Shown: piece after piece, positions 1-64,000 of the stretch
How the letters are laid out: each line of letters starts with the position of its first letter
Numbering within the stretch: position 1 is the stretch's first letter
Source: Lachnospiraceae bacterium
GTDB taxonomy: Bacteria > Bacillota > Clostridia > Lachnospirales > Lachnospiraceae
DNA: 64,000 nucleotides
Direction of reading: 5' to 3'
NCBI GenBank assembly: GCA_022652545.1
Contig: JALCRM010000001.1
Location: 1 to 64,000 of the forward strand
The notes under the pieces: generated by a model
The model's database searches: none
What the model was told of the DNA's origin: nothing
What the model saw: only the letters and a program-made list of their open reading frames with translations
Made by a program: the position numbers and the translations under genes

Positions 1-2384
1 AGAGCATCACCTTCACAGTCACGGATCAGGGTAAAGTAAAGATCGGTGAAGACGTTCAGCAGGGCAACACTGTAACTATGCAGGATGCGGATCAGCCAAA
101 TGTTACGATCAGCAAGGTTGCGATCACGGGTGGCAAGGAACTTGCAGGTGCGTCTCTGAAGGTAGAAGGCACAACGCTCAACAATAAACCGTTCACTGAC
201 AGTTGGACATCTACCGGGACGGCACATGTGATCGAGAAGATGCCAGCCGGCGACTATACGCTGACCGAGATTAAAGCACCCGGCGGATACGAGAAAGCAG
301 AAAGCATCAGGTTTACAGTAACTTCGGACGGCAAGCTCGAAATCGGCGGCAAGGAACGCGATGATCATACTGTCGTCATGAAAGATGATTTAACCGTGTG
401 CTCTCTTAACTTCAGTAAAACAGACCTTCACGGCCTGGAAGTTGAAGGCGCAAAGCTTACTGTCAGCGGTACTCAGGGGAATGGTCAGCCGTTTAAGGAA
501 ACCTGGACTTCTAAGGCGGGAGCCGCAAATGTCCATACGGTCAAGATCACGATGGGCACTTACACCATGACCGAAGACACGACACCGGCAGGTTACGACC
601 ATGCGCAGTCGATCAAGTTCACGGTCGACGCCAGCGGCAAGGTCACACTGGCTGATGGTACGGATGTGACGAAGAGCGGCATCACCATGATCGATGTTTT
701 GTCCACCGGCAACCTGGTCATTTACAAGACCACGAACGGAGCAACAACACCGGCAGATACGACCTTTACGATCACCGGACCGAACGGCTACAGCAAGACG
801 GTGAAGTACAGCGAATTCTCGAATGGGCAGTACAAGCTGACGAAACTGGATCCGGGCAACTACAAGGTCGTTGAGAGTGTGGGCAGTGCGGCAGTGAGCG
901 GATATACACTTTCCGTGACAGGCAACTATGCAACGGCGACGATCACCAAGAATAACGAAGCGCCGCTCGGTATCACCAACAATTACAACAAGATCAACAC
1001 CGGCAGCCTGTCCATCGTAAAGACGACGACGGGCGCGGCTACACCGGCGGGCACTACGTTTACGATCACCGGACCGAACAGCTTCAGCAAGACGGTCACG
1101 TATGGTGACTTCACGAACGGTGTATACACGATCACGGATCTGGTACCCGGAGATTACACGGTCACTGAGGACACGGGTTCGGCGGCTGTGAGCGGCTACA
1201 CGCTGACAGTTACCGGCAACGGCGGCACGGCAACGGTGGCGGCGGATGCGAATGTTTCGCTTGGCATTACCAACACCTACACGAACAATAAGACCGGCAG
1301 CCTGATGATCGTGAAGACATCGGCCGGAGCCACTACACCGGCGGGGACGGTATTTACGATCACCGGACCGAATGGTTACAGCAAGACAGTTACATACAGC
1401 CAGTTCACGGGCGGCCGCTATACGCTGACGGATCTGGTGCCGGGCACATATACCGTGACGGAAAACAGAGACTCTGCAGTGATCGTTTCCTATGCTTTGA
1501 CGGTAACGGGAGACGGCGCTGCGGCAGCGGTGACGGCAGGCAAGACAACTACAGTCGGCATTATCAATACATACACTGCAGGTGCAGGGAATCTTATTGT
1601 GACCAAGATCTCCAACGGTACTTCGACACCGGCAGGCACAACGTTTACGATCACCGGGCCGAACGGCTTCAGCAAGACGGTCACTTACGGTGAGTTCGCA
1701 GGCGGTTCCTACATGCTGAGCAACCTGGTGCCGGGCAACTACACGGTAACTGAGGACAGCGGAACGGCGCAGGTCGCGAACTATACGCTGACAGTATCGG
1801 GCGATGGCTCGACGGCGGCAGTCACGGCAGGCGGTACCGGAACAGTAACGATCACCAACAACTACACGACCACGACGCCGAAGACCGGTTCTGTGGATCT
1901 CGTCAAGTCGGATTCCGAGAACGGTGCTCTGCTGGCAGGCGCGGTATTTGATCTGCACAGGGGCGACGGTTCGGTGTACGGGACCTACACGACGGATTCG
2001 AACGGACACATCACGGTGGGCGGCCTGCCTTACGGCAGCTACTACTTCATCGAGACGGCGGCGCCGAGCGGCTATCAGATCGACGAAACAAGGATCGACT
2101 TCACGATCAGCGATGGCAGCGGAGTAAGAGAATCCGTATGGCTGAACTTCACGAATACGAAGACAGGCCATGTCAGAGGCGCACGCCGCGGCTATGACAG
2201 AAACGGCAACGTGCTCGGTGCAAAGAGAGGCAACGCAAAGGGCGCGAACAGAGTAGCGACCGGCGATGATTCGCAGATGGTGCTGTACGGCAGCATTTCT
2301 GCAGCGGCAGCTGCAGCGCTGGTAGGCTGGATCCTGGTGAACAGGAAAAAGAAGAAAAAAGACCAGGGTGAAGGCAGTAACTGA
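1..2384 (+). CDS. SpaA-type repetitive surface protein, 3' part of gene (5' end off the window)
   Basis: The reading frame is open from base 3, upstream of the first ATG at 78, and the residues before that ATG match a later module, so the gene starts outside the window. The visible part has two to three prealbumin-like SpaA modules (motifs such as AGASLKVEG, GDYTLTEIKAPGGY), four near-identical modules of 97-100 residues (708-1886), one classical SpaA module (AGAVFDLHRGDG ... FIETAAPSGYQ, about 1887-2150), a basic Gly/Arg/Asn linker, a sorting-like VATGDDS, an Ala-rich membrane helix and a KKKKK tail. SpaA folds typically form stalks of pilins and adhesins, often with isopeptide bonds. Cell-wall anchoring by a class-variant sortase is inferred, because the motif is not canonical LPXTG. 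No sortase gene is visible here. Confidence 0.85.
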   Translation, partial: SITFTVTDQGKVKIGEDVQQGNTVTMQDADQPNVTISKVAITGGKELAGASLKVEGTTLNNKPFTDSWTSTGTAHVIEKMPAGDYTLTEIKAPGGYEKAESIRFTVTSDGKLEIGGKERDDHTVVMKDDLTVCSLNFSKTDLHGLEVEGAKLTVSGTQGNGQPFKETWTSKAGAANVHTVKITMGTYTMTEDTTPAGYDHAQSIKFTVDASGKVTLADGTDVTKSGITMIDVLSTGNLVIYKTTNGATTPADTTFTITGPNGYSKTVKYSEFSNGQYKLTKLDPGNYKVVESVGSAAVSGYTLSVTGNYATATITKNNEAPLGITNNYNKINTGSLSIVKTTTGAATPAGTTFTITGPNSFSKTVTYGDFTNGVYTITDLVPGDYTVTEDTGSAAVSGYTLTVTGNGGTATVAADANVSLGITNTYTNNKTGSLMIVKTSAGATTPAGTVFTITGPNGYSKTVTYSQFTGGRYTLTDLVPGTYTVTENRDSAVIVSYALTVTGDGAAAAVTAGKTTTVGIINTYTAGAGNLIVTKISNGTSTPAGTTFTITGPNGFSKTVTYGEFAGGSYMLSNLVPGNYTVTEDSGTAQVANYTLTVSGDGSTAAVTAGGTGTVTITNNYTTTTPKTGSVDLVKSDSENGALLAGAVFDLHRGDGSVYGTYTTDSNGHITVGGLPYGSYYFIETAAPSGYQIDETRIDFTISDGSGVRESVWLNFTNTKTGHVRGARRGYDRNGNVLGAKRGNAKGANRVATGDDSQMVLYGSISAAAAAALVGWILVNRKKKKKDQGEGSN
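708..1886 (+). repeat. Four tandem ~97-100-residue surface-protein modules
   Basis: Modules begin at 708, 1002, 1296 and 1587 (lengths 294, 294, 291 and 300 bp). Each opens with GxLxIxKT, followed by TPA(G/D)T and FTITGPN(G/S)(Y/F)SKTV, and closes with a GxxNxYT-like strand. Near-identity at the DNA level makes copy number prone to change by recombination. Confidence 0.9.
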
Positions 2385-2595
2385 AGATCGGAATATGGAC
2401 TTCAGAAAATGAGTTGCAGACAGTGAAATAAGTTATAAAAGGGCAGGTACCGTGAAAACGGCACCTGCCCTTGTTTTTCGAAATGTTTTTTATGCCTCCC
2501 TTAATTGTTCGGTTATTTAAAAGGATTTACCTCCGGGGTGGACGTCTGTACTGGGGATGGGATCGGGGGCTGCAGTGCGGCAAAAGCGTAACTCC
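2385..2595. other. Intergenic region between surface protein and GH127 gene
   Basis: About 320 bases separate the two genes. The stretch holds the terminator at 2441-2478, then roughly 115 bases in which no gene, repeat or RNA was recognised, and ends at the shared upstream element that starts at 2596. Confidence 0.6.
2441..2478 (+). terminator. Rho-independent terminator after the surface-protein gene
   Basis: Arms GGGCAGGT and ACCTGCCC flank a short loop and are followed by TTGTTTTT. It lies 57 bases after the stop codon. Confidence 0.9.
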
Positions 2596-2676
2596 GGTAT
2601 AAAATGACGAAAGAACGCTGTTTTTTTTACGACCCAGGAACAGAAAATGTTAGTATAGATAAGGAGAAGTTGAAAG
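2596..2676 (+). promoter_or_regulatory. Upstream element shared with 12161-12242 (copy A)
   Basis: This ~80 bp stretch aligns almost end to end with the one before the secreted-protein operon. Shared blocks in order are GGTATAAA, ACGAAAGAA, GCT plus a T-run, ACG.CCC, GGAACAG, AGTATAG and GAGAAGTTGAAAGA. AGTATAG resembles a -10 box, but there is no good -35 box at 17 bases, which fits a promoter that needs an activator. The regulator is not known; the AraC-type protein encoded at 11373 is the obvious candidate. Confidence 0.65.
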
Positions 2677-2704
2677 ACAAAATTAAGACAGGGAGAATTC
2701 GGAT

Positions 2705-4582
2705 ATGAAAATAAGAGAGATCGGCGGGCATGACGTAATACTGACAGATCAAGCTTTTCTGCGCCGGGAAGAGGAAAATGAACACTATCTGATGGAACTG
2801 GACAGCGGCTCATTGCTGTATCCATATGATTCCGAAGCTGTTCGCCCTGCGCTGCATGAGTGGACGAACCCGTACGGCGGGTGGGAAGCACCGACCTGTC
2901 AGCTGCGGGGGCATTTTCTGGGCCATTGGCTCAGTGCGGCTGCCATGCGTTTTGACGAGACCGGAAGCACGGAACTGAAGGCAAAAGCTGATGCGATCGT
3001 GGATGAACTCGCAAAATGCCAGTCAGATAACGGAGGACAATGGGCGGCATCCATACCGGAGAAATACTTATATCGTATAGGGGAAGGAAAAGCGGTCTGG
3101 GCGCCTCAGTATACGATCCATAAGCTGTTTATGGGGCTTCTGGATATGTATCTTTATGCAGGCAATAAGAAAGCTCTTGATATTGCGGACAATATGGCAG
3201 ACTGGTTCCTTGACTGGAGCGGCAGATATACCCGTGAAGAGTTCAACGATATTCTGGATGTGGAAACAGGCGGAATGCTGGAGATCTGGGCGGAACTGCT
3301 GGAAATTACCGGGGAGGAAAAATACAAGACTCTTCTCGAAAGATATTACAGGGAAAGGCTGTTTGATCCGCTTCTGGCCGGCGCCGATGTTCTTACAAAC
3401 ATGCATGCCAATACGACCATACCTGAGATACTGGGCTGCGCCAGAGCATATGAAGTGACCGGTGAGAAAAAGTGGCTGGACATTGTTGCGGCCTACTGGA
3501 AGTGTGCAGTGACGGAACGAGGCATGTTTGCCACCGGCGGGCAGACCCAGGGGGAGATCTGGACCCCGAAAATGAAACTCAAGTCCAGGCTGGGAGATAA
3601 GAATCAGGAACACTGTACCGTCTACAATATGATGCGCCTGGCTGAATTCCTGTTTCTGGTGACCGGAGAAGCCGGTTATCTGCAGTACAGAGAATATAAC
3701 CTGTACAACGGCATATTTGCACAGACATACTGGAGAAAGGAAAAGGTCAATGGCGTAAACACGCTGCCGGACCAGGGATTGCTTACATATTTCCTTCCGA
3801 TGAAGGCACCTGCCAGGAAGAACTGGGCAGGAAGAACGGATTCTTTCTTCTGCTGTCACGGGACGATGGTCCAGGCCAATGCGGCACTGAACCGGGGAAT
3901 ATACTATTCAGACGGAAACCGCCTGATCATAGGGCAGTATGTGGATTCTGAAATGACCACGGAAATAGATGGCCAAAAGGTCACGCTGCTCATGAAGCAA
4001 AACAGGAAAAACGGCGAGGCGGCAGTTTCGGATTCGGTAAATAACGGCCGTATCAGACCGGACGATCCTGAAAACGCGGGGAGCCTTCCAAAATCGGTTT
4101 CCTATATCCTGACATTGAAAACAGGGAGTCCGGTAAGTTTTTCAATTTTATTCAGGATTCCGGAATGGATCGCGGGGGAAGCCAAAATAGAAGCACCGGA
4201 TGGAAAAGTATACAAAGCCGCCGCAAATACGGTTGACGGATCCGGGTTTTGTGAGATCCGGGCTGTATTTCATGATAACGACAGAATTAAGATTGATTTT
4301 CCGATAGGGCTGTCTTTTATACCTCTTCCGGATGACCCCGATACGGGCGCATTTCGATATGGGCCGGAGGTCCTTGTGGGATTATGCGATTCGGAACGTG
4401 TTCTTAAGATCACAGGGGACGATCCGGCAAAAGAATTTTCAAACGACAGAGAACGTCAGTGGGGGACGTATCAGATCTCCTTCAGGTCTGAGACGCAGGA
4501 CCCCGGGATCACTTTGATACGGCTGAATGAGGTAGGGTATCAGGAATATCAGATGTATTTTCATGTATTGAAAAAAGACTGA
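2705..4582 (+). CDS. GH127 family beta-L-arabinofuranosidase-like enzyme
   Basis: A 625-residue cytosolic protein without signal peptide and with an (alpha/alpha)-barrel pattern typical of GH127 (DUF1680). Known family members cleave terminal beta-L-arabinofuranose using a cysteine nucleophile held by a zinc site. Matching residues are visible: E284 in GGQTQGEIW as candidate acid/base, E302 and C304 in QEHC, and the pair C383-C384 in FFCCHGT, which correspond to the zinc ligands and nucleophile described for HypBA1. The start has a GGGAGA Shine-Dalgarno site and the gene lies behind the shared element at 2596. Substrate is inferred from family only; GH127 also contains other specificities. 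Confidence 0.85.
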   Translation: MKIREIGGHDVILTDQAFLRREEENEHYLMELDSGSLLYPYDSEAVRPALHEWTNPYGGWEAPTCQLRGHFLGHWLSAAAMRFDETGSTELKAKADAIVDELAKCQSDNGGQWAASIPEKYLYRIGEGKAVWAPQYTIHKLFMGLLDMYLYAGNKKALDIADNMADWFLDWSGRYTREEFNDILDVETGGMLEIWAELLEITGEEKYKTLLERYYRERLFDPLLAGADVLTNMHANTTIPEILGCARAYEVTGEKKWLDIVAAYWKCAVTERGMFATGGQTQGEIWTPKMKLKSRLGDKNQEHCTVYNMMRLAEFLFLVTGEAGYLQYREYNLYNGIFAQTYWRKEKVNGVNTLPDQGLLTYFLPMKAPARKNWAGRTDSFFCCHGTMVQANAALNRGIYYSDGNRLIIGQYVDSEMTTEIDGQKVTLLMKQNRKNGEAAVSDSVNNGRIRPDDPENAGSLPKSVSYILTLKTGSPVSFSILFRIPEWIAGEAKIEAPDGKVYKAAANTVDGSGFCEIRAVFHDNDRIKIDFPIGLSFIPLPDDPDTGAFRYGPEVLVGLCDSERVLKITGDDPAKEFSNDRERQWGTYQISFRSETQDPGITLIRLNEVGYQEYQMYFHVLKKD

Positions 4583-4638
4583 GTTCAGCGGAACCCTGAT
4601 CAACATCAGAAGGAATCCGTCCACGGACCAAAATCGTA

Positions 4639-4670
4639 AAAAGGCTTCCACCTCAGGGTGGGAGCCTTTT
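4639..4670 (+). terminator. Rho-independent terminator after GH127
   Basis: A 14 bp stem starting AAAAGGCT and ending AGCCTTTT with a TCAG loop. It separates the GH127 gene from the GH5 gene. Confidence 0.9.
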
Positions 4671-4807
4671 ATGTGGATCAGAGCAATCGCCTGGCCTTCC
4701 TCATCGTTAAGTAATCCTGCACAAAAAATACAAAAATACGCGCGATTTCTACATTAGTTTTTCATGCCCCTCATTTTATACTCTGATTATCGACAGGAGG
4801 GAAGGAC

Positions 4808-6157
4808 ATGGAAAAGCACTACATTCAGACGGAGGCGGACCGCTTCACGCTGGACGGACAGACGGTTATCCTGCGGGGGTGGGCCCTGGGCTCCTGGATG
4901 AATTTCGAGCATTTCATGATGGGACTTCCCGGCACCAATTCGATGATCATCGACGCGTTTCGGGAAGTGTACGGGGAGAAGAATGCTTCGGAGTTTTTGG
5001 ACAGCCTGCTGCAGTCCATGGTCGCGGAAAGCGATATACGTTATCTGAAGAGTCTCGGCACGAATACGGTACGCATTCCGTTCGGCTATCACTATTTCAT
5101 GGATGACCGGAACCCCGGTGTTTTCCTTGAAAGCGGTTTTGAGAAGCTGGACAGGGTCGTCAAAATATGCGAAAAGCTCGGCATGTACGTTATCCTGGAC
5201 ATGCATTCAACGCCCGGTTCGCAGAACACGGACTGGCATTCGGACAATATCACGGGGCGGCAGTTGTTTTGGAAATACAGGTGTTTTCAGGATCAGGCCG
5301 TGTGGCTGTGGAAGGAACTGTCTTCCCGGTATGCCGATGACCCGTACATTGCAGGTTACGACATCCTGAATGAGCCCGGCTACGGTTTGACAGCGGAGGA
5401 GATCAACGGATATTACAGCCGTGTGATCACTGCCATTCGGGAAAAGGACAGGCATCATATTCTCTTCCTTGAGGGAACGGATTTCGGCAGGGACTTCACG
5501 AAGATCAAAGATCCCGAAGATCCGCTGATCGCATACACGGTGCATTTCTATCCTTTTGTCCTCGATGAGGATGTGCTTGATCCCGAGATGGATGCGGAAA
5601 GACGCAGGAAAATTTTCCGCGGGATATTTGAGAGACAGATCCGTGAGATCAGCGGCGCGGGACGTCCTGTCTGGTGCGGCGAGTCAGGTTATGAGATCCT
5701 GGACGGCAGGGAAGAGTTCTATGCGTCGCTCCTTCTTGAGAACATAGCGCTGTGCGAGGAAAAGGGAATATCCTGGAACCTCTGGACCTATAAGGATGCA
5801 AGGCGGATGGGCATAGTTGTGCCGCGGAAGGACTCCCCGTGGATAGCCATGAGGGAAGAGATCGCAGGACAATGGAGCCATGACAGGGAGCAGAAGACTT
5901 CCATGGAGATCACCCGGTATATCGGGGACACCTATTATCAAAGCATGGACAAAGCCCTGGCCTATGATCTGGATTTCCGGATCAGGTCCGTGCTGCACAC
6001 GGTCGCTGTGGAACAGATCCTGAAGCCGTTTCTTCGGAAGACGCCCTGGGAGGAAATGAAAGATTATCCGGCAAGCTTCCTGTTTGAGCGGTGCGACAGA
6101 AAAAATATGATTACGGAAATGATCTCGGAACGGATCAGATCCCGGGAAAAGCAGTAA
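4808..6157 (+). CDS. GH5 family glycoside hydrolase (cytosolic)
   Basis: 449 residues, no signal peptide. This is a TIM-barrel clan GH-A enzyme: N-terminal strand RGWALGSW, RIPFGYHYF on an early strand, DMHSTPG, the acid/base E189 in DILNEP, H246 and Y248 in VHFYPF, and nucleophile E292 in WCGESGYE. GH5 enzymes act on beta-glucans, beta-mannans and related glycans with retention; the exact subfamily cannot be read off. It has a paralogue at 30158 sharing GSWxNxEH and HSxPGxQNxDWHSDN. The start follows an AGGAGGGAAGG ribosome site. It sits just upstream of the ABC importer, which suggests it hydrolyses imported oligosaccharides. Confidence 0.85.
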   Translation: MEKHYIQTEADRFTLDGQTVILRGWALGSWMNFEHFMMGLPGTNSMIIDAFREVYGEKNASEFLDSLLQSMVAESDIRYLKSLGTNTVRIPFGYHYFMDDRNPGVFLESGFEKLDRVVKICEKLGMYVILDMHSTPGSQNTDWHSDNITGRQLFWKYRCFQDQAVWLWKELSSRYADDPYIAGYDILNEPGYGLTAEEINGYYSRVITAIREKDRHHILFLEGTDFGRDFTKIKDPEDPLIAYTVHFYPFVLDEDVLDPEMDAERRRKIFRGIFERQIREISGAGRPVWCGESGYEILDGREEFYASLLLENIALCEEKGISWNLWTYKDARRMGIVVPRKDSPWIAMREEIAGQWSHDREQKTSMEITRYIGDTYYQSMDKALAYDLDFRIRSVLHTVAVEQILKPFLRKTPWEEMKDYPASFLFERCDRKNMITEMISERIRSREKQ

Positions 6158-6202
6158 AGGTCAGAGAAAGTATTTGAAACATATTCCAAAGGAGGAAGGA
6201 AA

Positions 6203-7708
6203 ATGAAAAAGAAACTGGTATCGGTTCTTCTTGCCGGCTGCATGGTCGCCGGTATGCTGGGAGGCTGCGGCAGCACCGCAACGGGCGGGACAGCTTCGTC
6301 TTCCGCGGCAGCCACGAGCGCAGCGGCATCGGCGTCATCCAGTGCGGCGCCTGCGGCAGCGACAAGTGCAGCGGCTTCGGCGGCTTCCAGTGCAGACGCG
6401 GCTTCCGCTGCGACGAGTGCAGCGGCATCGGCGGATGCGGCAGGGACAGCAGCGACGACGCTGGACGGGCTTGACGATCCTTTCGGCTATCAGTTTGTCG
6501 ACAAGGATGTAAAGGCTAACCTGACTGTATATCGCTACTATGCGGATTCAGACAAGGATAACCTGGATTTTGCCATCACGAAAATGAAGGAAAAGTATCC
6601 GAATCTCACCTTTACAATGGAACACCGTACCGATTCGGACGGCTCTGCACTGCGTACCTGGGCTGCGGTCGGCGAACTTCCCGATATCTTTGAGATCAAT
6701 GCCTCCGATGTATACAAGTCCCTCAAGGATGACGGCACCCTGTATCAGGTCGACAAGGAAGTGGAAGCCACAAAGTTCTACGATCTGTTTACCAACGGCG
6801 AAACGGCAAAGAAAGCCAGGACTGCTTCCGACGGCCATCAGTACGGTTTTGGCTGCGAGGTCAGCAACCTTGGAGAACTCTGGTACAACAAAGACACCTT
6901 CAAGGCCCTCGGCCTGAGTGAACCTACCAACTACGAAGAGTTCAAAAACACGATCAAGGTGCTGAAGGACAACGGGAAAGTGCCGATCGCTCTGTTCGGC
7001 GCCGAAAACTGGCCGGCAACCACACTGTTTTCACTGGCAAGTATTGCCGAAGGACAGCCGAGAGGTCTCGATGCCGTCAATGACGGGGAAGCCAAGATCA
7101 CGGATGAGCCGTATGTGAAAGCAGCGGACAAGCTGACGGAGATCGCCGATCTGGGAGCCTTCGGAAAGAGCGCCCTTTCAACGAATTACCAGCAGGCTTA
7201 CGAAATGATGTATTCCGGGGAGGCCGGTTATTTCCTTTCCGGCGCGTGGTTCTTCCTCACACTGGAATCCGACGGTATGGGCGACAAGGTCGATTACTGC
7301 AACTATAACGTGTTTGCTGACGATGATGTCAAGGAAGATGTCCGTTGGAATGCGCTTGGAGGTTTCCAGACCGAAGCCAAGTACTCTGTGAATTCAAAGC
7401 CGCCGTGCGGACTCGATCCTTCGACTGTCACCTATCTGGGACTTGAAATGGAATACTGGACAAGGGTCTCCGCGGGTGTCAGCGGTAACATGACGACTGT
7501 AAAGGGCAACTTCAAATTCACGGGTGGCGAAGGCTATCAGGACTATAACAAAAACTACAGTAATTACAAAACATTCACCAACTTTACCGGTGATCTGAGC
7601 AATGGGGATTTCGTTACTGCAGCCGACAAAGCCTGCCAGATGGTAGTATCCGGAAACTATACCAAAGGCGGAGAACTGATCGATGACATAGCGGGCAGCG
7701 GGTTCTGA
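6203..7708 (+). CDS. ABC sugar transporter substrate-binding lipoprotein (CUT1, family 1)
   Basis: 501 residues. A lipoprotein signal ends in the lipobox LGGC (lipid-modified C22). A ~55-residue Ala/Ser-rich linker follows, then a two-lobe binding protein of the MalE/UgpB type (DIFEINASDVYKSL, LGELWYNKDTFKALGL, GEAGYFLSGAWFF). It should capture an oligosaccharide outside the membrane and deliver it to the permeases encoded immediately downstream. The ribosome site is AAAGGAGG. The linker probably spaces the domain away from the cell wall. Substrate unknown; the flanking GH127 and GH5 enzymes suggest an arabinosyl- or beta-glycan oligomer. Confidence 0.9.
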   Translation: MKKKLVSVLLAGCMVAGMLGGCGSTATGGTASSSAAATSAAASASSSAAPAAATSAAASAASSADAASAATSAAASADAAGTAATTLDGLDDPFGYQFVDKDVKANLTVYRYYADSDKDNLDFAITKMKEKYPNLTFTMEHRTDSDGSALRTWAAVGELPDIFEINASDVYKSLKDDGTLYQVDKEVEATKFYDLFTNGETAKKARTASDGHQYGFGCEVSNLGELWYNKDTFKALGLSEPTNYEEFKNTIKVLKDNGKVPIALFGAENWPATTLFSLASIAEGQPRGLDAVNDGEAKITDEPYVKAADKLTEIADLGAFGKSALSTNYQQAYEMMYSGEAGYFLSGAWFFLTLESDGMGDKVDYCNYNVFADDDVKEDVRWNALGGFQTEAKYSVNSKPPCGLDPSTVTYLGLEMEYWTRVSAGVSGNMTTVKGNFKFTGGEGYQDYNKNYSNYKTFTNFTGDLSNGDFVTAADKACQMVVSGNYTKGGELIDDIAGSGF

Positions 7709-7777
7709 GATCGCTGAAAGCGGGTGCGGCGGGAGAGTATCCTGCCGCACTTATTGCAGGTATGAAGAGGTCCTTTG

Positions 7778-8668
7778 ATGAATTCGATTTTATTCAGGCA
7801 CAATAAAAAATGGCTTGTCCTGTTCATGGCCCCGACGGTCGTACTCTTCTTTGTGATCGTCGTCATTCCCTTGTTCCAGACCTTTTACTACAGCTTTTTC
7901 AAATGGAACGGCATCCATCTCGGCGAATTCCTGGGCCATGAAAATTACAGGAAAATGTTTCATTCGCGTGAGATCAGTACTTCCATGATCAACAGCATTG
8001 TATATGCGATCTTCCTTGTGGTCTATCAGGTCGGGCTGGGAACGGTTTTTGCCTTTATCCTGACACAATCGAAGATCCGGGGGAAAATGCTGTTCAGAAA
8101 CCTGTATTTTATTCCGGTTCTTCTGTCGGTCTCGGTCGTAGCCCAGCTCTGGATCCAGATCTACAACGGAGATTATGGTCTCATCAACCAGCTGTGCAAA
8201 GCATGGCATATCAGCTGGAGCCAGAACTGGCTGAATCAGAAGTGGAGTTCCCTGTTTGCCGTGGCGTTTGTCGAAAGCTGGAAGGGCATGGGTTATATCA
8301 TGCTGATCATCTATGCCGGTATCCGCAACATTCCTGATGTATACAATGAGGCGGCCTGTATCGACGGAGCTTCGCCGTTCCAGAGATTCCGGAATATCAC
8401 GCTTCCGCTCGCGGCTCCCACGATCAGGATCTGTGCGGTCATGTGCCTGACGAACGGCTTCCGCGCTTTTGATACGACATATCTCATGACAGGCGGAGGC
8501 CCCGGCATCTATACCTACAATCTGACGATCATGATGTATGACGCGATGATGGGGAAGAATGACTATGGCTATGGCAGCGCCATTGCAGCGCTGATCGTCG
8601 TGATCTGCGTGGGGCTCATGTACGTGATCAACCGTGCTACCAGAAAATTCGATACGATCTATGAGTAG
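7778..8668 (+). CDS. ABC sugar transporter permease, MalF/UgpA type
   Basis: 296 residues with six predicted membrane helices and the binding-protein-dependent permease domain; the EAA loop is visible in EAACIDGASPFQRFRNITLPLAAPT. It pairs with the permease at 8678 to form the channel. I prefer the ATG at 7778 over the TTG three bases earlier because AGAGG lies seven bases upstream. No ATP-binding subunit is encoded nearby, as is common for CUT1 systems that share an MsmK-type ATPase. Confidence 0.92.
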   Translation: MNSILFRHNKKWLVLFMAPTVVLFFVIVVIPLFQTFYYSFFKWNGIHLGEFLGHENYRKMFHSREISTSMINSIVYAIFLVVYQVGLGTVFAFILTQSKIRGKMLFRNLYFIPVLLSVSVVAQLWIQIYNGDYGLINQLCKAWHISWSQNWLNQKWSSLFAVAFVESWKGMGYIMLIIYAGIRNIPDVYNEAACIDGASPFQRFRNITLPLAAPTIRICAVMCLTNGFRAFDTTYLMTGGGPGIYTYNLTIMMYDAMMGKNDYGYGSAIAALIVVICVGLMYVINRATRKFDTIYE

Positions 8669-8677
8669 GGGTATGGC

Positions 8678-9505
8678 ATGAAACAGAAAGTCGGAAAAAT
8701 CGTTATCTACATTGTACTGGTCGTATATGCGGCGATCTCGGTCTATCCGTTGATCTGGATGCTGCTGTATTCCTTCAAGGACAACAACGAGATCTTCGTG
8801 ACGAATCCATTCGGGTTTCCGCGGATATGGCGTTTTGAAAACTATGTGAGCGCCTTCCAGAAATTCAACGTATTGACCTATTTCAGGAACAGCCTGGTCG
8901 TTGCGCTTGTAACGATCATTCTCGTGGAACTCTGCGCACTGATGTTCTGCTATGTCATTGCACGTGTCCATAACCGGGCGACCGCCTTTTTCCATTTTGT
9001 TGTTTCCTCGGGGATGTTCATTCCGATCCAGGCCATCATGATTCCTCTGGTCATCATGGTGCGGAGATTCGGTTTTACCAATTCCCTGTTTTCGATCATC
9101 CTGCCGTACACGGCCCTCGGACTGCCGTTCGCCTGCATGCTGTTTTACGGCTTCTATCTGGGGATCCCGATAGAACTTGAAGAATCGGCATTTATGGACG
9201 GCGCGAATTTAGGTACAATATATTTCAGGATCATACTGCCGCAGATGAAATCCCCGATCGTCGTGCTGGTGATCTATCAGTTTATGAGCTGCTGGAATGA
9301 ATTCAATCTGGCGCTGATCTTCCTGACGAAGGACAACCTGAAGACGCTGCCTCTCGGACTCGTCAATTTCTGGAATGCGTACGAGGCACAGTGGGGGCAG
9401 GTAGGAGCCGCCATGATCATGGCCAGTGTACCTGTTTTGATCATCTATCTGCTGTTCAGCAGTCAGATCACCGATGCGATGTCTGCAAGCGGCATGAAAA
9501 ACTAA
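8678..9505 (+). CDS. ABC sugar transporter permease, MalG/UgpE type
   Basis: 275 residues, six membrane helices. The EAA motif is present as EESAFMDGANLGTIYFRIILP. It starts nine bases after its partner permease and ends 23 bases before the sensor kinase gene, so importer and sensor are probably co-transcribed. It forms the second half of the translocation pore. Confidence 0.92.
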   Translation: MKQKVGKIVIYIVLVVYAAISVYPLIWMLLYSFKDNNEIFVTNPFGFPRIWRFENYVSAFQKFNVLTYFRNSLVVALVTIILVELCALMFCYVIARVHNRATAFFHFVVSSGMFIPIQAIMIPLVIMVRRFGFTNSLFSIILPYTALGLPFACMLFYGFYLGIPIELEESAFMDGANLGTIYFRIILPQMKSPIVVLVIYQFMSCWNEFNLALIFLTKDNLKTLPLGLVNFWNAYEAQWGQVGAAMIMASVPVLIIYLLFSSQITDAMSASGMKN

Positions 9506-9528
9506 AGGCAGGAAAAACAAAAGGATTT

Positions 9529-11328
9529 ATGAAAAAGAGGATCCGCACGAAAAAGCATGGCACCATTCTGTCAAAGCTGCGCATTATCATGCTGGTTCCT
9601 TTTTTTGTGTTTTTCCTGATCATTGTCCTGGTGCTGGGCGTGCAGTACCGGGAAAAGTCGTACAAAGAGATCGAAGACCAGATCACCTATGAGGACGAAA
9701 CCATTTCCCAGACGCTGGAGGCTAAAATCGAGAATGCCCAGAGCTCTGTGAATACCATGATCCTTCAGCTGAATGAAGTGCTGGGTGAGGAGGACCTGCA
9801 TGGCGGGGAAGGACCTGCGGTGAATATCTCCATGCAGCGGAAGATCTATAAATGCATGATCAACACGTTCACGACTTTTTCAAATGCGGAACAGGTGATC
9901 ATCGTATGGAACAACGGCGTGACCTGGTATGAGAACTGGATCGAGAATTACTCAATGCAGAATGACGGCCAGGTGCTGCTGAAAGAGCTGGACAGTCTCG
10001 GCGTGGGCAGAAGCGGGATGTGGCTCATGCAGCTGGATTCCTATCCGCGGACAGACGGAGCGGGACCATATTTTGCCAAAAAGTATGTGGATGTTGACAG
10101 CGGTTCCGCCCTGGGGTATGTCGTACTGAAGCCCAGCGGGATCTTTGCTTCCATGGACAGTGACAATGCGGAAAGGACGCTGTATCTTTTCGGCCCCTCG
10201 GATGAACTGATCCACAGTTCCTCCGCAGAGGTAATGGACACGTATACAGGTCTGCTGCGGACCGGAAAAGCCGGTGCATATTCGGAAGAACTGCGCAATA
10301 AGCTGCAGGAAAGCGACAGCGGCGCCGGACGGAACTTAGGCGAGATCTTCGGCGGGATCCCGGCGACCAGGAAAAACACCAGCGTGATCGACAAATACTG
10401 GACGCTGATCTCCGTCACCGACACCAGCGCGTCGATCAGTGACCTGAACCGGACGATCTACCGGATCCTGCTTCTGATCATTATTACCGCCTTCGCTATG
10501 TATTTTATTTTGAATTATTTCATGGGCAAACTGATCCTGCCGATCCAGAATCTTTCCGATCACATGGTCAACGCGCCTGACGAACTGCCCTCCCCTATCG
10601 CGGAGCTAGGAGAAGACAATGAGATAGGGATCCTCGTCAAACACTTCAACCAGATGGCGGAGAGAAACAAGGCGCTGGTCGATCTGCTGCTGGAAGAAAA
10701 AAAGCAGCAGGAGCATCTGAAATTTCAGCTGCTGCAATCCCAGATCAAGCCGCATTTCCTTTATAATTCGCTGGACACGATCTACTGTCTTGCCGAAATG
10801 GGACAGAATGAAGACGCGGCGCACATGACAAAATATCTTTCCGACTATTACCGGCATGTCTTGAGCAAAGGTATGGACTGGGTCCTGCTGACGGAAGAGA
10901 TCGAGCAGACGAGAAGCTATCTGCAGATCCAGACGATACGCTACAGGAACCTGCTGGACTATGAAGTGGTGGTCAATGATAACGTGGAAGACATCAGGAT
11001 CCCGAAACTGACGATGCAGCCGCTTGTGGAAAACGCGATCTATCACGGCATAAAGCCTCTGGGGAAGAAGGGCTCTATCAGGCTCCTTGTTTCACAGGAC
11101 GGAGACCGGATCGAGATCAGGGTCGTGGACGACGGGGTCGGCATGTCCCGCAAGCAGTTTGAAGAGGAGATCGGAAGCGAACACCATCGGGAAGACGGCT
11201 TCGGTCTCTATAACGTAGCGGAGCGGCTCGCCTTTTACTACGGAAAGAACTGTTCCATCGAAATGGAAGACAGGGAAAGCGGCACCTCCATCCTGCTTCG
11301 GATCCAAGTGCCCCATGATGAGACCTGA
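9529..11328 (+). CDS. YesM-type sensor histidine kinase
   Basis: 599 residues from the ATG at 9529; the frame runs further upstream but inside the permease gene. Architecture: membrane helix near residues 20-42, an extracellular sensory domain of about 260 residues, a second helix (about 310-332), HAMP, a His_kinase domain of the LytS/YesM family with phospho-acceptor H409 in QIKPHFLYNSL, and a HATPase_c domain with N502 in LVENAIYHG and the DDGVGM and FGLYNV boxes. Such kinases sense carbohydrates or their binding proteins and phosphorylate the AraC-type regulator encoded next. Genes directly upstream are the importer it probably controls. Confidence 0.92.
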   Translation: MKKRIRTKKHGTILSKLRIIMLVPFFVFFLIIVLVLGVQYREKSYKEIEDQITYEDETISQTLEAKIENAQSSVNTMILQLNEVLGEEDLHGGEGPAVNISMQRKIYKCMINTFTTFSNAEQVIIVWNNGVTWYENWIENYSMQNDGQVLLKELDSLGVGRSGMWLMQLDSYPRTDGAGPYFAKKYVDVDSGSALGYVVLKPSGIFASMDSDNAERTLYLFGPSDELIHSSSAEVMDTYTGLLRTGKAGAYSEELRNKLQESDSGAGRNLGEIFGGIPATRKNTSVIDKYWTLISVTDTSASISDLNRTIYRILLLIIITAFAMYFILNYFMGKLILPIQNLSDHMVNAPDELPSPIAELGEDNEIGILVKHFNQMAERNKALVDLLLEEKKQQEHLKFQLLQSQIKPHFLYNSLDTIYCLAEMGQNEDAAHMTKYLSDYYRHVLSKGMDWVLLTEEIEQTRSYLQIQTIRYRNLLDYEVVVNDNVEDIRIPKLTMQPLVENAIYHGIKPLGKKGSIRLLVSQDGDRIEIRVVDDGVGMSRKQFEEEIGSEHHREDGFGLYNVAERLAFYYGKNCSIEMEDRESGTSILLRIQVPHDET

Positions 11329-11372
11329 CCGAATTTATCAGCTGTTTTGCCGCTGCCTTGTGAGGATAAAGT

Positions 11373-12167
11373 ATGTACAGCATTCTACTTGCCGACGATG
11401 AATCGATTTTCCTGGATTATATGCAGAAGATCATACCCTGGAGCCAGTACGGCTGCAGGGTGGATGGCTGCGCAGGGGACGGGAAGGCAGCTTGCAGATA
11501 CATTGAGGAACACAGGCCGGATATTGCTTTTATCGACATCAGCATGCCGCTGGCAGACGGGATCGAGGTCTGCACCGCGGCAAAACAGGCAAATGCGCCC
11601 ACCCGCCTGATCATCATGACGGCCCATGATGAGTTTTCTTTTGCCTATCGTGCGATCAAGCTCGGGATCGACGACTATCTGCTGAAGCCTTTCAGCAGGG
11701 AGGAACTGGTTGCTGCCCTGAAAAAGGCCATCGGTTCGATCAGGGGAGCTTCGGAGCCTTCGCCCGGAAGTGCGATCGAAGATATGGAAGAGGGATCGAC
11801 CAAACTGGAGATCATGAAACAGGCGATCGACGATTATCTCCTCAGCCATTACAGGGATGCTTCTCTCAGTATGACACTGATTGAAAAGGATCTGGGTTTT
11901 GACAGCAGTTACCTCAGGAAAGTATACAAAATGAAGACCGGGATCACGATCATGCAGAAGCTGGAGGATATCAGGATCAACCGGGCAAAACAGCTGCTCC
12001 TTTCCGGCAGGTACCAGCATCAGGAGATCACGGAAATGGTCGGCTTTTCGGATCCTTTCTATTTCAGCAAAAGGTTCAAGCAGATCTGCGGCGTGACGCC
12101 GACGGAGTATGCGAAGAAACGGAGTGCGACGGAAGCACACGGCACAGGAAATAATAACCCGGTATAA
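11373..12167 (+). CDS. YesN-type response regulator, receiver plus AraC DNA-binding domain
   Basis: 264 residues. Receiver domain about 1-120, with acidic pair D8-D9, phospho-acceptor D55 in FIDISMP and the conserved Lys in DDYLLKPF; the C-terminal ~100 residues are an AraC-type double helix-turn-helix ending in EMVGFSDPFYFSKRFKQICGVTPTEY. It is the partner of the kinase at 9529. These regulators usually activate nearby glycan genes by binding upstream of promoters that lack a good -35 box; the twin elements at 2596 and 12161 are plausible targets (inference). GAGGAT serves as ribosome site. Confidence 0.92.
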   Translation: MYSILLADDESIFLDYMQKIIPWSQYGCRVDGCAGDGKAACRYIEEHRPDIAFIDISMPLADGIEVCTAAKQANAPTRLIIMTAHDEFSFAYRAIKLGIDDYLLKPFSREELVAALKKAIGSIRGASEPSPGSAIEDMEEGSTKLEIMKQAIDDYLLSHYRDASLSMTLIEKDLGFDSSYLRKVYKMKTGITIMQKLEDIRINRAKQLLLSGRYQHQEITEMVGFSDPFYFSKRFKQICGVTPTEYAKKRSATEAHGTGNNNPV

Positions 12168-12242
12168 ATAAACGAAAGAATGCTATTTTTTACGGCCCCC
12201 GGAACAGGAATTGAGAGTATAGTTTAAAGAGAAGTTGAAAGA
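12161..12242 (+). promoter_or_regulatory. Upstream element shared with 2596-2676 (copy B)
   Basis: Same ordered blocks as copy A, with a two-base shorter T-run. It overlaps the last codons of the regulator gene at 11373 and ends about 20 bases before the start of the secreted-protein gene. AGTATAG is the candidate -10 box. Conservation of about 80 bp between non-paralogous downstream genes points to a shared operator and promoter. Confidence 0.65.
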
Positions 12243-12260
12243 AAAAGGGGGGGCTGGATC

Positions 12261-13136
12261 ATGTTTGATCGCATGCGTAGTTGCCTGACGGCGGGGATCG
12301 TTTTATTGTCCGCCGTCTTTTTATGCCCCGGAGCCGGACTGGCTGTGAAAGCGGCGGCTTCGGATCCCGCGGATACGCTGGTCATCGCTGCGGGAGCGGA
12401 GGCCGGGAAGCCTGTCGGCAAGTCTTCCTTCAAGGTCGGGAGCACGGGCAAAAGTGAATATGAGGTCGCCAAAACTTCCGCAGGAAAGTACTATCTGTTC
12501 GGCAGTGTCAAGGATGCTTCGGGCGTCAGCTATAAGGCGTACTGTCCGGGGGATTACGGAACTGGCTGGATCATCGGAAAGGGAGGGAAGTATTACAGGT
12601 TTGCAAAGCCGTTCTGTCCGCATATCAAGGGGTTCCCCGTCGGGATGGGTGCCTTTGATGTGGATCATGACGGCTCGTCCGAGTTTGTGATCGCAAGTCC
12701 CATTGAAGAAGGCACGGGCTCTTTTGTCGATTCTCTCCATGTTTTTAAATTCGTGAACGGAGCCTGTACGGACTATACCCTTCCGGTCGAAGACATTCCG
12801 GCCTGGAGATGGGACGATGGACCCGAGCCGGCTATCGTCACAATGCTTAAGGCAAAAACTTCCGTCAAAATGGCCAATGACGGGACGTGCACGTTCAAGG
12901 TCGGCAGCAGGACTTATTCTGAAAAGCTCACCTATTATGAGAGCCTTACGCCTACGCTGGGACAGGTCGTTGAGATCGGGACAGACGGAAAAACGGTCCA
13001 GATGGTCGTGGCCGTAGGTCTCGAAGGGACAGCCATGGTGCATTACTGCTGTCAGCTTGTTTCGAATGTGGGTTTTGCAAACGGCAGCTTTGTGATCAAT
13101 TTTGTGAGTCTTCAGGGATATCCGGAGGAGAATTGA
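12261..13136 (+). CDS. Secreted protein of unknown function with an FG-GAP-like segment
   Basis: 291 residues. N-terminal signal peptide (RMRSC then a hydrophobic stretch to about residue 30, cleavage near VKAAA). The mature part has FDVDHDGSSEFVIASP, resembling a calcium-binding FG-GAP/VCBS loop, and several conserved-looking aromatic strands. No named family was recognised. The ribosome site is a G-run seven bases before the ATG. It overlaps the next gene by one base, so it heads an operon with the YD-repeat proteins, and it sits behind shared element copy B. Confidence 0.75.
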   Translation: MFDRMRSCLTAGIVLLSAVFLCPGAGLAVKAAASDPADTLVIAAGAEAGKPVGKSSFKVGSTGKSEYEVAKTSAGKYYLFGSVKDASGVSYKAYCPGDYGTGWIIGKGGKYYRFAKPFCPHIKGFPVGMGAFDVDHDGSSEFVIASPIEEGTGSFVDSLHVFKFVNGACTDYTLPVEDIPAWRWDDGPEPAIVTMLKAKTSVKMANDGTCTFKVGSRTYSEKLTYYESLTPTLGQVVEIGTDGKTVQMVVAVGLEGTAMVHYCCQLVSNVGFANGSFVINFVSLQGYPEEN

Positions 13137-13933
13137 TGAAAAAGAGTGGAATGCACAGCAGAACGGCAGCGTTGTGTTTTGGCCTGATCGCGGGGATCGC
13201 GCTGACGATGGCGCAGGGCGGTGCGGTGTATGCAAAGACCGCTAACAGTACGAAAAAGGCGGCGGCGAAGACCGTGTATCTGGAGACGAAGGCGACCAAC
13301 TACGGCAGTGACGGTAAAATCTATGGATACGATAACTTACAGTATGACGCGGCAGGCAATAATATATCGCTGACTTCGACCGATGAAAAAGGAAACATAT
13401 CCAGCATTACTTTGACAACCTACGATGTAGCCGGTCGTAAGACGGCGCAGAGCTATTCGTATTACGAGGATGGTGCAATATCGGAAACGGATCAGTATAC
13501 TTTTCAATATGATGCAGCCGGCCGCTTGTCAGTGGAATTCTTCATGAAGGGCTCACATGAAGGCTACCACGAGTTTCAGTACGATGCTGCCGGAAATATG
13601 ATTCACGATTATTATCACATACCGGAAGGGGATCTTTTACAGCATGACAGCAGGAATTTTGATTACGACACCAGGGGAAATGCCATCAGACAGTACTGGT
13701 TCGATGAGGACGGGAAGACAGTACTGGATATGCAGACGCTTGTTTGTAAGAATACATACAATAAAGCCGGTCGGAGAACGCGGGAAAAATGGTACGATTT
13801 TACCGGTTTCGTGGTAAGTGACACAGGCTACGCATATGATAAGGCAGGCAATTGTATAAAGGAAACGCATTATAACTCTGATGGTGAGGTAATTGAATAC
13901 ATTGTCTATCAATATGCAGCTTTCAGAAAATAG
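13136..13933 (+). CDS. Secreted YD-repeat (RHS-like) protein, copy 1
   Basis: 265 residues. Signal peptide with cleavage near AVYA-KTA. The mature part is mostly YD repeats of the RHS family: YDNLQYDAAGN, TTYDVAGRKT, FQYDAAGRLS, FQYDAAGNM, NFDYDTRGN, YAYDKAGN. Full RHS/tc proteins form a large shell around a C-terminal toxin; this one has no toxin domain and only about eight repeats. The start overlaps the previous stop by one base and follows GGAGGAG. It is a close paralogue of the protein encoded at 14750, sharing the signal peptide almost exactly. Confidence 0.8.
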   Translation: MKKSGMHSRTAALCFGLIAGIALTMAQGGAVYAKTANSTKKAAAKTVYLETKATNYGSDGKIYGYDNLQYDAAGNNISLTSTDEKGNISSITLTTYDVAGRKTAQSYSYYEDGAISETDQYTFQYDAAGRLSVEFFMKGSHEGYHEFQYDAAGNMIHDYYHIPEGDLLQHDSRNFDYDTRGNAIRQYWFDEDGKTVLDMQTLVCKNTYNKAGRRTREKWYDFTGFVVSDTGYAYDKAGNCIKETHYNSDGEVIEYIVYQYAAFRK

Positions 13934-13977
13934 AGAACCGGCCGATTATCGATCTGTTACGGCACAGGGAGGCAGAT

Positions 13978-14730
13978 ATGTCAAAGAAAATTGCAATTTC
14001 CATGCGGATTTTACTGACAGGACTGGGGGTACTTTTCTGCATGTCAGTGTTCTGTGTTTTGCCTGTTCATGCGGCGACCTATGACGACCCGCCTATACTG
14101 CCTGTAGCAGGCGGCAGGTGCAAAAGCTTTGTGCGATATGACAGCGACGGCTCCGTAATGGATTCGACGGCGTATACCTACGACAAACAGAACAGGCTGA
14201 TAAAGTACGATATTACGATAGGATCTGCCCATTCGGTTTATTCCTATTCATACAATCCGAACGGGACGAGAAAGCAGCGGACTTATGTGATGTCCAATCA
14301 GCCGGGCGCGATGGTAACTACTTATACCAACGATGCTGCCGGGCATGCTGTATTGGCAAATACCGTTGAAAATGGCTCAACATACAGGATCACCCTGAAC
14401 ACTGCCTATAATGCGGCAGGATTGAGGGCGGCCGCTATAGAGACAAGCGGAAAGCCCGGTTATACGGATACGGTCAACTATGCATGGCAGTATGATGCAA
14501 CGGGACATTGTACGACGGAGGTTCGTGTTGCGACAAATGAGATGGACAGCGGGATTACGTTCTATACATACGATGCAGGCGGGAATCTGCTTTCGATCAG
14601 CAATTACAGTCTGACCGGCGCGCTTAATTCACAGATCATTTTCAATTATAGTAAATATGCATCTGCGAAGACAGTGAGTTATATGCAGACATCTGATGAC
14701 GGTACATCGTCAGGCGTCTATCAGTACTGA
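13978..14730 (+). CDS. Secreted YD-repeat protein, divergent member
   Basis: 250 residues with a signal peptide (cleavage near PVHA-ATY) and YD repeats such as YTYDKQNRL, YSYNPNGTRKQR, WQYDATGHC and YTYDAGGNLLS. It lies between the two close paralogues but has a different signal peptide and weaker repeats, so it was not produced by the same recent duplication. No enzymatic motif was found. Role unknown; extracellular binding is a guess from the fold class. Confidence 0.75.
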   Translation: MSKKIAISMRILLTGLGVLFCMSVFCVLPVHAATYDDPPILPVAGGRCKSFVRYDSDGSVMDSTAYTYDKQNRLIKYDITIGSAHSVYSYSYNPNGTRKQRTYVMSNQPGAMVTTYTNDAAGHAVLANTVENGSTYRITLNTAYNAAGLRAAAIETSGKPGYTDTVNYAWQYDATGHCTTEVRVATNEMDSGITFYTYDAGGNLLSISNYSLTGALNSQIIFNYSKYASAKTVSYMQTSDDGTSSGVYQY

Positions 14731-14749
14731 ATACTGGGGGGATATGATA

Positions 14750-15538
14750 ATGAAAAAAAGTGTGATGTACAACAGAACGGCAGCATTGTGTTTTGGCCTG
14801 GTCGCGGGGATTGCGCTGACGATGGCGCAGGGCGGTGCTGTGTATGCAAAGACCGCTAACAGTACGAAGAAGGCGGCGAAGACCGTGTATCTGGAGACAA
14901 AGGCGACCTATTACTGGGGTGACGGTCAGATCTATGGCTATGACGACCTGCAGTATGATGCGGCAGGAAATAATGTAAATCTGACAGCGACCGATGAAAA
15001 AGGGAATTTACTGGGCGTCACATTGACCACTTATGATGGAACCGGTCGAAAGACTGCGCAGAGCCATTCGCATTACACCAACGGAGCGATTACAGGGACG
15101 GATCAGTATAGTTTTCAGTACGATGCAGCCGGACGTTTGTCAGTGGAATCATTTATAGAAGGAGCTCACGAAGGATACCATGAGTTTCAGTACAATGCGG
15201 CCGGAAATATGATCCACGATTACTATCATTATCCTGAAGGTACGATCGATTATAACGAAAGCAAAAATTTTGATTATGACGCAAAAGGGTATGCCAGCAG
15301 AGAGTACTGGTATGACAATGATGGAAAAACAGTAATCAGAGCATGTAACTGTAAGAATACATATGATAAGAGCGGCCGCAGGATCAGTGAGAAATGGTAC
15401 GATGTTATGGGAGATCCTGACTCAGAAACAGCTTATAAATATGATAAGGCCGGAAACTGTATCAAGGAGACACACTACAATTCGGATGGGTCGGTTTATT
15501 ACTATATCATTTATAAGTACGCCGCATTCAGCAAGTGA
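14750..15538 (+). CDS. Secreted YD-repeat protein, copy 2
   Basis: 262 residues from the ATG at 14750, chosen because it gives the same N-terminus as copy 1 and an eight-base spacing from the GGGGG ribosome site; an in-frame ATG lies at 14744. The repeats are collinear with copy 1 (LQYDAAGNN, TTYDGTGRKT, FQYDAAGRLS, FQYNAAGNM, YKYDKAGN) and both end in YAAF(R/S)K. The unit (signal peptide plus repeats) was clearly duplicated and has since diverged. Confidence 0.8.
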   Translation: MKKSVMYNRTAALCFGLVAGIALTMAQGGAVYAKTANSTKKAAKTVYLETKATYYWGDGQIYGYDDLQYDAAGNNVNLTATDEKGNLLGVTLTTYDGTGRKTAQSHSHYTNGAITGTDQYSFQYDAAGRLSVESFIEGAHEGYHEFQYNAAGNMIHDYYHYPEGTIDYNESKNFDYDAKGYASREYWYDNDGKTVIRACNCKNTYDKSGRRISEKWYDVMGDPDSETAYKYDKAGNCIKETHYNSDGSVYYYIIYKYAAFSK

Positions 15539-15707
15539 CGGGCAGCGCAGAAATTGACCGGATGCAGGTAAAAACCGCAGTCAAAGACTGTAGGCAAAAG
15601 ATCGGTCAAAAGCCCGGACAGAGACGATGCTTTCCATATGTTTTCGTGATAGAATGTCAGTGTATGGTTTTCAGTACAGTATTCCTGACAAAGGAGACAA
15701 AACAATC

Positions 15708-16310
15708 ATGAAGCATTGTGCGAATTGCGGGCAGGAAATGGCTGATGAGATGAAGTTCTGTCCTTATTGCGGGACTGCGGCGGTTGCGGCGGCAGCGTCC
15801 GAGGCGGCTGCTTCCGTGGAACAGGCAGAGACAGACGGCATTCTGAATGCACAGGAAACCGTGGAAGCGGGCGGTGAGACGGTGGAATCTCAGGCCGGTG
15901 ACGCGCAGGGCAGTGCCGGTACGCAGGAAAGCGCAGGCGCGCAGTACAGCAACGCGCAGAACAACGCGCAGGGAAATCCGTATGCGCAGTATACGCGGAA
16001 AACGAACACAAATGAGATCCCTGAAAATAACAGGACTGCCAGCATTCTTTGCTACTGGCTCTCGTTCCTCGGCTGGTTCATCGCATTCATGATCGCGGAT
16101 CGCAAAGATCCGTATGTCATGAAGCATCTGAACCAGGGGCTGGTGATCAATCTGTTTTCCATGCTCTGGGTGATACCGGTGATCGGCTGGATCTGGGAAG
16201 TGTTTATCATCGTCTGCCGTATTATCGGCACAGTGAACGCAGCGGAAGGAAAGAACGGGGAAGTGCCGCTGATCGGGAGCATACACATGCTCGATGAGGG
16301 AATGCAATAA
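15708..16310 (+). CDS. Zinc-ribbon membrane protein, DUF4870-like
   Basis: 200 residues from ATG 15708 (AAGGAG 11 bases upstream; in-frame starts further up lack a site). An N-terminal zinc ribbon (CANCGQ ... CPYCG) is followed by a Gln/Ala-rich linker of about 80 residues and two to three membrane helices (ILCYWLSFLGWFIAFMI, GLVINLFSMLWVIPVIGWIW, VFIIVCRIIGTVNA) in the DUF4870/Tic20-like arrangement. Function unknown. It is not obviously linked to neighbours. Confidence 0.75.
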   Translation: MKHCANCGQEMADEMKFCPYCGTAAVAAAASEAAASVEQAETDGILNAQETVEAGGETVESQAGDAQGSAGTQESAGAQYSNAQNNAQGNPYAQYTRKTNTNEIPENNRTASILCYWLSFLGWFIAFMIADRKDPYVMKHLNQGLVINLFSMLWVIPVIGWIWEVFIIVCRIIGTVNAAEGKNGEVPLIGSIHMLDEGMQ

Positions 16311-16331
16311 TCTGCGGAGGCCGCTGACGTT

Positions 16332-17216
16332 ATGATCTATACTCTCAGAAATTCGGAGATCACGCTTCAGGTGGATACACATGGAGCGGAGATGGTTTCG
16401 CTTGTCAAAAACGACAGGGAATACCTGTGGGATGCAGACCCGGGATACTGGAACAGGACTGCACCGGTCCTTTTTCCGATCGTGGGGTCGCTGAAGGACG
16501 GCAGGTATCGCTACAGGAATACGGAATATTCCATGAAGCAGCACGGCTTTGCCCGTGACATGGACTTCCGTTTTGCAGGCGGAACAGCTTCCTTCCTGTC
16601 CTTCACGCTGCAGGACGACGAACGCACGAGAAAGATCTATCCTTTTCATTTTCAGCTGAAGATCGTGTATACGATACACGCAAGCCGTGTGGAAGTGCAC
16701 TGGATCGTGCAAAACACGGACACCGGGCGTCTTTTATTCTCGATCGGCGGACACCCCGCGTTTTTCTGTCCGCCCGGCGGCGAAGGTGCGAGAAAAGACT
16801 GTGCGATCACGCTGCTGCGCGACGGAAGTCCGCTGACATCGGCGGAGATCCGTTACATTGAACCCGGCAGCGGCGGGCTCGTTTCGCCGAAAACAGAGCA
16901 TATGGAACTCGATGGGGGCCGTCTGGTCCCGTCAGACGAGCTGTTTGCCCGCGACGCGCTGATCATTGAGCATCACCAGGCGGATACGGTCGCCCTTTCG
17001 GGGGCAGACGGAAAAGAGTACCTGAAGGTGTGTTTTGACGCACCGCTGTTCGGACTCTGGTCTCCGGCCGGAAAGAAAGCCCCGTTCGTATGTATCGAGC
17101 CGTGGTACGGCAGGGCTGACGGCACGGAGTTTCACGGCTCGCTGGAAGACCGCGCATATGGCAATGCCCTGGAACCGGGAGAGAGCTTTGATCGGGGATT
17201 TGCCATAGAACTGTAG
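16332..17216 (+). CDS. Aldose 1-epimerase family protein (LacX-like)
   Basis: 294 residues of the galactose mutarotase-like superfamily. Motifs include a start resembling LacX ([15 protein letters not shown]), [22 protein letters not shown] with a candidate catalytic His, and [10 protein letters not shown] with a second His. Family members interconvert anomers of free sugars or act on phosphorylated hexoses; which applies is not shown here. A ribosome site GGAGG lies 11 bases upstream. Confidence 0.85.
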
Positions 17217-17254
17217 ATCATTTCCGGATGACCGGAAGAAAGGATGTACCTTTT

Positions 17255-17413
17255 ATGAAGAAATATGTTTGCTCATTATGTGGTTTTGTGTATGACGAGG
17301 CAGCAGGAATCCCCGACAGTGGGATCGCAGCAGGCACGAAGTGGGAAGATGTGCCTGCAGACTTTGTATGTCCGCTGTGCGGGGCAGGCAAAGACGCATT
17401 CAACGAGGAGTAA
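17255..17413 (+). CDS. Rubredoxin
   Basis: 52 residues, the usual length. Two iron-binding loops, CSLCG and CPLCG, around the typical YDEAAG and DVPADFVCP segments. It carries single electrons in the cytosol, here probably to the rubrerythrin encoded 21 bases downstream. I start at ATG 17255, which gives the normal rubredoxin N-terminus MKKYVC; the frame opens upstream at 17228. Confidence 0.95.
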
Positions 17414-17434
17414 TTGCATAGGAGGGACATGATC

Positions 17435-17977
17435 ATGGAAAACATTAAGGGCACACAGACAGAGAAGAACCTGCAGGCAGCATTCGCCGGAGAGTCCCAG
17501 GCAAGGAACAAGTACACGTATTTTGCTAGCAAGGCGCGCAAGGACGGATTCCAGCAGATCGCCAACCTGTTCGAGGAGACGGCCAACAACGAGAAGGAGC
17601 ACGCCAAGATCTGGTTCAAGATGCTTGAAGGCGGCGACATCAAAGATACAGAGGAAAATCTGCAGGCGGCCGCGGACGGGGAAAACTACGAGTGGACCGA
17701 CATGTATGACGGCTTTGCCAAGACCGCCAAGGAAGAGGGCTTTACGAGGATCGCGGCGCTCTTTGAGATGGTCGGAAAAATTGAAAAGACGCACGAGGAG
17801 AGATATCTGGCGCTGCTGCAGAATGTGAAGGACGGTGTCGTATTCTCACGTGACAACGATATGGTATGGCAGTGCAGCAACTGCGGCCATATTGTGATCG
17901 GGCCGAAGGCACCGGAAGTCTGCCCGGTCTGCGCACATCCGCAGGCATATTTCCAGATCAAAGCCGAGAACTACTGA
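17435..17977 (+). CDS. Rubrerythrin
   Basis: 180 residues from the ATG eight bases after GGAGGG (an in-frame ATG at 17429 is too close to that site). An N-terminal ferritin-like four-helix domain carries the diiron carboxylate ligands ([48 protein letters not shown]), and the C-terminal rubredoxin-like domain binds iron through CSNCG and CPVC. It reduces hydrogen peroxide in anaerobes. Together with the adjacent rubredoxin it forms a peroxide defence pair. Confidence 0.95.
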
Positions 17978-18003
17978 TCGGCAGGGAACGTAAACAGACT
18001 GTT

Positions 18004-18034
18004 GCCCCCGGTACGCTGTACCGGGGGCTTTTTA
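18004..18034 (+). terminator. Rho-independent terminator after rubrerythrin
   Basis: Perfect arms GCCCCCGGTAC and GTACCGGGGGC followed by TTTTTATT. Confidence 0.95.
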
Positions 18035-18040
18035 TTGAAA

Positions 18041-18090
18041 GGCAACCTACTTCGGAGAATTTGAAGATTCTCCTTATGGAGAGAAACATG
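18041..18090 (+). promoter_or_regulatory. Leader hairpin overlapping the flavoprotein start, twin of 47770-47822
   Basis: A 7 bp stem, GGAGAAT at 18054-18060 with ATTCTCC at 18067-18073, closes a six-base loop. The 3' arm CTCC can alternatively pair with the Shine-Dalgarno GGAG at 18078-18081. The same arrangement occurs before the GH113 gene, where the last pair is C-G instead of T-A, a compensatory change. Function unknown; a translational switch is an inference. Confidence 0.55.
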
Positions 18091-18783
18091 AAGATCGTGA
18101 TCGTGAACGGGCAGAACCATGTCGGGAGTACCTGCCGGATCGCGCGTGACCTGGCGCGGAAGGTCGGCGGGGAAGTGACGGAATTTTTCCTGCCGAGGGA
18201 TTTTGACGAGCCTTGTGTGGGCTGCACCGGATGTTTTATGAAGGACAGACACAAATGCCCGCATTTCGATAAACTGGAGCCGATCACGCAGGCGATCGAC
18301 GCCGCGGACCTTATCATACTTGCAAGTCCTGTCTATGTTTTTCATGCGACCGCGCAGATGATGGCTCTCCTTGATCACTATGGCTATCGCTGGATCATAC
18401 ATCGTCCCGAGCCGCAGATGTTTCACAAGCAGGCGGTCTGCATAAGCACGGCAGCAGGAGGCGGTATGAGATCGACCAACAGGGACATGAGCGACAGCCT
18501 GTTTTTCTGGGGCATCGCGAAGATCTACAAACTGGGCTATGCGATCCGGGCGGTGAATTACGATTCAATCACGGAAAAGAGACGCGCAAAGATCGAGCGT
18601 GATACTGCGTCGCTCGCTGCACGGATCAACCGCGCATACGGCCATGTAAAGCCGGGACTTCGGACGAAGCTGTGGTTCTATATGGTGCGCTTTTTCCACA
18701 AGCAGAACAGGATCGGGGCTGACTGGGACTACTGGGAAAAAATGGGGTGGCACGCAAAGAAGAGGCCATGGCAGGGTGGATAA
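18088..18783 (+). CDS. Flavodoxin-fold NAD(P)H-dependent reductase
   Basis: 231 residues from ATG 18088 (GGAG six bases upstream). The N-terminal MKIVIVNGQNHVGSTCRIA is the FMN phosphate-binding loop of the NADPH-dependent FMN reductase family. A Cys cluster CVGCTGCFMKDRHKC, seen in iron-sulfur flavoproteins and relatives, and LIILASPVYVFHATAQMMALLDHYGYRW follow. The basic/aromatic C-terminus (FYMVRFFHKQNRIGADW) is longer than in simple flavodoxins. Electron acceptor unknown. In-frame codons upstream include an ATG at 18076 and extend into the leader hairpin, so the start is not certain. Confidence 0.8.
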   Translation: MKIVIVNGQNHVGSTCRIARDLARKVGGEVTEFFLPRDFDEPCVGCTGCFMKDRHKCPHFDKLEPITQAIDAADLIILASPVYVFHATAQMMALLDHYGYRWIIHRPEPQMFHKQAVCISTAAGGGMRSTNRDMSDSLFFWGIAKIYKLGYAIRAVNYDSITEKRRAKIERDTASLAARINRAYGHVKPGLRTKLWFYMVRFFHKQNRIGADWDYWEKMGWHAKKRPWQGG

Positions 18784-18874
18784 AAAATCCGCCTGTCTGA
18801 ATTCAGGATCGGCCACTAAAATCATTCTTGTAACCGGTAATTAAATCTATATCTGATACAGGGAGGGTACAGGA

Positions 18875-20272
18875 ATGAAGAAAAGCGCAAGGGAAAGACT
18901 GATCGCGATGTCGATGGCATCTGTCATGGCATTCGGTCTGGCAGGCTGCGGTTCCTCAAGCACGGGAGCAACAGCTGCAACGTCGGCAGCAGCGGCAGCA
19001 ACGTCGGCAGCGGCGGCGACATCTGTTGCGGCAGCAGCTACTTCGGAGGCGGCAGCTGCAGCTTCCACGGCAGCAGCGGCGGCAAGCGGAGACAAGGTCA
19101 AGCTTTCTTTCTATATCTGGAGTGATGAGGAAAACTACATCACCAAGGTCGTAGATGCTTACAACGCTTCGCAGGACAAAGTAGAAGTCGACCTGAATTC
19201 GGTCGCCAGTGACGACTATGATGACAAGCTGAAGGTCATGCTCGCCGGCGATACCTCCGTCGACCTCGTCGATATCCGCGGCGTTGCGCAGATGACGACC
19301 TATGCGAACCAGGGCTCGCTCCTCGACATCACGGACAAGATCTCCGGAAGCAAACTCGATACTTCCAAGTACGGAGATATGTGGAAGACCAGTGATGTGG
19401 ACGGCAAGTATTTTGCACTTCCCACCAGAACGACCTGCTGGGCACTGTTTTACAATTCCGATCTGCTGAAGGAAGCAGGCGTGGATGCACCCGGCCAGAT
19501 GACATGGGAAGAGTACGTTGATTATTCCCAGAAGGTACAGGACGGATTAAAAGGCAAAACAGCTGCCGACGGCACGGCGATCAAGGCCGGCTACTGGGTA
19601 CCGTGGATCTATCATTTCTATTCAGTCCAGCACGGCGTATATGTGGATGACAAGGACACCCAGTATCTGAAGAAGTCCCTGGAACTCCTCAACACACTGT
19701 TTACAAACGGCACACACTATTCTTATGCCGATGTTTCTTCCGGCACCTATGATTACATGTCCGAATTTGAAAACGGCCATACGGCACTTCTTCCGAACGG
19801 CGAGTGGTGCGTCAATATGCTGATGAACGCAGCAGCATCCGGACAGACCAGCGTGAACTGGGAAGTAGCTCCCATGCCGGTTCCCGAAGGAGTCGAAGAC
19901 GGCACTTCCTGGGGCCAGTTCCAGTATGCAGCCATTACCTCCGGATGCCAGCATCCCGAAGAAGCCTTTGACTTCCTCAGCTATCTGTGCGGCTCGGAAG
20001 GCGCTGCGATCTACGCTTCCACCGGTATGATCCATGCATATTCTTCCGAAGATGCAAAAGACGCTCTGGTCAAGGCCAGCGGCAAAGAGTCTGTCCACTA
20101 TCTGTTCGATGCCAAGAAAGTACAGGAACAGCCGAACACCAACGGATATGACGAATTTGTAAATGCATACAAGGAAAATGCAGAGCTTTACTTCCTCGGG
20201 GAAGAAGACATCGACAAATGCATGAGCGATTTCACGGCCCAGGCCGATGAGCTTCGTGCCAAAGCACAATAA
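18875..20272 (+). CDS. ABC sugar transporter substrate-binding lipoprotein (CUT1, second locus)
   Basis: 465 residues. Lipobox LAGC (C25) after a short hydrophobic signal, then an Ala/Ser/Thr-rich linker of ~45 residues and a MalE-like binding domain. Aromatic motifs likely to line the sugar site include PTRTTCWALFYNSDLL, PGQMTWEEY and GYWVPWIYHFYSVQHG. It feeds the two permeases encoded next. The lipoprotein on the opposite strand at 22178 is a paralogue sharing the TRTTCW-, PGQMTW- and QHG-type motifs. The ribosome site is AGGGAGGG. Confidence 0.9.
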   Translation: MKKSARERLIAMSMASVMAFGLAGCGSSSTGATAATSAAAAATSAAAATSVAAAATSEAAAAASTAAAAASGDKVKLSFYIWSDEENYITKVVDAYNASQDKVEVDLNSVASDDYDDKLKVMLAGDTSVDLVDIRGVAQMTTYANQGSLLDITDKISGSKLDTSKYGDMWKTSDVDGKYFALPTRTTCWALFYNSDLLKEAGVDAPGQMTWEEYVDYSQKVQDGLKGKTAADGTAIKAGYWVPWIYHFYSVQHGVYVDDKDTQYLKKSLELLNTLFTNGTHYSYADVSSGTYDYMSEFENGHTALLPNGEWCVNMLMNAAASGQTSVNWEVAPMPVPEGVEDGTSWGQFQYAAITSGCQHPEEAFDFLSYLCGSEGAAIYASTGMIHAYSSEDAKDALVKASGKESVHYLFDAKKVQEQPNTNGYDEFVNAYKENAELYFLGEEDIDKCMSDFTAQADELRAKAQ

Positions 20273-20344
20273 TACTCGAAGCCTGCAGACGCACCGGTGT
20301 GAAAACACGCGGAAAGCTCTGGAGGACTGACAGCCAGACAGCGG

Positions 20345-20382
20345 AAAGGGAAGATATATTCTGAACGGAATATCTTCCCTTT
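20345..20382 (+). terminator. Hairpin between binding-protein and permease genes
   Basis: Long AT-containing stem (AAAGGGAAGATAT with ATATCTTCCCTTT) in the 130-base gap. There is no strong T-run. Such hairpins often stabilise the upstream binding-protein message or partly terminate, giving more binding protein than permease. Confidence 0.6.
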
Positions 20383-20404
20383 CTGAATGGGATGGGACAA
20401 ATAC

Positions 20405-21316
20405 ATGAAAAGTAAAAAAGAAAAGGACAAACGCATCAGGGTGAAGTACAGGAAGAAGGAAGTGATCTCCGGCTATCTGTTTATCCTTCCGAGCCTGGCA
20501 ATTTTCATGGTGTTCATGATCGTCCCCATTTTCATGGGGCTTTACATTTCTTTTACGGACTATGACGGATTCAAGAAAATGGATTTCGTCGGCGTGCAGA
20601 ACTATGTGGACATGTTCAAGGACAGCTATTTTCTGGTCTCCTTCAAAAACAATATTTTCTACACGCTGTTCACTGTGCCGGCCACGCTGATCCTGGCGCT
20701 GCTCCTGGCCGTGGCGGTCAACAGGGGGATCAGGGGATCGGCTGTATTCAAGACTCTGTTTTTCTTCCCGTACATTACCTCCATGGTAGCGGTCGGTATC
20801 ATCTGGACCCTGCTGTTCAACCCCACCGTCGGGCCGATCAACAACCTGCTCCGGAGCTTCGGGATCTCCAATCCTCCCGGCTGGCTCCTTTCCACAACGT
20901 GGGCGCTGCCGGCAGTCATGATCGTGACGGTCTGGAAGTGGATGGGATACTACATGATCATTTTCCTCGCCGGGCTGCAGGGTATTCCCAAGCAGCTGTA
21001 CGAAGCGGCGGAAGTCGACGGGGCAGGGCGTGTGAAGAAGTTTTTCAATATCACGCTGCCGCTGCTTTCCCCGACTACATTCCTTGTGCTGATCCTTCTT
21101 ATCATCAATTCCTTCCAGGTGTTCGACCTGATCAACATCATGACGGAAGGCGGCCCGGGGCGCGCAACGAACGTGCTGGTGTACCGTATCTACCAGGAAG
21201 GCTTCAAGTACATGCATTTCGGTTACGCATCGGCGGAGGCGTACTTCCTGTTCGCGATCATCCTGATCGTGACGGGCATACAGTTCTGGGGCCAGAAAAA
21301 ATGGGTCGTTTACTGA
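20405..21316 (+). CDS. ABC sugar transporter permease, MalF/UgpA type (second locus)
   Basis: 303 residues with six predicted helices. A Lys/Arg-rich cytosolic N-terminus (KSKKEKDKRIRVKYRKKE) precedes helix 1; the EAA loop is EAAEVDGAGRVKKFFNITLPLLSP. The ATG at 20405 is preferred over 20387, which has no ribosome site. Works with the permease at 21332. Confidence 0.92.
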   Translation: MKSKKEKDKRIRVKYRKKEVISGYLFILPSLAIFMVFMIVPIFMGLYISFTDYDGFKKMDFVGVQNYVDMFKDSYFLVSFKNNIFYTLFTVPATLILALLLAVAVNRGIRGSAVFKTLFFFPYITSMVAVGIIWTLLFNPTVGPINNLLRSFGISNPPGWLLSTTWALPAVMIVTVWKWMGYYMIIFLAGLQGIPKQLYEAAEVDGAGRVKKFFNITLPLLSPTTFLVLILLIINSFQVFDLINIMTEGGPGRATNVLVYRIYQEGFKYMHFGYASAEAYFLFAIILIVTGIQFWGQKKWVVY

Positions 21317-21331
21317 AAAAGGACAAAACAG

Positions 21332-22195
21332 ATGGAAAAAATGCAGAATAGCAAAGTGAAGACAGGGCAGAAAAGGAACCGGCTGGTCTCCGATATCGTA
21401 CTGTTCATCGTACTGTGCCTTGTGGCAGTGATCATGGTCGTGCCCTTTGTGTGGATGGTCTCGGCCTCGTTCAAAAACAACAATGAGATCTTTCTCTATC
21501 CGATACGCTGGATCCCGAATCCGGTCAGGCTGAACAATTACATCAATGTCTGGACCCAGATCCCCCTGCTGAAATATTTCTCCAATACACTGATCTACTC
21601 GGTGATCGTCACAGTCGGCCAGATCATTACCTGCTCCATGGCGGCCTATGCGTTCGGCAAGCTTCGGTTCCCGGGACGGGATGCGATATTCCTTGTCTAT
21701 CTTGCCACAATGATGGTGCCCTGGCACGCGATCATGATCCCGCAGTTCATTATCAACAAGAGTCTCGGCTTCTACAATAAGCCCGCTTCGATCATCGTCA
21801 TGAATCTTGTCAGTGCCTTCGGCGTTTTCCTGATGCGCCAGTTCATGATGGGCATCCCGGACGACCTCTGCGAGGCGGGCAGGATAGACGGCTGCAGTGA
21901 GTTCGGCAACTTTTCCAAGATCATGCTGCCGCTGTGCGGCCCCGGCGTTGCCACGCTGACAGTTTTCGAATTCACCTTCATGTGGAACGATTACCTGGCG
22001 CCCATGATCTACCTGGACGACGACAAGTACAAGACGATACAGCTGGGGCTGGCCGGTTTCAGGTCCCTTTACAAAACAGATTACGGCCTGATCATGGCGG
22101 GGACGGTATGCTCGCTGATCCCGATCCTGATCATTTACTGCGTTGCGCAGAAATACCTGATCGAGGGCATTGCATTCTCAGGGCTGAAGGGCTGA
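21332..22195 (+). CDS. ABC sugar transporter permease, MalG/UgpE type (second locus)
   Basis: 287 residues, six helices, EAA loop CEAGRIDGCSEFGNFSKIMLP. It starts 15 bases after its partner. Its last 18 bases overlap the 3' end of the convergent lipoprotein gene on the other strand. No ATPase gene follows, so the energising subunit must be encoded elsewhere. Confidence 0.92.
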   Translation: MEKMQNSKVKTGQKRNRLVSDIVLFIVLCLVAVIMVVPFVWMVSASFKNNNEIFLYPIRWIPNPVRLNNYINVWTQIPLLKYFSNTLIYSVIVTVGQIITCSMAAYAFGKLRFPGRDAIFLVYLATMMVPWHAIMIPQFIINKSLGFYNKPASIIVMNLVSAFGVFLMRQFMMGIPDDLCEAGRIDGCSEFGNFSKIMLPLCGPGVATLTVFEFTFMWNDYLAPMIYLDDDKYKTIQLGLAGFRSLYKTDYGLIMAGTVCSLIPILIIYCVAQKYLIEGIAFSGLKG

Positions 22196-23491
22196 GCTGC
22201 TGTAGATGGACGAGCGCTCTGCCTCGAACTGCTGCATGGCTTCGTCCAGAGATTCTTTCCCGTAAAAATATTTTTCAGCCTGCTGGAAGTAAGAAACGAT
22301 GCATTCCTGGTAGCCCCTGACGGGCGGCTGTTCGATGTATTTTTTGGCCTGCAGGAAGATGCGGGTGGACTCCTTGCCGGTGATTTTCAGATAGGCCTCG
22401 GTGATGTCGGCATCCTGGTAGGCAGGAAGAATGGCGTTCTGGGCATAGATCTCCGCACCTTCCTTGCCGCACAGGAACTGCATGAAGGTGTAGGCTTCTT
22501 CGGGATGGCTGCAGGAAGAGGAGATACTGACGAACTGGTACTGTCCGACCGTGGTCCCGGCATCTTCCCCGTCATCGATCGGCATGGGCGCGACTTCCCA
22601 GTTAACATCTGTTTTGCTGCTGATGAGTTCGTTGACCATCCATTCGCCCTGCGGTACCATGGCTACTTTTCCGTCCTCGAACTGCGTATAGACGTCGTGG
22701 TTCGGGTCATCGGCATTTTTCATATCAGAGAAGCTTACATGCGAACGGTCAGTGGCATAGAGACTCTGCAGGAAGGAGAGCGACTGGCGGGCATAGGTCA
22801 GGTCGTCGTCCGTGAGATAGCTCCCGTGCTGGAGAGCAAGGAAGTTGGGGATCCAGTCGACCCAGTAGCCGCCGTAGACTTTGCTGTCACCGGTACCGGA
22901 AGTAAGGCGCTTCGCCAGCGCAGCGTATTCGGCCCAGGTCATCTGCCCCGGAAAGGCAATGCCGGCCTTATCAAAAATGTCCTTGTTGTAGTAGAGTTCC
23001 CAGCAGGTCGTGCGGGAGGGGAGCGCGTAGTAGCAGTTCTGGTATAAAATACTGTTGAACATGGCCCCGTAGGCGGCAGCATCCAGCGTGCCGTCCTTGA
23101 TGCCCTGTTTGACGCGGTCGGAAATATCCAGCACTTTTCCGCTTTCCACGAGCTGGATCAGGGAAGCCATTCCTTTTGTACTGAACAGATCGATCTTGTC
23201 CCCGCTGTCCAGGCTGGCTTTCAGATTGATCTCATAATCGCTCTCGGAAATAGAGCAGACCCGCACCTGTATGTCGTTATGCAGTGCATTGAAGGCATCT
23301 GCGGCCTTTTCGGCATAGGGCAGTTCGTCTTCCCAGACATCGTATTGCAGGGAGACAGGGGCGGCAGTTCCGGCTGTATGCGCAGCAGTGTCCGCAGATG
23401 TGACGGGAACGGCTTTTGCGCCGCACCCGGTGAAGCACAGAGAGATCATGCACAGTAAAGATACGGGAACGGAAAAGATGTTTTTATTCAT
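22178..23491 (-). CDS. Sugar-binding lipoprotein on the opposite strand (possible sensor partner)
   Basis: 437 residues. Lipobox FTGC (C23). The MalE-type fold shares PSRTTCWELYYNKDIF, PGQMTWAEY and QHG(S/V)Y motifs with the binding protein encoded at 18875, but lacks the long Ala/Ser linker. It is transcribed away from the kinase at 23598 across a 106-base divergent spacer and converges on the permease gene, so it is outside the importer operon. It may be an alternative binding protein for the same permeases, or an extracellular ligand receptor for the adjacent kinase; the second idea is inference from position. Confidence 0.85.
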   Translation of the reverse strand: MNKNIFSVPVSLLCMISLCFTGCGAKAVPVTSADTAAHTAGTAAPVSLQYDVWEDELPYAEKAADAFNALHNDIQVRVCSISESDYEINLKASLDSGDKIDLFSTKGMASLIQLVESGKVLDISDRVKQGIKDGTLDAAAYGAMFNSILYQNCYYALPSRTTCWELYYNKDIFDKAGIAFPGQMTWAEYAALAKRLTSGTGDSKVYGGYWVDWIPNFLALQHGSYLTDDDLTYARQSLSFLQSLYATDRSHVSFSDMKNADDPNHDVYTQFEDGKVAMVPQGEWMVNELISSKTDVNWEVAPMPIDDGEDAGTTVGQYQFVSISSSCSHPEEAYTFMQFLCGKEGAEIYAQNAILPAYQDADITEAYLKITGKESTRIFLQAKKYIEQPPVRGYQECIVSYFQQAEKYFYGKESLDEAMQQFEAERSSIYSSSALQP

Positions 23492-23597
23492 ACAGCTCCT
23501 TCAGGGGCGCGGGCAGGCTGATGTCATGTCTGCAGGACTCAGGTGACTGCGCAGCACGCTGTTTCGACAACGAAAAGAATAGCGGATTAAAGCCTGC

Positions 23598-25163
23598 GTG
23601 TCAAAACGCAGACACAGGGTGAAAGCATTGTTCTATTTTATTTTTACGATCATTGTGCTGATTTTATTCCTGATCACGAGAAACGATAAGAGAGGGACGG
23701 ACAAGTACCTGATCACGGCCCTTTCCTTTTTTATGCTCGATATCGTGGCCCTGATCCTTTATTTTTCCAAGGATGCCTATTATTACAACGTCCTGAACCA
23801 GTATTTCTCGTTTCCGGAATCGGTGTGGAATATCCTGATCTTTTCCAATTTTCCGCAGTCCCTGTCGATACGGCTGATGAATGTGGCAACGCTCCTGTTC
23901 ATTTATTTCAGCCTGATGTTCACCATGACTTTTATCACGGATATGCGCCTGTACCACGATCACAGGGCGAGGAATCTTCTGCTGCTGTACCTCGCGCTGC
24001 AGGGCGTTCTTTATGATCCGTGGGTCAGTGAGCGGCTGTATTACCTTTTCTGCGGTACGGTTTTTTCAGCAGGACAGGTACACCGGATCGCCGGGATCAT
24101 CGAGATCGTCACGCGGGCGGGCAATGTCATTCTGATCGCGGGATCCATCGTACTGATCTTCATAGCCAACAGAAAAGTCTCCTCCTCCAACTTTTTCCGC
24201 ATCTATGCCCTGGGGGAGAGCGTCTGCTATGCGAGCGTGGAAGTGGCTTATCTGTTTGTTTTCTGGTTTGCCCCCACGTTTCTTGTGAAGATCTCCAAGC
24301 TTGCGGGCTATCTCAACTATCAGCAGATACCGCTGACCGAGCAGGGACACAGTATGTACCGCATTTTTCCGTACTATCTTACGGCCGCCGGCATCGCGAT
24401 CCTGTATTTCATCGTGATGGATCTCAGGCTGCAGCGGAAGATCGACGACAACCGCCTGTACATTTCCCGGCAGATCGATGCCGCAGACACGACGTCCAAG
24501 GCCTTCTGCCACTATATCAAGAATGAACTGCTGGCCATCCAGTCGGAGATCGACATGCTGGAAGTCAGCGATGAGAACGCGGAGACCAAACAGCAGATCC
24601 TGAAGGAATGCAGCAATCTCTACGACCGGCTCGATGAGATACACCGCAGCACGAAGATGTCCAGACTGACGCTTGTCCGGACAGACCTTCGGACGCTGAT
24701 GGGCAGCATTCTCGAGCATATGAAGCCGCAGCTGAAGGACTGCAGGGTCGTGACTTCATTCCGGGACAGCATTCCGGATGTCATGGTCGACCCGGTGTTT
24801 TTCGAACAGGCGATCCAGAACATCATCGTGAATGCCCTGGATGCGATGCAGAAGGAAAGCGACAGGGAGAGCGTCCTGACGGTGCAGATCGAGGCTGTGA
24901 ACAACTGGGTGCAGCTCTCGGTTTCCGATAACGGCACGGGGATCCCCGGAAAAGACCTGAACAAGATCTTTGCGCCGTTCGTATCCTCGCAGCCGATCAA
25001 GCAGCACTGGGGGATAGGCCTGACGGTGACGTACAAGATCATCGCGGTGCACGGCGGCAAGATCGAAGTGGTGAGCCAGGAACATCAGGGGACCACGTTC
25101 AAGATCCTCCTTCCTTCGATCCTGACGACAGGACAGAGCGTAAATAAAGTTGTGGAAATGTAA
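23598..25163 (+). CDS. Membrane sensor histidine kinase with a multi-helix sensor
   Basis: 521 residues if the GTG at 23598 is used; a GTG at 23619 and a TTG at 23628 are alternatives and no site is decisive. About seven membrane helices occupy the first ~280 residues with little extracellular loop, then a His-containing helix (H305 in FCHYIKNELLAIQ) and a HATPase_c domain (QAIQNIIVNALDAM, DNGTGIPG, GIGLTVTYKII). The His segment is followed by Asn-Glu as in NarX/DesK-like and some HisKA enzymes. Partner is the regulator at 25229. The membrane-embedded sensor may read a lipid, a transporter or the neighbouring lipoprotein. Confidence 0.85.
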   Translation: MSKRRHRVKALFYFIFTIIVLILFLITRNDKRGTDKYLITALSFFMLDIVALILYFSKDAYYYNVLNQYFSFPESVWNILIFSNFPQSLSIRLMNVATLLFIYFSLMFTMTFITDMRLYHDHRARNLLLLYLALQGVLYDPWVSERLYYLFCGTVFSAGQVHRIAGIIEIVTRAGNVILIAGSIVLIFIANRKVSSSNFFRIYALGESVCYASVEVAYLFVFWFAPTFLVKISKLAGYLNYQQIPLTEQGHSMYRIFPYYLTAAGIAILYFIVMDLRLQRKIDDNRLYISRQIDAADTTSKAFCHYIKNELLAIQSEIDMLEVSDENAETKQQILKECSNLYDRLDEIHRSTKMSRLTLVRTDLRTLMGSILEHMKPQLKDCRVVTSFRDSIPDVMVDPVFFEQAIQNIIVNALDAMQKESDRESVLTVQIEAVNNWVQLSVSDNGTGIPGKDLNKIFAPFVSSQPIKQHWGIGLTVTYKIIAVHGGKIEVVSQEHQGTTFKILLPSILTTGQSVNKVVEM

Positions 25164-25228
25164 ACAGACAGCGGACGGCTGAACCGAGACCCGGCAGAAA
25201 TGCAGCAGGGGATCTTCGGAGGGACAAG

Positions 25229-25924
25229 ATGGCAAAGATCAAAGTTCTGATCGCTGAAGATATGGAACCGATACGCCGGAGGTATGTAAAGATCCTGAAT
25301 GCCGCCGAGGGTATCGAAGTCTGCGCTGATGTCGGGACCGGCCGGGAAGCAGTGGAACGGCAGAAAGACACGGATCCGGACGTTATCCTTATGGATATCG
25401 AAATGGAGACTGCGGACGCGGGGCTGCGGGCAACGCAGCAGATCTTTCAGAACGACAAGGATGTCAAGATCATTATTCTGACAGTCTACGAAGAGGATGA
25501 ACTGATCTTCACGGCATTCCAGCTGGGAGTCTGCGACTACATCCTGAAGAATGCGGATCCGGAAGAGATCATCAACAGTGTGCGGTGTGCTTATGAGAAC
25601 CGCAGTCCTCTGCGGCCGGAGATCGCATCCAAGATCCTGAGCGAATTCAAACGCGTCCGTTCCAGTGAGAGCAGCTTCCTGTTTGCGGTAAATATCGTGA
25701 CTTCGCTGACATCCACGGAACTGGAGATACTCAACCTTCTCATCATGCACAAGAGCAGGGCAGAGATCTGCGAACTGCGCCACGTGGAAATGTCCACGGT
25801 GAAATCGCAGATTCACGAGATCCTGAAGAAGTTCAACATGAACTCTGCCGAGGAGGTCGTTGAACTGATCGAACGCATGAATCTGTACGATCTGATCTAC
25901 AGCAAAGTGAACCACAAGACCTGA
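25229..25924 (+). CDS. NarL/LuxR-type response regulator
   Basis: 231 residues. Receiver domain with E10-D11, phospho-acceptor D56 in ILMDIEME, Thr in IILTVYEED and Lys in CDYILKNA. The C-terminal region has a LuxR-type helix-turn-helix (LTSTELEILNLLIMHKSRAEICELRH with recognition part MSTVKSQIHEILKKFNM). It differs in output domain from the AraC-type regulator of the first locus. Likely regulates the glycan genes that follow, which begin 18 bases downstream. Confidence 0.9.
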   Translation: MAKIKVLIAEDMEPIRRRYVKILNAAEGIEVCADVGTGREAVERQKDTDPDVILMDIEMETADAGLRATQQIFQNDKDVKIIILTVYEEDELIFTAFQLGVCDYILKNADPEEIINSVRCAYENRSPLRPEIASKILSEFKRVRSSESSFLFAVNIVTSLTSTELEILNLLIMHKSRAEICELRHVEMSTVKSQIHEILKKFNMNSAEEVVELIERMNLYDLIYSKVNHKT

Positions 25925-25942
25925 CGGGCAGGGAGTTCAGAA

Positions 25943-28519
25943 ATGAAGATGACCTTGAACGGGAACTGGAAGGTGACCTGGGTACCGTATAGGGAAAACA
26001 TCGCTCATATGCTGGAGCCGGCATTCGTGCCGGAGGGGTGGCTTACGGCGCAGATCCCTGAGGATATTCATGCCACGCTCAGGCGTGCCGGTCTTGTGCG
26101 CGGGCATTTTTACGGAAAAGATCCCGCGGAAGACAGTTGGATCGAAGAGAAAGACTGGGTTTATTACAGAAGCTTCTGTCCGGATGAGGACGGACCGGAA
26201 AGCGGGCAGGAAAGAGGGCCGCTTATCATGGATTTCGAAGGACTGGATACATTTTCGGAGGTATATCTGAACGGGGAGTGTGTTGCCGGCGGAGACAACA
26301 TGTTCGTGCCGGTCACGGCGGACGTGTCCGGGAAGGTCCGATTCGGACAAAGAAACGTTCTTCTCGTGCGGATCCGGAGCGCGGTAAAGGAAACGGAGGG
26401 TACGGATTATTCCGCCCTCTTTTCGCATATGGCCTTTGACAGGATACCGGTGCGGAAGGCACAGATGAATTACGGCTGGGATTTCTGTGAGAGGTCGGTC
26501 ACAGCAGGGATCTGGAAAGAGGTCAGTCTGTATGACCGGCCTGCCTGCTGTATACAGGACTATTACCTGTATACGGCATCTCTGACGCAGGAAGAAGCAG
26601 TTCTTTATCTGCAAGCTACCGCTGCTTTCCGGGACAGAGAAGGGCCCGGACAGGAGAACGAGGAGGCAAAATATTCTTTCACGGCGGAACTTGGCGGTGA
26701 GGGCGGGTGTAAAGCGCGCGCAGAAGGCAGCCTTGAGACATTCCGCAATGGCATCCGGCTGCCGGTCTCTTCACCGGAACTGTGGTGGCCGCGTCCTTAC
26801 GGCAAGCCATATCTGTATGATTTCACACTGACCCTGTACCGCGGGGACAGGCCGGAAGACTGCAGAAAGCAGAAATTCGGGATACGCACAGTGCGTCTTC
26901 TGCAGGAAAGGACGGCGGAAGGACGTTCGTTCAGGTTCATTGTGAACGGCAGGCAGCTTTTTATCCGGGGGAGCAACTGGGTACCGCTTGACGTGGTCTA
27001 CACGGATATTCCGGATGACCGGTATGACGCGATGATACGTTATGCGGTCCAGGGCAGGCTCAGCATGCTCCGCATATGGGGCGGCGGCATTTACGAAAAT
27101 GAACGGCTTTTCCGTCTGTGCGATGAGAACGGGATCATGATCTGGAACGACTTCATGTTTGCCTGCGGGATCTATCCGCAGGATGAATGTTTTCTCAGAA
27201 ATGTTGCCGGAGAGGCGTCATGGGCGATCAGAAAATATCGGAACTTCACCTGCCTTGTTCTGTGGGCGGGCAGCAACGAAGACGACCAGGCTTACCAGTG
27301 GGGCGGACGGGCGGCAGAATTTCCGAAGGACAGGATCGGACGCGGGGTTCTTGCGGATGCGTGCAGAGAACTGGACCCTGACCGGCCTTATCTGCCTTCT
27401 ACGCCTTACAGTCCTGATTATGGATGTTTTGGCGGGGAAGATCCGAACGCGGAACAGCAGGGGGACATGCACATCTACATTTTCTCCGGCGACCCGAAGG
27501 ACGCGGACGACCCGGTCCGGGATCATCGGTATTATCGCAATATCCTCCGGTACAGGCCGCGCTTCGTTTCCGAATTCGGGTTTATCAGCCTGCCGGAGAT
27601 CGACAGTTACAGACAGTATAACTTTCTGAAAAAACCGCTGGCAAACAGGGAACTGATCCGGCGCTGTGTCCCGTTTTTTGACGAGATCGCGGGAGATGAC
27701 CGCAAGGCCGTGTACTATACGCAGCTGTACAACGCACTGGCCCTGAAGTACTGGATCGAGTATTTCAGGAGTCTGAAGGGAATCTGCGGAGGCACGCTCT
27801 ACTGGAAATTCGACGATCCGCTGGCGGATACGGAACATAAGGAAGGGCTCTTCCCCACGATGATGTCCGTCATCGACATGTACGGAAGACCGAAGATGAC
27901 TTTTTATTACACGATGCGTGCCTATGCCGATGTACTTGTCACCGCGCGGGAAACGCAGGAGGGATGGGATATTTACGGCATCAGTGAACTGACTGCCGAC
28001 AGGGAAGGAACGCTGGAGATCACGCGGTTCGATCTCGGCGGACAAGCGCTGTACCGCAGGAAGAAAGCGGTAGTGATCGGGGCGGACCGTTCCACGCTGC
28101 TCTGCAGGATGAACCGATCCGAGCTGCAGGAGGCGGATCCTCTCGGTCAGTATCTTCGGCTCAGGTTTCTTGACAAAGACCATGTGTGTATCGCGGAAAA
28201 CCGCTGCTATTTTGCGGACATCAGGGATCTGCAGGCACTGAAGCTGCGGCCTGCACGGATCGAGGTCTGTGCGCACAGAAGCGGACAGGAACTTATTGTC
28301 AGTCTGCTCTGTGATCGCTTTGCACCGGACGTGCGGCTTTTCATACCGGATACGGAAGCAGTGTATGAAGATAATTACTTTGCACTGGATGCGGGGGAAA
28401 CGAAGACGGTTCGTGTCGGCATACGGGAGAGCGGTGATCTGCGGGACAGGGTACTGTGCGTGGAAGCCGTAAATGCGGAACCGGCAGTTGTGCCATTTGG
28501 CAATATGCAGGAAACATAA
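25943..28519 (+). CDS. GH2 family beta-mannosidase-like enzyme
   Basis: 858 residues, no signal peptide. Typical GH2 order: N-terminal jelly-roll (LNGNWKV ... LDTFSEVYLNGECV), two Ig-like domains, TIM barrel (FRFIVNGRQLFIRGSNWVPLDV, MLRIWGGGIYE), C-terminal beta domains. Candidate acid/base is E446 in LWAGSNED and nucleophile E544 in RFVSEFGF; the SNE and SEFG context with RIWGGG(I/V)YE is typical of the beta-mannosidase branch rather than LacZ. It would release mannose from short beta-1,4-mannosides or from protein-derived mannosyl chitobiose in the cytosol. Directly follows the regulator gene. Confidence 0.88.
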   Translation: MKMTLNGNWKVTWVPYRENIAHMLEPAFVPEGWLTAQIPEDIHATLRRAGLVRGHFYGKDPAEDSWIEEKDWVYYRSFCPDEDGPESGQERGPLIMDFEGLDTFSEVYLNGECVAGGDNMFVPVTADVSGKVRFGQRNVLLVRIRSAVKETEGTDYSALFSHMAFDRIPVRKAQMNYGWDFCERSVTAGIWKEVSLYDRPACCIQDYYLYTASLTQEEAVLYLQATAAFRDREGPGQENEEAKYSFTAELGGEGGCKARAEGSLETFRNGIRLPVSSPELWWPRPYGKPYLYDFTLTLYRGDRPEDCRKQKFGIRTVRLLQERTAEGRSFRFIVNGRQLFIRGSNWVPLDVVYTDIPDDRYDAMIRYAVQGRLSMLRIWGGGIYENERLFRLCDENGIMIWNDFMFACGIYPQDECFLRNVAGEASWAIRKYRNFTCLVLWAGSNEDDQAYQWGGRAAEFPKDRIGRGVLADACRELDPDRPYLPSTPYSPDYGCFGGEDPNAEQQGDMHIYIFSGDPKDADDPVRDHRYYRNILRYRPRFVSEFGFISLPEIDSYRQYNFLKKPLANRELIRRCVPFFDEIAGDDRKAVYYTQLYNALALKYWIEYFRSLKGICGGTLYWKFDDPLADTEHKEGLFPTMMSVIDMYGRPKMTFYYTMRAYADVLVTARETQEGWDIYGISELTADREGTLEITRFDLGGQALYRRKKAVVIGADRSTLLCRMNRSELQEADPLGQYLRLRFLDKDHVCIAENRCYFADIRDLQALKLRPARIEVCAHRSGQELIVSLLCDRFAPDVRLFIPDTEAVYEDNYFALDAGETKTVRVGIRESGDLRDRVLCVEAVNAEPAVVPFGNMQET

Positions 28520-28546
28520 CAGGTAAGATCTTAGAGGAGGCGCAGA

Positions 28547-30142
28547 TTGAGCGATTTTGTTTTCAGAAACGGGAAAGGGGAGGCTGTTTTTCCGGTCGGA
28601 CTGCAGGCCCATAATTCATCCACAGGGGAAGCTCTTCTCGGAAGAGCCATTGAGGCAGTGCGCGCCGTGGGAGGCAACTGCCTGGAAGCGCCTGTCTACT
28701 GGTATCTGATGGAACCGGAGATGGACAGATACGACTTTTCACATGTGAAGGACCTGATCTGCAGGGCTAGGGAGGCCGGGCTGTATCTGATCATCCTCTG
28801 GTTCGGGACCAGCAAGAACGGTCATCCCAATTACGTGCCGGAGTATATAAAACTGCACCCGGAGACATATCGTCCGGCGTACGGGTGCGACGGGGCACCG
28901 CTCGAGGCGCTTTCCGTACACTGCGGGCAGACACTGGAAAGAGACCGGAAGGCGTTCTGCAGACTGATGGCATTCCTGCGGGATTTTGATTCGGAGGAAC
29001 GCACGGTGCTCGCCGTGCAGGTGGAAAATGAGATGGGGTACGGCGGCACGGACCGCGACTATGGGGAGGCTGGAGAAAAGGCCTATCTTGCGCCGGTCCC
29101 GGAAGCGCTGGATGGCATTGCGACAGAGGGGAGCGGGTTGGAAGAGCAGGAGACACGCGAAGGGCTCTCCCCCTGGAAAAGAAGGTTCGGCAGGTATGCC
29201 GGGGAAGCGTTTTCCGCCTGGTATACGGCCCGCTATATCGAAGCCATTGCGGAGGCCGGAAAGCAGGTCTTCGAACTCCCGATGACGGTGAATGTCATGG
29301 TGGGCGAGAACGGGTTCCGGGAAGCCGGGCTCTGCTACAATGCCGGCGCGCCGGTCAGCCGTATGCTGGACATCTGGAAGAAGGCAGCGCCGGCGATCGA
29401 TGTGATCGGACCGGATATTTACAGGGAGAACCGCAGTGTTTACGAGGAAATCTGCCATTCCTACGACAGGGAGGACAATTCCCTTTTTGTGCCGGAATCG
29501 CCCGTGCAAGGAGAAGCCAATGCCCTGAACCTTATCCTTGCCGCCGCTTCCGGCGCCATCGGCCTGTTCTGCTTCGGGGCGGAGCAGCTGCTCGACGGGG
29601 AAGGAAATGTCAGCGGGGACAGCAGGGAGATCGCCGTTACCCTGAAGACGGTGGCGGCCATGGCGCCTCTGCTGTTAAAATATCGGAAAACCGGGAAGAT
29701 CCATGCATTTGCCGAAGAAGAATTTGAACCGGATCGTTACGTCCGCATACCGCCCTGGCACGTCGTCGCGCACTTTTCCCGATATCTGCGCATGAATTAC
29801 GGCTATTCGCCCGCAATGGAAGACGGCACTCTGCAGACCGGGCAGATCAGGGGCAGGGCGATCCTGGTGCAGACGGGAGACGACGAGTTCTATTTTGGCG
29901 GCACGGGTGTTGCCCTGGATTTCGTAAGGATCCCGGAAGCCGGCGATGAGCGCGGCTATGCGCACATGAACTCCCGCGCCTGTTCACAGCTCAACTTCCT
30001 GTCCGTGGAGGAAGGGCATTTCGAAGATGGCGCCTGGGTGTGCGACTTCAGAAGAAACGGGGACGAAACAAATTTTTCCCAGTATGTCCTGAACGGGCAG
30101 GTGATCCGCATCCGCCTCAATCCGGCAGCCGGGCGGCCCTGA
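28547..30142 (+). CDS. GH35-like beta-galactosidase family protein (DUF5597 type)
   Basis: 531 residues starting at a TTG six bases after GAGGAGG. Clan GH-A barrel: GNCLEAPVYWYLMEPEMDRYDFSHV, then acid/base E162 in VQVENEMG and nucleophile E317 in FVPESP, followed by a C-terminal beta domain as in DUF5597 proteins. Known relatives cleave terminal beta-galactosyl or related residues, so removal of side-chain sugars from imported oligosaccharides is plausible. No signal peptide. It lies between the mannosidase and GH5 genes with short gaps, consistent with one operon. Confidence 0.75.
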   Translation: MSDFVFRNGKGEAVFPVGLQAHNSSTGEALLGRAIEAVRAVGGNCLEAPVYWYLMEPEMDRYDFSHVKDLICRAREAGLYLIILWFGTSKNGHPNYVPEYIKLHPETYRPAYGCDGAPLEALSVHCGQTLERDRKAFCRLMAFLRDFDSEERTVLAVQVENEMGYGGTDRDYGEAGEKAYLAPVPEALDGIATEGSGLEEQETREGLSPWKRRFGRYAGEAFSAWYTARYIEAIAEAGKQVFELPMTVNVMVGENGFREAGLCYNAGAPVSRMLDIWKKAAPAIDVIGPDIYRENRSVYEEICHSYDREDNSLFVPESPVQGEANALNLILAAASGAIGLFCFGAEQLLDGEGNVSGDSREIAVTLKTVAAMAPLLLKYRKTGKIHAFAEEEFEPDRYVRIPPWHVVAHFSRYLRMNYGYSPAMEDGTLQTGQIRGRAILVQTGDDEFYFGGTGVALDFVRIPEAGDERGYAHMNSRACSQLNFLSVEEGHFEDGAWVCDFRRNGDETNFSQYVLNGQVIRIRLNPAAGRP

Positions 30143-30157
30143 CACGAGGTGACGGAG

Positions 30158-31570
30158 ATGGAAAACGGAAAGCGGTTTGTCAGCGTCAGCGGTACGGATT
30201 TTGTAAAAGACGGGCACAGGATGCTGTTCAACGGGATCGGCATCGGCTCGTGGCTGAATATGGAACATTACATGCTGGGGATCCCCGGGACGGATGCGCA
30301 GATCAGACGCACATTCGCATCGGTTTTCGGAAGCGACTTTGCGGAGAAATTTTTCGACAGATTCGTGTACGACTTCATCACGGAAGAGGATTTCAGCTTC
30401 CTTCGCCGGCACAGTATAAATCTGGTCCGCGTGCCCTTTGACTACCGGCTTTTTATCGACGATGAGGATACGCAGCATGAAAACCCGAAAGGCTTCGCTT
30501 ATTTTGACTATCTGATGGGGCTTGCACGCAAATACGGGATCTACGTGCTGCTCGACCTGCACTCGGCGCCGGGCGGCCAGAACCCGGACTGGCACAGCGA
30601 CAACGGAACAGGGTACACCGAATTCTGGGAGTACGATGTTTTCCGCAGGCAGGTCGCGGCTCTGTGGCGCCGGATCGCGGAGCGCTACGGACAGGAGGAA
30701 TATCTGCTCGGCTACGATGTCCTCAATGAGCCGTTCATCATACCCCAGCTGCTTGAGGAAAAGGAAGACGCGGAGGATATGGCATCCGGCCTGACGGTGC
30801 CGGATGCGGGAAAACTTCTTGCTAAGTTTTACGGAGAGGTCATTGAGGCCATACGCTCGGCGGATCCGGAGCACATCATCTTCCTCGAAGGAGATCACTT
30901 TGCCTCGGATTTTGACGCGCTGCGCGGGATAACCGACGGGCAGACCGCGATGGAATTTCATTTTTATCCTACGGTCTGGTACGAAAATCTCTATGACGAA
31001 GACATCGGTACCGGGTACCGGCAGCAGAAATTCGAGGAAGTGATGCAGAAGCTGATCGCGAACGCTTCGCGGTGCGGCAGGCCCATCCTCTGTGGCGAGG
31101 CCGGCTACGAGATCGTGACGAAGGGCTTTGACAGGACGTTCCCTCTGATCAGGGACACCATCAGCCTGTTTACAAAGTACGGGCTGTCCTTTACCCTGTG
31201 GTCCTACAAGGATGCGGATTTCATGGGCATGGTCAGGCCAAAACAGGATTCTCCCTGGATGCGGCTCTGCAGGGAGGTGAATGCTTCCTGGGACCATCAC
31301 GCGGAGTCGGACAGGGCGCAGGCAGCGGTCGCGCGGCTCTGCGACGAGTTCTTTCCGCAGGCGACCAGGGCGGATCGCTATGTTTTGACGTTCCGGGAGA
31401 GGGCGCTGCTGTACCAGCTCGAGGAAAAATACATCCTGCAGCCGATCCTTACATCCTACGGCAGGGAGAGGATCATGGAGCTGCCCGCGTCGTTCCGGTT
31501 TTCGGAATGCGAGTACTATGAGCGCTTTGCCGATCTTTTCACGGCAGCAGGCGGGAGGATCGGAGGCTGA
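30158..31570 (+). CDS. GH5 family glycoside hydrolase (cytosolic), second copy
   Basis: 470 residues from ATG 30158, five bases after GAGGTGA. Acid/base E191 in DVLNEPF and nucleophile E314 in LCGEAGYE; DLHSAPGGQNPDWHSDN matches the paralogue at 4808. An insert after the NEP motif (about residues 192-220) lengthens one barrel loop. No signal peptide. Likely an exo- or oligosaccharide-acting beta-glycosidase on imported glycans; the exact bond is not shown by sequence. Confidence 0.85.
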   Translation: MENGKRFVSVSGTDFVKDGHRMLFNGIGIGSWLNMEHYMLGIPGTDAQIRRTFASVFGSDFAEKFFDRFVYDFITEEDFSFLRRHSINLVRVPFDYRLFIDDEDTQHENPKGFAYFDYLMGLARKYGIYVLLDLHSAPGGQNPDWHSDNGTGYTEFWEYDVFRRQVAALWRRIAERYGQEEYLLGYDVLNEPFIIPQLLEEKEDAEDMASGLTVPDAGKLLAKFYGEVIEAIRSADPEHIIFLEGDHFASDFDALRGITDGQTAMEFHFYPTVWYENLYDEDIGTGYRQQKFEEVMQKLIANASRCGRPILCGEAGYEIVTKGFDRTFPLIRDTISLFTKYGLSFTLWSYKDADFMGMVRPKQDSPWMRLCREVNASWDHHAESDRAQAAVARLCDEFFPQATRADRYVLTFRERALLYQLEEKYILQPILTSYGRERIMELPASFRFSECEYYERFADLFTAAGGRIGG

Positions 31571-31726
31571 GCGCGCTGGGTGCATGCTTCGATTCCAGGC
31601 TGAGCGAAGGCTGGGTGCATGCTAGGCGCGGCGTTGGCCGATTCGTGGCCGGAAAAGCTCCACCGCGGACAAATCAGGCTTTATTTGGGAATACCTTTGC
31701 CGCGGACAAATCAGTCTTTACCTGGC
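31564..31726. repeat. Two sets of short tandem repeats downstream of GH5
   Basis: Set 1: units at 31564-31588 and 31597-31623 share AGGCTGAGCG and GCTGGGTGCATGCT; the first unit covers the GH5 stop codon. Set 2: units at 31663-31689 and 31700-31726, 37 bases apart, share CCGCGGACAAATCAG followed by CTTTA. The region from 31571 to 31885 holds no gene; besides these repeats it has a candidate promoter and a hairpin. Confidence 0.75.
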
Positions 31727-31769
31727 AATTAAAGAGAAGACGCGGTCGTGTCCGCAAAACAAAAACACC

Positions 31770-31798
31770 TTGCTAAATCCGCGGAATCATGGTATTTT
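31770..31798 (+). promoter_or_regulatory. Candidate sigma-A promoter for the rimP-nusA-infB operon
   Basis: TTGCTA, 17-base spacer, TATTTT. It lies about 90 bases before rimP, the first gene of the operon, and no better promoter was seen in the gap. Confidence 0.55.
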
Positions 31799-31821
31799 AT
31801 GAATGTTAATTAGTTTTGCAG

Positions 31822-31850
31822 AAAAGTGGACTTCAGAAAGTCCACTTTTT
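31822..31850 (+). terminator. Terminator-like hairpin in the rimP leader
   Basis: Arms AAAAGTGGACTT and AAGTCCACTTTT with a four-base loop and a T-run. It may end the GH5 message, but it also lies downstream of the candidate promoter, where it could attenuate rimP transcription. Confidence 0.8.
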
Positions 31851-31885
31851 CTATGTCCGGGCACGGATAACAAAAGGAAGGCTTG

Positions 31886-32512
31886 ATGAAGCAGAAAAAG
31901 GCGAAAACTTCCGGGAATGCCGGAACTTCCGATGCAGGAACCGGGGGCGCTGCGAAGACACCGCGGCAGACAAAGCCCGGTAACGGCGGAAAAGCCCGCG
32001 CTTATGCGGAAGCCGTGGAGAAGATCCTCGCCCCGATCGCGGAAAGCAGCGGGGTGCGCGTCTACGACGTGGAATACGTGAAGGAAGGCGGAGAATTCTT
32101 CCTGCGCGCGTACATAGACAGGGACGGCGGCGTCACCATTGGGGACTGCGAGAATGTGAGCCGCGCGCTGTCGGATGCGCTGGATACGGCCGATCCCATT
32201 CCGGATGCCTACACGCTGGAGGTTTCGAGCCCGGGACTCGGGCGGACGCTCACCAAAGACAGGCACCTTGCAAACAGCATCGGGCAGAAAGTCGAAGTGA
32301 AGCTGTACAGGCCGCCGGAAGGCTCGAAGGTAAAGGAATATGAAGGTACGCTGACCGCGTTCGACAAGGATACGGTCACCATTGAGCCGGAAGCCGCAAA
32401 GACAGGGACCCGCGCAAAGGGCCGGAAGACGGCAGGACAGACAGCCGCCGCGCAGCAGATCGTTTTTAACAGGAAGGATATCGCGGCCATCCGGCTGGCA
32501 ATCGATTTTTGA
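31886..32512 (+). CDS. rimP: Ribosome maturation factor RimP
   Basis: 208 residues, about 50 more than usual because of a Lys/Gly/Thr-rich N-terminal tail (about 1-35). Conserved segments are GVRVYDVEYVKEGGEFFLRAYIDRDGGVTI, DCENVSRALSDALD and YTLEVSSPGLGRTL. RimP assists 30S subunit assembly. ATG 31886 is preferred to the TTG just before it because of spacing from AAGGAAGG. It is the first gene of the operon, as in many Firmicutes. Confidence 0.95.
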   Translation: MKQKKAKTSGNAGTSDAGTGGAAKTPRQTKPGNGGKARAYAEAVEKILAPIAESSGVRVYDVEYVKEGGEFFLRAYIDRDGGVTIGDCENVSRALSDALDTADPIPDAYTLEVSSPGLGRTLTKDRHLANSIGQKVEVKLYRPPEGSKVKEYEGTLTAFDKDTVTIEPEAAKTGTRAKGRKTAGQTAAAQQIVFNRKDIAAIRLAIDF

Positions 32513-32526
32513 AAACGGAGGACAAA

Positions 32527-33885
32527 ATGAGCAGCGAATTAAAAGATGCAATGGACGCATTGGAAAAAGAGAAGAACATCAGCAGGGACGTTCTCCTCGG
32601 GGCGATCGAAAATGCCCTGATGTCAGCCTGCAGGAATCAGTTCGGCAAAACTGATAACATCCGCATCGAGATGAATCCGGATGACTGCAGCTACAAGATC
32701 TTTGCGGACAAAACAGTTGTCGGGACCCAGGATGAAGTGATACAGCCCAACGAGCAGATCGCCCTGGAGGACGCGACGGCGATCGACCCGACTGCGGAAG
32801 TCGGCAGTACCGTTGCAGTGCCGGTGAACAGTAATTCGCTCGGCAGGATCGCAACGACCAACGCGAGGAACGTGATCACACAGAAGATCCGCGAAGAAGA
32901 GAGGATCTCTGTTTACAAATATTATTCGGCGATGCAGAAGGATGTCGTGACCGGCGTCGTGCAGCGCAGGATCGGCAGCAATTACAGCATCAACCTGGGC
33001 CGCGCGGACGGTTTCCTGCCTGAAAAAGAGCAGGTGCCGGGCGAGCATCTGCGCCAGAACGACCGTATCAAGGTCTATATCGTAGAAGTACACAACAACA
33101 CCAAGGATTCCAAAGTGCCGGGAACGCCGAGGATACTGGTCTCGCGTACGCATCCGGAACTTGTGAAGAGGCTTTTTGAGCAGGAGGTCGCCGAGATTCG
33201 CGACGGCACGGTCGAGATCCGTTCCATCGCCCGCGAAGCGGGAAGCCGCACCAAGATCGCCGTCTGGTCCAACAACCCCAACGTCGACCCGGTCGGCGCC
33301 TGCGTAGGCGTCAACGGTTCCCGTGTCAGCAACATAGTGGATGAACTGCACGGTGAGAAGATCGATATCGTGAACTGGGATGACAACCCGGGCAACCTGA
33401 TCCAGAATGCGCTGTCTCCCGCCAAGATCGTGGCTGTTTTCGCCGATCCCGAGGCGCGTACCGCCAAGGTGGTCGTACCGGATTATCAGCTTTCACTTGC
33501 GATCGGCCGCGAAGGACAGAACGCCCGTCTTGCGGCTAAGCTCACCAATTACAAGATCGACATCAAGAGCGAGACGCAGGCCAAGGATGCGCCCGGCTTC
33601 CGCTATGAAGACTACCAGGAAGACGGCGAAGGCTACGAAGGCGACGAGGACGAGGAGATCGAGTACGTCGACGAGAACGGAAATCCGGTCGACAAAGACG
33701 GCAATCCGCTTCCTGCGGAGGATGGCAGTGAAGAGAGTGCCGCGGAGACCGGGGATGCCGCCGCTGAAGAGATTCCTTCCAAAGAAGGAGAGGCCGCTGC
33801 TGAAGAGGCTCCCGCAGAAGGCGGGGATGCCGCGGATGAAAAGGCTTCCGACGGGCAGGAAACGCCTGCGGACGCCGGCAACTGA
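32527..33885 (+). CDS. nusA: Transcription elongation/termination factor NusA
   Basis: 452 residues. N-terminal polymerase-binding domain, S1 domain (GVVQRRIGSNYSINLG), and two KH domains (GVNGSRVSNIVDELHGEKIDIV, AIGREGQNARLAAKLTNYKIDI). Firmicute NusA usually stops soon after KH2 near residue 365; here an acidic Glu/Asp/Ala/Gly-rich tail of roughly 85-90 residues follows. The start is set by CGGAGG before ATG 32527. It modulates pausing, termination and antitermination. Confidence 0.97.
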   Translation: MSSELKDAMDALEKEKNISRDVLLGAIENALMSACRNQFGKTDNIRIEMNPDDCSYKIFADKTVVGTQDEVIQPNEQIALEDATAIDPTAEVGSTVAVPVNSNSLGRIATTNARNVITQKIREEERISVYKYYSAMQKDVVTGVVQRRIGSNYSINLGRADGFLPEKEQVPGEHLRQNDRIKVYIVEVHNNTKDSKVPGTPRILVSRTHPELVKRLFEQEVAEIRDGTVEIRSIAREAGSRTKIAVWSNNPNVDPVGACVGVNGSRVSNIVDELHGEKIDIVNWDDNPGNLIQNALSPAKIVAVFADPEARTAKVVVPDYQLSLAIGREGQNARLAAKLTNYKIDIKSETQAKDAPGFRYEDYQEDGEGYEGDEDEEIEYVDENGNPVDKDGNPLPAEDGSEESAAETGDAAAEEIPSKEGEAAAEEAPAEGGDAADEKASDGQETPADAGN

Positions 33886-33912
33886 TCGGATCGATCGGGG
33901 GAGAGACTGGAT

Positions 33913-34218
33913 TTGGCTGAAAAAAAAGTGCCGTTGCGCACCTGTATCGGGTGCGGACAGTGCAGGACAAAGAAAGAACTTGTGCGGATCGTACGCAGGC
34001 CGGACGGCAGCGTGGTACTTGACCGGACAGGCAGGGAAGCCGGGCGGGGCGCATATTTATGTGATGACCCGGCCTGCTTTGAAAAGGCTGTCAGGAAGAA
34101 GTCGCTGAGCCGTGCGCTGGGCGTACCCATACCCGAAGAACTCCTGAATGAGCTGAGAAGCTCCGGAGCCGGGAACGAAGCGAAGGCGGATCCCGGAGGG
34201 GGCTGCCATGCAGGATAG
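33913..34218 (+). CDS. rnpM: YlxR family RNA-binding protein (RnpM)
   Basis: 101 residues from a TTG start. The YlxR fold is clear: RTCIGCGQCRTKKELVRIVR, DRTGREAGRGAYLC and KKSLSRAL. The family lies between nusA and infB in most Firmicutes and has been linked to RNase P modulation. A Gly-rich C-terminal tail is additional. It overlaps the next gene by 11 bases. Confidence 0.93.
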   Translation: MAEKKVPLRTCIGCGQCRTKKELVRIVRRPDGSVVLDRTGREAGRGAYLCDDPACFEKAVRKKSLSRALGVPIPEELLNELRSSGAGNEAKADPGGGCHAG

Positions 34219-34552
34219 AGTGCTTTCCATGCTGGGGCTCGCCGAAAAGGCCGGAAAGATAGTGAGCGGAGGCTTTTCTACGGAAGAGGCCGTGCGGAAA
34301 CGGCAGGCAAAGCTCGTCATCCTGGCCGGCGATGCCCAGAAAAACACAGTCAAAAGTTTTGAAGATAAATGTAAATACAGCAGGATCCCGCTGCGGTACT
34401 ACAGCACGAAGGAGATCCTGGGACACGCGGTCGGCAGGGAAGACCGTTCGTGTATGGCGGTGACCGACAACGGTTTTGCCGCAGTGATCATGAAGCTGCT
34501 GGATAGCGGAAACGAAGAGAGAGGCTGCAATGTCGAAAATCAGAATCAGTGA
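34208..34552 (+). CDS. L7Ae-type ribosomal protein YlxQ
   Basis: 114 residues of the L7Ae/L30e kink-turn-binding family: LGLAEKAGKIVSGGFSTEEAV, KLVILAGDAQKNTVKSFED and a C-terminal helix. The family member in this operon position is called YlxQ; it binds structured RNA. It overlaps ylxR and infB. Confidence 0.9.
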   Translation: MQDRVLSMLGLAEKAGKIVSGGFSTEEAVRKRQAKLVILAGDAQKNTVKSFEDKCKYSRIPLRYYSTKEILGHAVGREDRSCMAVTDNGFAAVIMKLLDSGNEERGCNVENQNQ

Positions 34553-37500
34553 ACTCGAGAAAACAAGCGGAGTAGACAGAAAGGACATCATTGCCTTCCT
34601 GAATACGCAGGGGATCGAAGCTAAAACGGCAAGCAACAGCATCGATGAAGATGCCGTTGCCCTGGTGACGAAGCATTTTGCCAAAGCGTCCCCGGCGTCC
34701 GCAAAGCCGGCACCCCGAACCGCACCGGTGCCCGCAGGAACGGTAAAGAAAGCCGCGCCTGCGTCCGGTACAGCGGCCGGTAATGTAAAGACTCCGCAGG
34801 CGGCAGCCCCGGCAACCGGGACGGAAGCTCCTGCGGCAAAACCGTCAGTACCCTCCGACAATACAGCAGCGCCTGCGTCCGGTACAGCGGCCGGTGTCCA
34901 GGCAGTAGCCAAAAAGAAAAAGCGCATCATTATCGTGACGGCCGGCAACGCCGGGAATCACGGCACGCAGCAGGCACATCGTCCGGCAGGCGGTTACACG
35001 TCGCCGGCTGCCCGCTCCGGCGGACAGGAAAGCTACGGCAGGAACCAGCGCACCGGCAGCGATCGCGGGACTTTCAGTACGCAGGTCCACCGTATCATCA
35101 AACCGAAGACAGCGCCCTCCCAGATGGAGGTCGATTTCCATAAGCCTACCGAGGCTGACCGCAATGCAGAGGCAAAGCGTATCCAGGAAGCGGAAGCCAG
35201 GGAAAAACAGGAAGAGACTGCAAAAACCGTATCGCAGGCGGCGCAGCCTTCCATGACGGAGGCTCCTGCAGCGGAAGTGAAAAAAGCCGTTGAGACGCCG
35301 GCCGCAAAGGCTCCGGTATCCGGAGCGGCGGAGGCATCGGCAGCAAAGACCGCAGAGACTCCTGCAGCCGGGAAAGCGGAAATGCCGGCAGCAAAGGCTC
35401 CGGCATCAGGGGCGGCGGAAACACCGGCTGCAAAGGAACCGGCCGCAAAGGCACCGGCAGCTGCGAAAACGGCGGAAACCGCCGCGGAAAAAACAGCGGC
35501 AGCTCCTGTCGAAAAAACGGCAGCGGCCGATACCGCTGCAGCAAAAACCGAAGTTTCCTCAGCCAAAGCACCGGCTGCCGGGACGCAGTCGGCTGCTCCT
35601 GCGGGCAATACAGCCGCAAAGGAAGGACCCAGAGAAGGGTCTTCCGAAGCAGCCGGGACAGCATCTGCGGGCCATCAGAGCGAAGGCAGCCTGACGCAGG
35701 GCACTTCGGGCAGACGGATCTATACGAATACAAGACCTTCCGCCGACCGTGGCTACGGCAATCGCAGCAGCCAGGGCAGCGGAAACGGCAGCAGTTACGG
35801 CAACAGGAACGGCAGCAGTTACGGCCAGGGCGGCGGGAGCAGCTACGGCAATCGCAGCGGGAGCAGCTACGGCCAGGGCAGCGGGAACGGGAGCAGCTAC
35901 GGCCAGGGCAGCGGGAACGGGAGCAGCTATGGCAACCGCGGCGGGAGCAGCTACGGCAACCGCAGCGGCAGCAGCTACGGCCAGGGCGGCGGCAGCAGTT
36001 ACGGCAACCGCGGCGGGAGCAGCTACGGCCAGGGCGGCGGCAGCAGTTACGGCAACCGCGGCGGGAGCAGCTACGGTCAGGGCGGCGGGAGCAGCTACGG
36101 CAACCGCGGCGGCAGCAGTTATGGCCAGGGCGGCGGAAGCAGCTACGGCAATCGCGGCGGCAGCAGTTACGGCAACCGCGGCGGGAGCAGCTACGGCCAG
36201 GGCGGCGGAAGCAGCTACGGCAACCGCGGCGGAAGCAGCTACGGCCAGGGAAGACCCGGACAGGGAGGCTATGGCAACAGGCGTCCCGCAGGACCCGGCA
36301 GGGGACCTGCAACGGGCGGCGACACGTTCGTGAAAGATGCGGAGAAGCATCGCGACGAAAGCAAGCGCCGGATCGGGCAGGAGAAGGATCGGCGCAACAG
36401 GAAGGATCTGGCGTATGAGGAGCAGGAGAAAAACCGCCCCGGACGCTTTATCCGCCCCGAAGAAAATCCCGAAGCAAACCAGGAAGAGAAGATCAAGACC
36501 ATCAGCGTGCCTGAAAAGATCACGGTGCACGACCTTGCTGACCGCATGCATATGCAGCCTTCGGAGATCATCAAGAAGCTCTTCCTTGAGAAGAACCAGA
36601 TCCTTACGCCCAACAGCGAACTGACCTACAAGGAAGTCGAAGATATAGCGATCACCTACGATATTCTCTGCGAGAAAGAGGAGAAGGTAGACGTCATCGA
36701 GGAACTCCTGAAGGAGGACGATGACGATGAGAAGGATCTGGTGCGCCGTCCGCCCGTCATCTGCGTTATGGGCCATGTCGACCACGGCAAAACATCCCTC
36801 CTCGACAAGATCCGTTCCACGCACGTGACCGACCGCGAGGCCGGCGGCATTACCCAGGCGATCGGCGCCTACACGGTGAATGTTAAGGGACGTACGATCA
36901 CCTTCCTCGATACGCCCGGCCACGAAGCTTTCACGGCCATGCGTATGCGCGGTGCGAATTCGACGGATATCGCAGTCCTCGTCGTCGCAGCGGATGACGG
37001 TGTCATGCCGCAGACCATCGAGGCAATCAACCACGCCAAGGCGGCAGGCATCGAGATCATTGTGGCAGTGAACAAGATCGATAAGCCGAACGCCAATGTC
37101 GACCTGGTGAAACAGGAACTGACAAAATATGAGCTCGTCTCCACTGACTGGGGCGGAACCACGGAGTTCGTGCCTGTTTCGGCAAAGACGGGACAGGGCA
37201 TCGACGATCTGCTGGAGACGATCCTGCTGACGGCGGATATCCTGGAACTTAAAGCGAATCCGAACCGTCTCGCGAGAGGACTTGTACTCGAGGCAAAACT
37301 GGACAAGGGCCGCGGACCTGTTGCGAATATCCTGATCCAGAAGGGCACGATCCACATCGGCGACTTCATCTCCGCCGGCGCCAGCTACGGCAAAGTCCGT
37401 GCGCTGATCGACGACAAGGGAGAGATGGTCAGGGAGGCCGGTCCTTCGATGCCTGTCGAAGTGCTCGGCATGAACGATGTGCCGATGGCGGGCGAGGTGC

Positions 37501-38249
37501 TCGTGGCGCACGACAGCGACAAGAGCGCGCGCAGCTACGTGGAGACTTTCCGCACGCAGCACAAGGAAGACCTGCTTGAAGAGACCAGGATGAGAATGAG
37601 CCTGGACGATCTCTTCAGCCAGATGAAGGAAGGCAAACTCAAGGAATTCGACGTGATCATCAAGGCCGATGTGCAGGGCTCGGCAGAGGCGCTGAAACAG
37701 AGCCTTGTCAAGCTCTCCAACGAGGAGATCGTCGTGAAGTGCATCCACAGCGGCGTAGGCGCCATCAGCGAGTCCGATGTTTCGCTCGCTTCCGCCTCCA
37801 ATGCCGTCATCATCGGTTTCAACGTACGGCCTGATCCCGCAGCCAAAGCAATGGCTGATACCGAGGGCGTCGACGTACGGCTGTACAAGGTCATTTACGA
37901 AGCGATCGACGCAGTCTCCGCCGCACTCAAGGGCATGGAGGCACCGGTCTACGAGGAGCAGGTCATCGGCCACGCGGAAGTGCGCCAGCTGTTCCACGCT
38001 TCCCAGGTCGGCAACATTGCAGGCTCTTCCGTGACCGACGGCGTGATCCGCCGCGGCTGCAAGGTCCGCATCACACGCGGCGGCGACCAGATCTTCGAAG
38101 GGAGCCTCGCGTCCCTCAAGCGTTTCAAGGACGATGCGAAGGAAGTCAAGGAAGGCTTTGAATGCGGTCTCGTATTCGACGGCTTTGACGCCATACAGCC
38201 CGGCGATATCGTAGAGGCGTATGACATGGTGCAGGTCCCGAAGAAGTAA
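34530..38249 (+). CDS. infB: Translation initiation factor IF-2 with a very long low-complexity N-terminus
   Basis: 1239 residues, compared with 700-900 in most bacteria. IF2_N helix bundle at 1-52, an Ala/Pro/Lys/Glu-rich stretch to about 400, nineteen SYG repeats at about 420-575, a second IF2_N domain near 660-710, then the GTPase with G1 GHVDHGKT (748-755), DTPGHEAF and N848 in VNKIDKP, followed by domains II-IV ending near the C-terminus. It places initiator tRNA and joins ribosomal subunits. The enzymatic half looks intact. The repeat domain is discussed as a finding. Confidence 0.97.
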   Translation: MSKIRISELEKTSGVDRKDIIAFLNTQGIEAKTASNSIDEDAVALVTKHFAKASPASAKPAPRTAPVPAGTVKKAAPASGTAAGNVKTPQAAAPATGTEAPAAKPSVPSDNTAAPASGTAAGVQAVAKKKKRIIIVTAGNAGNHGTQQAHRPAGGYTSPAARSGGQESYGRNQRTGSDRGTFSTQVHRIIKPKTAPSQMEVDFHKPTEADRNAEAKRIQEAEAREKQEETAKTVSQAAQPSMTEAPAAEVKKAVETPAAKAPVSGAAEASAAKTAETPAAGKAEMPAAKAPASGAAETPAAKEPAAKAPAAAKTAETAAEKTAAAPVEKTAAADTAAAKTEVSSAKAPAAGTQSAAPAGNTAAKEGPREGSSEAAGTASAGHQSEGSLTQGTSGRRIYTNTRPSADRGYGNRSSQGSGNGSSYGNRNGSSYGQGGGSSYGNRSGSSYGQGSGNGSSYGQGSGNGSSYGNRGGSSYGNRSGSSYGQGGGSSYGNRGGSSYGQGGGSSYGNRGGSSYGQGGGSSYGNRGGSSYGQGGGSSYGNRGGSSYGNRGGSSYGQGGGSSYGNRGGSSYGQGRPGQGGYGNRRPAGPGRGPATGGDTFVKDAEKHRDESKRRIGQEKDRRNRKDLAYEEQEKNRPGRFIRPEENPEANQEEKIKTISVPEKITVHDLADRMHMQPSEIIKKLFLEKNQILTPNSELTYKEVEDIAITYDILCEKEEKVDVIEELLKEDDDDEKDLVRRPPVICVMGHVDHGKTSLLDKIRSTHVTDREAGGITQAIGAYTVNVKGRTITFLDTPGHEAFTAMRMRGANSTDIAVLVVAADDGVMPQTIEAINHAKAAGIEIIVAVNKIDKPNANVDLVKQELTKYELVSTDWGGTTEFVPVSAKTGQGIDDLLETILLTADILELKANPNRLARGLVLEAKLDKGRGPVANILIQKGTIHIGDFISAGASYGKVRALIDDKGEMVREAGPSMPVEVLGMNDVPMAGEVLVAHDSDKSARSYVETFRTQHKEDLLEETRMRMSLDDLFSQMKEGKLKEFDVIIKADVQGSAEALKQSLVKLSNEEIVVKCIHSGVGAISESDVSLASASNAVIIGFNVRPDPAAKAMADTEGVDVRLYKVIYEAIDAVSAALKGMEAPVYEEQVIGHAEVRQLFHASQVGNIAGSSVTDGVIRRGCKVRITRGGDQIFEGSLASLKRFKDDAKEVKEGFECGLVFDGFDAIQPGDIVEAYDMVQVPKK
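35787..36255 (+). repeat. Nineteen SSYG repeats inside infB
   Basis: Units of eight to ten codons alternate between SSYGN(R)GG-type and SSYGQGGG-type. At DNA level the unit is about 24 bases and two synonymous variants of the SSY codons are interleaved, a pattern expected from expansion by recombination. Protein composition is Gly/Ser/Tyr/Gln/Asn/Arg. Confidence 0.92.
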
Positions 38250-38280
38250 CGGACGGATCCGGCACAGACAAAGGATAAAC

Positions 38281-38715
38281 ATGAAAAAAGACAGTATTAA
38301 AAACAGGCGGATCAACGACGAGGTGATGCGTTCCCTCTCGGATATTATCCGCAATGAGATGAAAGATCCCCGTGTCAGTCCCTTCACCAGTATTCTGCAG
38401 GTCGAAGTCGCTCCTGACCTCAAGACCTGCAAGGTCTGGTTCACGGTCCTCGGCAGCCCCGAAGACGGCAAACGGACGCTCGAAGGCCTGCGCAGTGCGC
38501 ACGGCTTTATCCGCAGCGCCCTAGCGCGCGATGTCAATCTGCGCAATACGCCGGAGCTGACGTTCCTGCTTGACGATTCGATCGCATACGGCGTCGAGAT
38601 GTCGAAGAAGATCGACGAAGTCATTGCGGCCGACCGCGAAGCGGAAGCGGCCAGAGGAGAAGAAGAGACCGGAGAAGAGGCCGGAGAAGAGACCAGAGGA
38701 GAAGATACAAATTGA
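38281..38715 (+). CDS. rbfA: Ribosome-binding factor A
   Basis: 144 residues from the ATG seven bases after AAAGGA. KH-type fold with INDEVMRSLSDIIRNEMKDPRVSPFTSILQVEVAPDLKTCKVWF. Assists late 16S rRNA maturation. A Glu/Arg-rich tail (EAARGEEETGEEAGEET) extends the C-terminus. The stop overlaps the next start. Confidence 0.95.
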   Translation: MKKDSIKNRRINDEVMRSLSDIIRNEMKDPRVSPFTSILQVEVAPDLKTCKVWFTVLGSPEDGKRTLEGLRSAHGFIRSALARDVNLRNTPELTFLLDDSIAYGVEMSKKIDEVIAADREAEAARGEEETGEEAGEETRGEDTN

Positions 38716-39692
38716 AGATTTATGATGAAGTAAAGAATGCCGCTTCGATCGCGGTCTCGGGGCATGTCAATCCCGACGGCGATGCGGCGGGTGCCACCGC
38801 AGCCATGTACCTTTTCCTGAAAAAGGCCGTGCCCGGAGCAAAGATCGTCGCCTTCTGCGGCGAGATGGGCGACACGCTGCGGGAGAACCTGCCTGCTGCG
38901 GAGGAGTTCTGTTTTGACGGCATTACGGACGTGGAAAAGTTTGACGTCTTTATCTGTCTGGATACCGCGGACGACCGTCTCGGCGCCGCACAGAAATATT
39001 TTCACACGGCGCGCAAAACCGTCAACATCGACCATCACAGGACCAACACCGGCTGCGGCGACGTCAATTACATCGTTCCCACGGCCAGCAGCACCTGTGA
39101 GCTTGTTTACAACGTGATCGACGACAGCCTCATCGACGAGCCGATCGCGCGGGCACTGTACATCGGCATCATTACGGATACCGGTGTTTTCAAGTACTCG
39201 AACACTTCGCCCCGCACGATGGAGATCGCCGGCTGCCTCATGAGCCATGGCGTCGACACATCGACGCTGATCGACGATGTTTTTTACCGCAAGAGCTATC
39301 TCGAGAACCAGATCCTTGGCCGTGCGCTGCTTGAAAGCGTGCTTTTCAGGGACGGGACCTGCATCTTCAGCGTCCTGAACCGCCAGACGATGGACTTTTA
39401 CGGCGTCGGGCCCAAGAATATGGAAGGGATCGTCAGCCAGCTGATGCTGACGGAGGGCGTGAAGTGCGCCATTTTCATGTATGAGACCGAGCCGCTCACT
39501 TACAAGGTGAGCATGCGCTCGAACGGCGAGATCAACGTCGCGGACATCGCGGCCTTCTACGGCGGCGGCGGCCACTCGCGCGCGGCCGGCTGCACGGTGA
39601 ATGCAACGTACCGCGATATCATCAACAACATTTCCGACAGCATCGACATCCAGATGAGGCGCTCGGGCGAAACAGCAGGCGCGCGGAGCTGA
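38712..39692 (+). CDS. nrnA: DHH/DHHA1 phosphoesterase, NrnA-type oligoribonuclease/pAp phosphatase
   Basis: 326 residues from a TTG overlapping the rbfA stop by four bases. DHH domain motifs: HVNPDGDAAG, CLDTADDR, NIDHHRTN; the C-terminal DHHA1 domain ends in GGGGHSRAAGCTV. NrnA proteins degrade nanoRNA and 3'-phosphoadenosine 5'-phosphate. Its place between rbfA and truB is conserved. Confidence 0.93.
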   Translation: MKIYDEVKNAASIAVSGHVNPDGDAAGATAAMYLFLKKAVPGAKIVAFCGEMGDTLRENLPAAEEFCFDGITDVEKFDVFICLDTADDRLGAAQKYFHTARKTVNIDHHRTNTGCGDVNYIVPTASSTCELVYNVIDDSLIDEPIARALYIGIITDTGVFKYSNTSPRTMEIAGCLMSHGVDTSTLIDDVFYRKSYLENQILGRALLESVLFRDGTCIFSVLNRQTMDFYGVGPKNMEGIVSQLMLTEGVKCAIFMYETEPLTYKVSMRSNGEINVADIAAFYGGGGHSRAAGCTVNATYRDIINNISDSIDIQMRRSGETAGARS

Positions 39693-39694
39693 CG

Positions 39695-40741
39695 ATGCTG
39701 AACGGGATCCTGAATGTCCGCAAGGAAGCAGGCTGGACATCGAACGACGCCGTTGCAAAGCTGCGCGGCGTTCTGCATACGAAAAAGGCAGGGCACACAG
39801 GCACACTCGATCCCGATGCGGAGGGAGTGCTGCCTGTGTGTTTTGGCAGTGCAACGAAGCTCGTCGGCATGCTCACCGACTGCGACAAGGAATACGTCGC
39901 GGTCTGCAGGCTCGGCGTACGCACTGACACCCAGGATCTGTCCGAAGGCTCCGCCGTTCTCGGAGCGCTTTCCGATGAACAGGTGGAGGCGGTGCTTTCG
40001 GGCGTGCCGGGCAAAACACCGGAAGAGGTGATCCGTGCGGCCGCTGCCGGTTTTGTCGGGGAGCAGCTGCAGGTCCCGCCCATGTATTCCGCCAAGAAGG
40101 TGGCCGGGCACAAGCTCTATGAGTATGCGCGGGCAGGGAAGACCGTGGAGCGGAAGGGCGTGCCGGTCAGCATCCGGGAACTTGAGATCCTCGGGATCGA
40201 ACTGCCGCGCGTGCGCATGCGCATCCGCTGCTCAAAGGGCACCTATATCCGGACCCTCGTCAGCGACATCGGGGACAGTCTCGGCACGGGCGCCGCGATG
40301 GAGTCGCTCCTGCGCACGCGCGTCGGGGAATTTGCCCTTGACGGCGCACTGCGCATCGGAGAGATCGAAGCCATGGCAGAAGACGGTACCATTGCCTCGC
40401 ATATTGTGCCGGTGGAAGCGTGTTTTGCCTCCTGTCCCGCCGTCCGCACCCGCGCGGGTGCAGACCGTTTCCTGTACAACGGGAACGTGCTGCACGCACA
40501 GGACCTGGAAGAAGGCGGGGAGGAGAGCTGCTGCGGCAGCGGTCTTCCGGCGGGGCGCGTGCGGGTATATGACTCCGAAGGCAGGTTCTGCGCAGTCTAT
40601 CAGGCGGAAGCGGCGATCGCGGCCGGCGCGAAGGCCGATGCAAAGAATGACGGAGAGGCCGGTCCGGAGAGCGCTTCGGGAACCGGGGCGGAAGCGGCAC
40701 CCCTTACGCTGAGAGCGGAGAAGATGTTTTTACAGAACTGA
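39695..40741 (+). CDS. truB: tRNA pseudouridine(55) synthase TruB
   Basis: 348 residues. Catalytic Asp in HTGTLDPDAEGVLP, then KEYVAVCRLGVRTDTQD and RCSKGTYIRTLVSDIGDSLG. Longer than usual by about 40 residues because of an Ala/Gly/Glu-rich segment near 290-335. Modifies U55 of tRNAs. Follows nrnA by two bases. Confidence 0.95.
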   Translation: MLNGILNVRKEAGWTSNDAVAKLRGVLHTKKAGHTGTLDPDAEGVLPVCFGSATKLVGMLTDCDKEYVAVCRLGVRTDTQDLSEGSAVLGALSDEQVEAVLSGVPGKTPEEVIRAAAAGFVGEQLQVPPMYSAKKVAGHKLYEYARAGKTVERKGVPVSIRELEILGIELPRVRMRIRCSKGTYIRTLVSDIGDSLGTGAAMESLLRTRVGEFALDGALRIGEIEAMAEDGTIASHIVPVEACFASCPAVRTRAGADRFLYNGNVLHAQDLEEGGEESCCGSGLPAGRVRVYDSEGRFCAVYQAEAAIAAGAKADAKNDGEAGPESASGTGAEAAPLTLRAEKMFLQN

Positions 40742-40784
40742 TCGGAACTGCGCACCGAAGACGGCGCGCAAGAAAGCGGTCCAG

Positions 40785-41873
40785 ATGTCCATGCAGATCA
40801 TATCCGGTACAACAAGGTTCCGCATCCCGGGGGCAACAGCCGTCGCGATCGGAAAATTCGACGGCGTGCACCTCGGCCACCGCAGGCTCCTTGACGCCCT
40901 GCTGCGGCAGAAGGAGCAGGGACTTTCGCCGACCGTCTTCACCTTCGATCCTTCTCCGGCCGTGCTGTTTGGAAAGCCCGGCAGCCCGGACGCACAGGAG
41001 CTTACGACGCGGGAGGAGAAGCGCATGATCTTTGCCCGCATGGGCGTCGAGACCCTTGTGGAATATCCGCTGGACATGGTGACTGCCTCGATCCTTCCGG
41101 AAGAGTTCATCTGGCGCATCCTCGTCGAACAGATGCATGCAAAATATATCGCGGCGGGGGAAGACCTTTCCTTCGGCTCCGGCGGCACGGGGGATTTCAG
41201 GCTGCTGGACGCCCTCGCACCGTGTTTTGAATACCGTACCGAGGTGATCGACAAGGTGCGCAGGAACGGGACGGTCATCAGTTCGACCGCCGTCCGCGAG
41301 CTTGTTGCGAAGGGCTGCATGGAAGAGGCCGCGGACCTCCTCGGCGGGCCGTATTCCGTGCTCGGCGAGATCGTGCACGGACAGAAGATCGGGCGCACGA
41401 TCGGCTTCCCGACCCTGAACATCGTCCCCACGCGGAATAAGCTGCTGCCGCCCTACGGCGTCTATTTTTCGGAGGTGCGCTTCGTCGGGGACGGGGAAGA
41501 AAGCGGGGACGGGAACGAAGGCAGGATACACGCGCAGCCGAAGATCTACCGCGCTGTCACGAACATCGGCGTGCGGCCGACCGTGACACAGCATACGGCG
41601 ACGGAAGAGACCGCGCGGAATGAGGCTCAGGAAACCGCCAGGTATGATTCGCAGGAAGCGGCGCAGCAAAGCGCGCAGGGCTCCTGCACGGTGGTGACGG
41701 TCGAGACCTACCTGTATGACTTCGAAGAAGACGCATACGGCAGGACAGCGGTCTGCTCGCTTCTTAAGTACGTGCGTCCGGAGAGGCGTTTTGACTCGCT
41801 CGATGCGCTGAAGGCGCAGCTCGCGCTGGACATCGCGGCAGGCCGCGAATACAACCCGCAGCGCGAAAAATGA
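40785..41873 (+). CDS. ribF: Bifunctional riboflavin kinase / FAD synthetase
   Basis: 362 residues. FAD synthetase (nucleotidyltransferase) domain first (IGKFDGVHLGHRRLL, TFDPSPAVLFG) and riboflavin kinase domain second (GRTIGFPTLNIVP, YGVYFSEVRF, NIGVRPT, VETYLYDFEEDAYGR). An insertion of ~35 Ala/Glu/Gln-rich residues sits inside the kinase domain (about 265-305). It makes FMN and FAD. The ATG at 40791 is an alternative start two codons in. Confidence 0.95.
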   Translation: MSMQIISGTTRFRIPGATAVAIGKFDGVHLGHRRLLDALLRQKEQGLSPTVFTFDPSPAVLFGKPGSPDAQELTTREEKRMIFARMGVETLVEYPLDMVTASILPEEFIWRILVEQMHAKYIAAGEDLSFGSGGTGDFRLLDALAPCFEYRTEVIDKVRRNGTVISSTAVRELVAKGCMEEAADLLGGPYSVLGEIVHGQKIGRTIGFPTLNIVPTRNKLLPPYGVYFSEVRFVGDGEESGDGNEGRIHAQPKIYRAVTNIGVRPTVTQHTATEETARNEAQETARYDSQEAAQQSAQGSCTVVTVETYLYDFEEDAYGRTAVCSLLKYVRPERRFDSLDALKAQLALDIAAGREYNPQREK

Positions 41874-41877
41874 ATTC

Positions 41878-41906
41878 TTTACATTGGATGTTACGCATGG
41901 TATGAT
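41878..41906 (+). promoter_or_regulatory. Sigma-A promoter for rpsO
   Basis: TTTACA, 17-base spacer, TATGAT, immediately after the ribF stop and about 110 bases before rpsO. Good match to the consensus. Confidence 0.8.
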
Positions 41907-42016
41907 TCAAATGCTGTGTTTTGACAGGTTTTTGTGTCACGACCTCTGCTGCGGATCCGGATGCTCCGACCGTTCCCCGGCAGCAGGCGCATCGCCGAAA
42001 AGGCAAAGGAGAGAAC

Positions 42017-42283
42017 ATGATCTCAAAGGAAAAGAAGACAGAAATCATCAATGGCTTCGGCCGCAAAGAGGGCGACACCGGTTCACCGGAAGTGCAGATC
42101 GTCGTTCTGACCGAACGCATCACCGAACTGACCGAGCACATGAAGAAGAACCCGAAGGATTTCCATTCGAACCGCGGCCTTCTGAAGATGGTCGGTAAGC
42201 GCAGAGGCCTGCTGGATTACCTCAAGAAGAACGATATTGAAAAGTATCGTGCACTGATCGAGAAGCTCGGCATCCGCAAGTAA
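42017..42283 (+). CDS. rpsO: 30S ribosomal protein S15
   Basis: 88 residues, the normal length. Conserved [25 protein letters not shown]-equivalent [22 protein letters not shown] and [10 protein letters not shown]. The start is fixed by AAAGGAGAG before ATG 42017. It has its own promoter and a ~105-base leader, where S15 autoregulation is common, though no structure was identified. Confidence 0.98.
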
Positions 42284-42299
42284 TACACAGAACACTGAG

Positions 42300-42341
42300 A
42301 GACGGCCGTAGACCGGTTTTCCGGGATATGCCGTCTTTTTG
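42300..42341 (+). terminator. Terminator between rpsO and pnp
   Basis: AGACGGC pairs with GCCGTCT around an inner CCGG-TTTT-CCGG stem; a T-run follows. Probably partial, since pnp has no clear promoter of its own after it. Confidence 0.8.
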
Positions 42342-42425
42342 TTTAAGGGACAGAGTTTTATGGACAAAGGCACCGGGTACCGGCGCCCTGACGCAGACGA
42401 GACGAAGAAGGAGAGAAAAGAAGAC

Positions 42426-44519
42426 ATGTACAAAACGTATGCAATGGAACTTGCAGGCCGTACGCTGTCCGTAGACATCGGCAGAGTCGGGAAACAGGCC
42501 AACGGCTGTGCATTCATGCACTATGGCGAAACGACGGTGCTCTGCACCGCGACGGAGTCCGCCGCTCCCCGTGAGGGCGTGGATTTCTTCCCGCTGAGCG
42601 TGGAATATTCCGAAAAAGCTTATTCGATCGGGAAGTTCCCGGGCGGATTCAATAAGAGAGAAGGCAGACCCTCCGAAAACGCGATCCTGACGAGCCGCGT
42701 CATCGACCGTCCCATGCGTCCCCTGTTCCCTAAGGACATGCGCAATGACGTCACCCTCGAGTGCCTTGTCATGAGCGTGGATCCCGAGTGCAAGCCGGAG
42801 CTTGTCGCCATGATCGGCGCAGCTCTTGCCACCTCCATTTCCGACATCCCGTTTGCCGGTCCCTGCGCGACCACACAGGTCGGCCTCGTGGACGGCAAGC
42901 CCGTCATCAATCCCGGCCAGAAGGACTGGGACACCGGCGACCTGCGCCTGACGGTGGCTTCCACCGCGGACAAGGTCATCATGATCGAAGCCGGCGCGAA
43001 CGAAGTGCCTGAGCAGGACATGCTCGCCTATATCTACCAGGCGGATGCCGTGAACAAGCAGATCATCGCGTTCATCAACAAGATCGTCGCGGAAGTGGGC
43101 AAGCCGAAACAGGATTACATTTCCGTAGCCGTTCCCGAAGAAGAGTTTGAAGCGATCCGCAAGGTCGTTACGCCGGAAGAGATGGAACAGCTTGTTTTCA
43201 CCGACGACAAGCAGACCCGTGAGCACAACATGGCGGATGTCACCGCGAAGCTGAGAGAGGCTTTTGCGGATAACGAGGCGTATCTTGCCAACCTCGGGGA
43301 CGCCGTTTACCAGTATGAGAAGAAGACCATCCGCAAGATGATCCTCAAGGACCACAAGCGCCCCGACGGACGTGAGCTTACCCAGATCCGTCCGCTGGCT
43401 GCGGAAGCCGATATCATCCCCAGAGTCCACGGCAGTGCGATGTTCACCCGCGGACAGACCCAGATCTGTGACGTTGTCACGCTGGCTCCTCTGAGCGAGG
43501 CCCAGAAGGTGGAGGGACTCGATCCCAACATCACCGAGAAGAGATACATCCATCAGTACAATTTCCCCGCGTATTCCGTCGGCGAAACCAAGGTCTCCAG
43601 AGGACCCGGACGCCGCGAGATCGGACACGGCGCACTTGCTGAAAGAGCCCTGATCCCCGTGCTGCCTTCGATCGAGGAATTCCCGTATTCCATCCGTGCG
43701 GTATCCGAGACCTTCGAGTCCAACGGATCCACTTCGATGGGTTCCACCTGCGCATCCTGCATGGCCCTGATGGCAGCAGGCGTGCCGATCAAGAAACAGG
43801 TGGCCGGCATCAGCTGCGGCCTTGTCACGGGCGACACCGACGATGATTTCGTTCTGCTCACCGATATCCAGGGTCTCGAAGACTTCTTCGGCGACATGGA
43901 CTTCAAGGTGACCGGTACGCATGACGGCATCACCGCCATCCAGATGGATATCAAGATCCACGGCCTGACCCGTCCCATCGTCGAAGGCGCGATCCAGAGA
44001 TGCAAGGACGCCCGCGAGTACATCATGCAGAGCGTCATGACCCCCGCCATTGCCGAGCCCCGCAAGGAAGTCGGCAAGTATGCGCCGAAGATCATCTTCA
44101 CGCAGATCGATCCCGAAAAGATCGGCGACGTGGTCGGCAAGCAGGGCAAGGTCATCAACGAGATCATCAAGCGCACCGGCGCCCAGATCGACATCGAGGA
44201 CGACGGCAAGGTCAGCATCTGCGGCAGCGACAAGAACGCGCTTGCAGAGGCCAAGAAGATGGTCGACATCATCGTCACCGACTACGAAGAGGGCCAGATC
44301 CTCGAAGGCACCGTTGTTTCGATCAAGGAATTCGGCGCGTTCGTTGAGTTTGCACCCGGCAAGGAAGGCATGGTCCACATTTCGCGCCTTACGAATCACC
44401 GCGTGGAGCACGTGGAGGATGTCCTTTCCATCGGCCAGCATGTCACGGTGAAGTGCATCGGCAAGGATCGCATGGGCCGCATGAGCTTCTCGATGAAGGA
44501 CGTACAGCAGCATCAGTAA
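42426..44519 (+). CDS. pnp: Polyribonucleotide nucleotidyltransferase (PNPase)
   Basis: 697 residues. Two RNase PH cores (FPGGFNKREGRPSE, SRVIDRPMRPLFP; RGQTQICDVVTLAPL, STSMGSTCASCMALMAAG), a KH domain (GKQGKVINEIIKRTGAQIDIEDDG) and an S1 domain (EGTVVSIKEFGAFVEFAPGKEGMVHIS). It degrades RNA 3' to 5' with phosphate. The ATG at 42426 gives the usual N-terminus; upstream in-frame ATGs at 42339 and 42360 would add residues not seen in the family. Confidence 0.97.
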   Translation: MYKTYAMELAGRTLSVDIGRVGKQANGCAFMHYGETTVLCTATESAAPREGVDFFPLSVEYSEKAYSIGKFPGGFNKREGRPSENAILTSRVIDRPMRPLFPKDMRNDVTLECLVMSVDPECKPELVAMIGAALATSISDIPFAGPCATTQVGLVDGKPVINPGQKDWDTGDLRLTVASTADKVIMIEAGANEVPEQDMLAYIYQADAVNKQIIAFINKIVAEVGKPKQDYISVAVPEEEFEAIRKVVTPEEMEQLVFTDDKQTREHNMADVTAKLREAFADNEAYLANLGDAVYQYEKKTIRKMILKDHKRPDGRELTQIRPLAAEADIIPRVHGSAMFTRGQTQICDVVTLAPLSEAQKVEGLDPNITEKRYIHQYNFPAYSVGETKVSRGPGRREIGHGALAERALIPVLPSIEEFPYSIRAVSETFESNGSTSMGSTCASCMALMAAGVPIKKQVAGISCGLVTGDTDDDFVLLTDIQGLEDFFGDMDFKVTGTHDGITAIQMDIKIHGLTRPIVEGAIQRCKDAREYIMQSVMTPAIAEPRKEVGKYAPKIIFTQIDPEKIGDVVGKQGKVINEIIKRTGAQIDIEDDGKVSICGSDKNALAEAKKMVDIIVTDYEEGQILEGTVVSIKEFGAFVEFAPGKEGMVHISRLTNHRVEHVEDVLSIGQHVTVKCIGKDRMGRMSFSMKDVQQHQ

Positions 44520-44529
44520 GCATCCACAG

Positions 44530-44588
44530 GGGACCCGGCGCAGACGGCGGCTTATCAGGCCGCGTGTTTTGCGCCGGGTCCCTTTTTG
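44530..44588 (+). terminator. Rho-independent terminator after pnp
   Basis: GGGACCCGGCGCA pairs with TGCGCCGGGTCCC, followed by TTTTTG. An inner GGCGGC/GCCGC dyad fills the loop. Confidence 0.9.
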
Positions 44589-44689
44589 TCGTCTGCACAC
44601 AGCGGGCGTCCGGAGCTGCCGAAAGCTCCGGGACAGGCGCCCGGCTCAGCCCGGGGCAAACCCGGCACGATCACGGAGAAGGATCAGTT

Positions 44690-46306
44690 ATGGCAAATAC
44701 AACATTAAGGGACGAGATCTCGCGCCGGCGGACTTTCGCCATCATCAGCCACCCCGATGCCGGCAAGACCACCCTGACGGAAAAATTTCTGCTGTACAGC
44801 GGCACGATCAACACCGCCGGCAGCGTAAAGGGCAAGGCAACGGCAAAACACGCCGTTTCTGACTGGATGGAGATCGAAAAGCAGAGAGGTATTTCCGTTA
44901 CCAGCTCCGTACTGCAGTTTGAGTACGAGGGCTGCTGCGTCAACCTGCTCGATACCCCCGGACACCAGGACTTTTCGGAGGACACCTACCGCACCCTCAT
45001 GGCAGCCGATTCGGCGGTCATGGTCATCGACGGCAGCAAGGGCGTTGAGCCGCAGACCCGCAAGCTGTTCAAGGTCTGCGCGATGCGGCACATCCCGATC
45101 TTTACCTTCATCAACAAGATGGACCGCGACGCGCTCGACACCTTCGAACTGCTCGACGACATCGAGAAGAACCTCGGCGTGGCCACCTGTCCGGTCAACT
45201 GGCCGATCGGTTCCGGCAAGAATTTCAAGGGCCTTTTCGATCGCGAGCTGAAAAAGATCATCACCTATTCAGACACGCTCAAAGGCACGAAGGAAGGGCA
45301 TGAGGAGCACATCCCGCTGTACGGTGAGACAGACAAAACATCTCCCGCTCCCGGGGCTGTGGCCGCGATCGGACAGGAGGCAGCCGACAGGCTCTGCAGC
45401 GAGATCGACCTGCTGGACGGGGCGAGCGAGGAGTTCGACCTGGAGGAAGTCAGGGCCGGTATGCTGACGCCTGTGTTTTTCGGTTCGGCGCTGCAGAATT
45501 TCGGCGTCGAGATCTTCCTTTCGCACTTCCTGAAAATGGCAATGCCTCCGACGGCGCGCGTTTCCGACTGCGGGCCCGTAGACCCGTACACCAGCGGTTT
45601 TTCCGCTTTCGTTTTCAAGATCCAGGCGAACATGAACAAGGCGCACCGCGACCGCGTGGCCTTCATGCGCATCTGCTCCGGACGGTACGAAGCCGGGATG
45701 GATGTAAAGCACGTGCAGAGCGGCAGAGTGCAGCGGCTCTCCCAGCCGCAGCAGCTGATGGCCGAAGACCGCAAGGTGCTTTCCGAGGCCTATGCGGGCG
45801 ACATCATGGGCGTTTTTGACCCGGGCCTGTATTCGATCGGCGATACGTTCTGCCTGCCTTCCGAGAATTTCCGCTACGAGGGCATCCCGACGTTCGCGCC
45901 CGAACACTTCGCGCGTGTGCGCCAGGTCGATACGATGAAGCGAGACCAGTTCGTCAAGGGCATCATGCAGATCGCGCAGGAAGGCGCCATCCAGATCTTC
46001 CAGGAATACAACACCGGCATGGAGGAGATCATCGCGGGCGTGGTGGGCGTCCTGCAGTTCGACGTGCTGAAATTCAGGCTCGCCAGTGAATACAATGTGG
46101 AGATCGACCTTGAAGTGCTGCCCTACGAGCATATACGCTGGGTCACGAGCAGGGACACGGATATCAAGGAGATCGTCGGAACGAGCGACATGAAGCGCGT
46201 CCGCGACCTGAAAGGCAATCCGCTGCTGCTTTTTGTGAATCCCTGGTCCGTCCAGATGGTACTGGACCGCAACAAGGGCCTGACGCTCGCGGAATTCAAC
46301 AGGTAA
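44690..46306 (+). CDS. prfC: Peptide chain release factor 3
   Basis: 538 residues. Translational GTPase: G1 SHPDAGKT (20-27), EIEKQRGISVTSSVLQFEY (switch I), DTPGHQDFSEDTYRTL, NKMDRD, followed by the RF3-specific C-terminal domain. It recycles RF1/RF2 after termination. The start follows GGAGAAGGA. Gene is preceded by the pnp terminator, so it is probably transcribed on its own. Confidence 0.96.
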   Translation: MANTTLRDEISRRRTFAIISHPDAGKTTLTEKFLLYSGTINTAGSVKGKATAKHAVSDWMEIEKQRGISVTSSVLQFEYEGCCVNLLDTPGHQDFSEDTYRTLMAADSAVMVIDGSKGVEPQTRKLFKVCAMRHIPIFTFINKMDRDALDTFELLDDIEKNLGVATCPVNWPIGSGKNFKGLFDRELKKIITYSDTLKGTKEGHEEHIPLYGETDKTSPAPGAVAAIGQEAADRLCSEIDLLDGASEEFDLEEVRAGMLTPVFFGSALQNFGVEIFLSHFLKMAMPPTARVSDCGPVDPYTSGFSAFVFKIQANMNKAHRDRVAFMRICSGRYEAGMDVKHVQSGRVQRLSQPQQLMAEDRKVLSEAYAGDIMGVFDPGLYSIGDTFCLPSENFRYEGIPTFAPEHFARVRQVDTMKRDQFVKGIMQIAQEGAIQIFQEYNTGMEEIIAGVVGVLQFDVLKFRLASEYNVEIDLEVLPYEHIRWVTSRDTDIKEIVGTSDMKRVRDLKGNPLLLFVNPWSVQMVLDRNKGLTLAEFNR

Positions 46307-46353
46307 GCGCATCCGGTACGGCCTTCGGACGTATGGTACACTATGCAAATCCG

Positions 46354-46382
46354 GCGGATAATGATAAAATCATTTTGTCCGC
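46354..46382. other. Imperfect dyad upstream of the Asp23 gene
   Basis: GCGGA and TCCGC flank ATGAT and ATCAT. It lies in the 175-base gap after prfC. No T-run follows and no promoter match is convincing; it could be a weak terminator or an operator. Confidence 0.3.
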
Positions 46383-46481
46383 AGACGCAGTATTTATCAG
46401 ATGATGCGGGAGTTTTCGGACGCCTTCGGCTTTTCGGACGTCTACAGTTTTTCCGGTCTATGAAAGGAAAGGTTGAGCGAA

Positions 46482-47066
46482 ATGGCAGACGAAGAAATCA
46501 GGGATATCGACAGCAGCGCGGCACAGCCTGTACAGCAGGCGGGTGAAGAAGCGCAGGAAACTGCAGCGGAAACTGCTGCAGACGCACAGGATGTGCGGCA
46601 GGATGCACAGGCCGGCGCGGATACGGAAGACACTGCGAAGGAAGCAGCGAAGGACGCGGCAAAGGATGCGGATGATCCGCACGCGGACGATAAAGGCTGC
46701 GGCAGTGATGACAACATCGGCACGATCCGCATCGCGGACGACGTCGTTGCGATGATCGCGGCCTACGCCGCGAAGGAAGTGGACGGCGTTTCTTCCATGG
46801 AAGGCGGCCAGGCGAGGGATTTCCTCGACAAGGTCGGTGTAAGGAGCCAGACAAAAGGCGTCAAGGTCGAAGTGAATGAGCACAACGTGAAGGTGGCGCT
46901 TTCCATCAATATGGGCTACGGCTACAATATCCCCGCGACCAGCAGCAAGGTACAGGCACGCGTCAAGCAGGCGATCGAAAGCATGACGGGTCTCCATGTG
47001 ACCGACGTCAACGTCCGCATCGCGGGCATTTCCATTCCGTCCGAAGGCGACGTGAAGAAGGACTGA
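46482..47066 (+). CDS. Asp23/Gls24 family envelope stress protein
   Basis: 194 residues from ATG 46482. The N-terminal ~75 residues are an Ala/Glu/Asp-rich disordered stretch. The Asp23 domain follows: GTIRIADDVVAMIAAYAAKEVDGVSSM, VKVEVNEHNVKVALSINMGYGYNIPATSSKVQARVKQAIESMTGLHVTDVNVRI. The family lies upstream of nusB in many Firmicutes and is associated with cell-envelope stress. It ends two bases before nusB. Confidence 0.92.
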   Translation: MADEEIRDIDSSAAQPVQQAGEEAQETAAETAADAQDVRQDAQAGADTEDTAKEAAKDAAKDADDPHADDKGCGSDDNIGTIRIADDVVAMIAAYAAKEVDGVSSMEGGQARDFLDKVGVRSQTKGVKVEVNEHNVKVALSINMGYGYNIPATSSKVQARVKQAIESMTGLHVTDVNVRIAGISIPSEGDVKKD

Positions 47067-47067
47067 T

Positions 47068-47637
47068 ATGTACAGACGTTCCATCCGTGAACAGATCTTC
47101 AAGCTGCTGTTCCGCGTCGAATTCAATCCGGAAGAAGCCATGCCGCAGCAGGAAAACTATTTTTTTGAAGCCGGGGATGTGACCTATTCCGCAGAAGACC
47201 GAGAGGAGATCTCGGCAAAATACGAGAATATCGTTTCTCGTCTCCCGGAGATCGATGCGCAGCTCGAGAAGGCTTCGCAGGGCTGGGAACTCAGCCGTCT
47301 CGGCAAGGTGGAGCTTACGTTGCTGCGTCTCGGCGTCTATGAGATCGAATACGACGACCGGATCCCGGAAGGGGTCGCGATCAACGAGGCCGTGGAACTG
47401 GCCGGCAAATTCGGACAGGAGAGCGCACCCGCATTCGTCAACGCAGTACTCGGAAAGTTCACCGAGGAAGGCCGGAAGAAGGCGGAGAAGGCAGAGAAAG
47501 ACAAGACGACCGAGATCGCAAGGAAGGTCGAAAAGGCCAGCCGGGCCGGCAAGATCGTCAAGGTCGTGAAGTCGGACAAAACAGGGGGCAACAGGCCCCG
47601 TCACGAAGGTGCGAAGGTCATTATCGTAAAGCACTGA
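47068..47637 (+). CDS. nusB: Transcription antitermination factor NusB
   Basis: 189 residues. NusB helical bundle: REQIFKLLFRVEF, LGKVELTLLRLGVYEIEYDDRIPEGVAINEAVELAGKFGQESAPAFVNAVLGKF. A Lys/Arg-rich tail of ~45 residues is longer than usual and may add RNA affinity (inference). Acts in rRNA antitermination. Confidence 0.95.
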   Translation: MYRRSIREQIFKLLFRVEFNPEEAMPQQENYFFEAGDVTYSAEDREEISAKYENIVSRLPEIDAQLEKASQGWELSRLGKVELTLLRLGVYEIEYDDRIPEGVAINEAVELAGKFGQESAPAFVNAVLGKFTEEGRKKAEKAEKDKTTEIARKVEKASRAGKIVKVVKSDKTGGNRPRHEGAKVIIVKH

Positions 47638-47666
47638 CGGTGCACTGAGGACATTCAGACAAAATG

Positions 47667-47693
47667 CAGGTCCCGGATTGTTTCCGGGGCCTG
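47667..47693 (+). terminator. Hairpin after nusB
   Basis: Eleven-base-pair stem, CAGGTCCCGGA with TCCGGGGCCTG (one G-T pair). The following bases are only weakly T-rich, so termination is uncertain. Confidence 0.5.
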
Positions 47694-47712
47694 TTGTGCG
47701 TTAAGGAGGAAA

Positions 47713-47776
47713 GTTTGAAAGTGCCGCCGATGCAGCACTTTCAAACCGCAGCATCGGTGCTGACGCACCGGCTGCC
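47713..47776 (+). ncRNA. Structured leader: two hairpins with a possible loop-loop contact
   Basis: Hairpin 1 has 12 bp perfect arms (GTTTGAAAGTGC, 47713-47724; GCACTTTCAAAC, 47735-47746) and a ten-base loop. Hairpin 2 spans 47748-47775 (GCAGC..CGGTGC / GCACCG..GCTGC). Loop 1 contains CCGATGC, complementary to GCATCGG at 47751-47757 in the 5' arm of hairpin 2, so the two states would compete. The start hairpin of the GH113 gene follows directly. No known riboswitch class was recognised. A frame with AAGGAGG and a TTG at 47715 also runs through it, so part could be translated. Confidence 0.45.
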
Positions 47777-47822
47777 CATTTCGGAGAACCTGATGGTTCT
47801 CCTCATGGAGGTTAATATTATG
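47770..47822 (+). promoter_or_regulatory. Leader hairpin overlapping the GH113 start, twin of 18041-18090
   Basis: GGAGAAC (47783-47789) pairs with GTTCTCC (47796-47802) around a six-base loop; CTCC can instead pair with the Shine-Dalgarno GGAG at 47807-47810. Flanking bases GGC..CC.A.TTC and the spacing to the start match the twin. In-frame ATGs at 47793 and 47805 lie inside it. Confidence 0.55.
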
Positions 47823-48761
47823 AACAGCGATCTGGCGATCGTCAGGGGAGTCACGTTTTATTTTCCGGATATAAAGAGGAACAAGGAACTGTCCGACGCA
47901 AGTCTTTTCGCCTCCCTCAGGGCGATGCAGGAATCGAGTGCCGCCAACACGGCTGTCCTTGCATTCCCGGCGTGGCAGGCCACTGCCCATGCGACTTCTT
48001 TTGACTGGCAGGACCAGGTGCCGGGCGACGGTACGCTCACGACTCTGATCCGCAGAGCGAAGGAAGAACTGGGCCTCCGGGTCTTTCTAAAGCCCATGAT
48101 CAACGTGAGCAACGGGGACTGGCGCGCGTACATCAATTTCCTCGGGCAGGGTGCAAAATGCGAGGGCACGTGGGAAGAGTGGTTCGAAAGCTACGGCGCT
48201 TACATGCTGCATTTTGCGGAGCTGGCCGAGCGGACGGGCTGCGAACTGCTGTACATCGGCTGCGAACAGGTCATGTCCGAGAGCCGCGAAGACGACTGGC
48301 GCAGTCTCATCGCGCAGATCCGGCAGCGTTACCACGGGCTCCTCACGTACAACACGGACAAGTACCGCGAAGAGTGGGTGACATGGTGGGACGCGGTCGA
48401 CGTGATCTCTTCGAGCGGCTACTATCCGGAAGGCAGCTGGCCGGAGAACCTGAAGCGTATAGAACCTGTCGTCAAAAAATATGACAAGCCCTTCTTCTTT
48501 GCGGAGTGCGGCTGCCCGAGCCGGCGCGGAGCGGGTGCGCTCCCGAACGACTGGACCAGGATGGGAGAAAAGGACTTCGAAGAGCAGGCGCGCTACTACC
48601 GCGACATGCTCAGCCATATGGAAGCGGCGCCGTGGGTGCGGGGCTGCGCTATCTGGGCCTGGTCGACGGAGGACGCGTTCTGCTCCGGCGACAACGACGA
48701 CTACAGCTTCTTTGACAAGCCTGCGGCCGCCGTGCTGAAGGAAATGTACGAAAAGTGGTGA
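47820..48761 (+). CDS. GH113 family beta-mannanase-like enzyme
   Basis: 313 residues from ATG 47820 (GGAGG eight bases upstream). Clan GH-A barrel; acid/base E149 in YIGCEQVMS and nucleophile E229 in FFAECGCPSRRGA correspond closely in position and context to the catalytic pair known for GH113 mannanases. The aromatic floor WAWSTED follows. No signal peptide, so it would act on imported mannan oligomers. It sits between nusB and xseA, away from both glycan loci, behind the structured leader. Alternative starts 47793 and 47805 would add nine or five residues. Confidence 0.82.
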   Translation: MNSDLAIVRGVTFYFPDIKRNKELSDASLFASLRAMQESSAANTAVLAFPAWQATAHATSFDWQDQVPGDGTLTTLIRRAKEELGLRVFLKPMINVSNGDWRAYINFLGQGAKCEGTWEEWFESYGAYMLHFAELAERTGCELLYIGCEQVMSESREDDWRSLIAQIRQRYHGLLTYNTDKYREEWVTWWDAVDVISSSGYYPEGSWPENLKRIEPVVKKYDKPFFFAECGCPSRRGAGALPNDWTRMGEKDFEEQARYYRDMLSHMEAAPWVRGCAIWAWSTEDAFCSGDNDDYSFFDKPAAAVLKEMYEKW

Positions 48762-48854
48762 ACGGCAGCACCGGCCTCTCCACTTTTCCCGGCTGCCGAT
48801 AAAGGATATAATATTTTTATTATGCCTGCGCGGCGCGGGCAGAGGGTAAGGTGT

Positions 48855-50165
48855 ATGGCAGCGAGAAGTGTTTTTTCCGTATCGCAGATCAATACCTACA
48901 TCAAAAACATGTTTCGCCAGGATTACATGCTTCCGGCGGTCTTTGTGCGCGGCGAAGTGAGCAACTGCAAATATCATTCTTCCGGGCACATTTACTTTAC
49001 GCTGAAGGATGCCGGCGGCACGCTGAATGCCGTGATGTTTTTACGTGACCGCGCTTCCGGACTGAAGTTCGAGATGCACGAGGGCGACGAAGTCGTCGCG
49101 GCAGGTTCTATCGACGTCTATGAGAAGACCGGCAGCTACCAGCTGTACGCAAAACAGATCGTGCGCGACGGCGCCGGCCTCCTGAATGAAAAGTACGAGC
49201 AGCTGAAGAAAAAACTCGAGGAAGAGGGGATGTTCGACGAGCGCTACAAGCAGCCCGTGCCGAAATACATCCACACCCTCGGCATTGTCACCGCCCCCAC
49301 CGGGGCGGCTGTGCAGGATATCATCAATATTTCCAGGCGGCGCGATCCCTGGCTGCGCATCATCCTCTACCCGGCGATCGTGCAGGGCGCGGAGGCACCC
49401 GCCAGTATCGTGAGCGGCATCCGCGCGCTTGCCTCGCTCCCGCCGGCAGACCGGCCGGATACCCTGATCATCGGACGCGGCGGCGGCTCCATAGAAGACC
49501 TCTGGGCCTTCAACGAGGAGATCGTGGCGCAGGCGGTCTTTGACTGCCCGATCCCGGTCATCTCCGCGGTAGGGCACGAGACGGATACAGTCATCACGGA
49601 TTATGTGGCGGATCTGCGCGCCCCGACACCGTCGGCGGCAGCGGAGCTCGCCGTGTTTGAATACAGCAGGTTTACGGCGGACCTTTCCGCATACGCGCAG
49701 GGAATGACCGATTCGATCGGCGCCCGCATCGCTGCCGCGAGGCAGCAGGCGGAGTCCTGCAGGCGGGAACTGGCGCACCTTTCACCGGCCGTGCAGGTCC
49801 GTGAGCGCAGGATGTTTCTGTCGCAGAGCGCGGATACGCTGAAGATGCGCATGGATGCGTCGCTTCTGCGGGCAAAACACGTTTCGGAGAGTATGTCGGC
49901 CGCACAGCTTTCCGCGGCCATGGCGGCAAAGATCGAAAAACGCCGCCACACCCTGCAGCTTTGTGCATCGGGCCTCGAGGGGCTCTCGCCGCTGCGGCGG
50001 CTGTCCGGCGGCTACGGGTACGTGTCGGATGACAAAGGGAAGGCGGTCACAAGTGTTTTGACTGTAAAGGCGGGAGACCGCCTGCAGATCCGGATGCGGG
50101 ACGGCAGGATCACAGCGGAGGCAAAGACATGGGAGACATGGAAAACAGAGACATCGCAGACGTGA
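48855..50165 (+). CDS. xseA: Exodeoxyribonuclease VII large subunit
   Basis: 436 residues. N-terminal OB domain (VSQINTYIKNMFRQDYMLPAVFVRGEVSNCKYHSSGHIYFTLKD), then the catalytic region (GIVTAPTGAAVQDIINISRRRDPWL, IIGRGGGSIEDLWAFNEE, ISAVGHETDTVITDYVADLRAPTPSAAAEL) and a helical C-terminus. Processive single-strand exonuclease with XseB. Overlaps xseB by 37 bases. Confidence 0.96.
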   Translation: MAARSVFSVSQINTYIKNMFRQDYMLPAVFVRGEVSNCKYHSSGHIYFTLKDAGGTLNAVMFLRDRASGLKFEMHEGDEVVAAGSIDVYEKTGSYQLYAKQIVRDGAGLLNEKYEQLKKKLEEEGMFDERYKQPVPKYIHTLGIVTAPTGAAVQDIINISRRRDPWLRIILYPAIVQGAEAPASIVSGIRALASLPPADRPDTLIIGRGGGSIEDLWAFNEEIVAQAVFDCPIPVISAVGHETDTVITDYVADLRAPTPSAAAELAVFEYSRFTADLSAYAQGMTDSIGARIAAARQQAESCRRELAHLSPAVQVRERRMFLSQSADTLKMRMDASLLRAKHVSESMSAAQLSAAMAAKIEKRRHTLQLCASGLEGLSPLRRLSGGYGYVSDDKGKAVTSVLTVKAGDRLQIRMRDGRITAEAKTWETWKTETSQT

Positions 50166-50482
50166 CAGAAGGACAGGCCGGAGCGGCAGCCGGACCTGCG
50201 GAGGCCGGCAACAATACGGAGGCCGCAGGCGGCGCAAATGGCGGAAACGCAGGCAACACGGAGACTGACAGCAGCGCGGACGGCGGCATGACCATCGAGG
50301 AAGGCTTTGCAAAACTGCAGGAACTGATGGACAGGATGCAGGATGACAGCGTGCCGCTCGAGGAGTCGTTCAGGCTGTACGAAGAAGGCATGAAGCTGGT
50401 CAGATACTGCAGCAGCCGCATCGACACGGTGGAAAAGAAGGTCGAGAAGCTGAATGCACAGGGCCGGCTCGAGGATTTTTAA
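50129..50482 (+). CDS. xseB: Exodeoxyribonuclease VII small subunit
   Basis: 117 residues against ~75 usual. The family core is at the C-terminus: TIEEGFAKLQELMDRMQDDSVPLEESFRLYEEGMKLVRYC. The first ~50 residues are a Gly/Ala/Asn/Glu-rich extension; the ATG at 50129 has GGAGG seven bases upstream, so the extension is probably translated. Confidence 0.92.
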   Translation: MGDMENRDIADVTEGQAGAAAGPAEAGNNTEAAGGANGGNAGNTETDSSADGGMTIEEGFAKLQELMDRMQDDSVPLEESFRLYEEGMKLVRYCSSRIDTVEKKVEKLNAQGRLEDF

Positions 50483-50519
50483 GGGTGGCACCGGCTGTTT
50501 TGCCGGAGGAGGACGGATG

Positions 50520-51530
50520 ATGAAATTTGACGAGATGCTGGCGGAACGCACGCAGTACTGCGGCGAGGTCGTGAAGAGCTATCTGCCCGGCACGGAAAGC
50601 GAAGTGCCGGAGGCTGACGCGGCTTCGGAGGACGCCCGGGAGATCGAGGAGATCTACGGCGACCGCAAAGCATACTGCGCGCGGGTCATTGAAGCAATGA
50701 ATTACAGCGTGGAAGCCGGCGGCAAGAGACTGCGCCCGCTGCTCATGCTCGCGGCCTACCGCATTTTCTGCGAGGGCTCCGGGGACGGGTTCACGCAGGA
50801 GGACGAGGACATCGTCGGGCCGTTCATGGCGGCGATCGAGATGATCCACACCTATTCGCTGGTGCACGACGATCTGCCCGAAATGGACAACGACAGATAC
50901 CGGAGAGGCCAGCTCACGACGCACGCAAAATACGGCGCAGGCATGGCTGTTCTGGCCGGCGACGGACTGCTCAATTACGCCTATGAGCTCGTCGCATCCA
51001 CACTTGCGCTGGAGCAGGACCCGGAGCTCCGCGAACGCATGGTCAACGCGCTTTTCATCCTTGCCTCGAACGCCGGGATAGACGGCATGGTCGGCGGACA
51101 GTGTGCGGACCTCATGGCGGAAGGGCGCGGCGCGGACGTGGGTGAAGACGAGCTGATGTACATTCACACGCACAAGACGGCCTGCATGATCGAAAGTGCG
51201 CTGATGACGGGCGCCGTGCTCGCGGGCGCGCCGGAAGAGGATGTCAGCAGCCTGTATATGATCGGTGAGGATCTCGGGATCGCTTTCCAGATCCGCGACG
51301 ATATCCTGGATGTGGAGGGCAATGCGGGGGAACTCGGCAAAGATGTGCACCAGGACGACAGGGACAACAAGACAACCTATGTTTCGCTGTTCGGCATGGA
51401 CAAGGCCAAAGAGGACGTACGGGCATATACCGACGAAGCACTGGAGCTGACCGACAGTCTTTCCGTTTCCAACGAAGAGGTCGGATTCCTGAAACAGCTG
51501 ATCCTCGAACTGGCCGGCCGGACAAAATAG
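50520..51530 (+). CDS. ispA: Polyprenyl (farnesyl) diphosphate synthase
   Basis: 336 residues from ATG 50520 (AGGAGG seven bases upstream; ATG 50517 also possible). First aspartate-rich motif HDDLPEMDND, lysine/arginine site GGKRLRPLLMLAAY, second motif FQIRDDILD. It makes C15/C20 isoprenyl diphosphates and sits before dxs, as in many Firmicutes. An acidic insert (about 22-50) lengthens the N-terminal helix region. Confidence 0.94.
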   Translation: MKFDEMLAERTQYCGEVVKSYLPGTESEVPEADAASEDAREIEEIYGDRKAYCARVIEAMNYSVEAGGKRLRPLLMLAAYRIFCEGSGDGFTQEDEDIVGPFMAAIEMIHTYSLVHDDLPEMDNDRYRRGQLTTHAKYGAGMAVLAGDGLLNYAYELVASTLALEQDPELRERMVNALFILASNAGIDGMVGGQCADLMAEGRGADVGEDELMYIHTHKTACMIESALMTGAVLAGAPEEDVSSLYMIGEDLGIAFQIRDDILDVEGNAGELGKDVHQDDRDNKTTYVSLFGMDKAKEDVRAYTDEALELTDSLSVSNEEVGFLKQLILELAGRTK

Positions 51531-51552
51531 GATACATCTGCAGGGCGAAAAC

Positions 51553-53433
51553 ATGGCGAATTTGCTGGATTCCATAAAGAAGACAAACGATATCAAGAAG
51601 ATCCCGCCGGAGAAGTGGGACAGGCTGGCGCAGGAGATCCGGGACTTCCTCGTGAGCAATGTTTCGAAGACGGGGGGACACCTGAGCAGCAACCTGGGTG
51701 CGGTGGAACTGACGATGGCACTGCATCTGGCGCTGGATCTTCCGAACGATGAGATCGTCTGGGACGTAGGACACCAGAGCTACACCCACAAGATCCTGAC
51801 CGGCCGCAAGGAGGATTTTCCCACGCTCCGCAAGTACGGCGGTATGAGCGGTTTTCCGAAGCGCAGCGAGAGTCCGTGCGACGTATTCAATACGGGGCAC
51901 AGCTCCACTTCGATCTCCGCCGGCGTCGGGCTCGTCAAGGCACGTGACCTGCAGGGGCAGAGGCACACGATCGTTTCCGTGATCGGCGACGGCGCGATGA
52001 CGGGCGGCATGGCCTACGAAGCGCTGAACAACGCGGCCAAGCTCAAAAGCAATTTCATCATCATCCTCAACGACAATGAAATGTCGATCAGCCCGAATGT
52101 CGGCGGTATCTCGAATTATCTCAACGACATCCGCACGAGCGACAGTTATATTTCCCTGCGCGACAAGATCTATTATTCCATGAACGACAGTATGCCCCAG
52201 GCGGTCGACCGCATCCGCCGCGCTAAAAATTCCCTGAAACAGCTGATGATCCCGGGCATGTATTTTGAAGACCTCGGCATCACCTATCTCGGGCCGGTCA
52301 ACGGCCATAACATCAGGGACATTATCCGTGCGGTCAACGATGCAAAACAGCTTAAGAAGGCGGTTCTCATCCATGTGATCACGAGAAAGGGCAAGGGCTA
52401 CGGACCTGCGGAAAAACATCCCGCGCGCTTCCACGGCACAGGCCCCTTCGACGTGGCTACAGGCCTTCCTGAGGGGCACAAGGACAAAGCGGACTGGACC
52501 GATGTTTTCTCCACGGTCATGATCAAAATGGCGCAGCGGGACCCGAAGATCGTCGCGATCACGGCAGCGATGGCGGACGGCGTCGGCCTGAAGCGCTTCC
52601 GGAACATTTACCCCGACAGGTTCTTCGACGTCGGGATCGCGGAGCAGCATGCGGTGACCTTTGCCGCAGGACTCGCAGCGGGCGGCCTGACGCCCGTCGT
52701 CTGCGTATATTCCTCGTTCCTGCAGCGTGCGTACGACCAGATCCTGCACGATGTCTGCCTGCAGCACCTGCACGTTATTTTTGCCATTGACCGGTCTGGT
52801 CTCGTGGGCGCGGACGGCGCCACGCACCAGGGCATTTTCGACCTGTCCTATCTTTCGAGCATTCCTGACATGACCGTGATGGCGCCCAAAAACAAGTGGG
52901 AGCTGTCGGACATGATGAAGTTTGCGGACAGGTACGACGGTCCCGTCGCGATCCGCTATCCGCGCGGCGCCGCATACGACGGTCTCGAGGAATTCCGCCC
53001 GGATGTGCGGTACGGAAAGTCGGAAGTGATCTATGAGGAGGAGGATATCCTCCTGTACGCAGTCGGCAGCATGGTGGAGACTGCGGTAAAGGTGCGCTCT
53101 GCCCTGAAGGACAGGGGGCTTTCCTGCACGCTGGTGAATGCGAGATTCGTGAAGCCGTACGACACGGAGATGCTCGATGAACTTGCGCCTTCCCACCCGC
53201 TCATCGTGACGATGGAGGAAAACACCGTAAGCGGAGGCTTCGGTGACAATGTGCTCCGCTATTTTGCCGAAAAACAGATGGACAACCGCATCCTCAACAT
53301 AGCCATCCCCGATACCTTTGTCGAGCACGGAAACTGCGATATCCTGCGACAGGTCACGGGCATCGACGAAGCGACCGTTACGGCGCGCATCCTCACCGAG
53401 TGGGCGGGGATCGGTGAAAGGCGCGGAAAGTGA
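51553..53433 (+). CDS. dxs: 1-Deoxy-D-xylulose-5-phosphate synthase
   Basis: 626 residues. Thiamine diphosphate motif GDGAMTGGMAYEALNNA, GHQSYTHKILTGR, the transketolase-like pyrimidine domain (EQHAVTFAAGLA) and C-terminal domain. First step of the MEP pathway for isoprenoids. The stop overlaps the tlyA GTG start by four bases. Confidence 0.97.
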   Translation: MANLLDSIKKTNDIKKIPPEKWDRLAQEIRDFLVSNVSKTGGHLSSNLGAVELTMALHLALDLPNDEIVWDVGHQSYTHKILTGRKEDFPTLRKYGGMSGFPKRSESPCDVFNTGHSSTSISAGVGLVKARDLQGQRHTIVSVIGDGAMTGGMAYEALNNAAKLKSNFIIILNDNEMSISPNVGGISNYLNDIRTSDSYISLRDKIYYSMNDSMPQAVDRIRRAKNSLKQLMIPGMYFEDLGITYLGPVNGHNIRDIIRAVNDAKQLKKAVLIHVITRKGKGYGPAEKHPARFHGTGPFDVATGLPEGHKDKADWTDVFSTVMIKMAQRDPKIVAITAAMADGVGLKRFRNIYPDRFFDVGIAEQHAVTFAAGLAAGGLTPVVCVYSSFLQRAYDQILHDVCLQHLHVIFAIDRSGLVGADGATHQGIFDLSYLSSIPDMTVMAPKNKWELSDMMKFADRYDGPVAIRYPRGAAYDGLEEFRPDVRYGKSEVIYEEEDILLYAVGSMVETAVKVRSALKDRGLSCTLVNARFVKPYDTEMLDELAPSHPLIVTMEENTVSGGFGDNVLRYFAEKQMDNRILNIAIPDTFVEHGNCDILRQVTGIDEATVTARILTEWAGIGERRGK

Positions 53434-54332
53434 AGACCAGGCTGGATATCCTTGTCACGGAAAGCGGCCTTGCGCCGTCGCGCGAAAAGGCAAAGGCGGT
53501 GATCATGGCCGGTCAGGTGTTTGTGAACGGCCAGCGCGAAGACAAACCCGGCGCGGTGTTCGATGCGGCGACGGCTGCCGTCGAAGTGCGGGGGGCCGCG
53601 CTGCCCTACGTGAGCCGCGGCGGCTTAAAGCTGGAGAAAGCACTGCGCGTGTTCCCGATCGACCTTAAGGGCCGCACGTGCCTCGATATCGGCGCATCGA
53701 CAGGCGGCTTTACCGACTGCATGCTGCAGAACGGCGCTGTCCGTGTCTTCGCGGTCGATGTCGGCTACGGACAGCTCGACTGGAAGCTGCGCAGCGATCC
53801 CCGCGTCATCTGCATGGAGAAAACAAACTTCCGATATCTCATGCCCGAGGGCCTTCTGGAAGCCGCGGCAGCCGCGCGGAAATCGACGGATGCGGCCTTC
53901 CGTGATCCTGCGGATCTGTCCACCGGCGATCCGCTGCTTCCCGATTTTGCTTCCTGTGACGTATCCTTCATTTCGCTTTCGAAGATCCTTCCGACGGCCT
54001 TTGAGGTGCTGCAGCCCGACGCTGAGATGGTCTGTCTTATCAAGCCGCAGTTCGAGGCCGGCCGCGCGCGCGTCGGAAAACACGGCGTCGTCCGGGACCC
54101 GAAGGTGCACGAGGACGTCATCCTCGATGCCCTGGGGTTTGCAAACGCTTCGCACTTTGAGGTGGCAGGACTCGACTGGTCGCCGATCCGCGGCCCGGAA
54201 GGCAATATCGAATACCTGATGTACCTTCTGAAAGGAAAAACAGCAGGCCATGTTTTGACTGTCTTCGGTCCTGAAGAAGTGAAGAGGATCGTAGCCGGGG
54301 CTCATGCAGAGCTGGAACAGGAGAGCGTATGA
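53430..54332 (+). CDS. tlyA: TlyA family rRNA 2'-O-methyltransferase
   Basis: 300 residues from a GTG. N-terminal S4-like RNA-binding domain (RLDILVTESGLAPSREKAKAVIMAGQVFVNGQ), then a Rossmann methyltransferase with CLDIGASTGGFTDCML and CDVSFISLSKILP. About 30 extra residues (near 150-180) interrupt the second domain. Homologues methylate cytidines in 16S and 23S rRNA. Confidence 0.93.
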   Translation: MKTRLDILVTESGLAPSREKAKAVIMAGQVFVNGQREDKPGAVFDAATAAVEVRGAALPYVSRGGLKLEKALRVFPIDLKGRTCLDIGASTGGFTDCMLQNGAVRVFAVDVGYGQLDWKLRSDPRVICMEKTNFRYLMPEGLLEAAAAARKSTDAAFRDPADLSTGDPLLPDFASCDVSFISLSKILPTAFEVLQPDAEMVCLIKPQFEAGRARVGKHGVVRDPKVHEDVILDALGFANASHFEVAGLDWSPIRGPEGNIEYLMYLLKGKTAGHVLTVFGPEEVKRIVAGAHAELEQESV

Positions 54333-55165
54333 ACAGGTTTTTTATCATCTCGAATCCCAACAAAGACCCCGGCGGAAAGATACAGCGTGAGATCACGGAT
54401 TATCTGACCTCCAGAGGCGCCATCGTGCAGGCGGCCGAGACCGACGATGGCAAGGCGATCCGTGCTTCGCGCGCAGAGTGTTTTATCGTGCTCGGCGGGG
54501 ACGGAACGATGCTGCAGGCCGCGCGCGTCACGGCGACAGGCACGGCGCCGCTCCTCGGCATCAACCTGGGGAACCTGGGGTATCTTGCCGAAGTCGATAA
54601 AAGCAGCTGGCAGAGCGCGGCCGACAAGCTGCTCGCCGACGATTTCGAGGTCGAGGAACGCATGATGATCGACGGGCGGATCACTACGGAGGCCGGAAAA
54701 ACAGGGAGGACGAACTGCGCGCTGAACGACGTCGTCATCGCCCGCCGAGGGTCGCTCCGCATCGTGCCGTACAACGTCAGCATCAACGGGCGCTTTCTGA
54801 ACGGCTTTGAAGCGGACGGCATGATCGTCGCGACGCCGACGGGATCGACCGGCTACAATCTTTCGGCAGGTGGCCCCATCGTGGAACCGCAAGCGCAGCT
54901 CCTGGTCCTTACGCCGATCTGTGCGCATACCATGAGCCCGCGCAGTATCATTTTTTCGGCGAACGACTGCATCGATATCGGGATCGGCACCGACCACGAC
55001 GGATGCAGGGTCGAGGTCGAAGCAGATTTTGACGGCGGCCGCAACGCGCGCAGAATGCACAGCGGAGACACGATCCGTATCGTACGTTCGGACCGCACGG
55101 CAAGGATCGTAAAGTTGAGCCGTATCAGCTTCCTGGAGACGCTGCACCGGAAAATGGCGGAGTAA
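54329..55165 (+). CDS. nadK: NAD kinase
   Basis: 278 residues. GGDGTMLQAAR is the diagnostic phosphate-binding motif; LGINLGNLGYLAEVD and NDVVIARRG, then TPTGSTGYNLSAGGPIV follow in the expected order. Makes NADP. It overlaps tlyA by four bases. Confidence 0.96.
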   Translation: MNRFFIISNPNKDPGGKIQREITDYLTSRGAIVQAAETDDGKAIRASRAECFIVLGGDGTMLQAARVTATGTAPLLGINLGNLGYLAEVDKSSWQSAADKLLADDFEVEERMMIDGRITTEAGKTGRTNCALNDVVIARRGSLRIVPYNVSINGRFLNGFEADGMIVATPTGSTGYNLSAGGPIVEPQAQLLVLTPICAHTMSPRSIIFSANDCIDIGIGTDHDGCRVEVEADFDGGRNARRMHSGDTIRIVRSDRTARIVKLSRISFLETLHRKMAE

Positions 55166-55211
55166 GGGCGGACACGCCGGCGCGTCCGCTGTCGGATCCT
55201 TCGTATGCCTG

Positions 55212-55241
55212 TTGCATATTTCGGGGACCGGGATGTATAAT
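55212..55241 (+). promoter_or_regulatory. Sigma-A promoter for argR
   Basis: TTGCAT, 18-base spacer, TATAAT; 43 bases before the argR start. Confidence 0.75.
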
Positions 55242-55266
55242 TATGCGTATGTTTTGCATAAATGCA
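55234..55266 (+). promoter_or_regulatory. Two ARG-box-like palindromes over the argR promoter
   Basis: TGTATAATTATGCG (55234-55247) overlaps the -10 box and TGCATAAATGCA (55255-55266) lies 21 bases further on. Both fit the A/T-centred ARG-box pattern and the two-site spacing, consistent with autorepression by the arginine repressor. Confidence 0.65.
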
Positions 55267-55284
55267 CATTTTAAAGGGGATCCC

Positions 55285-55746
55285 ATGAAAGAGGAAAGAC
55301 AGGGAAGGATCATAGAGATCATTGAGAACCACGACATTGAAACACAGGAAGAACTGGCCAATGCGCTGCGGAAGGCCGGTTATGACGTGACGCAGGCCAC
55401 GGTGTCGCGCGACATCAGGGAGCTGAAGCTGACCAAGGTGCAGCTCGGGCACGGGCACCAGAAATATGCACTCATGGAAAACAGCTACGGCCAGATCGGC
55501 GGCCTGTCTGTCAAATACGTGCGCGTACTGAAGGAAGGCTTCATGTCTGTGACCCAGGCGCAGAATATACTGGTCATCAAGACAGTGGCAGGCATGGCCA
55601 TGGCGGTCGGAGCGGCTCTGGATGCCATGGAAATGCCCGGGATCGCCGGCTGCATTGCAGGCGACGATACGATCTTTGCCGCAGCCAGGTCTGCCGGGGA
55701 TGCCGTCGATGTCATGCGGCGCATTCTGGAGCTGACAAAGAAGTGA
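55285..55746 (+). CDS. argR: Arginine repressor
   Basis: 153 residues from ATG 55285 (AAGGGGA upstream). Winged-helix domain (IIEIIENHDIETQEELANALRKAGYDVTQATVSRDIRELKLTKV) and the C-terminal oligomerisation/arginine-binding domain with GTIAGDDTIF-like GCIAGDDTIFAAARS. Its position before recN is typical in Firmicutes. Confidence 0.96.
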   Translation: MKEERQGRIIEIIENHDIETQEELANALRKAGYDVTQATVSRDIRELKLTKVQLGHGHQKYALMENSYGQIGGLSVKYVRVLKEGFMSVTQAQNILVIKTVAGMAMAVGAALDAMEMPGIAGCIAGDDTIFAAARSAGDAVDVMRRILELTKK

Positions 55747-55806
55747 ACCGGATGAACCGCACCGCTCCACCCACCTTCTGCCCGGAGAGGCCATAGAAGG
55801 AGGATT

Positions 55807-57579
55807 ATGCTACGCAGTCTGCATGTCAAAAATCTGGCGCTCATCGCCGAAGAGGAGGTCACCTTCACAGATGGCCTGAATGTGCTGACCGGAGAGACCG
55901 GTGCCGGCAAGTCTATCCTCATCGGCTCGGTGAATCTGGCGCTCGGCGCGAAGGCCGACCGCACGCTGATCCGCACGGGCGAGGAATATGCGCTAGTGGA
56001 GCTTGTTTTTTCCATGGACAATGAAAAACAGGAAGCCCTCCTCAGGGAGATGGACCTGCCCGTCGAAGAGGACGGCATGATCCTGGTCAAGCGCAGGATC
56101 CGGGCGGACGGAAGCCTTTGCACGGTGAACGGCGAGAATGTGACTCTGCGGCAGCTGCGCGAGATCGCGTCTCTGTTCATCGACGTATACGGCCAGCGGG
56201 AGAGCGGACTTCTGCTGCGCCGAAGCCGCCAGCTGGATATCCTTGATGAATTTGCAGGCGCCACGGCGCAGTCCCTGCGCGCCGAAGCCGCGGAGCACTG
56301 CCGCACCCTGAAGGCGCTCAGGACCGAGTGGGAAGAGAACGACCTCGATGCGGACCAGCTGAAGCATGAGACGGACCTTCTGGATTTCGAGATAGCGGAA
56401 CTGGAGACCGCCGGCGTAAAACACGGCGAGGACGAGGAACTGGAAGAGCGCAGCCGCAAAATGTCGGCTGCAGGGAGACTGCGCACTGCGGTCGCTGCGG
56501 CGACGGAACTGACGGACGGCGAAGACGGCGCGGCGGACATCATTGGGCGCGCCTGCCGGGAACTCACGGCAGTCAGCGGCAGCGACAGTTCCCTCGACGA
56601 GATCGCCGGCCAGCTCACCGAGATCGACGGCCTGCTTTCGGATTTCAACCGTGCGGCTGCGGACTACGGCGAGAGCCTGAATTTTGACGACGAGGAATTT
56701 ACGCAGGTCGGGGAGCGGCTCGACCTCATCAACCACCTGAAGGCAAAATACGGTGAAACGGTCGATGACCTCGACCGCGCGCTCGAAAACCGCCGCCGGC
56801 GCCGCGACGAACTCGGAGATTTTGATGCTTCGCGCAAAGCTCTGCAGCAGAAGATCGCACGGGAGGAAGAAGCCTATCTTTCCGTCTGCCGGAAGCTGTC
56901 TGTTCTGCGCGGTAAGGCAGCAGACGAGTTTTCGGCGCAGATGCGCATCCAGCTGCCGGAGCTGAACTTTATGCAGAGTGTTTTCCGCATCGAACTGACT
57001 GCAGACGAAGCAGGGGCACGCAGATCCCCGGATCCTTCCGGCATGGACAGCGTCCGCTTCCTCATCTCCATGAACCCCGGGGAGGAAGAAAGACCGCTTG
57101 AAGATATCGCGAGCGGCGGCGAACTGTCCCGTATCATGCTCGCCCTGAAGACTGTTTTTGCAGGCAGGGATGACATCCACACCTTTATCTTCGACGAGAT
57201 CGACGCCGGGATCAGCGGGCAGACCGCCTGGAAAACAGCGGAAAAGCTGGGTCGCCTTTCGGCCGACCGGCAGATCATCCTCATCACGCACCTGCCGCAG
57301 ATCGCGGCCATGGAGGACACGCACTTCCTCATAGCCAAAGACAGCAGCGACGGGCGTACCTTCACGCATATCCGGCGCCTTTCCGAAGAGGAAAGCGACA
57401 GCGAGCTGGCGCGTCTTCTGGGCGGCCTTCAGATCACGGACGCCGTGATCGCAAATGCGCATGAAATGAAGACGATGGCAGCGGCGGCAAAGAAAGCAGG
57501 AAGCGCAGCGGGCACAGCGAACTGCTTGGCAGATGCAGCGTCAAAGCAGCAGAAGAAAGCAGGGAAACAGGCAAAGTGA
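55807..57579 (+). CDS. recN: DNA repair protein RecN
   Basis: 590 residues. SMC-like ATPase: Walker A GETGAGKS (29-36), GQRESGLLLR, coiled-coil centre, and signature/Walker B region DIASGGELSRIMLALKTVF and FIFDEIDAGISG, then ITHLPQIAA. Promotes double-strand break repair. An Ala/Lys-rich tail extends the C-terminus. The start follows GGAGGATT. Confidence 0.96.
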   Translation: MLRSLHVKNLALIAEEEVTFTDGLNVLTGETGAGKSILIGSVNLALGAKADRTLIRTGEEYALVELVFSMDNEKQEALLREMDLPVEEDGMILVKRRIRADGSLCTVNGENVTLRQLREIASLFIDVYGQRESGLLLRRSRQLDILDEFAGATAQSLRAEAAEHCRTLKALRTEWEENDLDADQLKHETDLLDFEIAELETAGVKHGEDEELEERSRKMSAAGRLRTAVAAATELTDGEDGAADIIGRACRELTAVSGSDSSLDEIAGQLTEIDGLLSDFNRAAADYGESLNFDDEEFTQVGERLDLINHLKAKYGETVDDLDRALENRRRRRDELGDFDASRKALQQKIAREEEAYLSVCRKLSVLRGKAADEFSAQMRIQLPELNFMQSVFRIELTADEAGARRSPDPSGMDSVRFLISMNPGEEERPLEDIASGGELSRIMLALKTVFAGRDDIHTFIFDEIDAGISGQTAWKTAEKLGRLSADRQIILITHLPQIAAMEDTHFLIAKDSSDGRTFTHIRRLSEEESDSELARLLGGLQITDAVIANAHEMKTMAAAAKKAGSAAGTANCLADAASKQQKKAGKQAK

Positions 57580-58286
57580 GCAAAGAAGACGCAGAACGCG
57601 GCAGGAAAACCGGCAATATACGTGCGGAAGACGAAGATCTCAGCAGGATGCGGGCGGAACTGGAAGAGCTGTATAAAGGCTTTTCACAGGTCAACTTTGA
57701 CGACCTTCCGCAGATCGACCTGTATATGGATCAGGTCACCACTTATCTCAGCAGTCACCTGCAGGCGCTTACACGCCGCCCGGATTCGGACAAGATCCTG
57801 ACGAAGACGATGATCAACAACTACGCGAAGGCCGGAATTCTGATCGCACCAGAAAAGAAGAAGTATACGCCGGACCATATGATGCTCCTGCTGATCATCT
57901 ATTTTTACAAGAATTTCCTTTCCATCAATGACGTGGCGGAAGTCCTGCAACCCCTGAAGGACGCCTGTTTCACGGAGGAGCAGCAGACCGGCCGGCAGCC
58001 CAGAAAATCACAGGGAAAGTCCGGGAACGGCAAAAAGCTGGCTCTGGAGGATGTTTTCGCCATACTTGAAAAAAGCGTCACGGAGCAGCTGGAACAGAGC
58101 CGCCTGGATATTGAAAAACAGATCGCGGAGAGTGAAAAGGCCGTGACCCCGGAGAACCTGCAGTCCGATGCCGGAACGGATACGGAAATGCTTCGGAAAT
58201 TCGACTGTCTCTGCCGCATCGCTGCGGATATTTACTGCAAAAAGCTCTATATCGAGAAAGTCCTGGATGAGGAGACGCAGCACTGA
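57576..58286 (+). CDS. DUF1836 protein, MerR-like helix-turn-helix
   Basis: 236 residues from a GTG overlapping recN by four bases. DUF1836 core: QIDLYMDQVTTYLSSHL, ILTKTMINNYAKAGILIAPEKKKYTPDHMMLLLIIYFYKNFLSINDVAEVL, which resembles a MerR-type winged helix. The C-terminal half is charged and helical. Function unknown, probably DNA-binding. Its coupling to recN suggests only co-expression. Confidence 0.85.
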   Translation: MSKEDAERGRKTGNIRAEDEDLSRMRAELEELYKGFSQVNFDDLPQIDLYMDQVTTYLSSHLQALTRRPDSDKILTKTMINNYAKAGILIAPEKKKYTPDHMMLLLIIYFYKNFLSINDVAEVLQPLKDACFTEEQQTGRQPRKSQGKSGNGKKLALEDVFAILEKSVTEQLEQSRLDIEKQIAESEKAVTPENLQSDAGTDTEMLRKFDCLCRIAADIYCKKLYIEKVLDEETQH

Positions 58287-58356
58287 GGCGCGGCGTATTA
58301 AAAAGGTAATCGCAAGGCAGGCGAGGCAGACAGGCGAACAAAGCAGATATGCAGTT

Positions 58357-58385
58357 TTATTACTTTTACATAATTATGGTATAAT
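58357..58385 (+). promoter_or_regulatory. Extended -10 promoter for the SPFH gene
   Basis: TATGGTATAAT gives an extended -10 (TGG before TATAAT); the -35 region TTATTA is weak. It lies about 60 bases before the start at 58444. Confidence 0.65.
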
Positions 58386-58443
58386 CTATTCGACACATGC
58401 ATTCTGATGTCAGTATCTGTAAACAAAACGGAGGGTTATTGTC

Positions 58444-59769
58444 ATGGGACTGATTCAGGCAATAGGTTCAGCAATTAGCGGTTCACTGGCGGATCAGTGG
58501 AAGGAGTTCTTCTATTGCGACGCAATAGGACAGGACACACTGATGGTCAGAGGACAGAAGAAGCTCGGCAACGCACACCCCGGTTCGAATACGCGGGGAG
58601 ATGACAACATCATTTCCAACGGTTCGACGATCGCAGTAGCTGACGGACAGTGCATGCTGATCGTGGAACAGGGCAAGGTCGTGGAACTTTGCGCACAGCC
58701 CGGCGAGTTTACATGGGACAGCTCGACAGAGCCCAGCATTTTCTGCGGCAACCTCGGCCAGGGCATTCTCGACACCTTCAAGCAGATCGGCAGACGTTTT
58801 ACCTACGGCGGCACGACCGGCAAGGATCAGAGAGTCTATTACATCAATACCAAGGAACTGATGGGCAACAAGTACGGCACAGCGAATCCGGTACCGTTCC
58901 GTGTGGTCGACCAGAATGCCGGCATGGACCTCGACATCGGTGTTAGATGTTTCGGCGAATATTCCTATAAGATCGTGGATCCGATCCTGTTTTATACGAA
59001 TGTCTGCGGCAATGTGACAACGGATTATACGAGAGACACGATCGATTCTCAGCTCAAAACAGAGCTTCTTACCGCTCTGCAGCCGGCTTTCGCAAAGATC
59101 TCCGCTATGGGCGTCCGTTACAGCGCGGTTCCGGCACATACGACGGAAATGGCCGACGCGCTGAACGAGGAGCTTTCCGATAAGTGGAGCAAGCTTCGCG
59201 GTATCAAGATCGTATCGTTCGGTATCAGTTCCCTCACCGCTTCCGAAGAAGACGAGCAGAGGATCAAGGATCTGCAGACGGCAGCTACGCTCAGGAACCC
59301 GGCTATGGCGGCAGGCGCTCTTACCGCGGCACAGGCACAGGCAATGCGCGATGCGGCCAAGAATTCAACGGCAGGCCCGGCAATGGCCTTCATGGGCATG
59401 AACATGGCCGGCAATGCAGGCGGCATGAATGCACAGCAGTTCTATGGCCAGGCTCAGCAGAACGGCCAGAACATGAATCCGGGCACCGTATATCCGACGG
59501 CAGCCAACGGCGGTTTTGGCGCGGCAGCAGGCGCAGTGGCAGGAGCAGCAGGCGCGGCAGCGGGACAGCCCGCACAGCAGGCAGCACCGGCCGGCGACAG
59601 CTGGAAATGCCCGAGCTGCGGCACGGTCAACAACGGCAGGTTCTGCACGAACTGCGGCACCGCAAAGCCCGCAGCACCGGCAGTTGCCAAATGCCCGAAG
59701 TGCGGCTATGAGTACGACCCGGCGAATCCGCCGAAGTTCTGCCCGAACTGCGGCAATAAGCTGCAGTAA
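58444..59769 (+). CDS. SPFH-domain protein with C-terminal double zinc ribbon
   Basis: 441 residues. The N-terminal two thirds resemble the SPFH/virion-core-protein-like family (QWKEFFYCDAIGQDTLMVRGQKKL, STIAVADGQCMLIVEQGKVVELCAQPGEFTWDSSTEPS, NTVPF-like ANPVPFRVVD). An Ala/Gly/Gln/Met-rich hinge (about 280-385) leads to two zinc ribbons, CPSCG..CTNCG and CPKCG..CPNCG. No membrane helix. Such proteins assemble in large complexes; partner unknown. Transcribed from its own promoter. Confidence 0.82.
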   Translation: MGLIQAIGSAISGSLADQWKEFFYCDAIGQDTLMVRGQKKLGNAHPGSNTRGDDNIISNGSTIAVADGQCMLIVEQGKVVELCAQPGEFTWDSSTEPSIFCGNLGQGILDTFKQIGRRFTYGGTTGKDQRVYYINTKELMGNKYGTANPVPFRVVDQNAGMDLDIGVRCFGEYSYKIVDPILFYTNVCGNVTTDYTRDTIDSQLKTELLTALQPAFAKISAMGVRYSAVPAHTTEMADALNEELSDKWSKLRGIKIVSFGISSLTASEEDEQRIKDLQTAATLRNPAMAAGALTAAQAQAMRDAAKNSTAGPAMAFMGMNMAGNAGGMNAQQFYGQAQQNGQNMNPGTVYPTAANGGFGAAAGAVAGAAGAAAGQPAQQAAPAGDSWKCPSCGTVNNGRFCTNCGTAKPAAPAVAKCPKCGYEYDPANPPKFCPNCGNKLQ

Positions 59770-59802
59770 GTTTCATTAACAACAATTCCATGTATCATTC
59801 AC

Positions 59803-59866
59803 CGGGGGACAGGCCCCGGGGACAGGACTGCACGATGCAGGCATTGTCCCCCGGGCCCGTCCCCCG
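59803..59866. repeat. GC-rich palindrome between the SPFH gene and pcrA
   Basis: Outer arms CGGGGGAC and GTCCCCCG enclose inner arms GGGGACA and TGTCCCC. No T-run follows. It looks like a REP-type intergenic palindrome; it could also slow transcription between the genes. Confidence 0.7.
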
Positions 59867-59912
59867 CGAGGTTACGGGCCGCCGTAAAGCGTGCGGTCCC
59901 GCGAGGTCATCA

Positions 59913-62486
59913 ATGAGTATTTACGACAGTCTGAACAAAGAACAGCAGGAAGCATGTTTTCACACAGATGGACCGGTCCTCATCCTGGCGGGTGCAGGCA
60001 GCGGCAAGACGCGTGTCATCACGCACCGCATCTGCTACCTGATCGATGAGATCGGCGTGAACCCTTACAATATTCTGGCCATTACTTTCACGAACAAGGC
60101 GGCCGGCGAGATGCGCGAACGTGTCGACAAGCTTGCCGGGTTCGGCGCGGAGAGCATCTGGATCTCGACGTTCCATGCGATGTGCGTCCGCATTCTGCGG
60201 CGTTTCATCGACCATATCGGCTATGATACGTCGTTCACGATCTACGACACGGACGATTCGAAGACACTCATGCGCGGCCTGATCAAGCAGCACGGCATCG
60301 ACCCGAAAACGCTCAAGGAGAAGGACGTCCTGAAGGCGATCTCCTCCGCGAAGGATGAACTCATCACGCCGCAGAGATTCCGAGAGGAGCATACCCAGAC
60401 TTACGTCGAGAAACTTACGGGGGATCTGTACGACGAGTACCAGACACAGCTGCGTAAAAACAACGCGCTTGATTTTGACGATCTGCTCATGAAGACCGTG
60501 GAGCTGTTCCGTGCCGACGAGGAAGTCCTGAAATACTGGCAAAACAGGTTTCGTTACATCATGGTGGACGAATACCAGGACACGAACAATGCCCAGTTCG
60601 AGCTGATCCGCCAGCTGGCCGCTGCTTCGCGCAACCTCTGCGTGGTCGGCGACGACGACCAGTCCATTTACAAATTCCGGGGCGCGAATATCCGCAACAT
60701 CCTCGATTTTGAGAAGATCTATCCGGACGCCTTTGTGGTCAAGCTCGAACAGAACTACCGCTCCACCCAGAACGTGCTGGACGCTGCGAACGCCGTCATC
60801 CGCAACAATGCCGGGCGCAAGCAGAAATCGCTGTGGACCAAGCGCGGCGAAGGGCACAAGGTCCATTTCCGCGCTTTTGACACCGCGACGGACGAAGCGG
60901 CTTTCATTGCCGAAGACATAGGCGACTGCATGCGCCGCGACCACGGGCTGAAATACGGCGATTTTGCCGTGCTTTACCGGACGAACGCGCAGGCCCGTGT
61001 GCTTGAGGAATGTTTTGTCGGCAATTCCATGCCCTACGATATTGTGGGCGGTACGAATTTCTATGCGCGCAAGGAGATCAAGGACCTGCTCTGCTACCTT
61101 AAGACCATTGCCAACGCATCCGACGATCTTGCGGTCGAACGTATCATCAACGTGCCGCGCCGCGGGATCGGCGAGACTTCCATCGAACGCATGAAGGACC
61201 TGGCCCGCAGTGAGGGGACGGGGCTTTTTGCCGCCCTCGAGCTTGAGACCGAACGCAAGACGCTCGGCCGGGCCACCGCAAAGATCGCCGATTTTGTCTC
61301 CCTCATCCACAGCTTCCGGGAAGCACCGGCGCAAAACAGCAAAATCAACGGCGAGGGCAGCGGCGGAATCAGCGGCGCAGTCAGCAGCGGAAATGACAGC
61401 GAAGACGCCGACTACGGGGCGACTGCCGGCCCGCTCGAGCTGCTCATCAAGAGGGTCATCGACGGCACGGGCTATGTCGAGGAACTGAAAAACAGCGACG
61501 ATGAGGATGCCGACGACCGTATCTCCAACATCGACGAACTGGTCTCGAAGGTAGTTTCCTACGAAGAAGGCTTTGAGAGCGAGCATCCCGGAGAAGTGCC
61601 GACACTGAGCGGCTTTCTTGAGGATGTCGCACTGGTGGCCGACATCGACGAGGTGGACGGGGACAGCGACCGCGTCCTGCTCATGACACTGCACAGCGCA
61701 AAGGGACTGGAGTTTTCACACGTTTACATGGCAGGCATGGAGGACGGTGTTTTTCCGGGCATGATGACGATCGCGAACGGCGGCGAAGAGGAGATGGAAG
61801 AGGAACGCCGGCTCGCCTACGTCGGGATCACGCGTGCCAGGGATGAACTCACGCTCACCTGCGCGCGTGCCAGAATGCTTCGCGGCGAAACACAGTACAA
61901 CCCGGTCAGCCGCTTTATCAGGGAGATCCCGGGGGACCTCCTCGACGGCAAGGTGCCGGCGGCGAAGCCCCTCTTCGGGGACGGGGACGACGAGGACCGC
62001 GAAGATGACGGGCCTTTTGCCGGGTACCGCGGAGGAAACGGCTACGGCAGCCGCGGCTACGGGCAGCACGGCGGCCGCTACAGCGACGATTTTGAGAGCG
62101 TACGCGGCGGGCGGACCTTTGTGACATATGCGGGGCAGCCAGGCGGAAGCGGTGCGCGCGGGGGCAGCGCGGACGACAGATCCCTTCCCGGGTCCGAAAG
62201 CCGGCCGAAGGCGGTTCTCGGAAAGACGCGCACTTCGGCGGATGCACACAAGCCTTTCATAGCGACGGCGAGCAGCAATTACCAGAAGCTCACGAAGGGG
62301 AGCCAGGTAGAACAGAGCGAGATCGACTACGGTGTCGGCGACCGCGTCAGCCACGTCAGGTTCGGAAGCGGCACGGTCAGCAGGATAGAGAAAACACCGC
62401 GCGATTACAAAGTCACAGTGGAATTCGACGAATGCGGCCAGAAAGTCATGTACGCCGCTTTCGCCAAACTGCAGAAGGAAAAATAG
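59913..62486 (+). CDS. pcrA: UvrD/PcrA superfamily 1A DNA helicase
   Basis: 857 residues from ATG 59913 (GAGGT upstream). Helicase motifs: Q motif and Walker A GAGSGKT (27-33), TFTNKAAGEM, VDEYQDTN, GDDDQSIYKFRGA, LEQNYRS, MTLHSAKGLEF and LAYVGITRARDEL. Compared with typical PcrA, the tail carries a Gly/Tyr/Arg-rich disordered stretch (about 700-760: GYRGGNGYGSRGYGQHGGRY) before the conserved C-terminal beta domain (YGVGDRVSHVRFGSGTV). Also an acidic/Gly insert near 475-510. Confidence 0.96.
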   Translation: MSIYDSLNKEQQEACFHTDGPVLILAGAGSGKTRVITHRICYLIDEIGVNPYNILAITFTNKAAGEMRERVDKLAGFGAESIWISTFHAMCVRILRRFIDHIGYDTSFTIYDTDDSKTLMRGLIKQHGIDPKTLKEKDVLKAISSAKDELITPQRFREEHTQTYVEKLTGDLYDEYQTQLRKNNALDFDDLLMKTVELFRADEEVLKYWQNRFRYIMVDEYQDTNNAQFELIRQLAAASRNLCVVGDDDQSIYKFRGANIRNILDFEKIYPDAFVVKLEQNYRSTQNVLDAANAVIRNNAGRKQKSLWTKRGEGHKVHFRAFDTATDEAAFIAEDIGDCMRRDHGLKYGDFAVLYRTNAQARVLEECFVGNSMPYDIVGGTNFYARKEIKDLLCYLKTIANASDDLAVERIINVPRRGIGETSIERMKDLARSEGTGLFAALELETERKTLGRATAKIADFVSLIHSFREAPAQNSKINGEGSGGISGAVSSGNDSEDADYGATAGPLELLIKRVIDGTGYVEELKNSDDEDADDRISNIDELVSKVVSYEEGFESEHPGEVPTLSGFLEDVALVADIDEVDGDSDRVLLMTLHSAKGLEFSHVYMAGMEDGVFPGMMTIANGGEEEMEEERRLAYVGITRARDELTLTCARARMLRGETQYNPVSRFIREIPGDLLDGKVPAAKPLFGDGDDEDREDDGPFAGYRGGNGYGSRGYGQHGGRYSDDFESVRGGRTFVTYAGQPGGSGARGGSADDRSLPGSESRPKAVLGKTRTSADAHKPFIATASSNYQKLTKGSQVEQSEIDYGVGDRVSHVRFGSGTVSRIEKTPRDYKVTVEFDECGQKVMYAAFAKLQKEK

Positions 62487-62494
62487 GAGGTTTT

Positions 62495-63901
62495 ATGGCT
62501 ACGGATACCGGTCTTTCGCTGCGCAATCAGGTCATGTATTGCGTTTTTGTACGGCAGTACAGCAAAGAAGGCACATTCCGCAAAGTTACCGAAGACATTC
62601 CGCGCATCCGTTCACTCGGCACGGACATCGTATGGCTCATGCCCATTCATCCGATCGGCATAGAAGGACGGAAGGGCTCGCTCGGCAGTCCGTACGCGAT
62701 CTCGGATTACCGCGCGGTCAACCCGGAATACGGCACGATGGAGGATTTCCGCGAGCTCGTCGACGCGATCCATGCGCACGGCATGAAATGCATCATTGAC
62801 GTCGTTTACAAACACACCTCGCCGGATTCCGTACTGCTCAAAACACATCCGGAGTGGTTTTACCACCGCGCCGACGGCACACCGGGCAACCGGATCGGCG
62901 ACTGGACAGACATCGTGGACCTCGATTATTCAAAGAAGGGTCTGTGGGAGTATCAGATCGAGACTCTGCGGAACTGGGCCCGCATCGTGGATGGCTTCCG
63001 GTGTGACGTGGCCTCGCTCGTGCCGCTTGCATTCTGGCTTGAAGCGCGGAAAAAGGTCGCGGAAGTACGGCCCGGCGCAATCTGGCTGGCGGAGTCCGTG
63101 GAACCTTCCTTTGTCTGCGAATGCAGAGCCGGAGGAATTTCCTGCCTGTCCGATTCCGAACTCTATAATGCATTCGATATCACGTACGATTACGATATTT
63201 ATTGGGATTTTGTCGACTGCCTTTCCGGGGCGACTGTATCTGCAGATGCAACAGGCGCTGCCGTGTACGGCGCTGCAGGTCGTGTAGGACTTTCGCGGTA
63301 TGCCCAGCAGATCGACCGGCAGGAGGGCATTTACCCTGACAACTATGTCAAACTCCGCCTTCTGGAAAATCATGACCGTATGCGGGCAAAACAGCTGATT
63401 CCGGAGACATCGGCGCTCCGTAACTGGACTGCTTTTCTGTTTTTCCAGAAAGGACTCACGCTTATTTACAATGGGCAGGAGATGCAGGATCGTATCCATC
63501 CCAGTCTGTTTGACAAAGATCCGGTCGACTGGCATACGGGGGAAGAAGATCTTTCTGCTTTCATGAGTACGCTTGCAGCGTTGCGCAAAACACCGGGCAT
63601 TGCGGAGATTTTCAGGTCCGGTTCTTATCACGTGGAAGCAGCCGGGGAGGATGCACTCCTTGCTGAATACAGCTTGTATTCTGACCGTCTTCATTCCGGT
63701 AAGGCTGCAGAACAGGATCAGGGGGCATCAACCGGAAACATTGTGCGGCTGTTGGGCGTCTTTCACACGAATGCAGCCAAAGCGCCAATGAAAGTATCGC
63801 TTGCAGACGGTATTTATACTGATCTTCTTACACAGCGTCCTTATCGGGTTGAATCCGGAGTCCTTCAGACTTTCGGTGCACCGGCAGTTTTCAGAGTCTG
63901 A
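62495..63901 (+). CDS. GH13 (alpha-amylase family) enzyme, cytosolic
   Basis: 468 residues, ATG 62495 after AGGAGG. GH13 barrel with nucleophile D171 in GFRCDVAS, acid/base E200 in WLAESVE and D294 in LLENHDR. Region I reads DVVYKHTS, where Asn of the usual DxxxNH is replaced by Lys. No signal peptide and no starch-binding domain. Likely acts on alpha-linked gluco-oligosaccharides; the substitution may alter calcium binding. Nine bases after pcrA, so probably co-transcribed. Confidence 0.88.
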   Translation: MATDTGLSLRNQVMYCVFVRQYSKEGTFRKVTEDIPRIRSLGTDIVWLMPIHPIGIEGRKGSLGSPYAISDYRAVNPEYGTMEDFRELVDAIHAHGMKCIIDVVYKHTSPDSVLLKTHPEWFYHRADGTPGNRIGDWTDIVDLDYSKKGLWEYQIETLRNWARIVDGFRCDVASLVPLAFWLEARKKVAEVRPGAIWLAESVEPSFVCECRAGGISCLSDSELYNAFDITYDYDIYWDFVDCLSGATVSADATGAAVYGAAGRVGLSRYAQQIDRQEGIYPDNYVKLRLLENHDRMRAKQLIPETSALRNWTAFLFFQKGLTLIYNGQEMQDRIHPSLFDKDPVDWHTGEEDLSAFMSTLAALRKTPGIAEIFRSGSYHVEAAGEDALLAEYSLYSDRLHSGKAAEQDQGASTGNIVRLLGVFHTNAAKAPMKVSLADGIYTDLLTQRPYRVESGVLQTFGAPAVFRV

Positions 63902-64000
63902 TCTTTTAGTGCGGCGGGTACCCAGAACACCCGACAGCGTACTTCAGGTACGCTGTCGGGTGTTTTTGATTTTGTCCAAATTCAATGCCTCATAGTTATC
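63902..64000. other. Right-edge intergenic stretch
   Basis: About 100 bases. It contains the terminator at 63927-63968; nothing else was recognised before the window ends. Confidence 0.7.
63927..63968 (+). terminator. Strong Rho-independent terminator after GH13
   Basis: Sixteen-base-pair perfect stem (ACACCCGACAGCGTAC with its complement), five-base loop, then TTTTT. Confidence 0.97.

Follow-up and report, generated by a model that had tools for sequence, protein, structure and literature searches.

A small, modular and non-autonomous repeat has probably spread within a single bacterial lineage by landing between the Shine-Dalgarno (SD) sequence and the start codon of genes and bringing a ribosome-binding site of its own, a reading to which a probability of roughly three in four is assigned. 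The repeat was recognized through two copies in the window, namely, the 64,000-nucleotide stretch of Lachnospiraceae DNA analyzed here, and was considered across the draft genome to which the window belongs (G000; 2,669,890 bases in 27 contigs, 81% complete; C-numbers below denote these contigs). Among the possibilities raised in the original prediction was a mobile repeat carrying a start region of its own, which is favored by the copy number, the restriction to one lineage, the unrelated genes served and the SD-like words left upstream, as far as sequence alone can tell.

Both copies lie on the forward strand of the window. The conserved 38-nt core of the first, comprising hairpin III and an SD without hairpins I and II, spans positions 18046-18083 (covariance model R1, 49.5 bits, E = 2.4e-9; pattern match at 18051-18081). 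Coordinates and family pair counts place hairpin III of this copy (GGAGAATT-TGAA-GATTCTCC) at 18054-18073, while the 3' strand of an outer helix and the SD supplied by the element (ATGGAGAG) are found at 18076-18083, ahead of a start codon at 18088. The gene that follows (18088-18783) encodes a flavoprotein resembling NADPH-dependent FMN reductases (Pfam PF03358, E = 2.9e-19). Directly 5' of the copy, a terminator-like hairpin with a T run was read from the sequence (18005-18031); as the copy starts no more than about 15 nt past this hairpin and T run (18005-18050), scant room is left for a promoter.

The second copy is a full-length element. Just 5' of it lies a native-looking SD (GGAGG within ttaaGGAGGaaa) at 47705-47709, its position read from the sequence and upstream words of this kind being the subject of a family-wide test described below. 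Hairpin I, of type A (47713-47746), and hairpin II (47748-47775) precede the conserved core (47775-47812; R1, 62.2 bits, E = 9.6e-13), within which are found the 5' strand of the outer helix (CCAT, 47776-47779, read as pairing with ATGG at 47805-47808), hairpin III as supported by pair counts (GGAGAACC-TGAT-GGTTCTCC, 47783-47802) and the SD supplied by the element (GGAGG, 47807-47811). The start codon at 47820 is that of a gene encoding a GH113 glycoside hydrolase (47820-48761; Pfam PF22612, E = 2.7e-101). As such, the idea that two unrelated genes share a leader of about 45 bases stood in that both copies were found where they had been placed, but not in its extent, the leader of the second copy being longer by the two hairpins that precede the core.

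When the window was searched with a pattern derived from both copies (TTCGGAGAANNTGANGNTTCTCCTNATGGAG, with up to 3 mismatches), those two copies alone were returned, with no match in 100 shuffled sequences; genome-wide, the pattern matched 54 places at the same tolerance, as compared to 0 for a reversed control. Covariance model R1, built from 54 copies with hairpin III as its sole structure, gave 83 matches in the genome at E ≤ 0.01 and 88 at E ≤ 1. The original prediction had proposed a search for further covarying copies as a test, and the 83 copies at E ≤ 0.01, with a hairpin III that covaries, bear the observation out. Subtraction of three of the weakest of the 88 matches (C5:48425, C10:69421 on the minus strand, and C7:66764) left a catalog of 85 copies in 67 places, 52 of them with one copy, 12 with two and 3 with three. 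The 15 arrays of two or three copies run head to tail, with a copy-to-copy distance of 103-135 nt.

A full unit comprises hairpins I, II and III, with hairpin I existing in at least three sequence types, whereas in some copies the 5' region is incomplete; the full 5' end was found by the junction script in 34 of the 85 copies. The element measures between about 40 and 110 nt, and its 3' end reads TCA-N-GGAGG followed by a spacer, mostly of 4-7 nt. Several unusual arrangements were also seen. At C11:54851-55109, copies lie back to back, ahead of divergent genes. One copy (C5:90492-90561) bears a 38-nt, apparently foldable loop on an intact stem. Finally, the last unit of the array at C2:152981 onward is without hairpin III (GCCCATTTTATGGAGG) and keeps the outer-helix letters, the gene behind this array reading, by eye, like one for tryptophanyl-tRNA synthetase.

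At 62 of the 67 places, a frame of at least 80 codons begins 3-12 nt after the SD of the terminal copy, as determined by script, and in each of these cases the element is oriented in the sense of the gene that follows. For comparison, 28 of the 146 GGAGG words in the window, some of them true SDs themselves, are followed by such a frame. The spacer between SD and start codon measures 4-7 nt in 57 of the 62 cases (4 nt in 12, 5 nt in 18, 6 nt in 12, and 7 nt in 15). One case counted among the 62, the 82-codon GTG frame at C4:14157, is doubtful. For two places missed by the script (C3:150184 and C13:13536), an ATG frame was found in the frame listing, while at C2:152981, C10:69421, and C4:14157 the copies continue into further variant sequence that itself ends in GGAGG-spacer-ATG. 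The sole place among the 67 without a gene start is C13:29841.

The question of which genes follow further copies, raised together with the original prediction, was addressed by scanning 60 downstream proteins (70 frames listed), of which 52 contain a Pfam family at E ≤ 1e-5. The families are unrelated, and no common functional theme was found among the 60 proteins. They include the aspartate carbamoyltransferase regulatory chain, a Mur ligase, a class II tRNA synthetase with a threonyl/alanyl domain, SufB, phosphoglucose isomerase, semialdehyde dehydrogenase, pantothenate kinase, RsfS, dehydroquinase, transporters, glycosidases, and others; gene names used here, such as thrS and pyrI, were assigned from these Pfam families. 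Several genes of such kinds are usually essential. In the case of aroQ (element at C9:80163-80200), the gene upstream seems, by eye, to stop at the TGA of the hairpin III loop, with which the 138-nt gap between the two genes is in agreement. The element may thus provide one gene with its stop and the following gene with its SD.

Base pairing was assessed in 86 aligned rows, i.e., the 85 copies and one from a second genome (G061), 78 of the rows being distinct. In hairpin III, 97.9% of cells are paired and 5 of the 8 pairs present two-sided changes, with exchanges including U-A and C-G (42 vs. 34) and A-U and G-C (58 vs. 16). The compensatory change noted in the original prediction, with T-A in the first copy in the window and C-G in the second, is real and is one among many in the family. 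An outer helix, not part of the R1 structure, was also recognized, in which CCN 5' of hairpin III pairs with N'GG 3' of the hairpin, taking up the first two Gs of the SD. One of its pairs is A-U in 43 cases, G-C in 8, U-A in 2, G-U in 5, and other in 15; the next is C-G in 61, U-G in 8, U-A in 3, and other in 2; the fourth is broken in 36 of 74.

The joint covariation score of hairpin III and the outer helix was reached by 0 of 500 shuffles. Considered alone, the outer helix contains 14 two-sided cells, as compared to 3.8 upon shuffling (0 of 500), and its score was likewise reached by no shuffle, although neither the count of pairs with two-sided changes (32 of 500 shuffles) nor that of pair types (112 of 500) stood out. 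On an alignment made without structure, the outer helix fared less well (5 two-sided cells vs. 1.2, 1 of 500; score, 5 of 500). Hairpin III covaries strongly, and support for the outer helix is moderate. As for the remaining helices, two-sided changes were seen at 5 of 15 pairs of hairpin I, with mismatches at four, among 10 distinct type A stems, while the third closing pair of hairpin II is A-U in 27 and G-C in 10 of the folded copies.

Covariation alone, however, proves no RNA function, since kinship can inflate such scores and since templated correction of near-palindromes offers a rival account of them. Pairing might be kept at the level of DNA, either through an enzyme that reads the single strand once folded or through replication in which one arm of a near-palindrome serves as template for the other, the RNA fold then being a by-product. 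Y1 enzymes are known to move small palindromic repeats, and two-sided changes in hairpins I, II and III are what templated correction would yield. Yet two-sided changes are also present in the outer helix, the short arms of which are split by an entire hairpin, and no match to a Y1 family was obtained in G000. The letters of the loops vary as well, an argument to be qualified by the fact that Y1-type enzymes often read loop letters. Pairing kept in this manner is compatible with a mobile repeat that carries a ribosome-binding site, and is given perhaps a minority chance of being correct.

To consider the element as RNA, 52 of the 85 copies were folded in context (38-nt core and listed frame). 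For hairpin III, the median pairing probability is 0.99, with 47 of the 52 copies at 0.5 or above, as opposed to a median of 0.00 for the alternative that would sequester the SD, which exceeds 0.5 in only two, including the copy at 18046 (0.64). Across the family, a search for two-sided changes in support of a helix between the 3' arm and the SD found none, C-to-U changes on one side alone being seen. Given the lack of such changes and the contrast between the medians, the two-state translational switch that had been proposed is not upheld as a trait of the family, although folding predicts that the copy at 18046 may form the second state, atypical as it is.

The wider notion that the element belongs to a regulatory RNA class, be it a riboswitch, a thermometer or a protein-bound leader, that runs a large regulon by exposing the SD draws on the covariation of hairpin III, on the use of two SD Gs by the outer helix and on the five SD letters being unpaired with a median probability of 0.35 in the 52 folded copies. 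We nonetheless regard it as unlikely. Apart from the alternative SD pairing being without two-sided changes, the 60 downstream proteins share no theme, and no element precedes nine orthologous genes in congeners. As had been noted originally, no named riboswitch class is recognizable: the window is without an Rfam 15 match at gathering threshold, and a scan of 8 loci gave one sub-threshold match, to S4-Bacteroidia (23.7 of the 34.7 bits needed). Moreover, the loops vary in both letters and length, leaving no conserved unpaired core for a ligand.

Loop length bears on coding as well. The hairpin III loop is of 4 nt in 69 of the 86 rows and of 3 nt in 14, with loops of 5, 9, and 38 nt each appearing once. 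As these lengths shift the reading frame, the coding alternative (SENLxxLLMExN) named as a way to refute the original prediction is not supported. A related proposal, that the SENLxxLLME frame is translated as a leader peptide coupled to the downstream gene, is considered highly improbable. By eye, hairpin I of types A and C opens with a possible start (TTG or ATG) that follows an SD-like word upstream; against this, the 4-nt and 3-nt loops put the downstream part in different frames, the spacer to the gene start shows no preferred frame over 62 places, and type C leaders, again by eye, meet the TGA of the loop in frame.

Returning to the reading of a mobile repeat, its site of insertion was addressed through the leaders of orthologous genes. 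Eight congeners were searched for 12 downstream proteins, and leaders were read for nine of these, with thrS, pta, and coaX not among them; in none of the nine was the element present in congeners. The gap between sufB and the gene upstream is 125 nt in G000, as compared to 0, 2, 29, 32, 33, and 58 nt in six congeners (in a seventh, the value of 93 rests on a doubtful start or stop assigned by script). For pyrI, the gap is 306 nt, vs. 14 and 15 in two congeners and 86, 94, and 229 in three more, the others being unresolved; for murD, 91 nt vs. 35 and 39, with 174 in a third congener (G018); for the nuoD-like gene, 78 nt vs. 11 and 38, other congeners being unresolved or misaligned; and for aroQ, 138 nt vs. 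18 and 40, with 90 and 133 in two more and the others unresolved. No weight was given to rsfS (1, 64, 67, and 77 nt in relatives; 108 or 165 in G000), asd (33, 33, 38, and 78; 55, 88, or 154 in G000) or argB (87; 286 or 429 in G000), since the script yielded more than one G000 value for each, and no gap could be read for pgi. Where both neighbors were matched, leaders in congeners are mostly shorter.

An SD-like word was found within 20 nt 5' of the full 5' end in 12 of 16 cases with no copy before, as compared to 29 of 280 control windows taken 40-400 nt upstream (Fisher p = 1.3e-8), and in 10 of 14 when two possible remains of an older copy (C1:168827 and C8:66866) were set aside. In the other 4 of the 16, no strict SD-like word lies upstream. 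In the case of sufB, the word left 5' of the element (AGAGGTATA; GCAGAGGTATA) resembles the SD and spacer of congener G015 (AGAGGTTATT-ATG). Together, the upstream words and this likeness suggest that the element separates the native SD from the start codon.

The junctions themselves showed no sign of target-site duplication at 14 native sites (mean common spacer prefix, 0.86 vs. 0.74 shuffled, some SDs having been placed crudely by script), nor, by eye, of an inverted match between the 5' ends (AAGTTTGAAAG, ATTCGAAAG, or CATGACG) and the 3' end (TCATGGAGG). At 17 tandem junctions, the gene-side spacer tends to recur behind the upstream unit (4.12 vs. 1.43 shuffled; 0 of 5000). Such arrays could have arisen by successive insertions into a target that the element would restore at its own 3' end, although tandem units may come from local duplication.

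The distribution of the element was determined by searching other genomes with R1. Among 36 congeners and 24 genomes from other families, none gave a match at E ≤ 0.01, while the remaining 25 congeners gave 25 matches at E ≤ 1 in 12 of the 25 genomes, about the level of chance (best E = 0.0057); five loci among these weak matches are without the hairpin-SD-start layout. In total, none of 61 congeners contains a match above chance level. Likewise, no match at E ≤ 0.001 was obtained in 396 other genomes of the family, and 390 other genomes of the class gave a single hit (E = 7.9e-4), which falls inside a reading frame taken by eye to encode aspartyl-tRNA synthetase; weak or single copies could escape these two large samples, as stricter filters and few candidates per genome were used. 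The samples overlap. Neither a source in plasmids or phages nor one in viral contigs, the latter sought with exact patterns, was supported.

A scan of the species collection with exact patterns identified one record, JALCKY010000004.1, from a MAG labeled Lachnospiraceae (G061) that contains exactly one copy, in the layout GGAGG-TATAAA-ATG before a gene. At positions 641-726 of this record, a different hairpin (ACACCGGCA...TGCCGGTGT) stands 5' of hairpin III, a layout resembling the 'caacagcggcacgaagtgttgccgatgtt' variant of G000. Transfer of this copy along with its gene is not supported, the best homolog in G000 being 41% identical and located at C10:20983, where there is no R1 hit. That G000 is a draft of 27 contigs and 81% completeness could suggest an assembly artifact or a chimeric bin. 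Such an origin is, however, the least probable of those considered: copies occur in the interior of contigs as long as 530 kb, ahead of genes with products up to 83% identical to congeneric proteins, and the independent MAG presents its copy in the same layout.

With these alternatives weighed, the following course of events is proposed for the mobile repeat. The element would insert between the SD and start codon of a gene, leaving the native SD about 100 nt upstream, and its own GGAGG would take over initiation at the old start codon, such that insertion even before important genes would be tolerated. Hairpin III and the outer helix would keep the upstream sequence folded and place the SD at the foot of a helix. 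Spread by insertion and use of the SD of the element are both deduced from comparison of sequences, with gene conversion among leaders being another possible route of spread. An enzyme that prefers start regions presumably picks these sites, as random insertion with subsequent selection seems a poor explanation for only 1 of 67 places being without a gene start. Searches for a mobilizing enzyme gave 0 matches in G000 at E ≤ 0.001 to either a reverse transcriptase (PF00078) or a Y1 (RAYT) transposase (PF01797), the genome being 81% complete, and neither is supported as the mobilizer. Copies truncated at the 5' end were likewise dropped as a sign of reverse transcription, several having, by eye, a short hairpin II of their own, with no reverse transcriptase found. 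The stronger proposal, in which a mobile element targets the translation start itself, selecting the bases between SD and start codon and, as a portable ribosome-binding site, placing dozens of genes under one initiation region, is held only tentatively, at somewhat less than even odds.

The element can be compared to several known systems. Like the BOX elements of Streptococcus pneumoniae, it is small and modular, varies in the number of its modules, has proliferated in one species and forms hairpins when transcribed (PMC3049150). Expressed frames with a start codon in boxC are described in passages of that source, which make no mention of a ribosome-binding site brought in between SD and start codon, and the string 'ribosom' is absent from its main text (PMC3049150). 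Here, by contrast, 62 of the 67 places have a start codon at their end. MITEs of bacteria, among them RUP, Correia/NEMIS, ERIC, and RPE, are similar in being dispersed, non-autonomous and about 100 nt in length, with stable stem-loops in transcripts, yet are placed in AT-rich intergenic DNA or inside frames rather than at start codons, according to excerpts of PMC10969869 and PMC2229807, in which none is described as bringing a ribosome-binding site in behind a native SD; the main text of the former contains none of the terms 'ribosom', 'start codon', and 'Shine' (PMC10969869). In further contrast to MITEs, native junctions here are without target duplication and no terminal inverted repeat was seen by eye. 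REP/BIME palindromes, with their RAYT (Y1) transposases, are also hairpin repeats of high copy number in one genome, as excerpted from PMC2817692. They differ from the present element, given that no Y1 family match was found in G000. Moreover, BIMEs hold REPs in alternating orientation, whereas array neighbors here run head to tail. The mobile repeats of yeast mitochondria are GC-rich hairpins, for which we know of no tie to translation starts. Such short mobile repeats, as outlined in part of PMC4478555, resemble the element but reside in an organelle.

No report of a repeat of the present kind was found in the literature, among the matches listed, mostly outside subscription journals. Small interspersed hairpin repeats are the known part of the finding, while a ribosome-binding site brought between SD and start codon would be the new one; the targeting could be more unusual still. 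The small bacterial repeats compared here lie between genes or inside frames. If the proposed reading is true, a single repeat would have taken over the ribosome-binding sites of about sixty genes in one lineage, such that the translation initiation region would be swappable wholesale. This would also suggest that the inserting enzyme has an unusual target, and would offer a natural series of leader variants for considering how hairpins 5' of the SD set translation.
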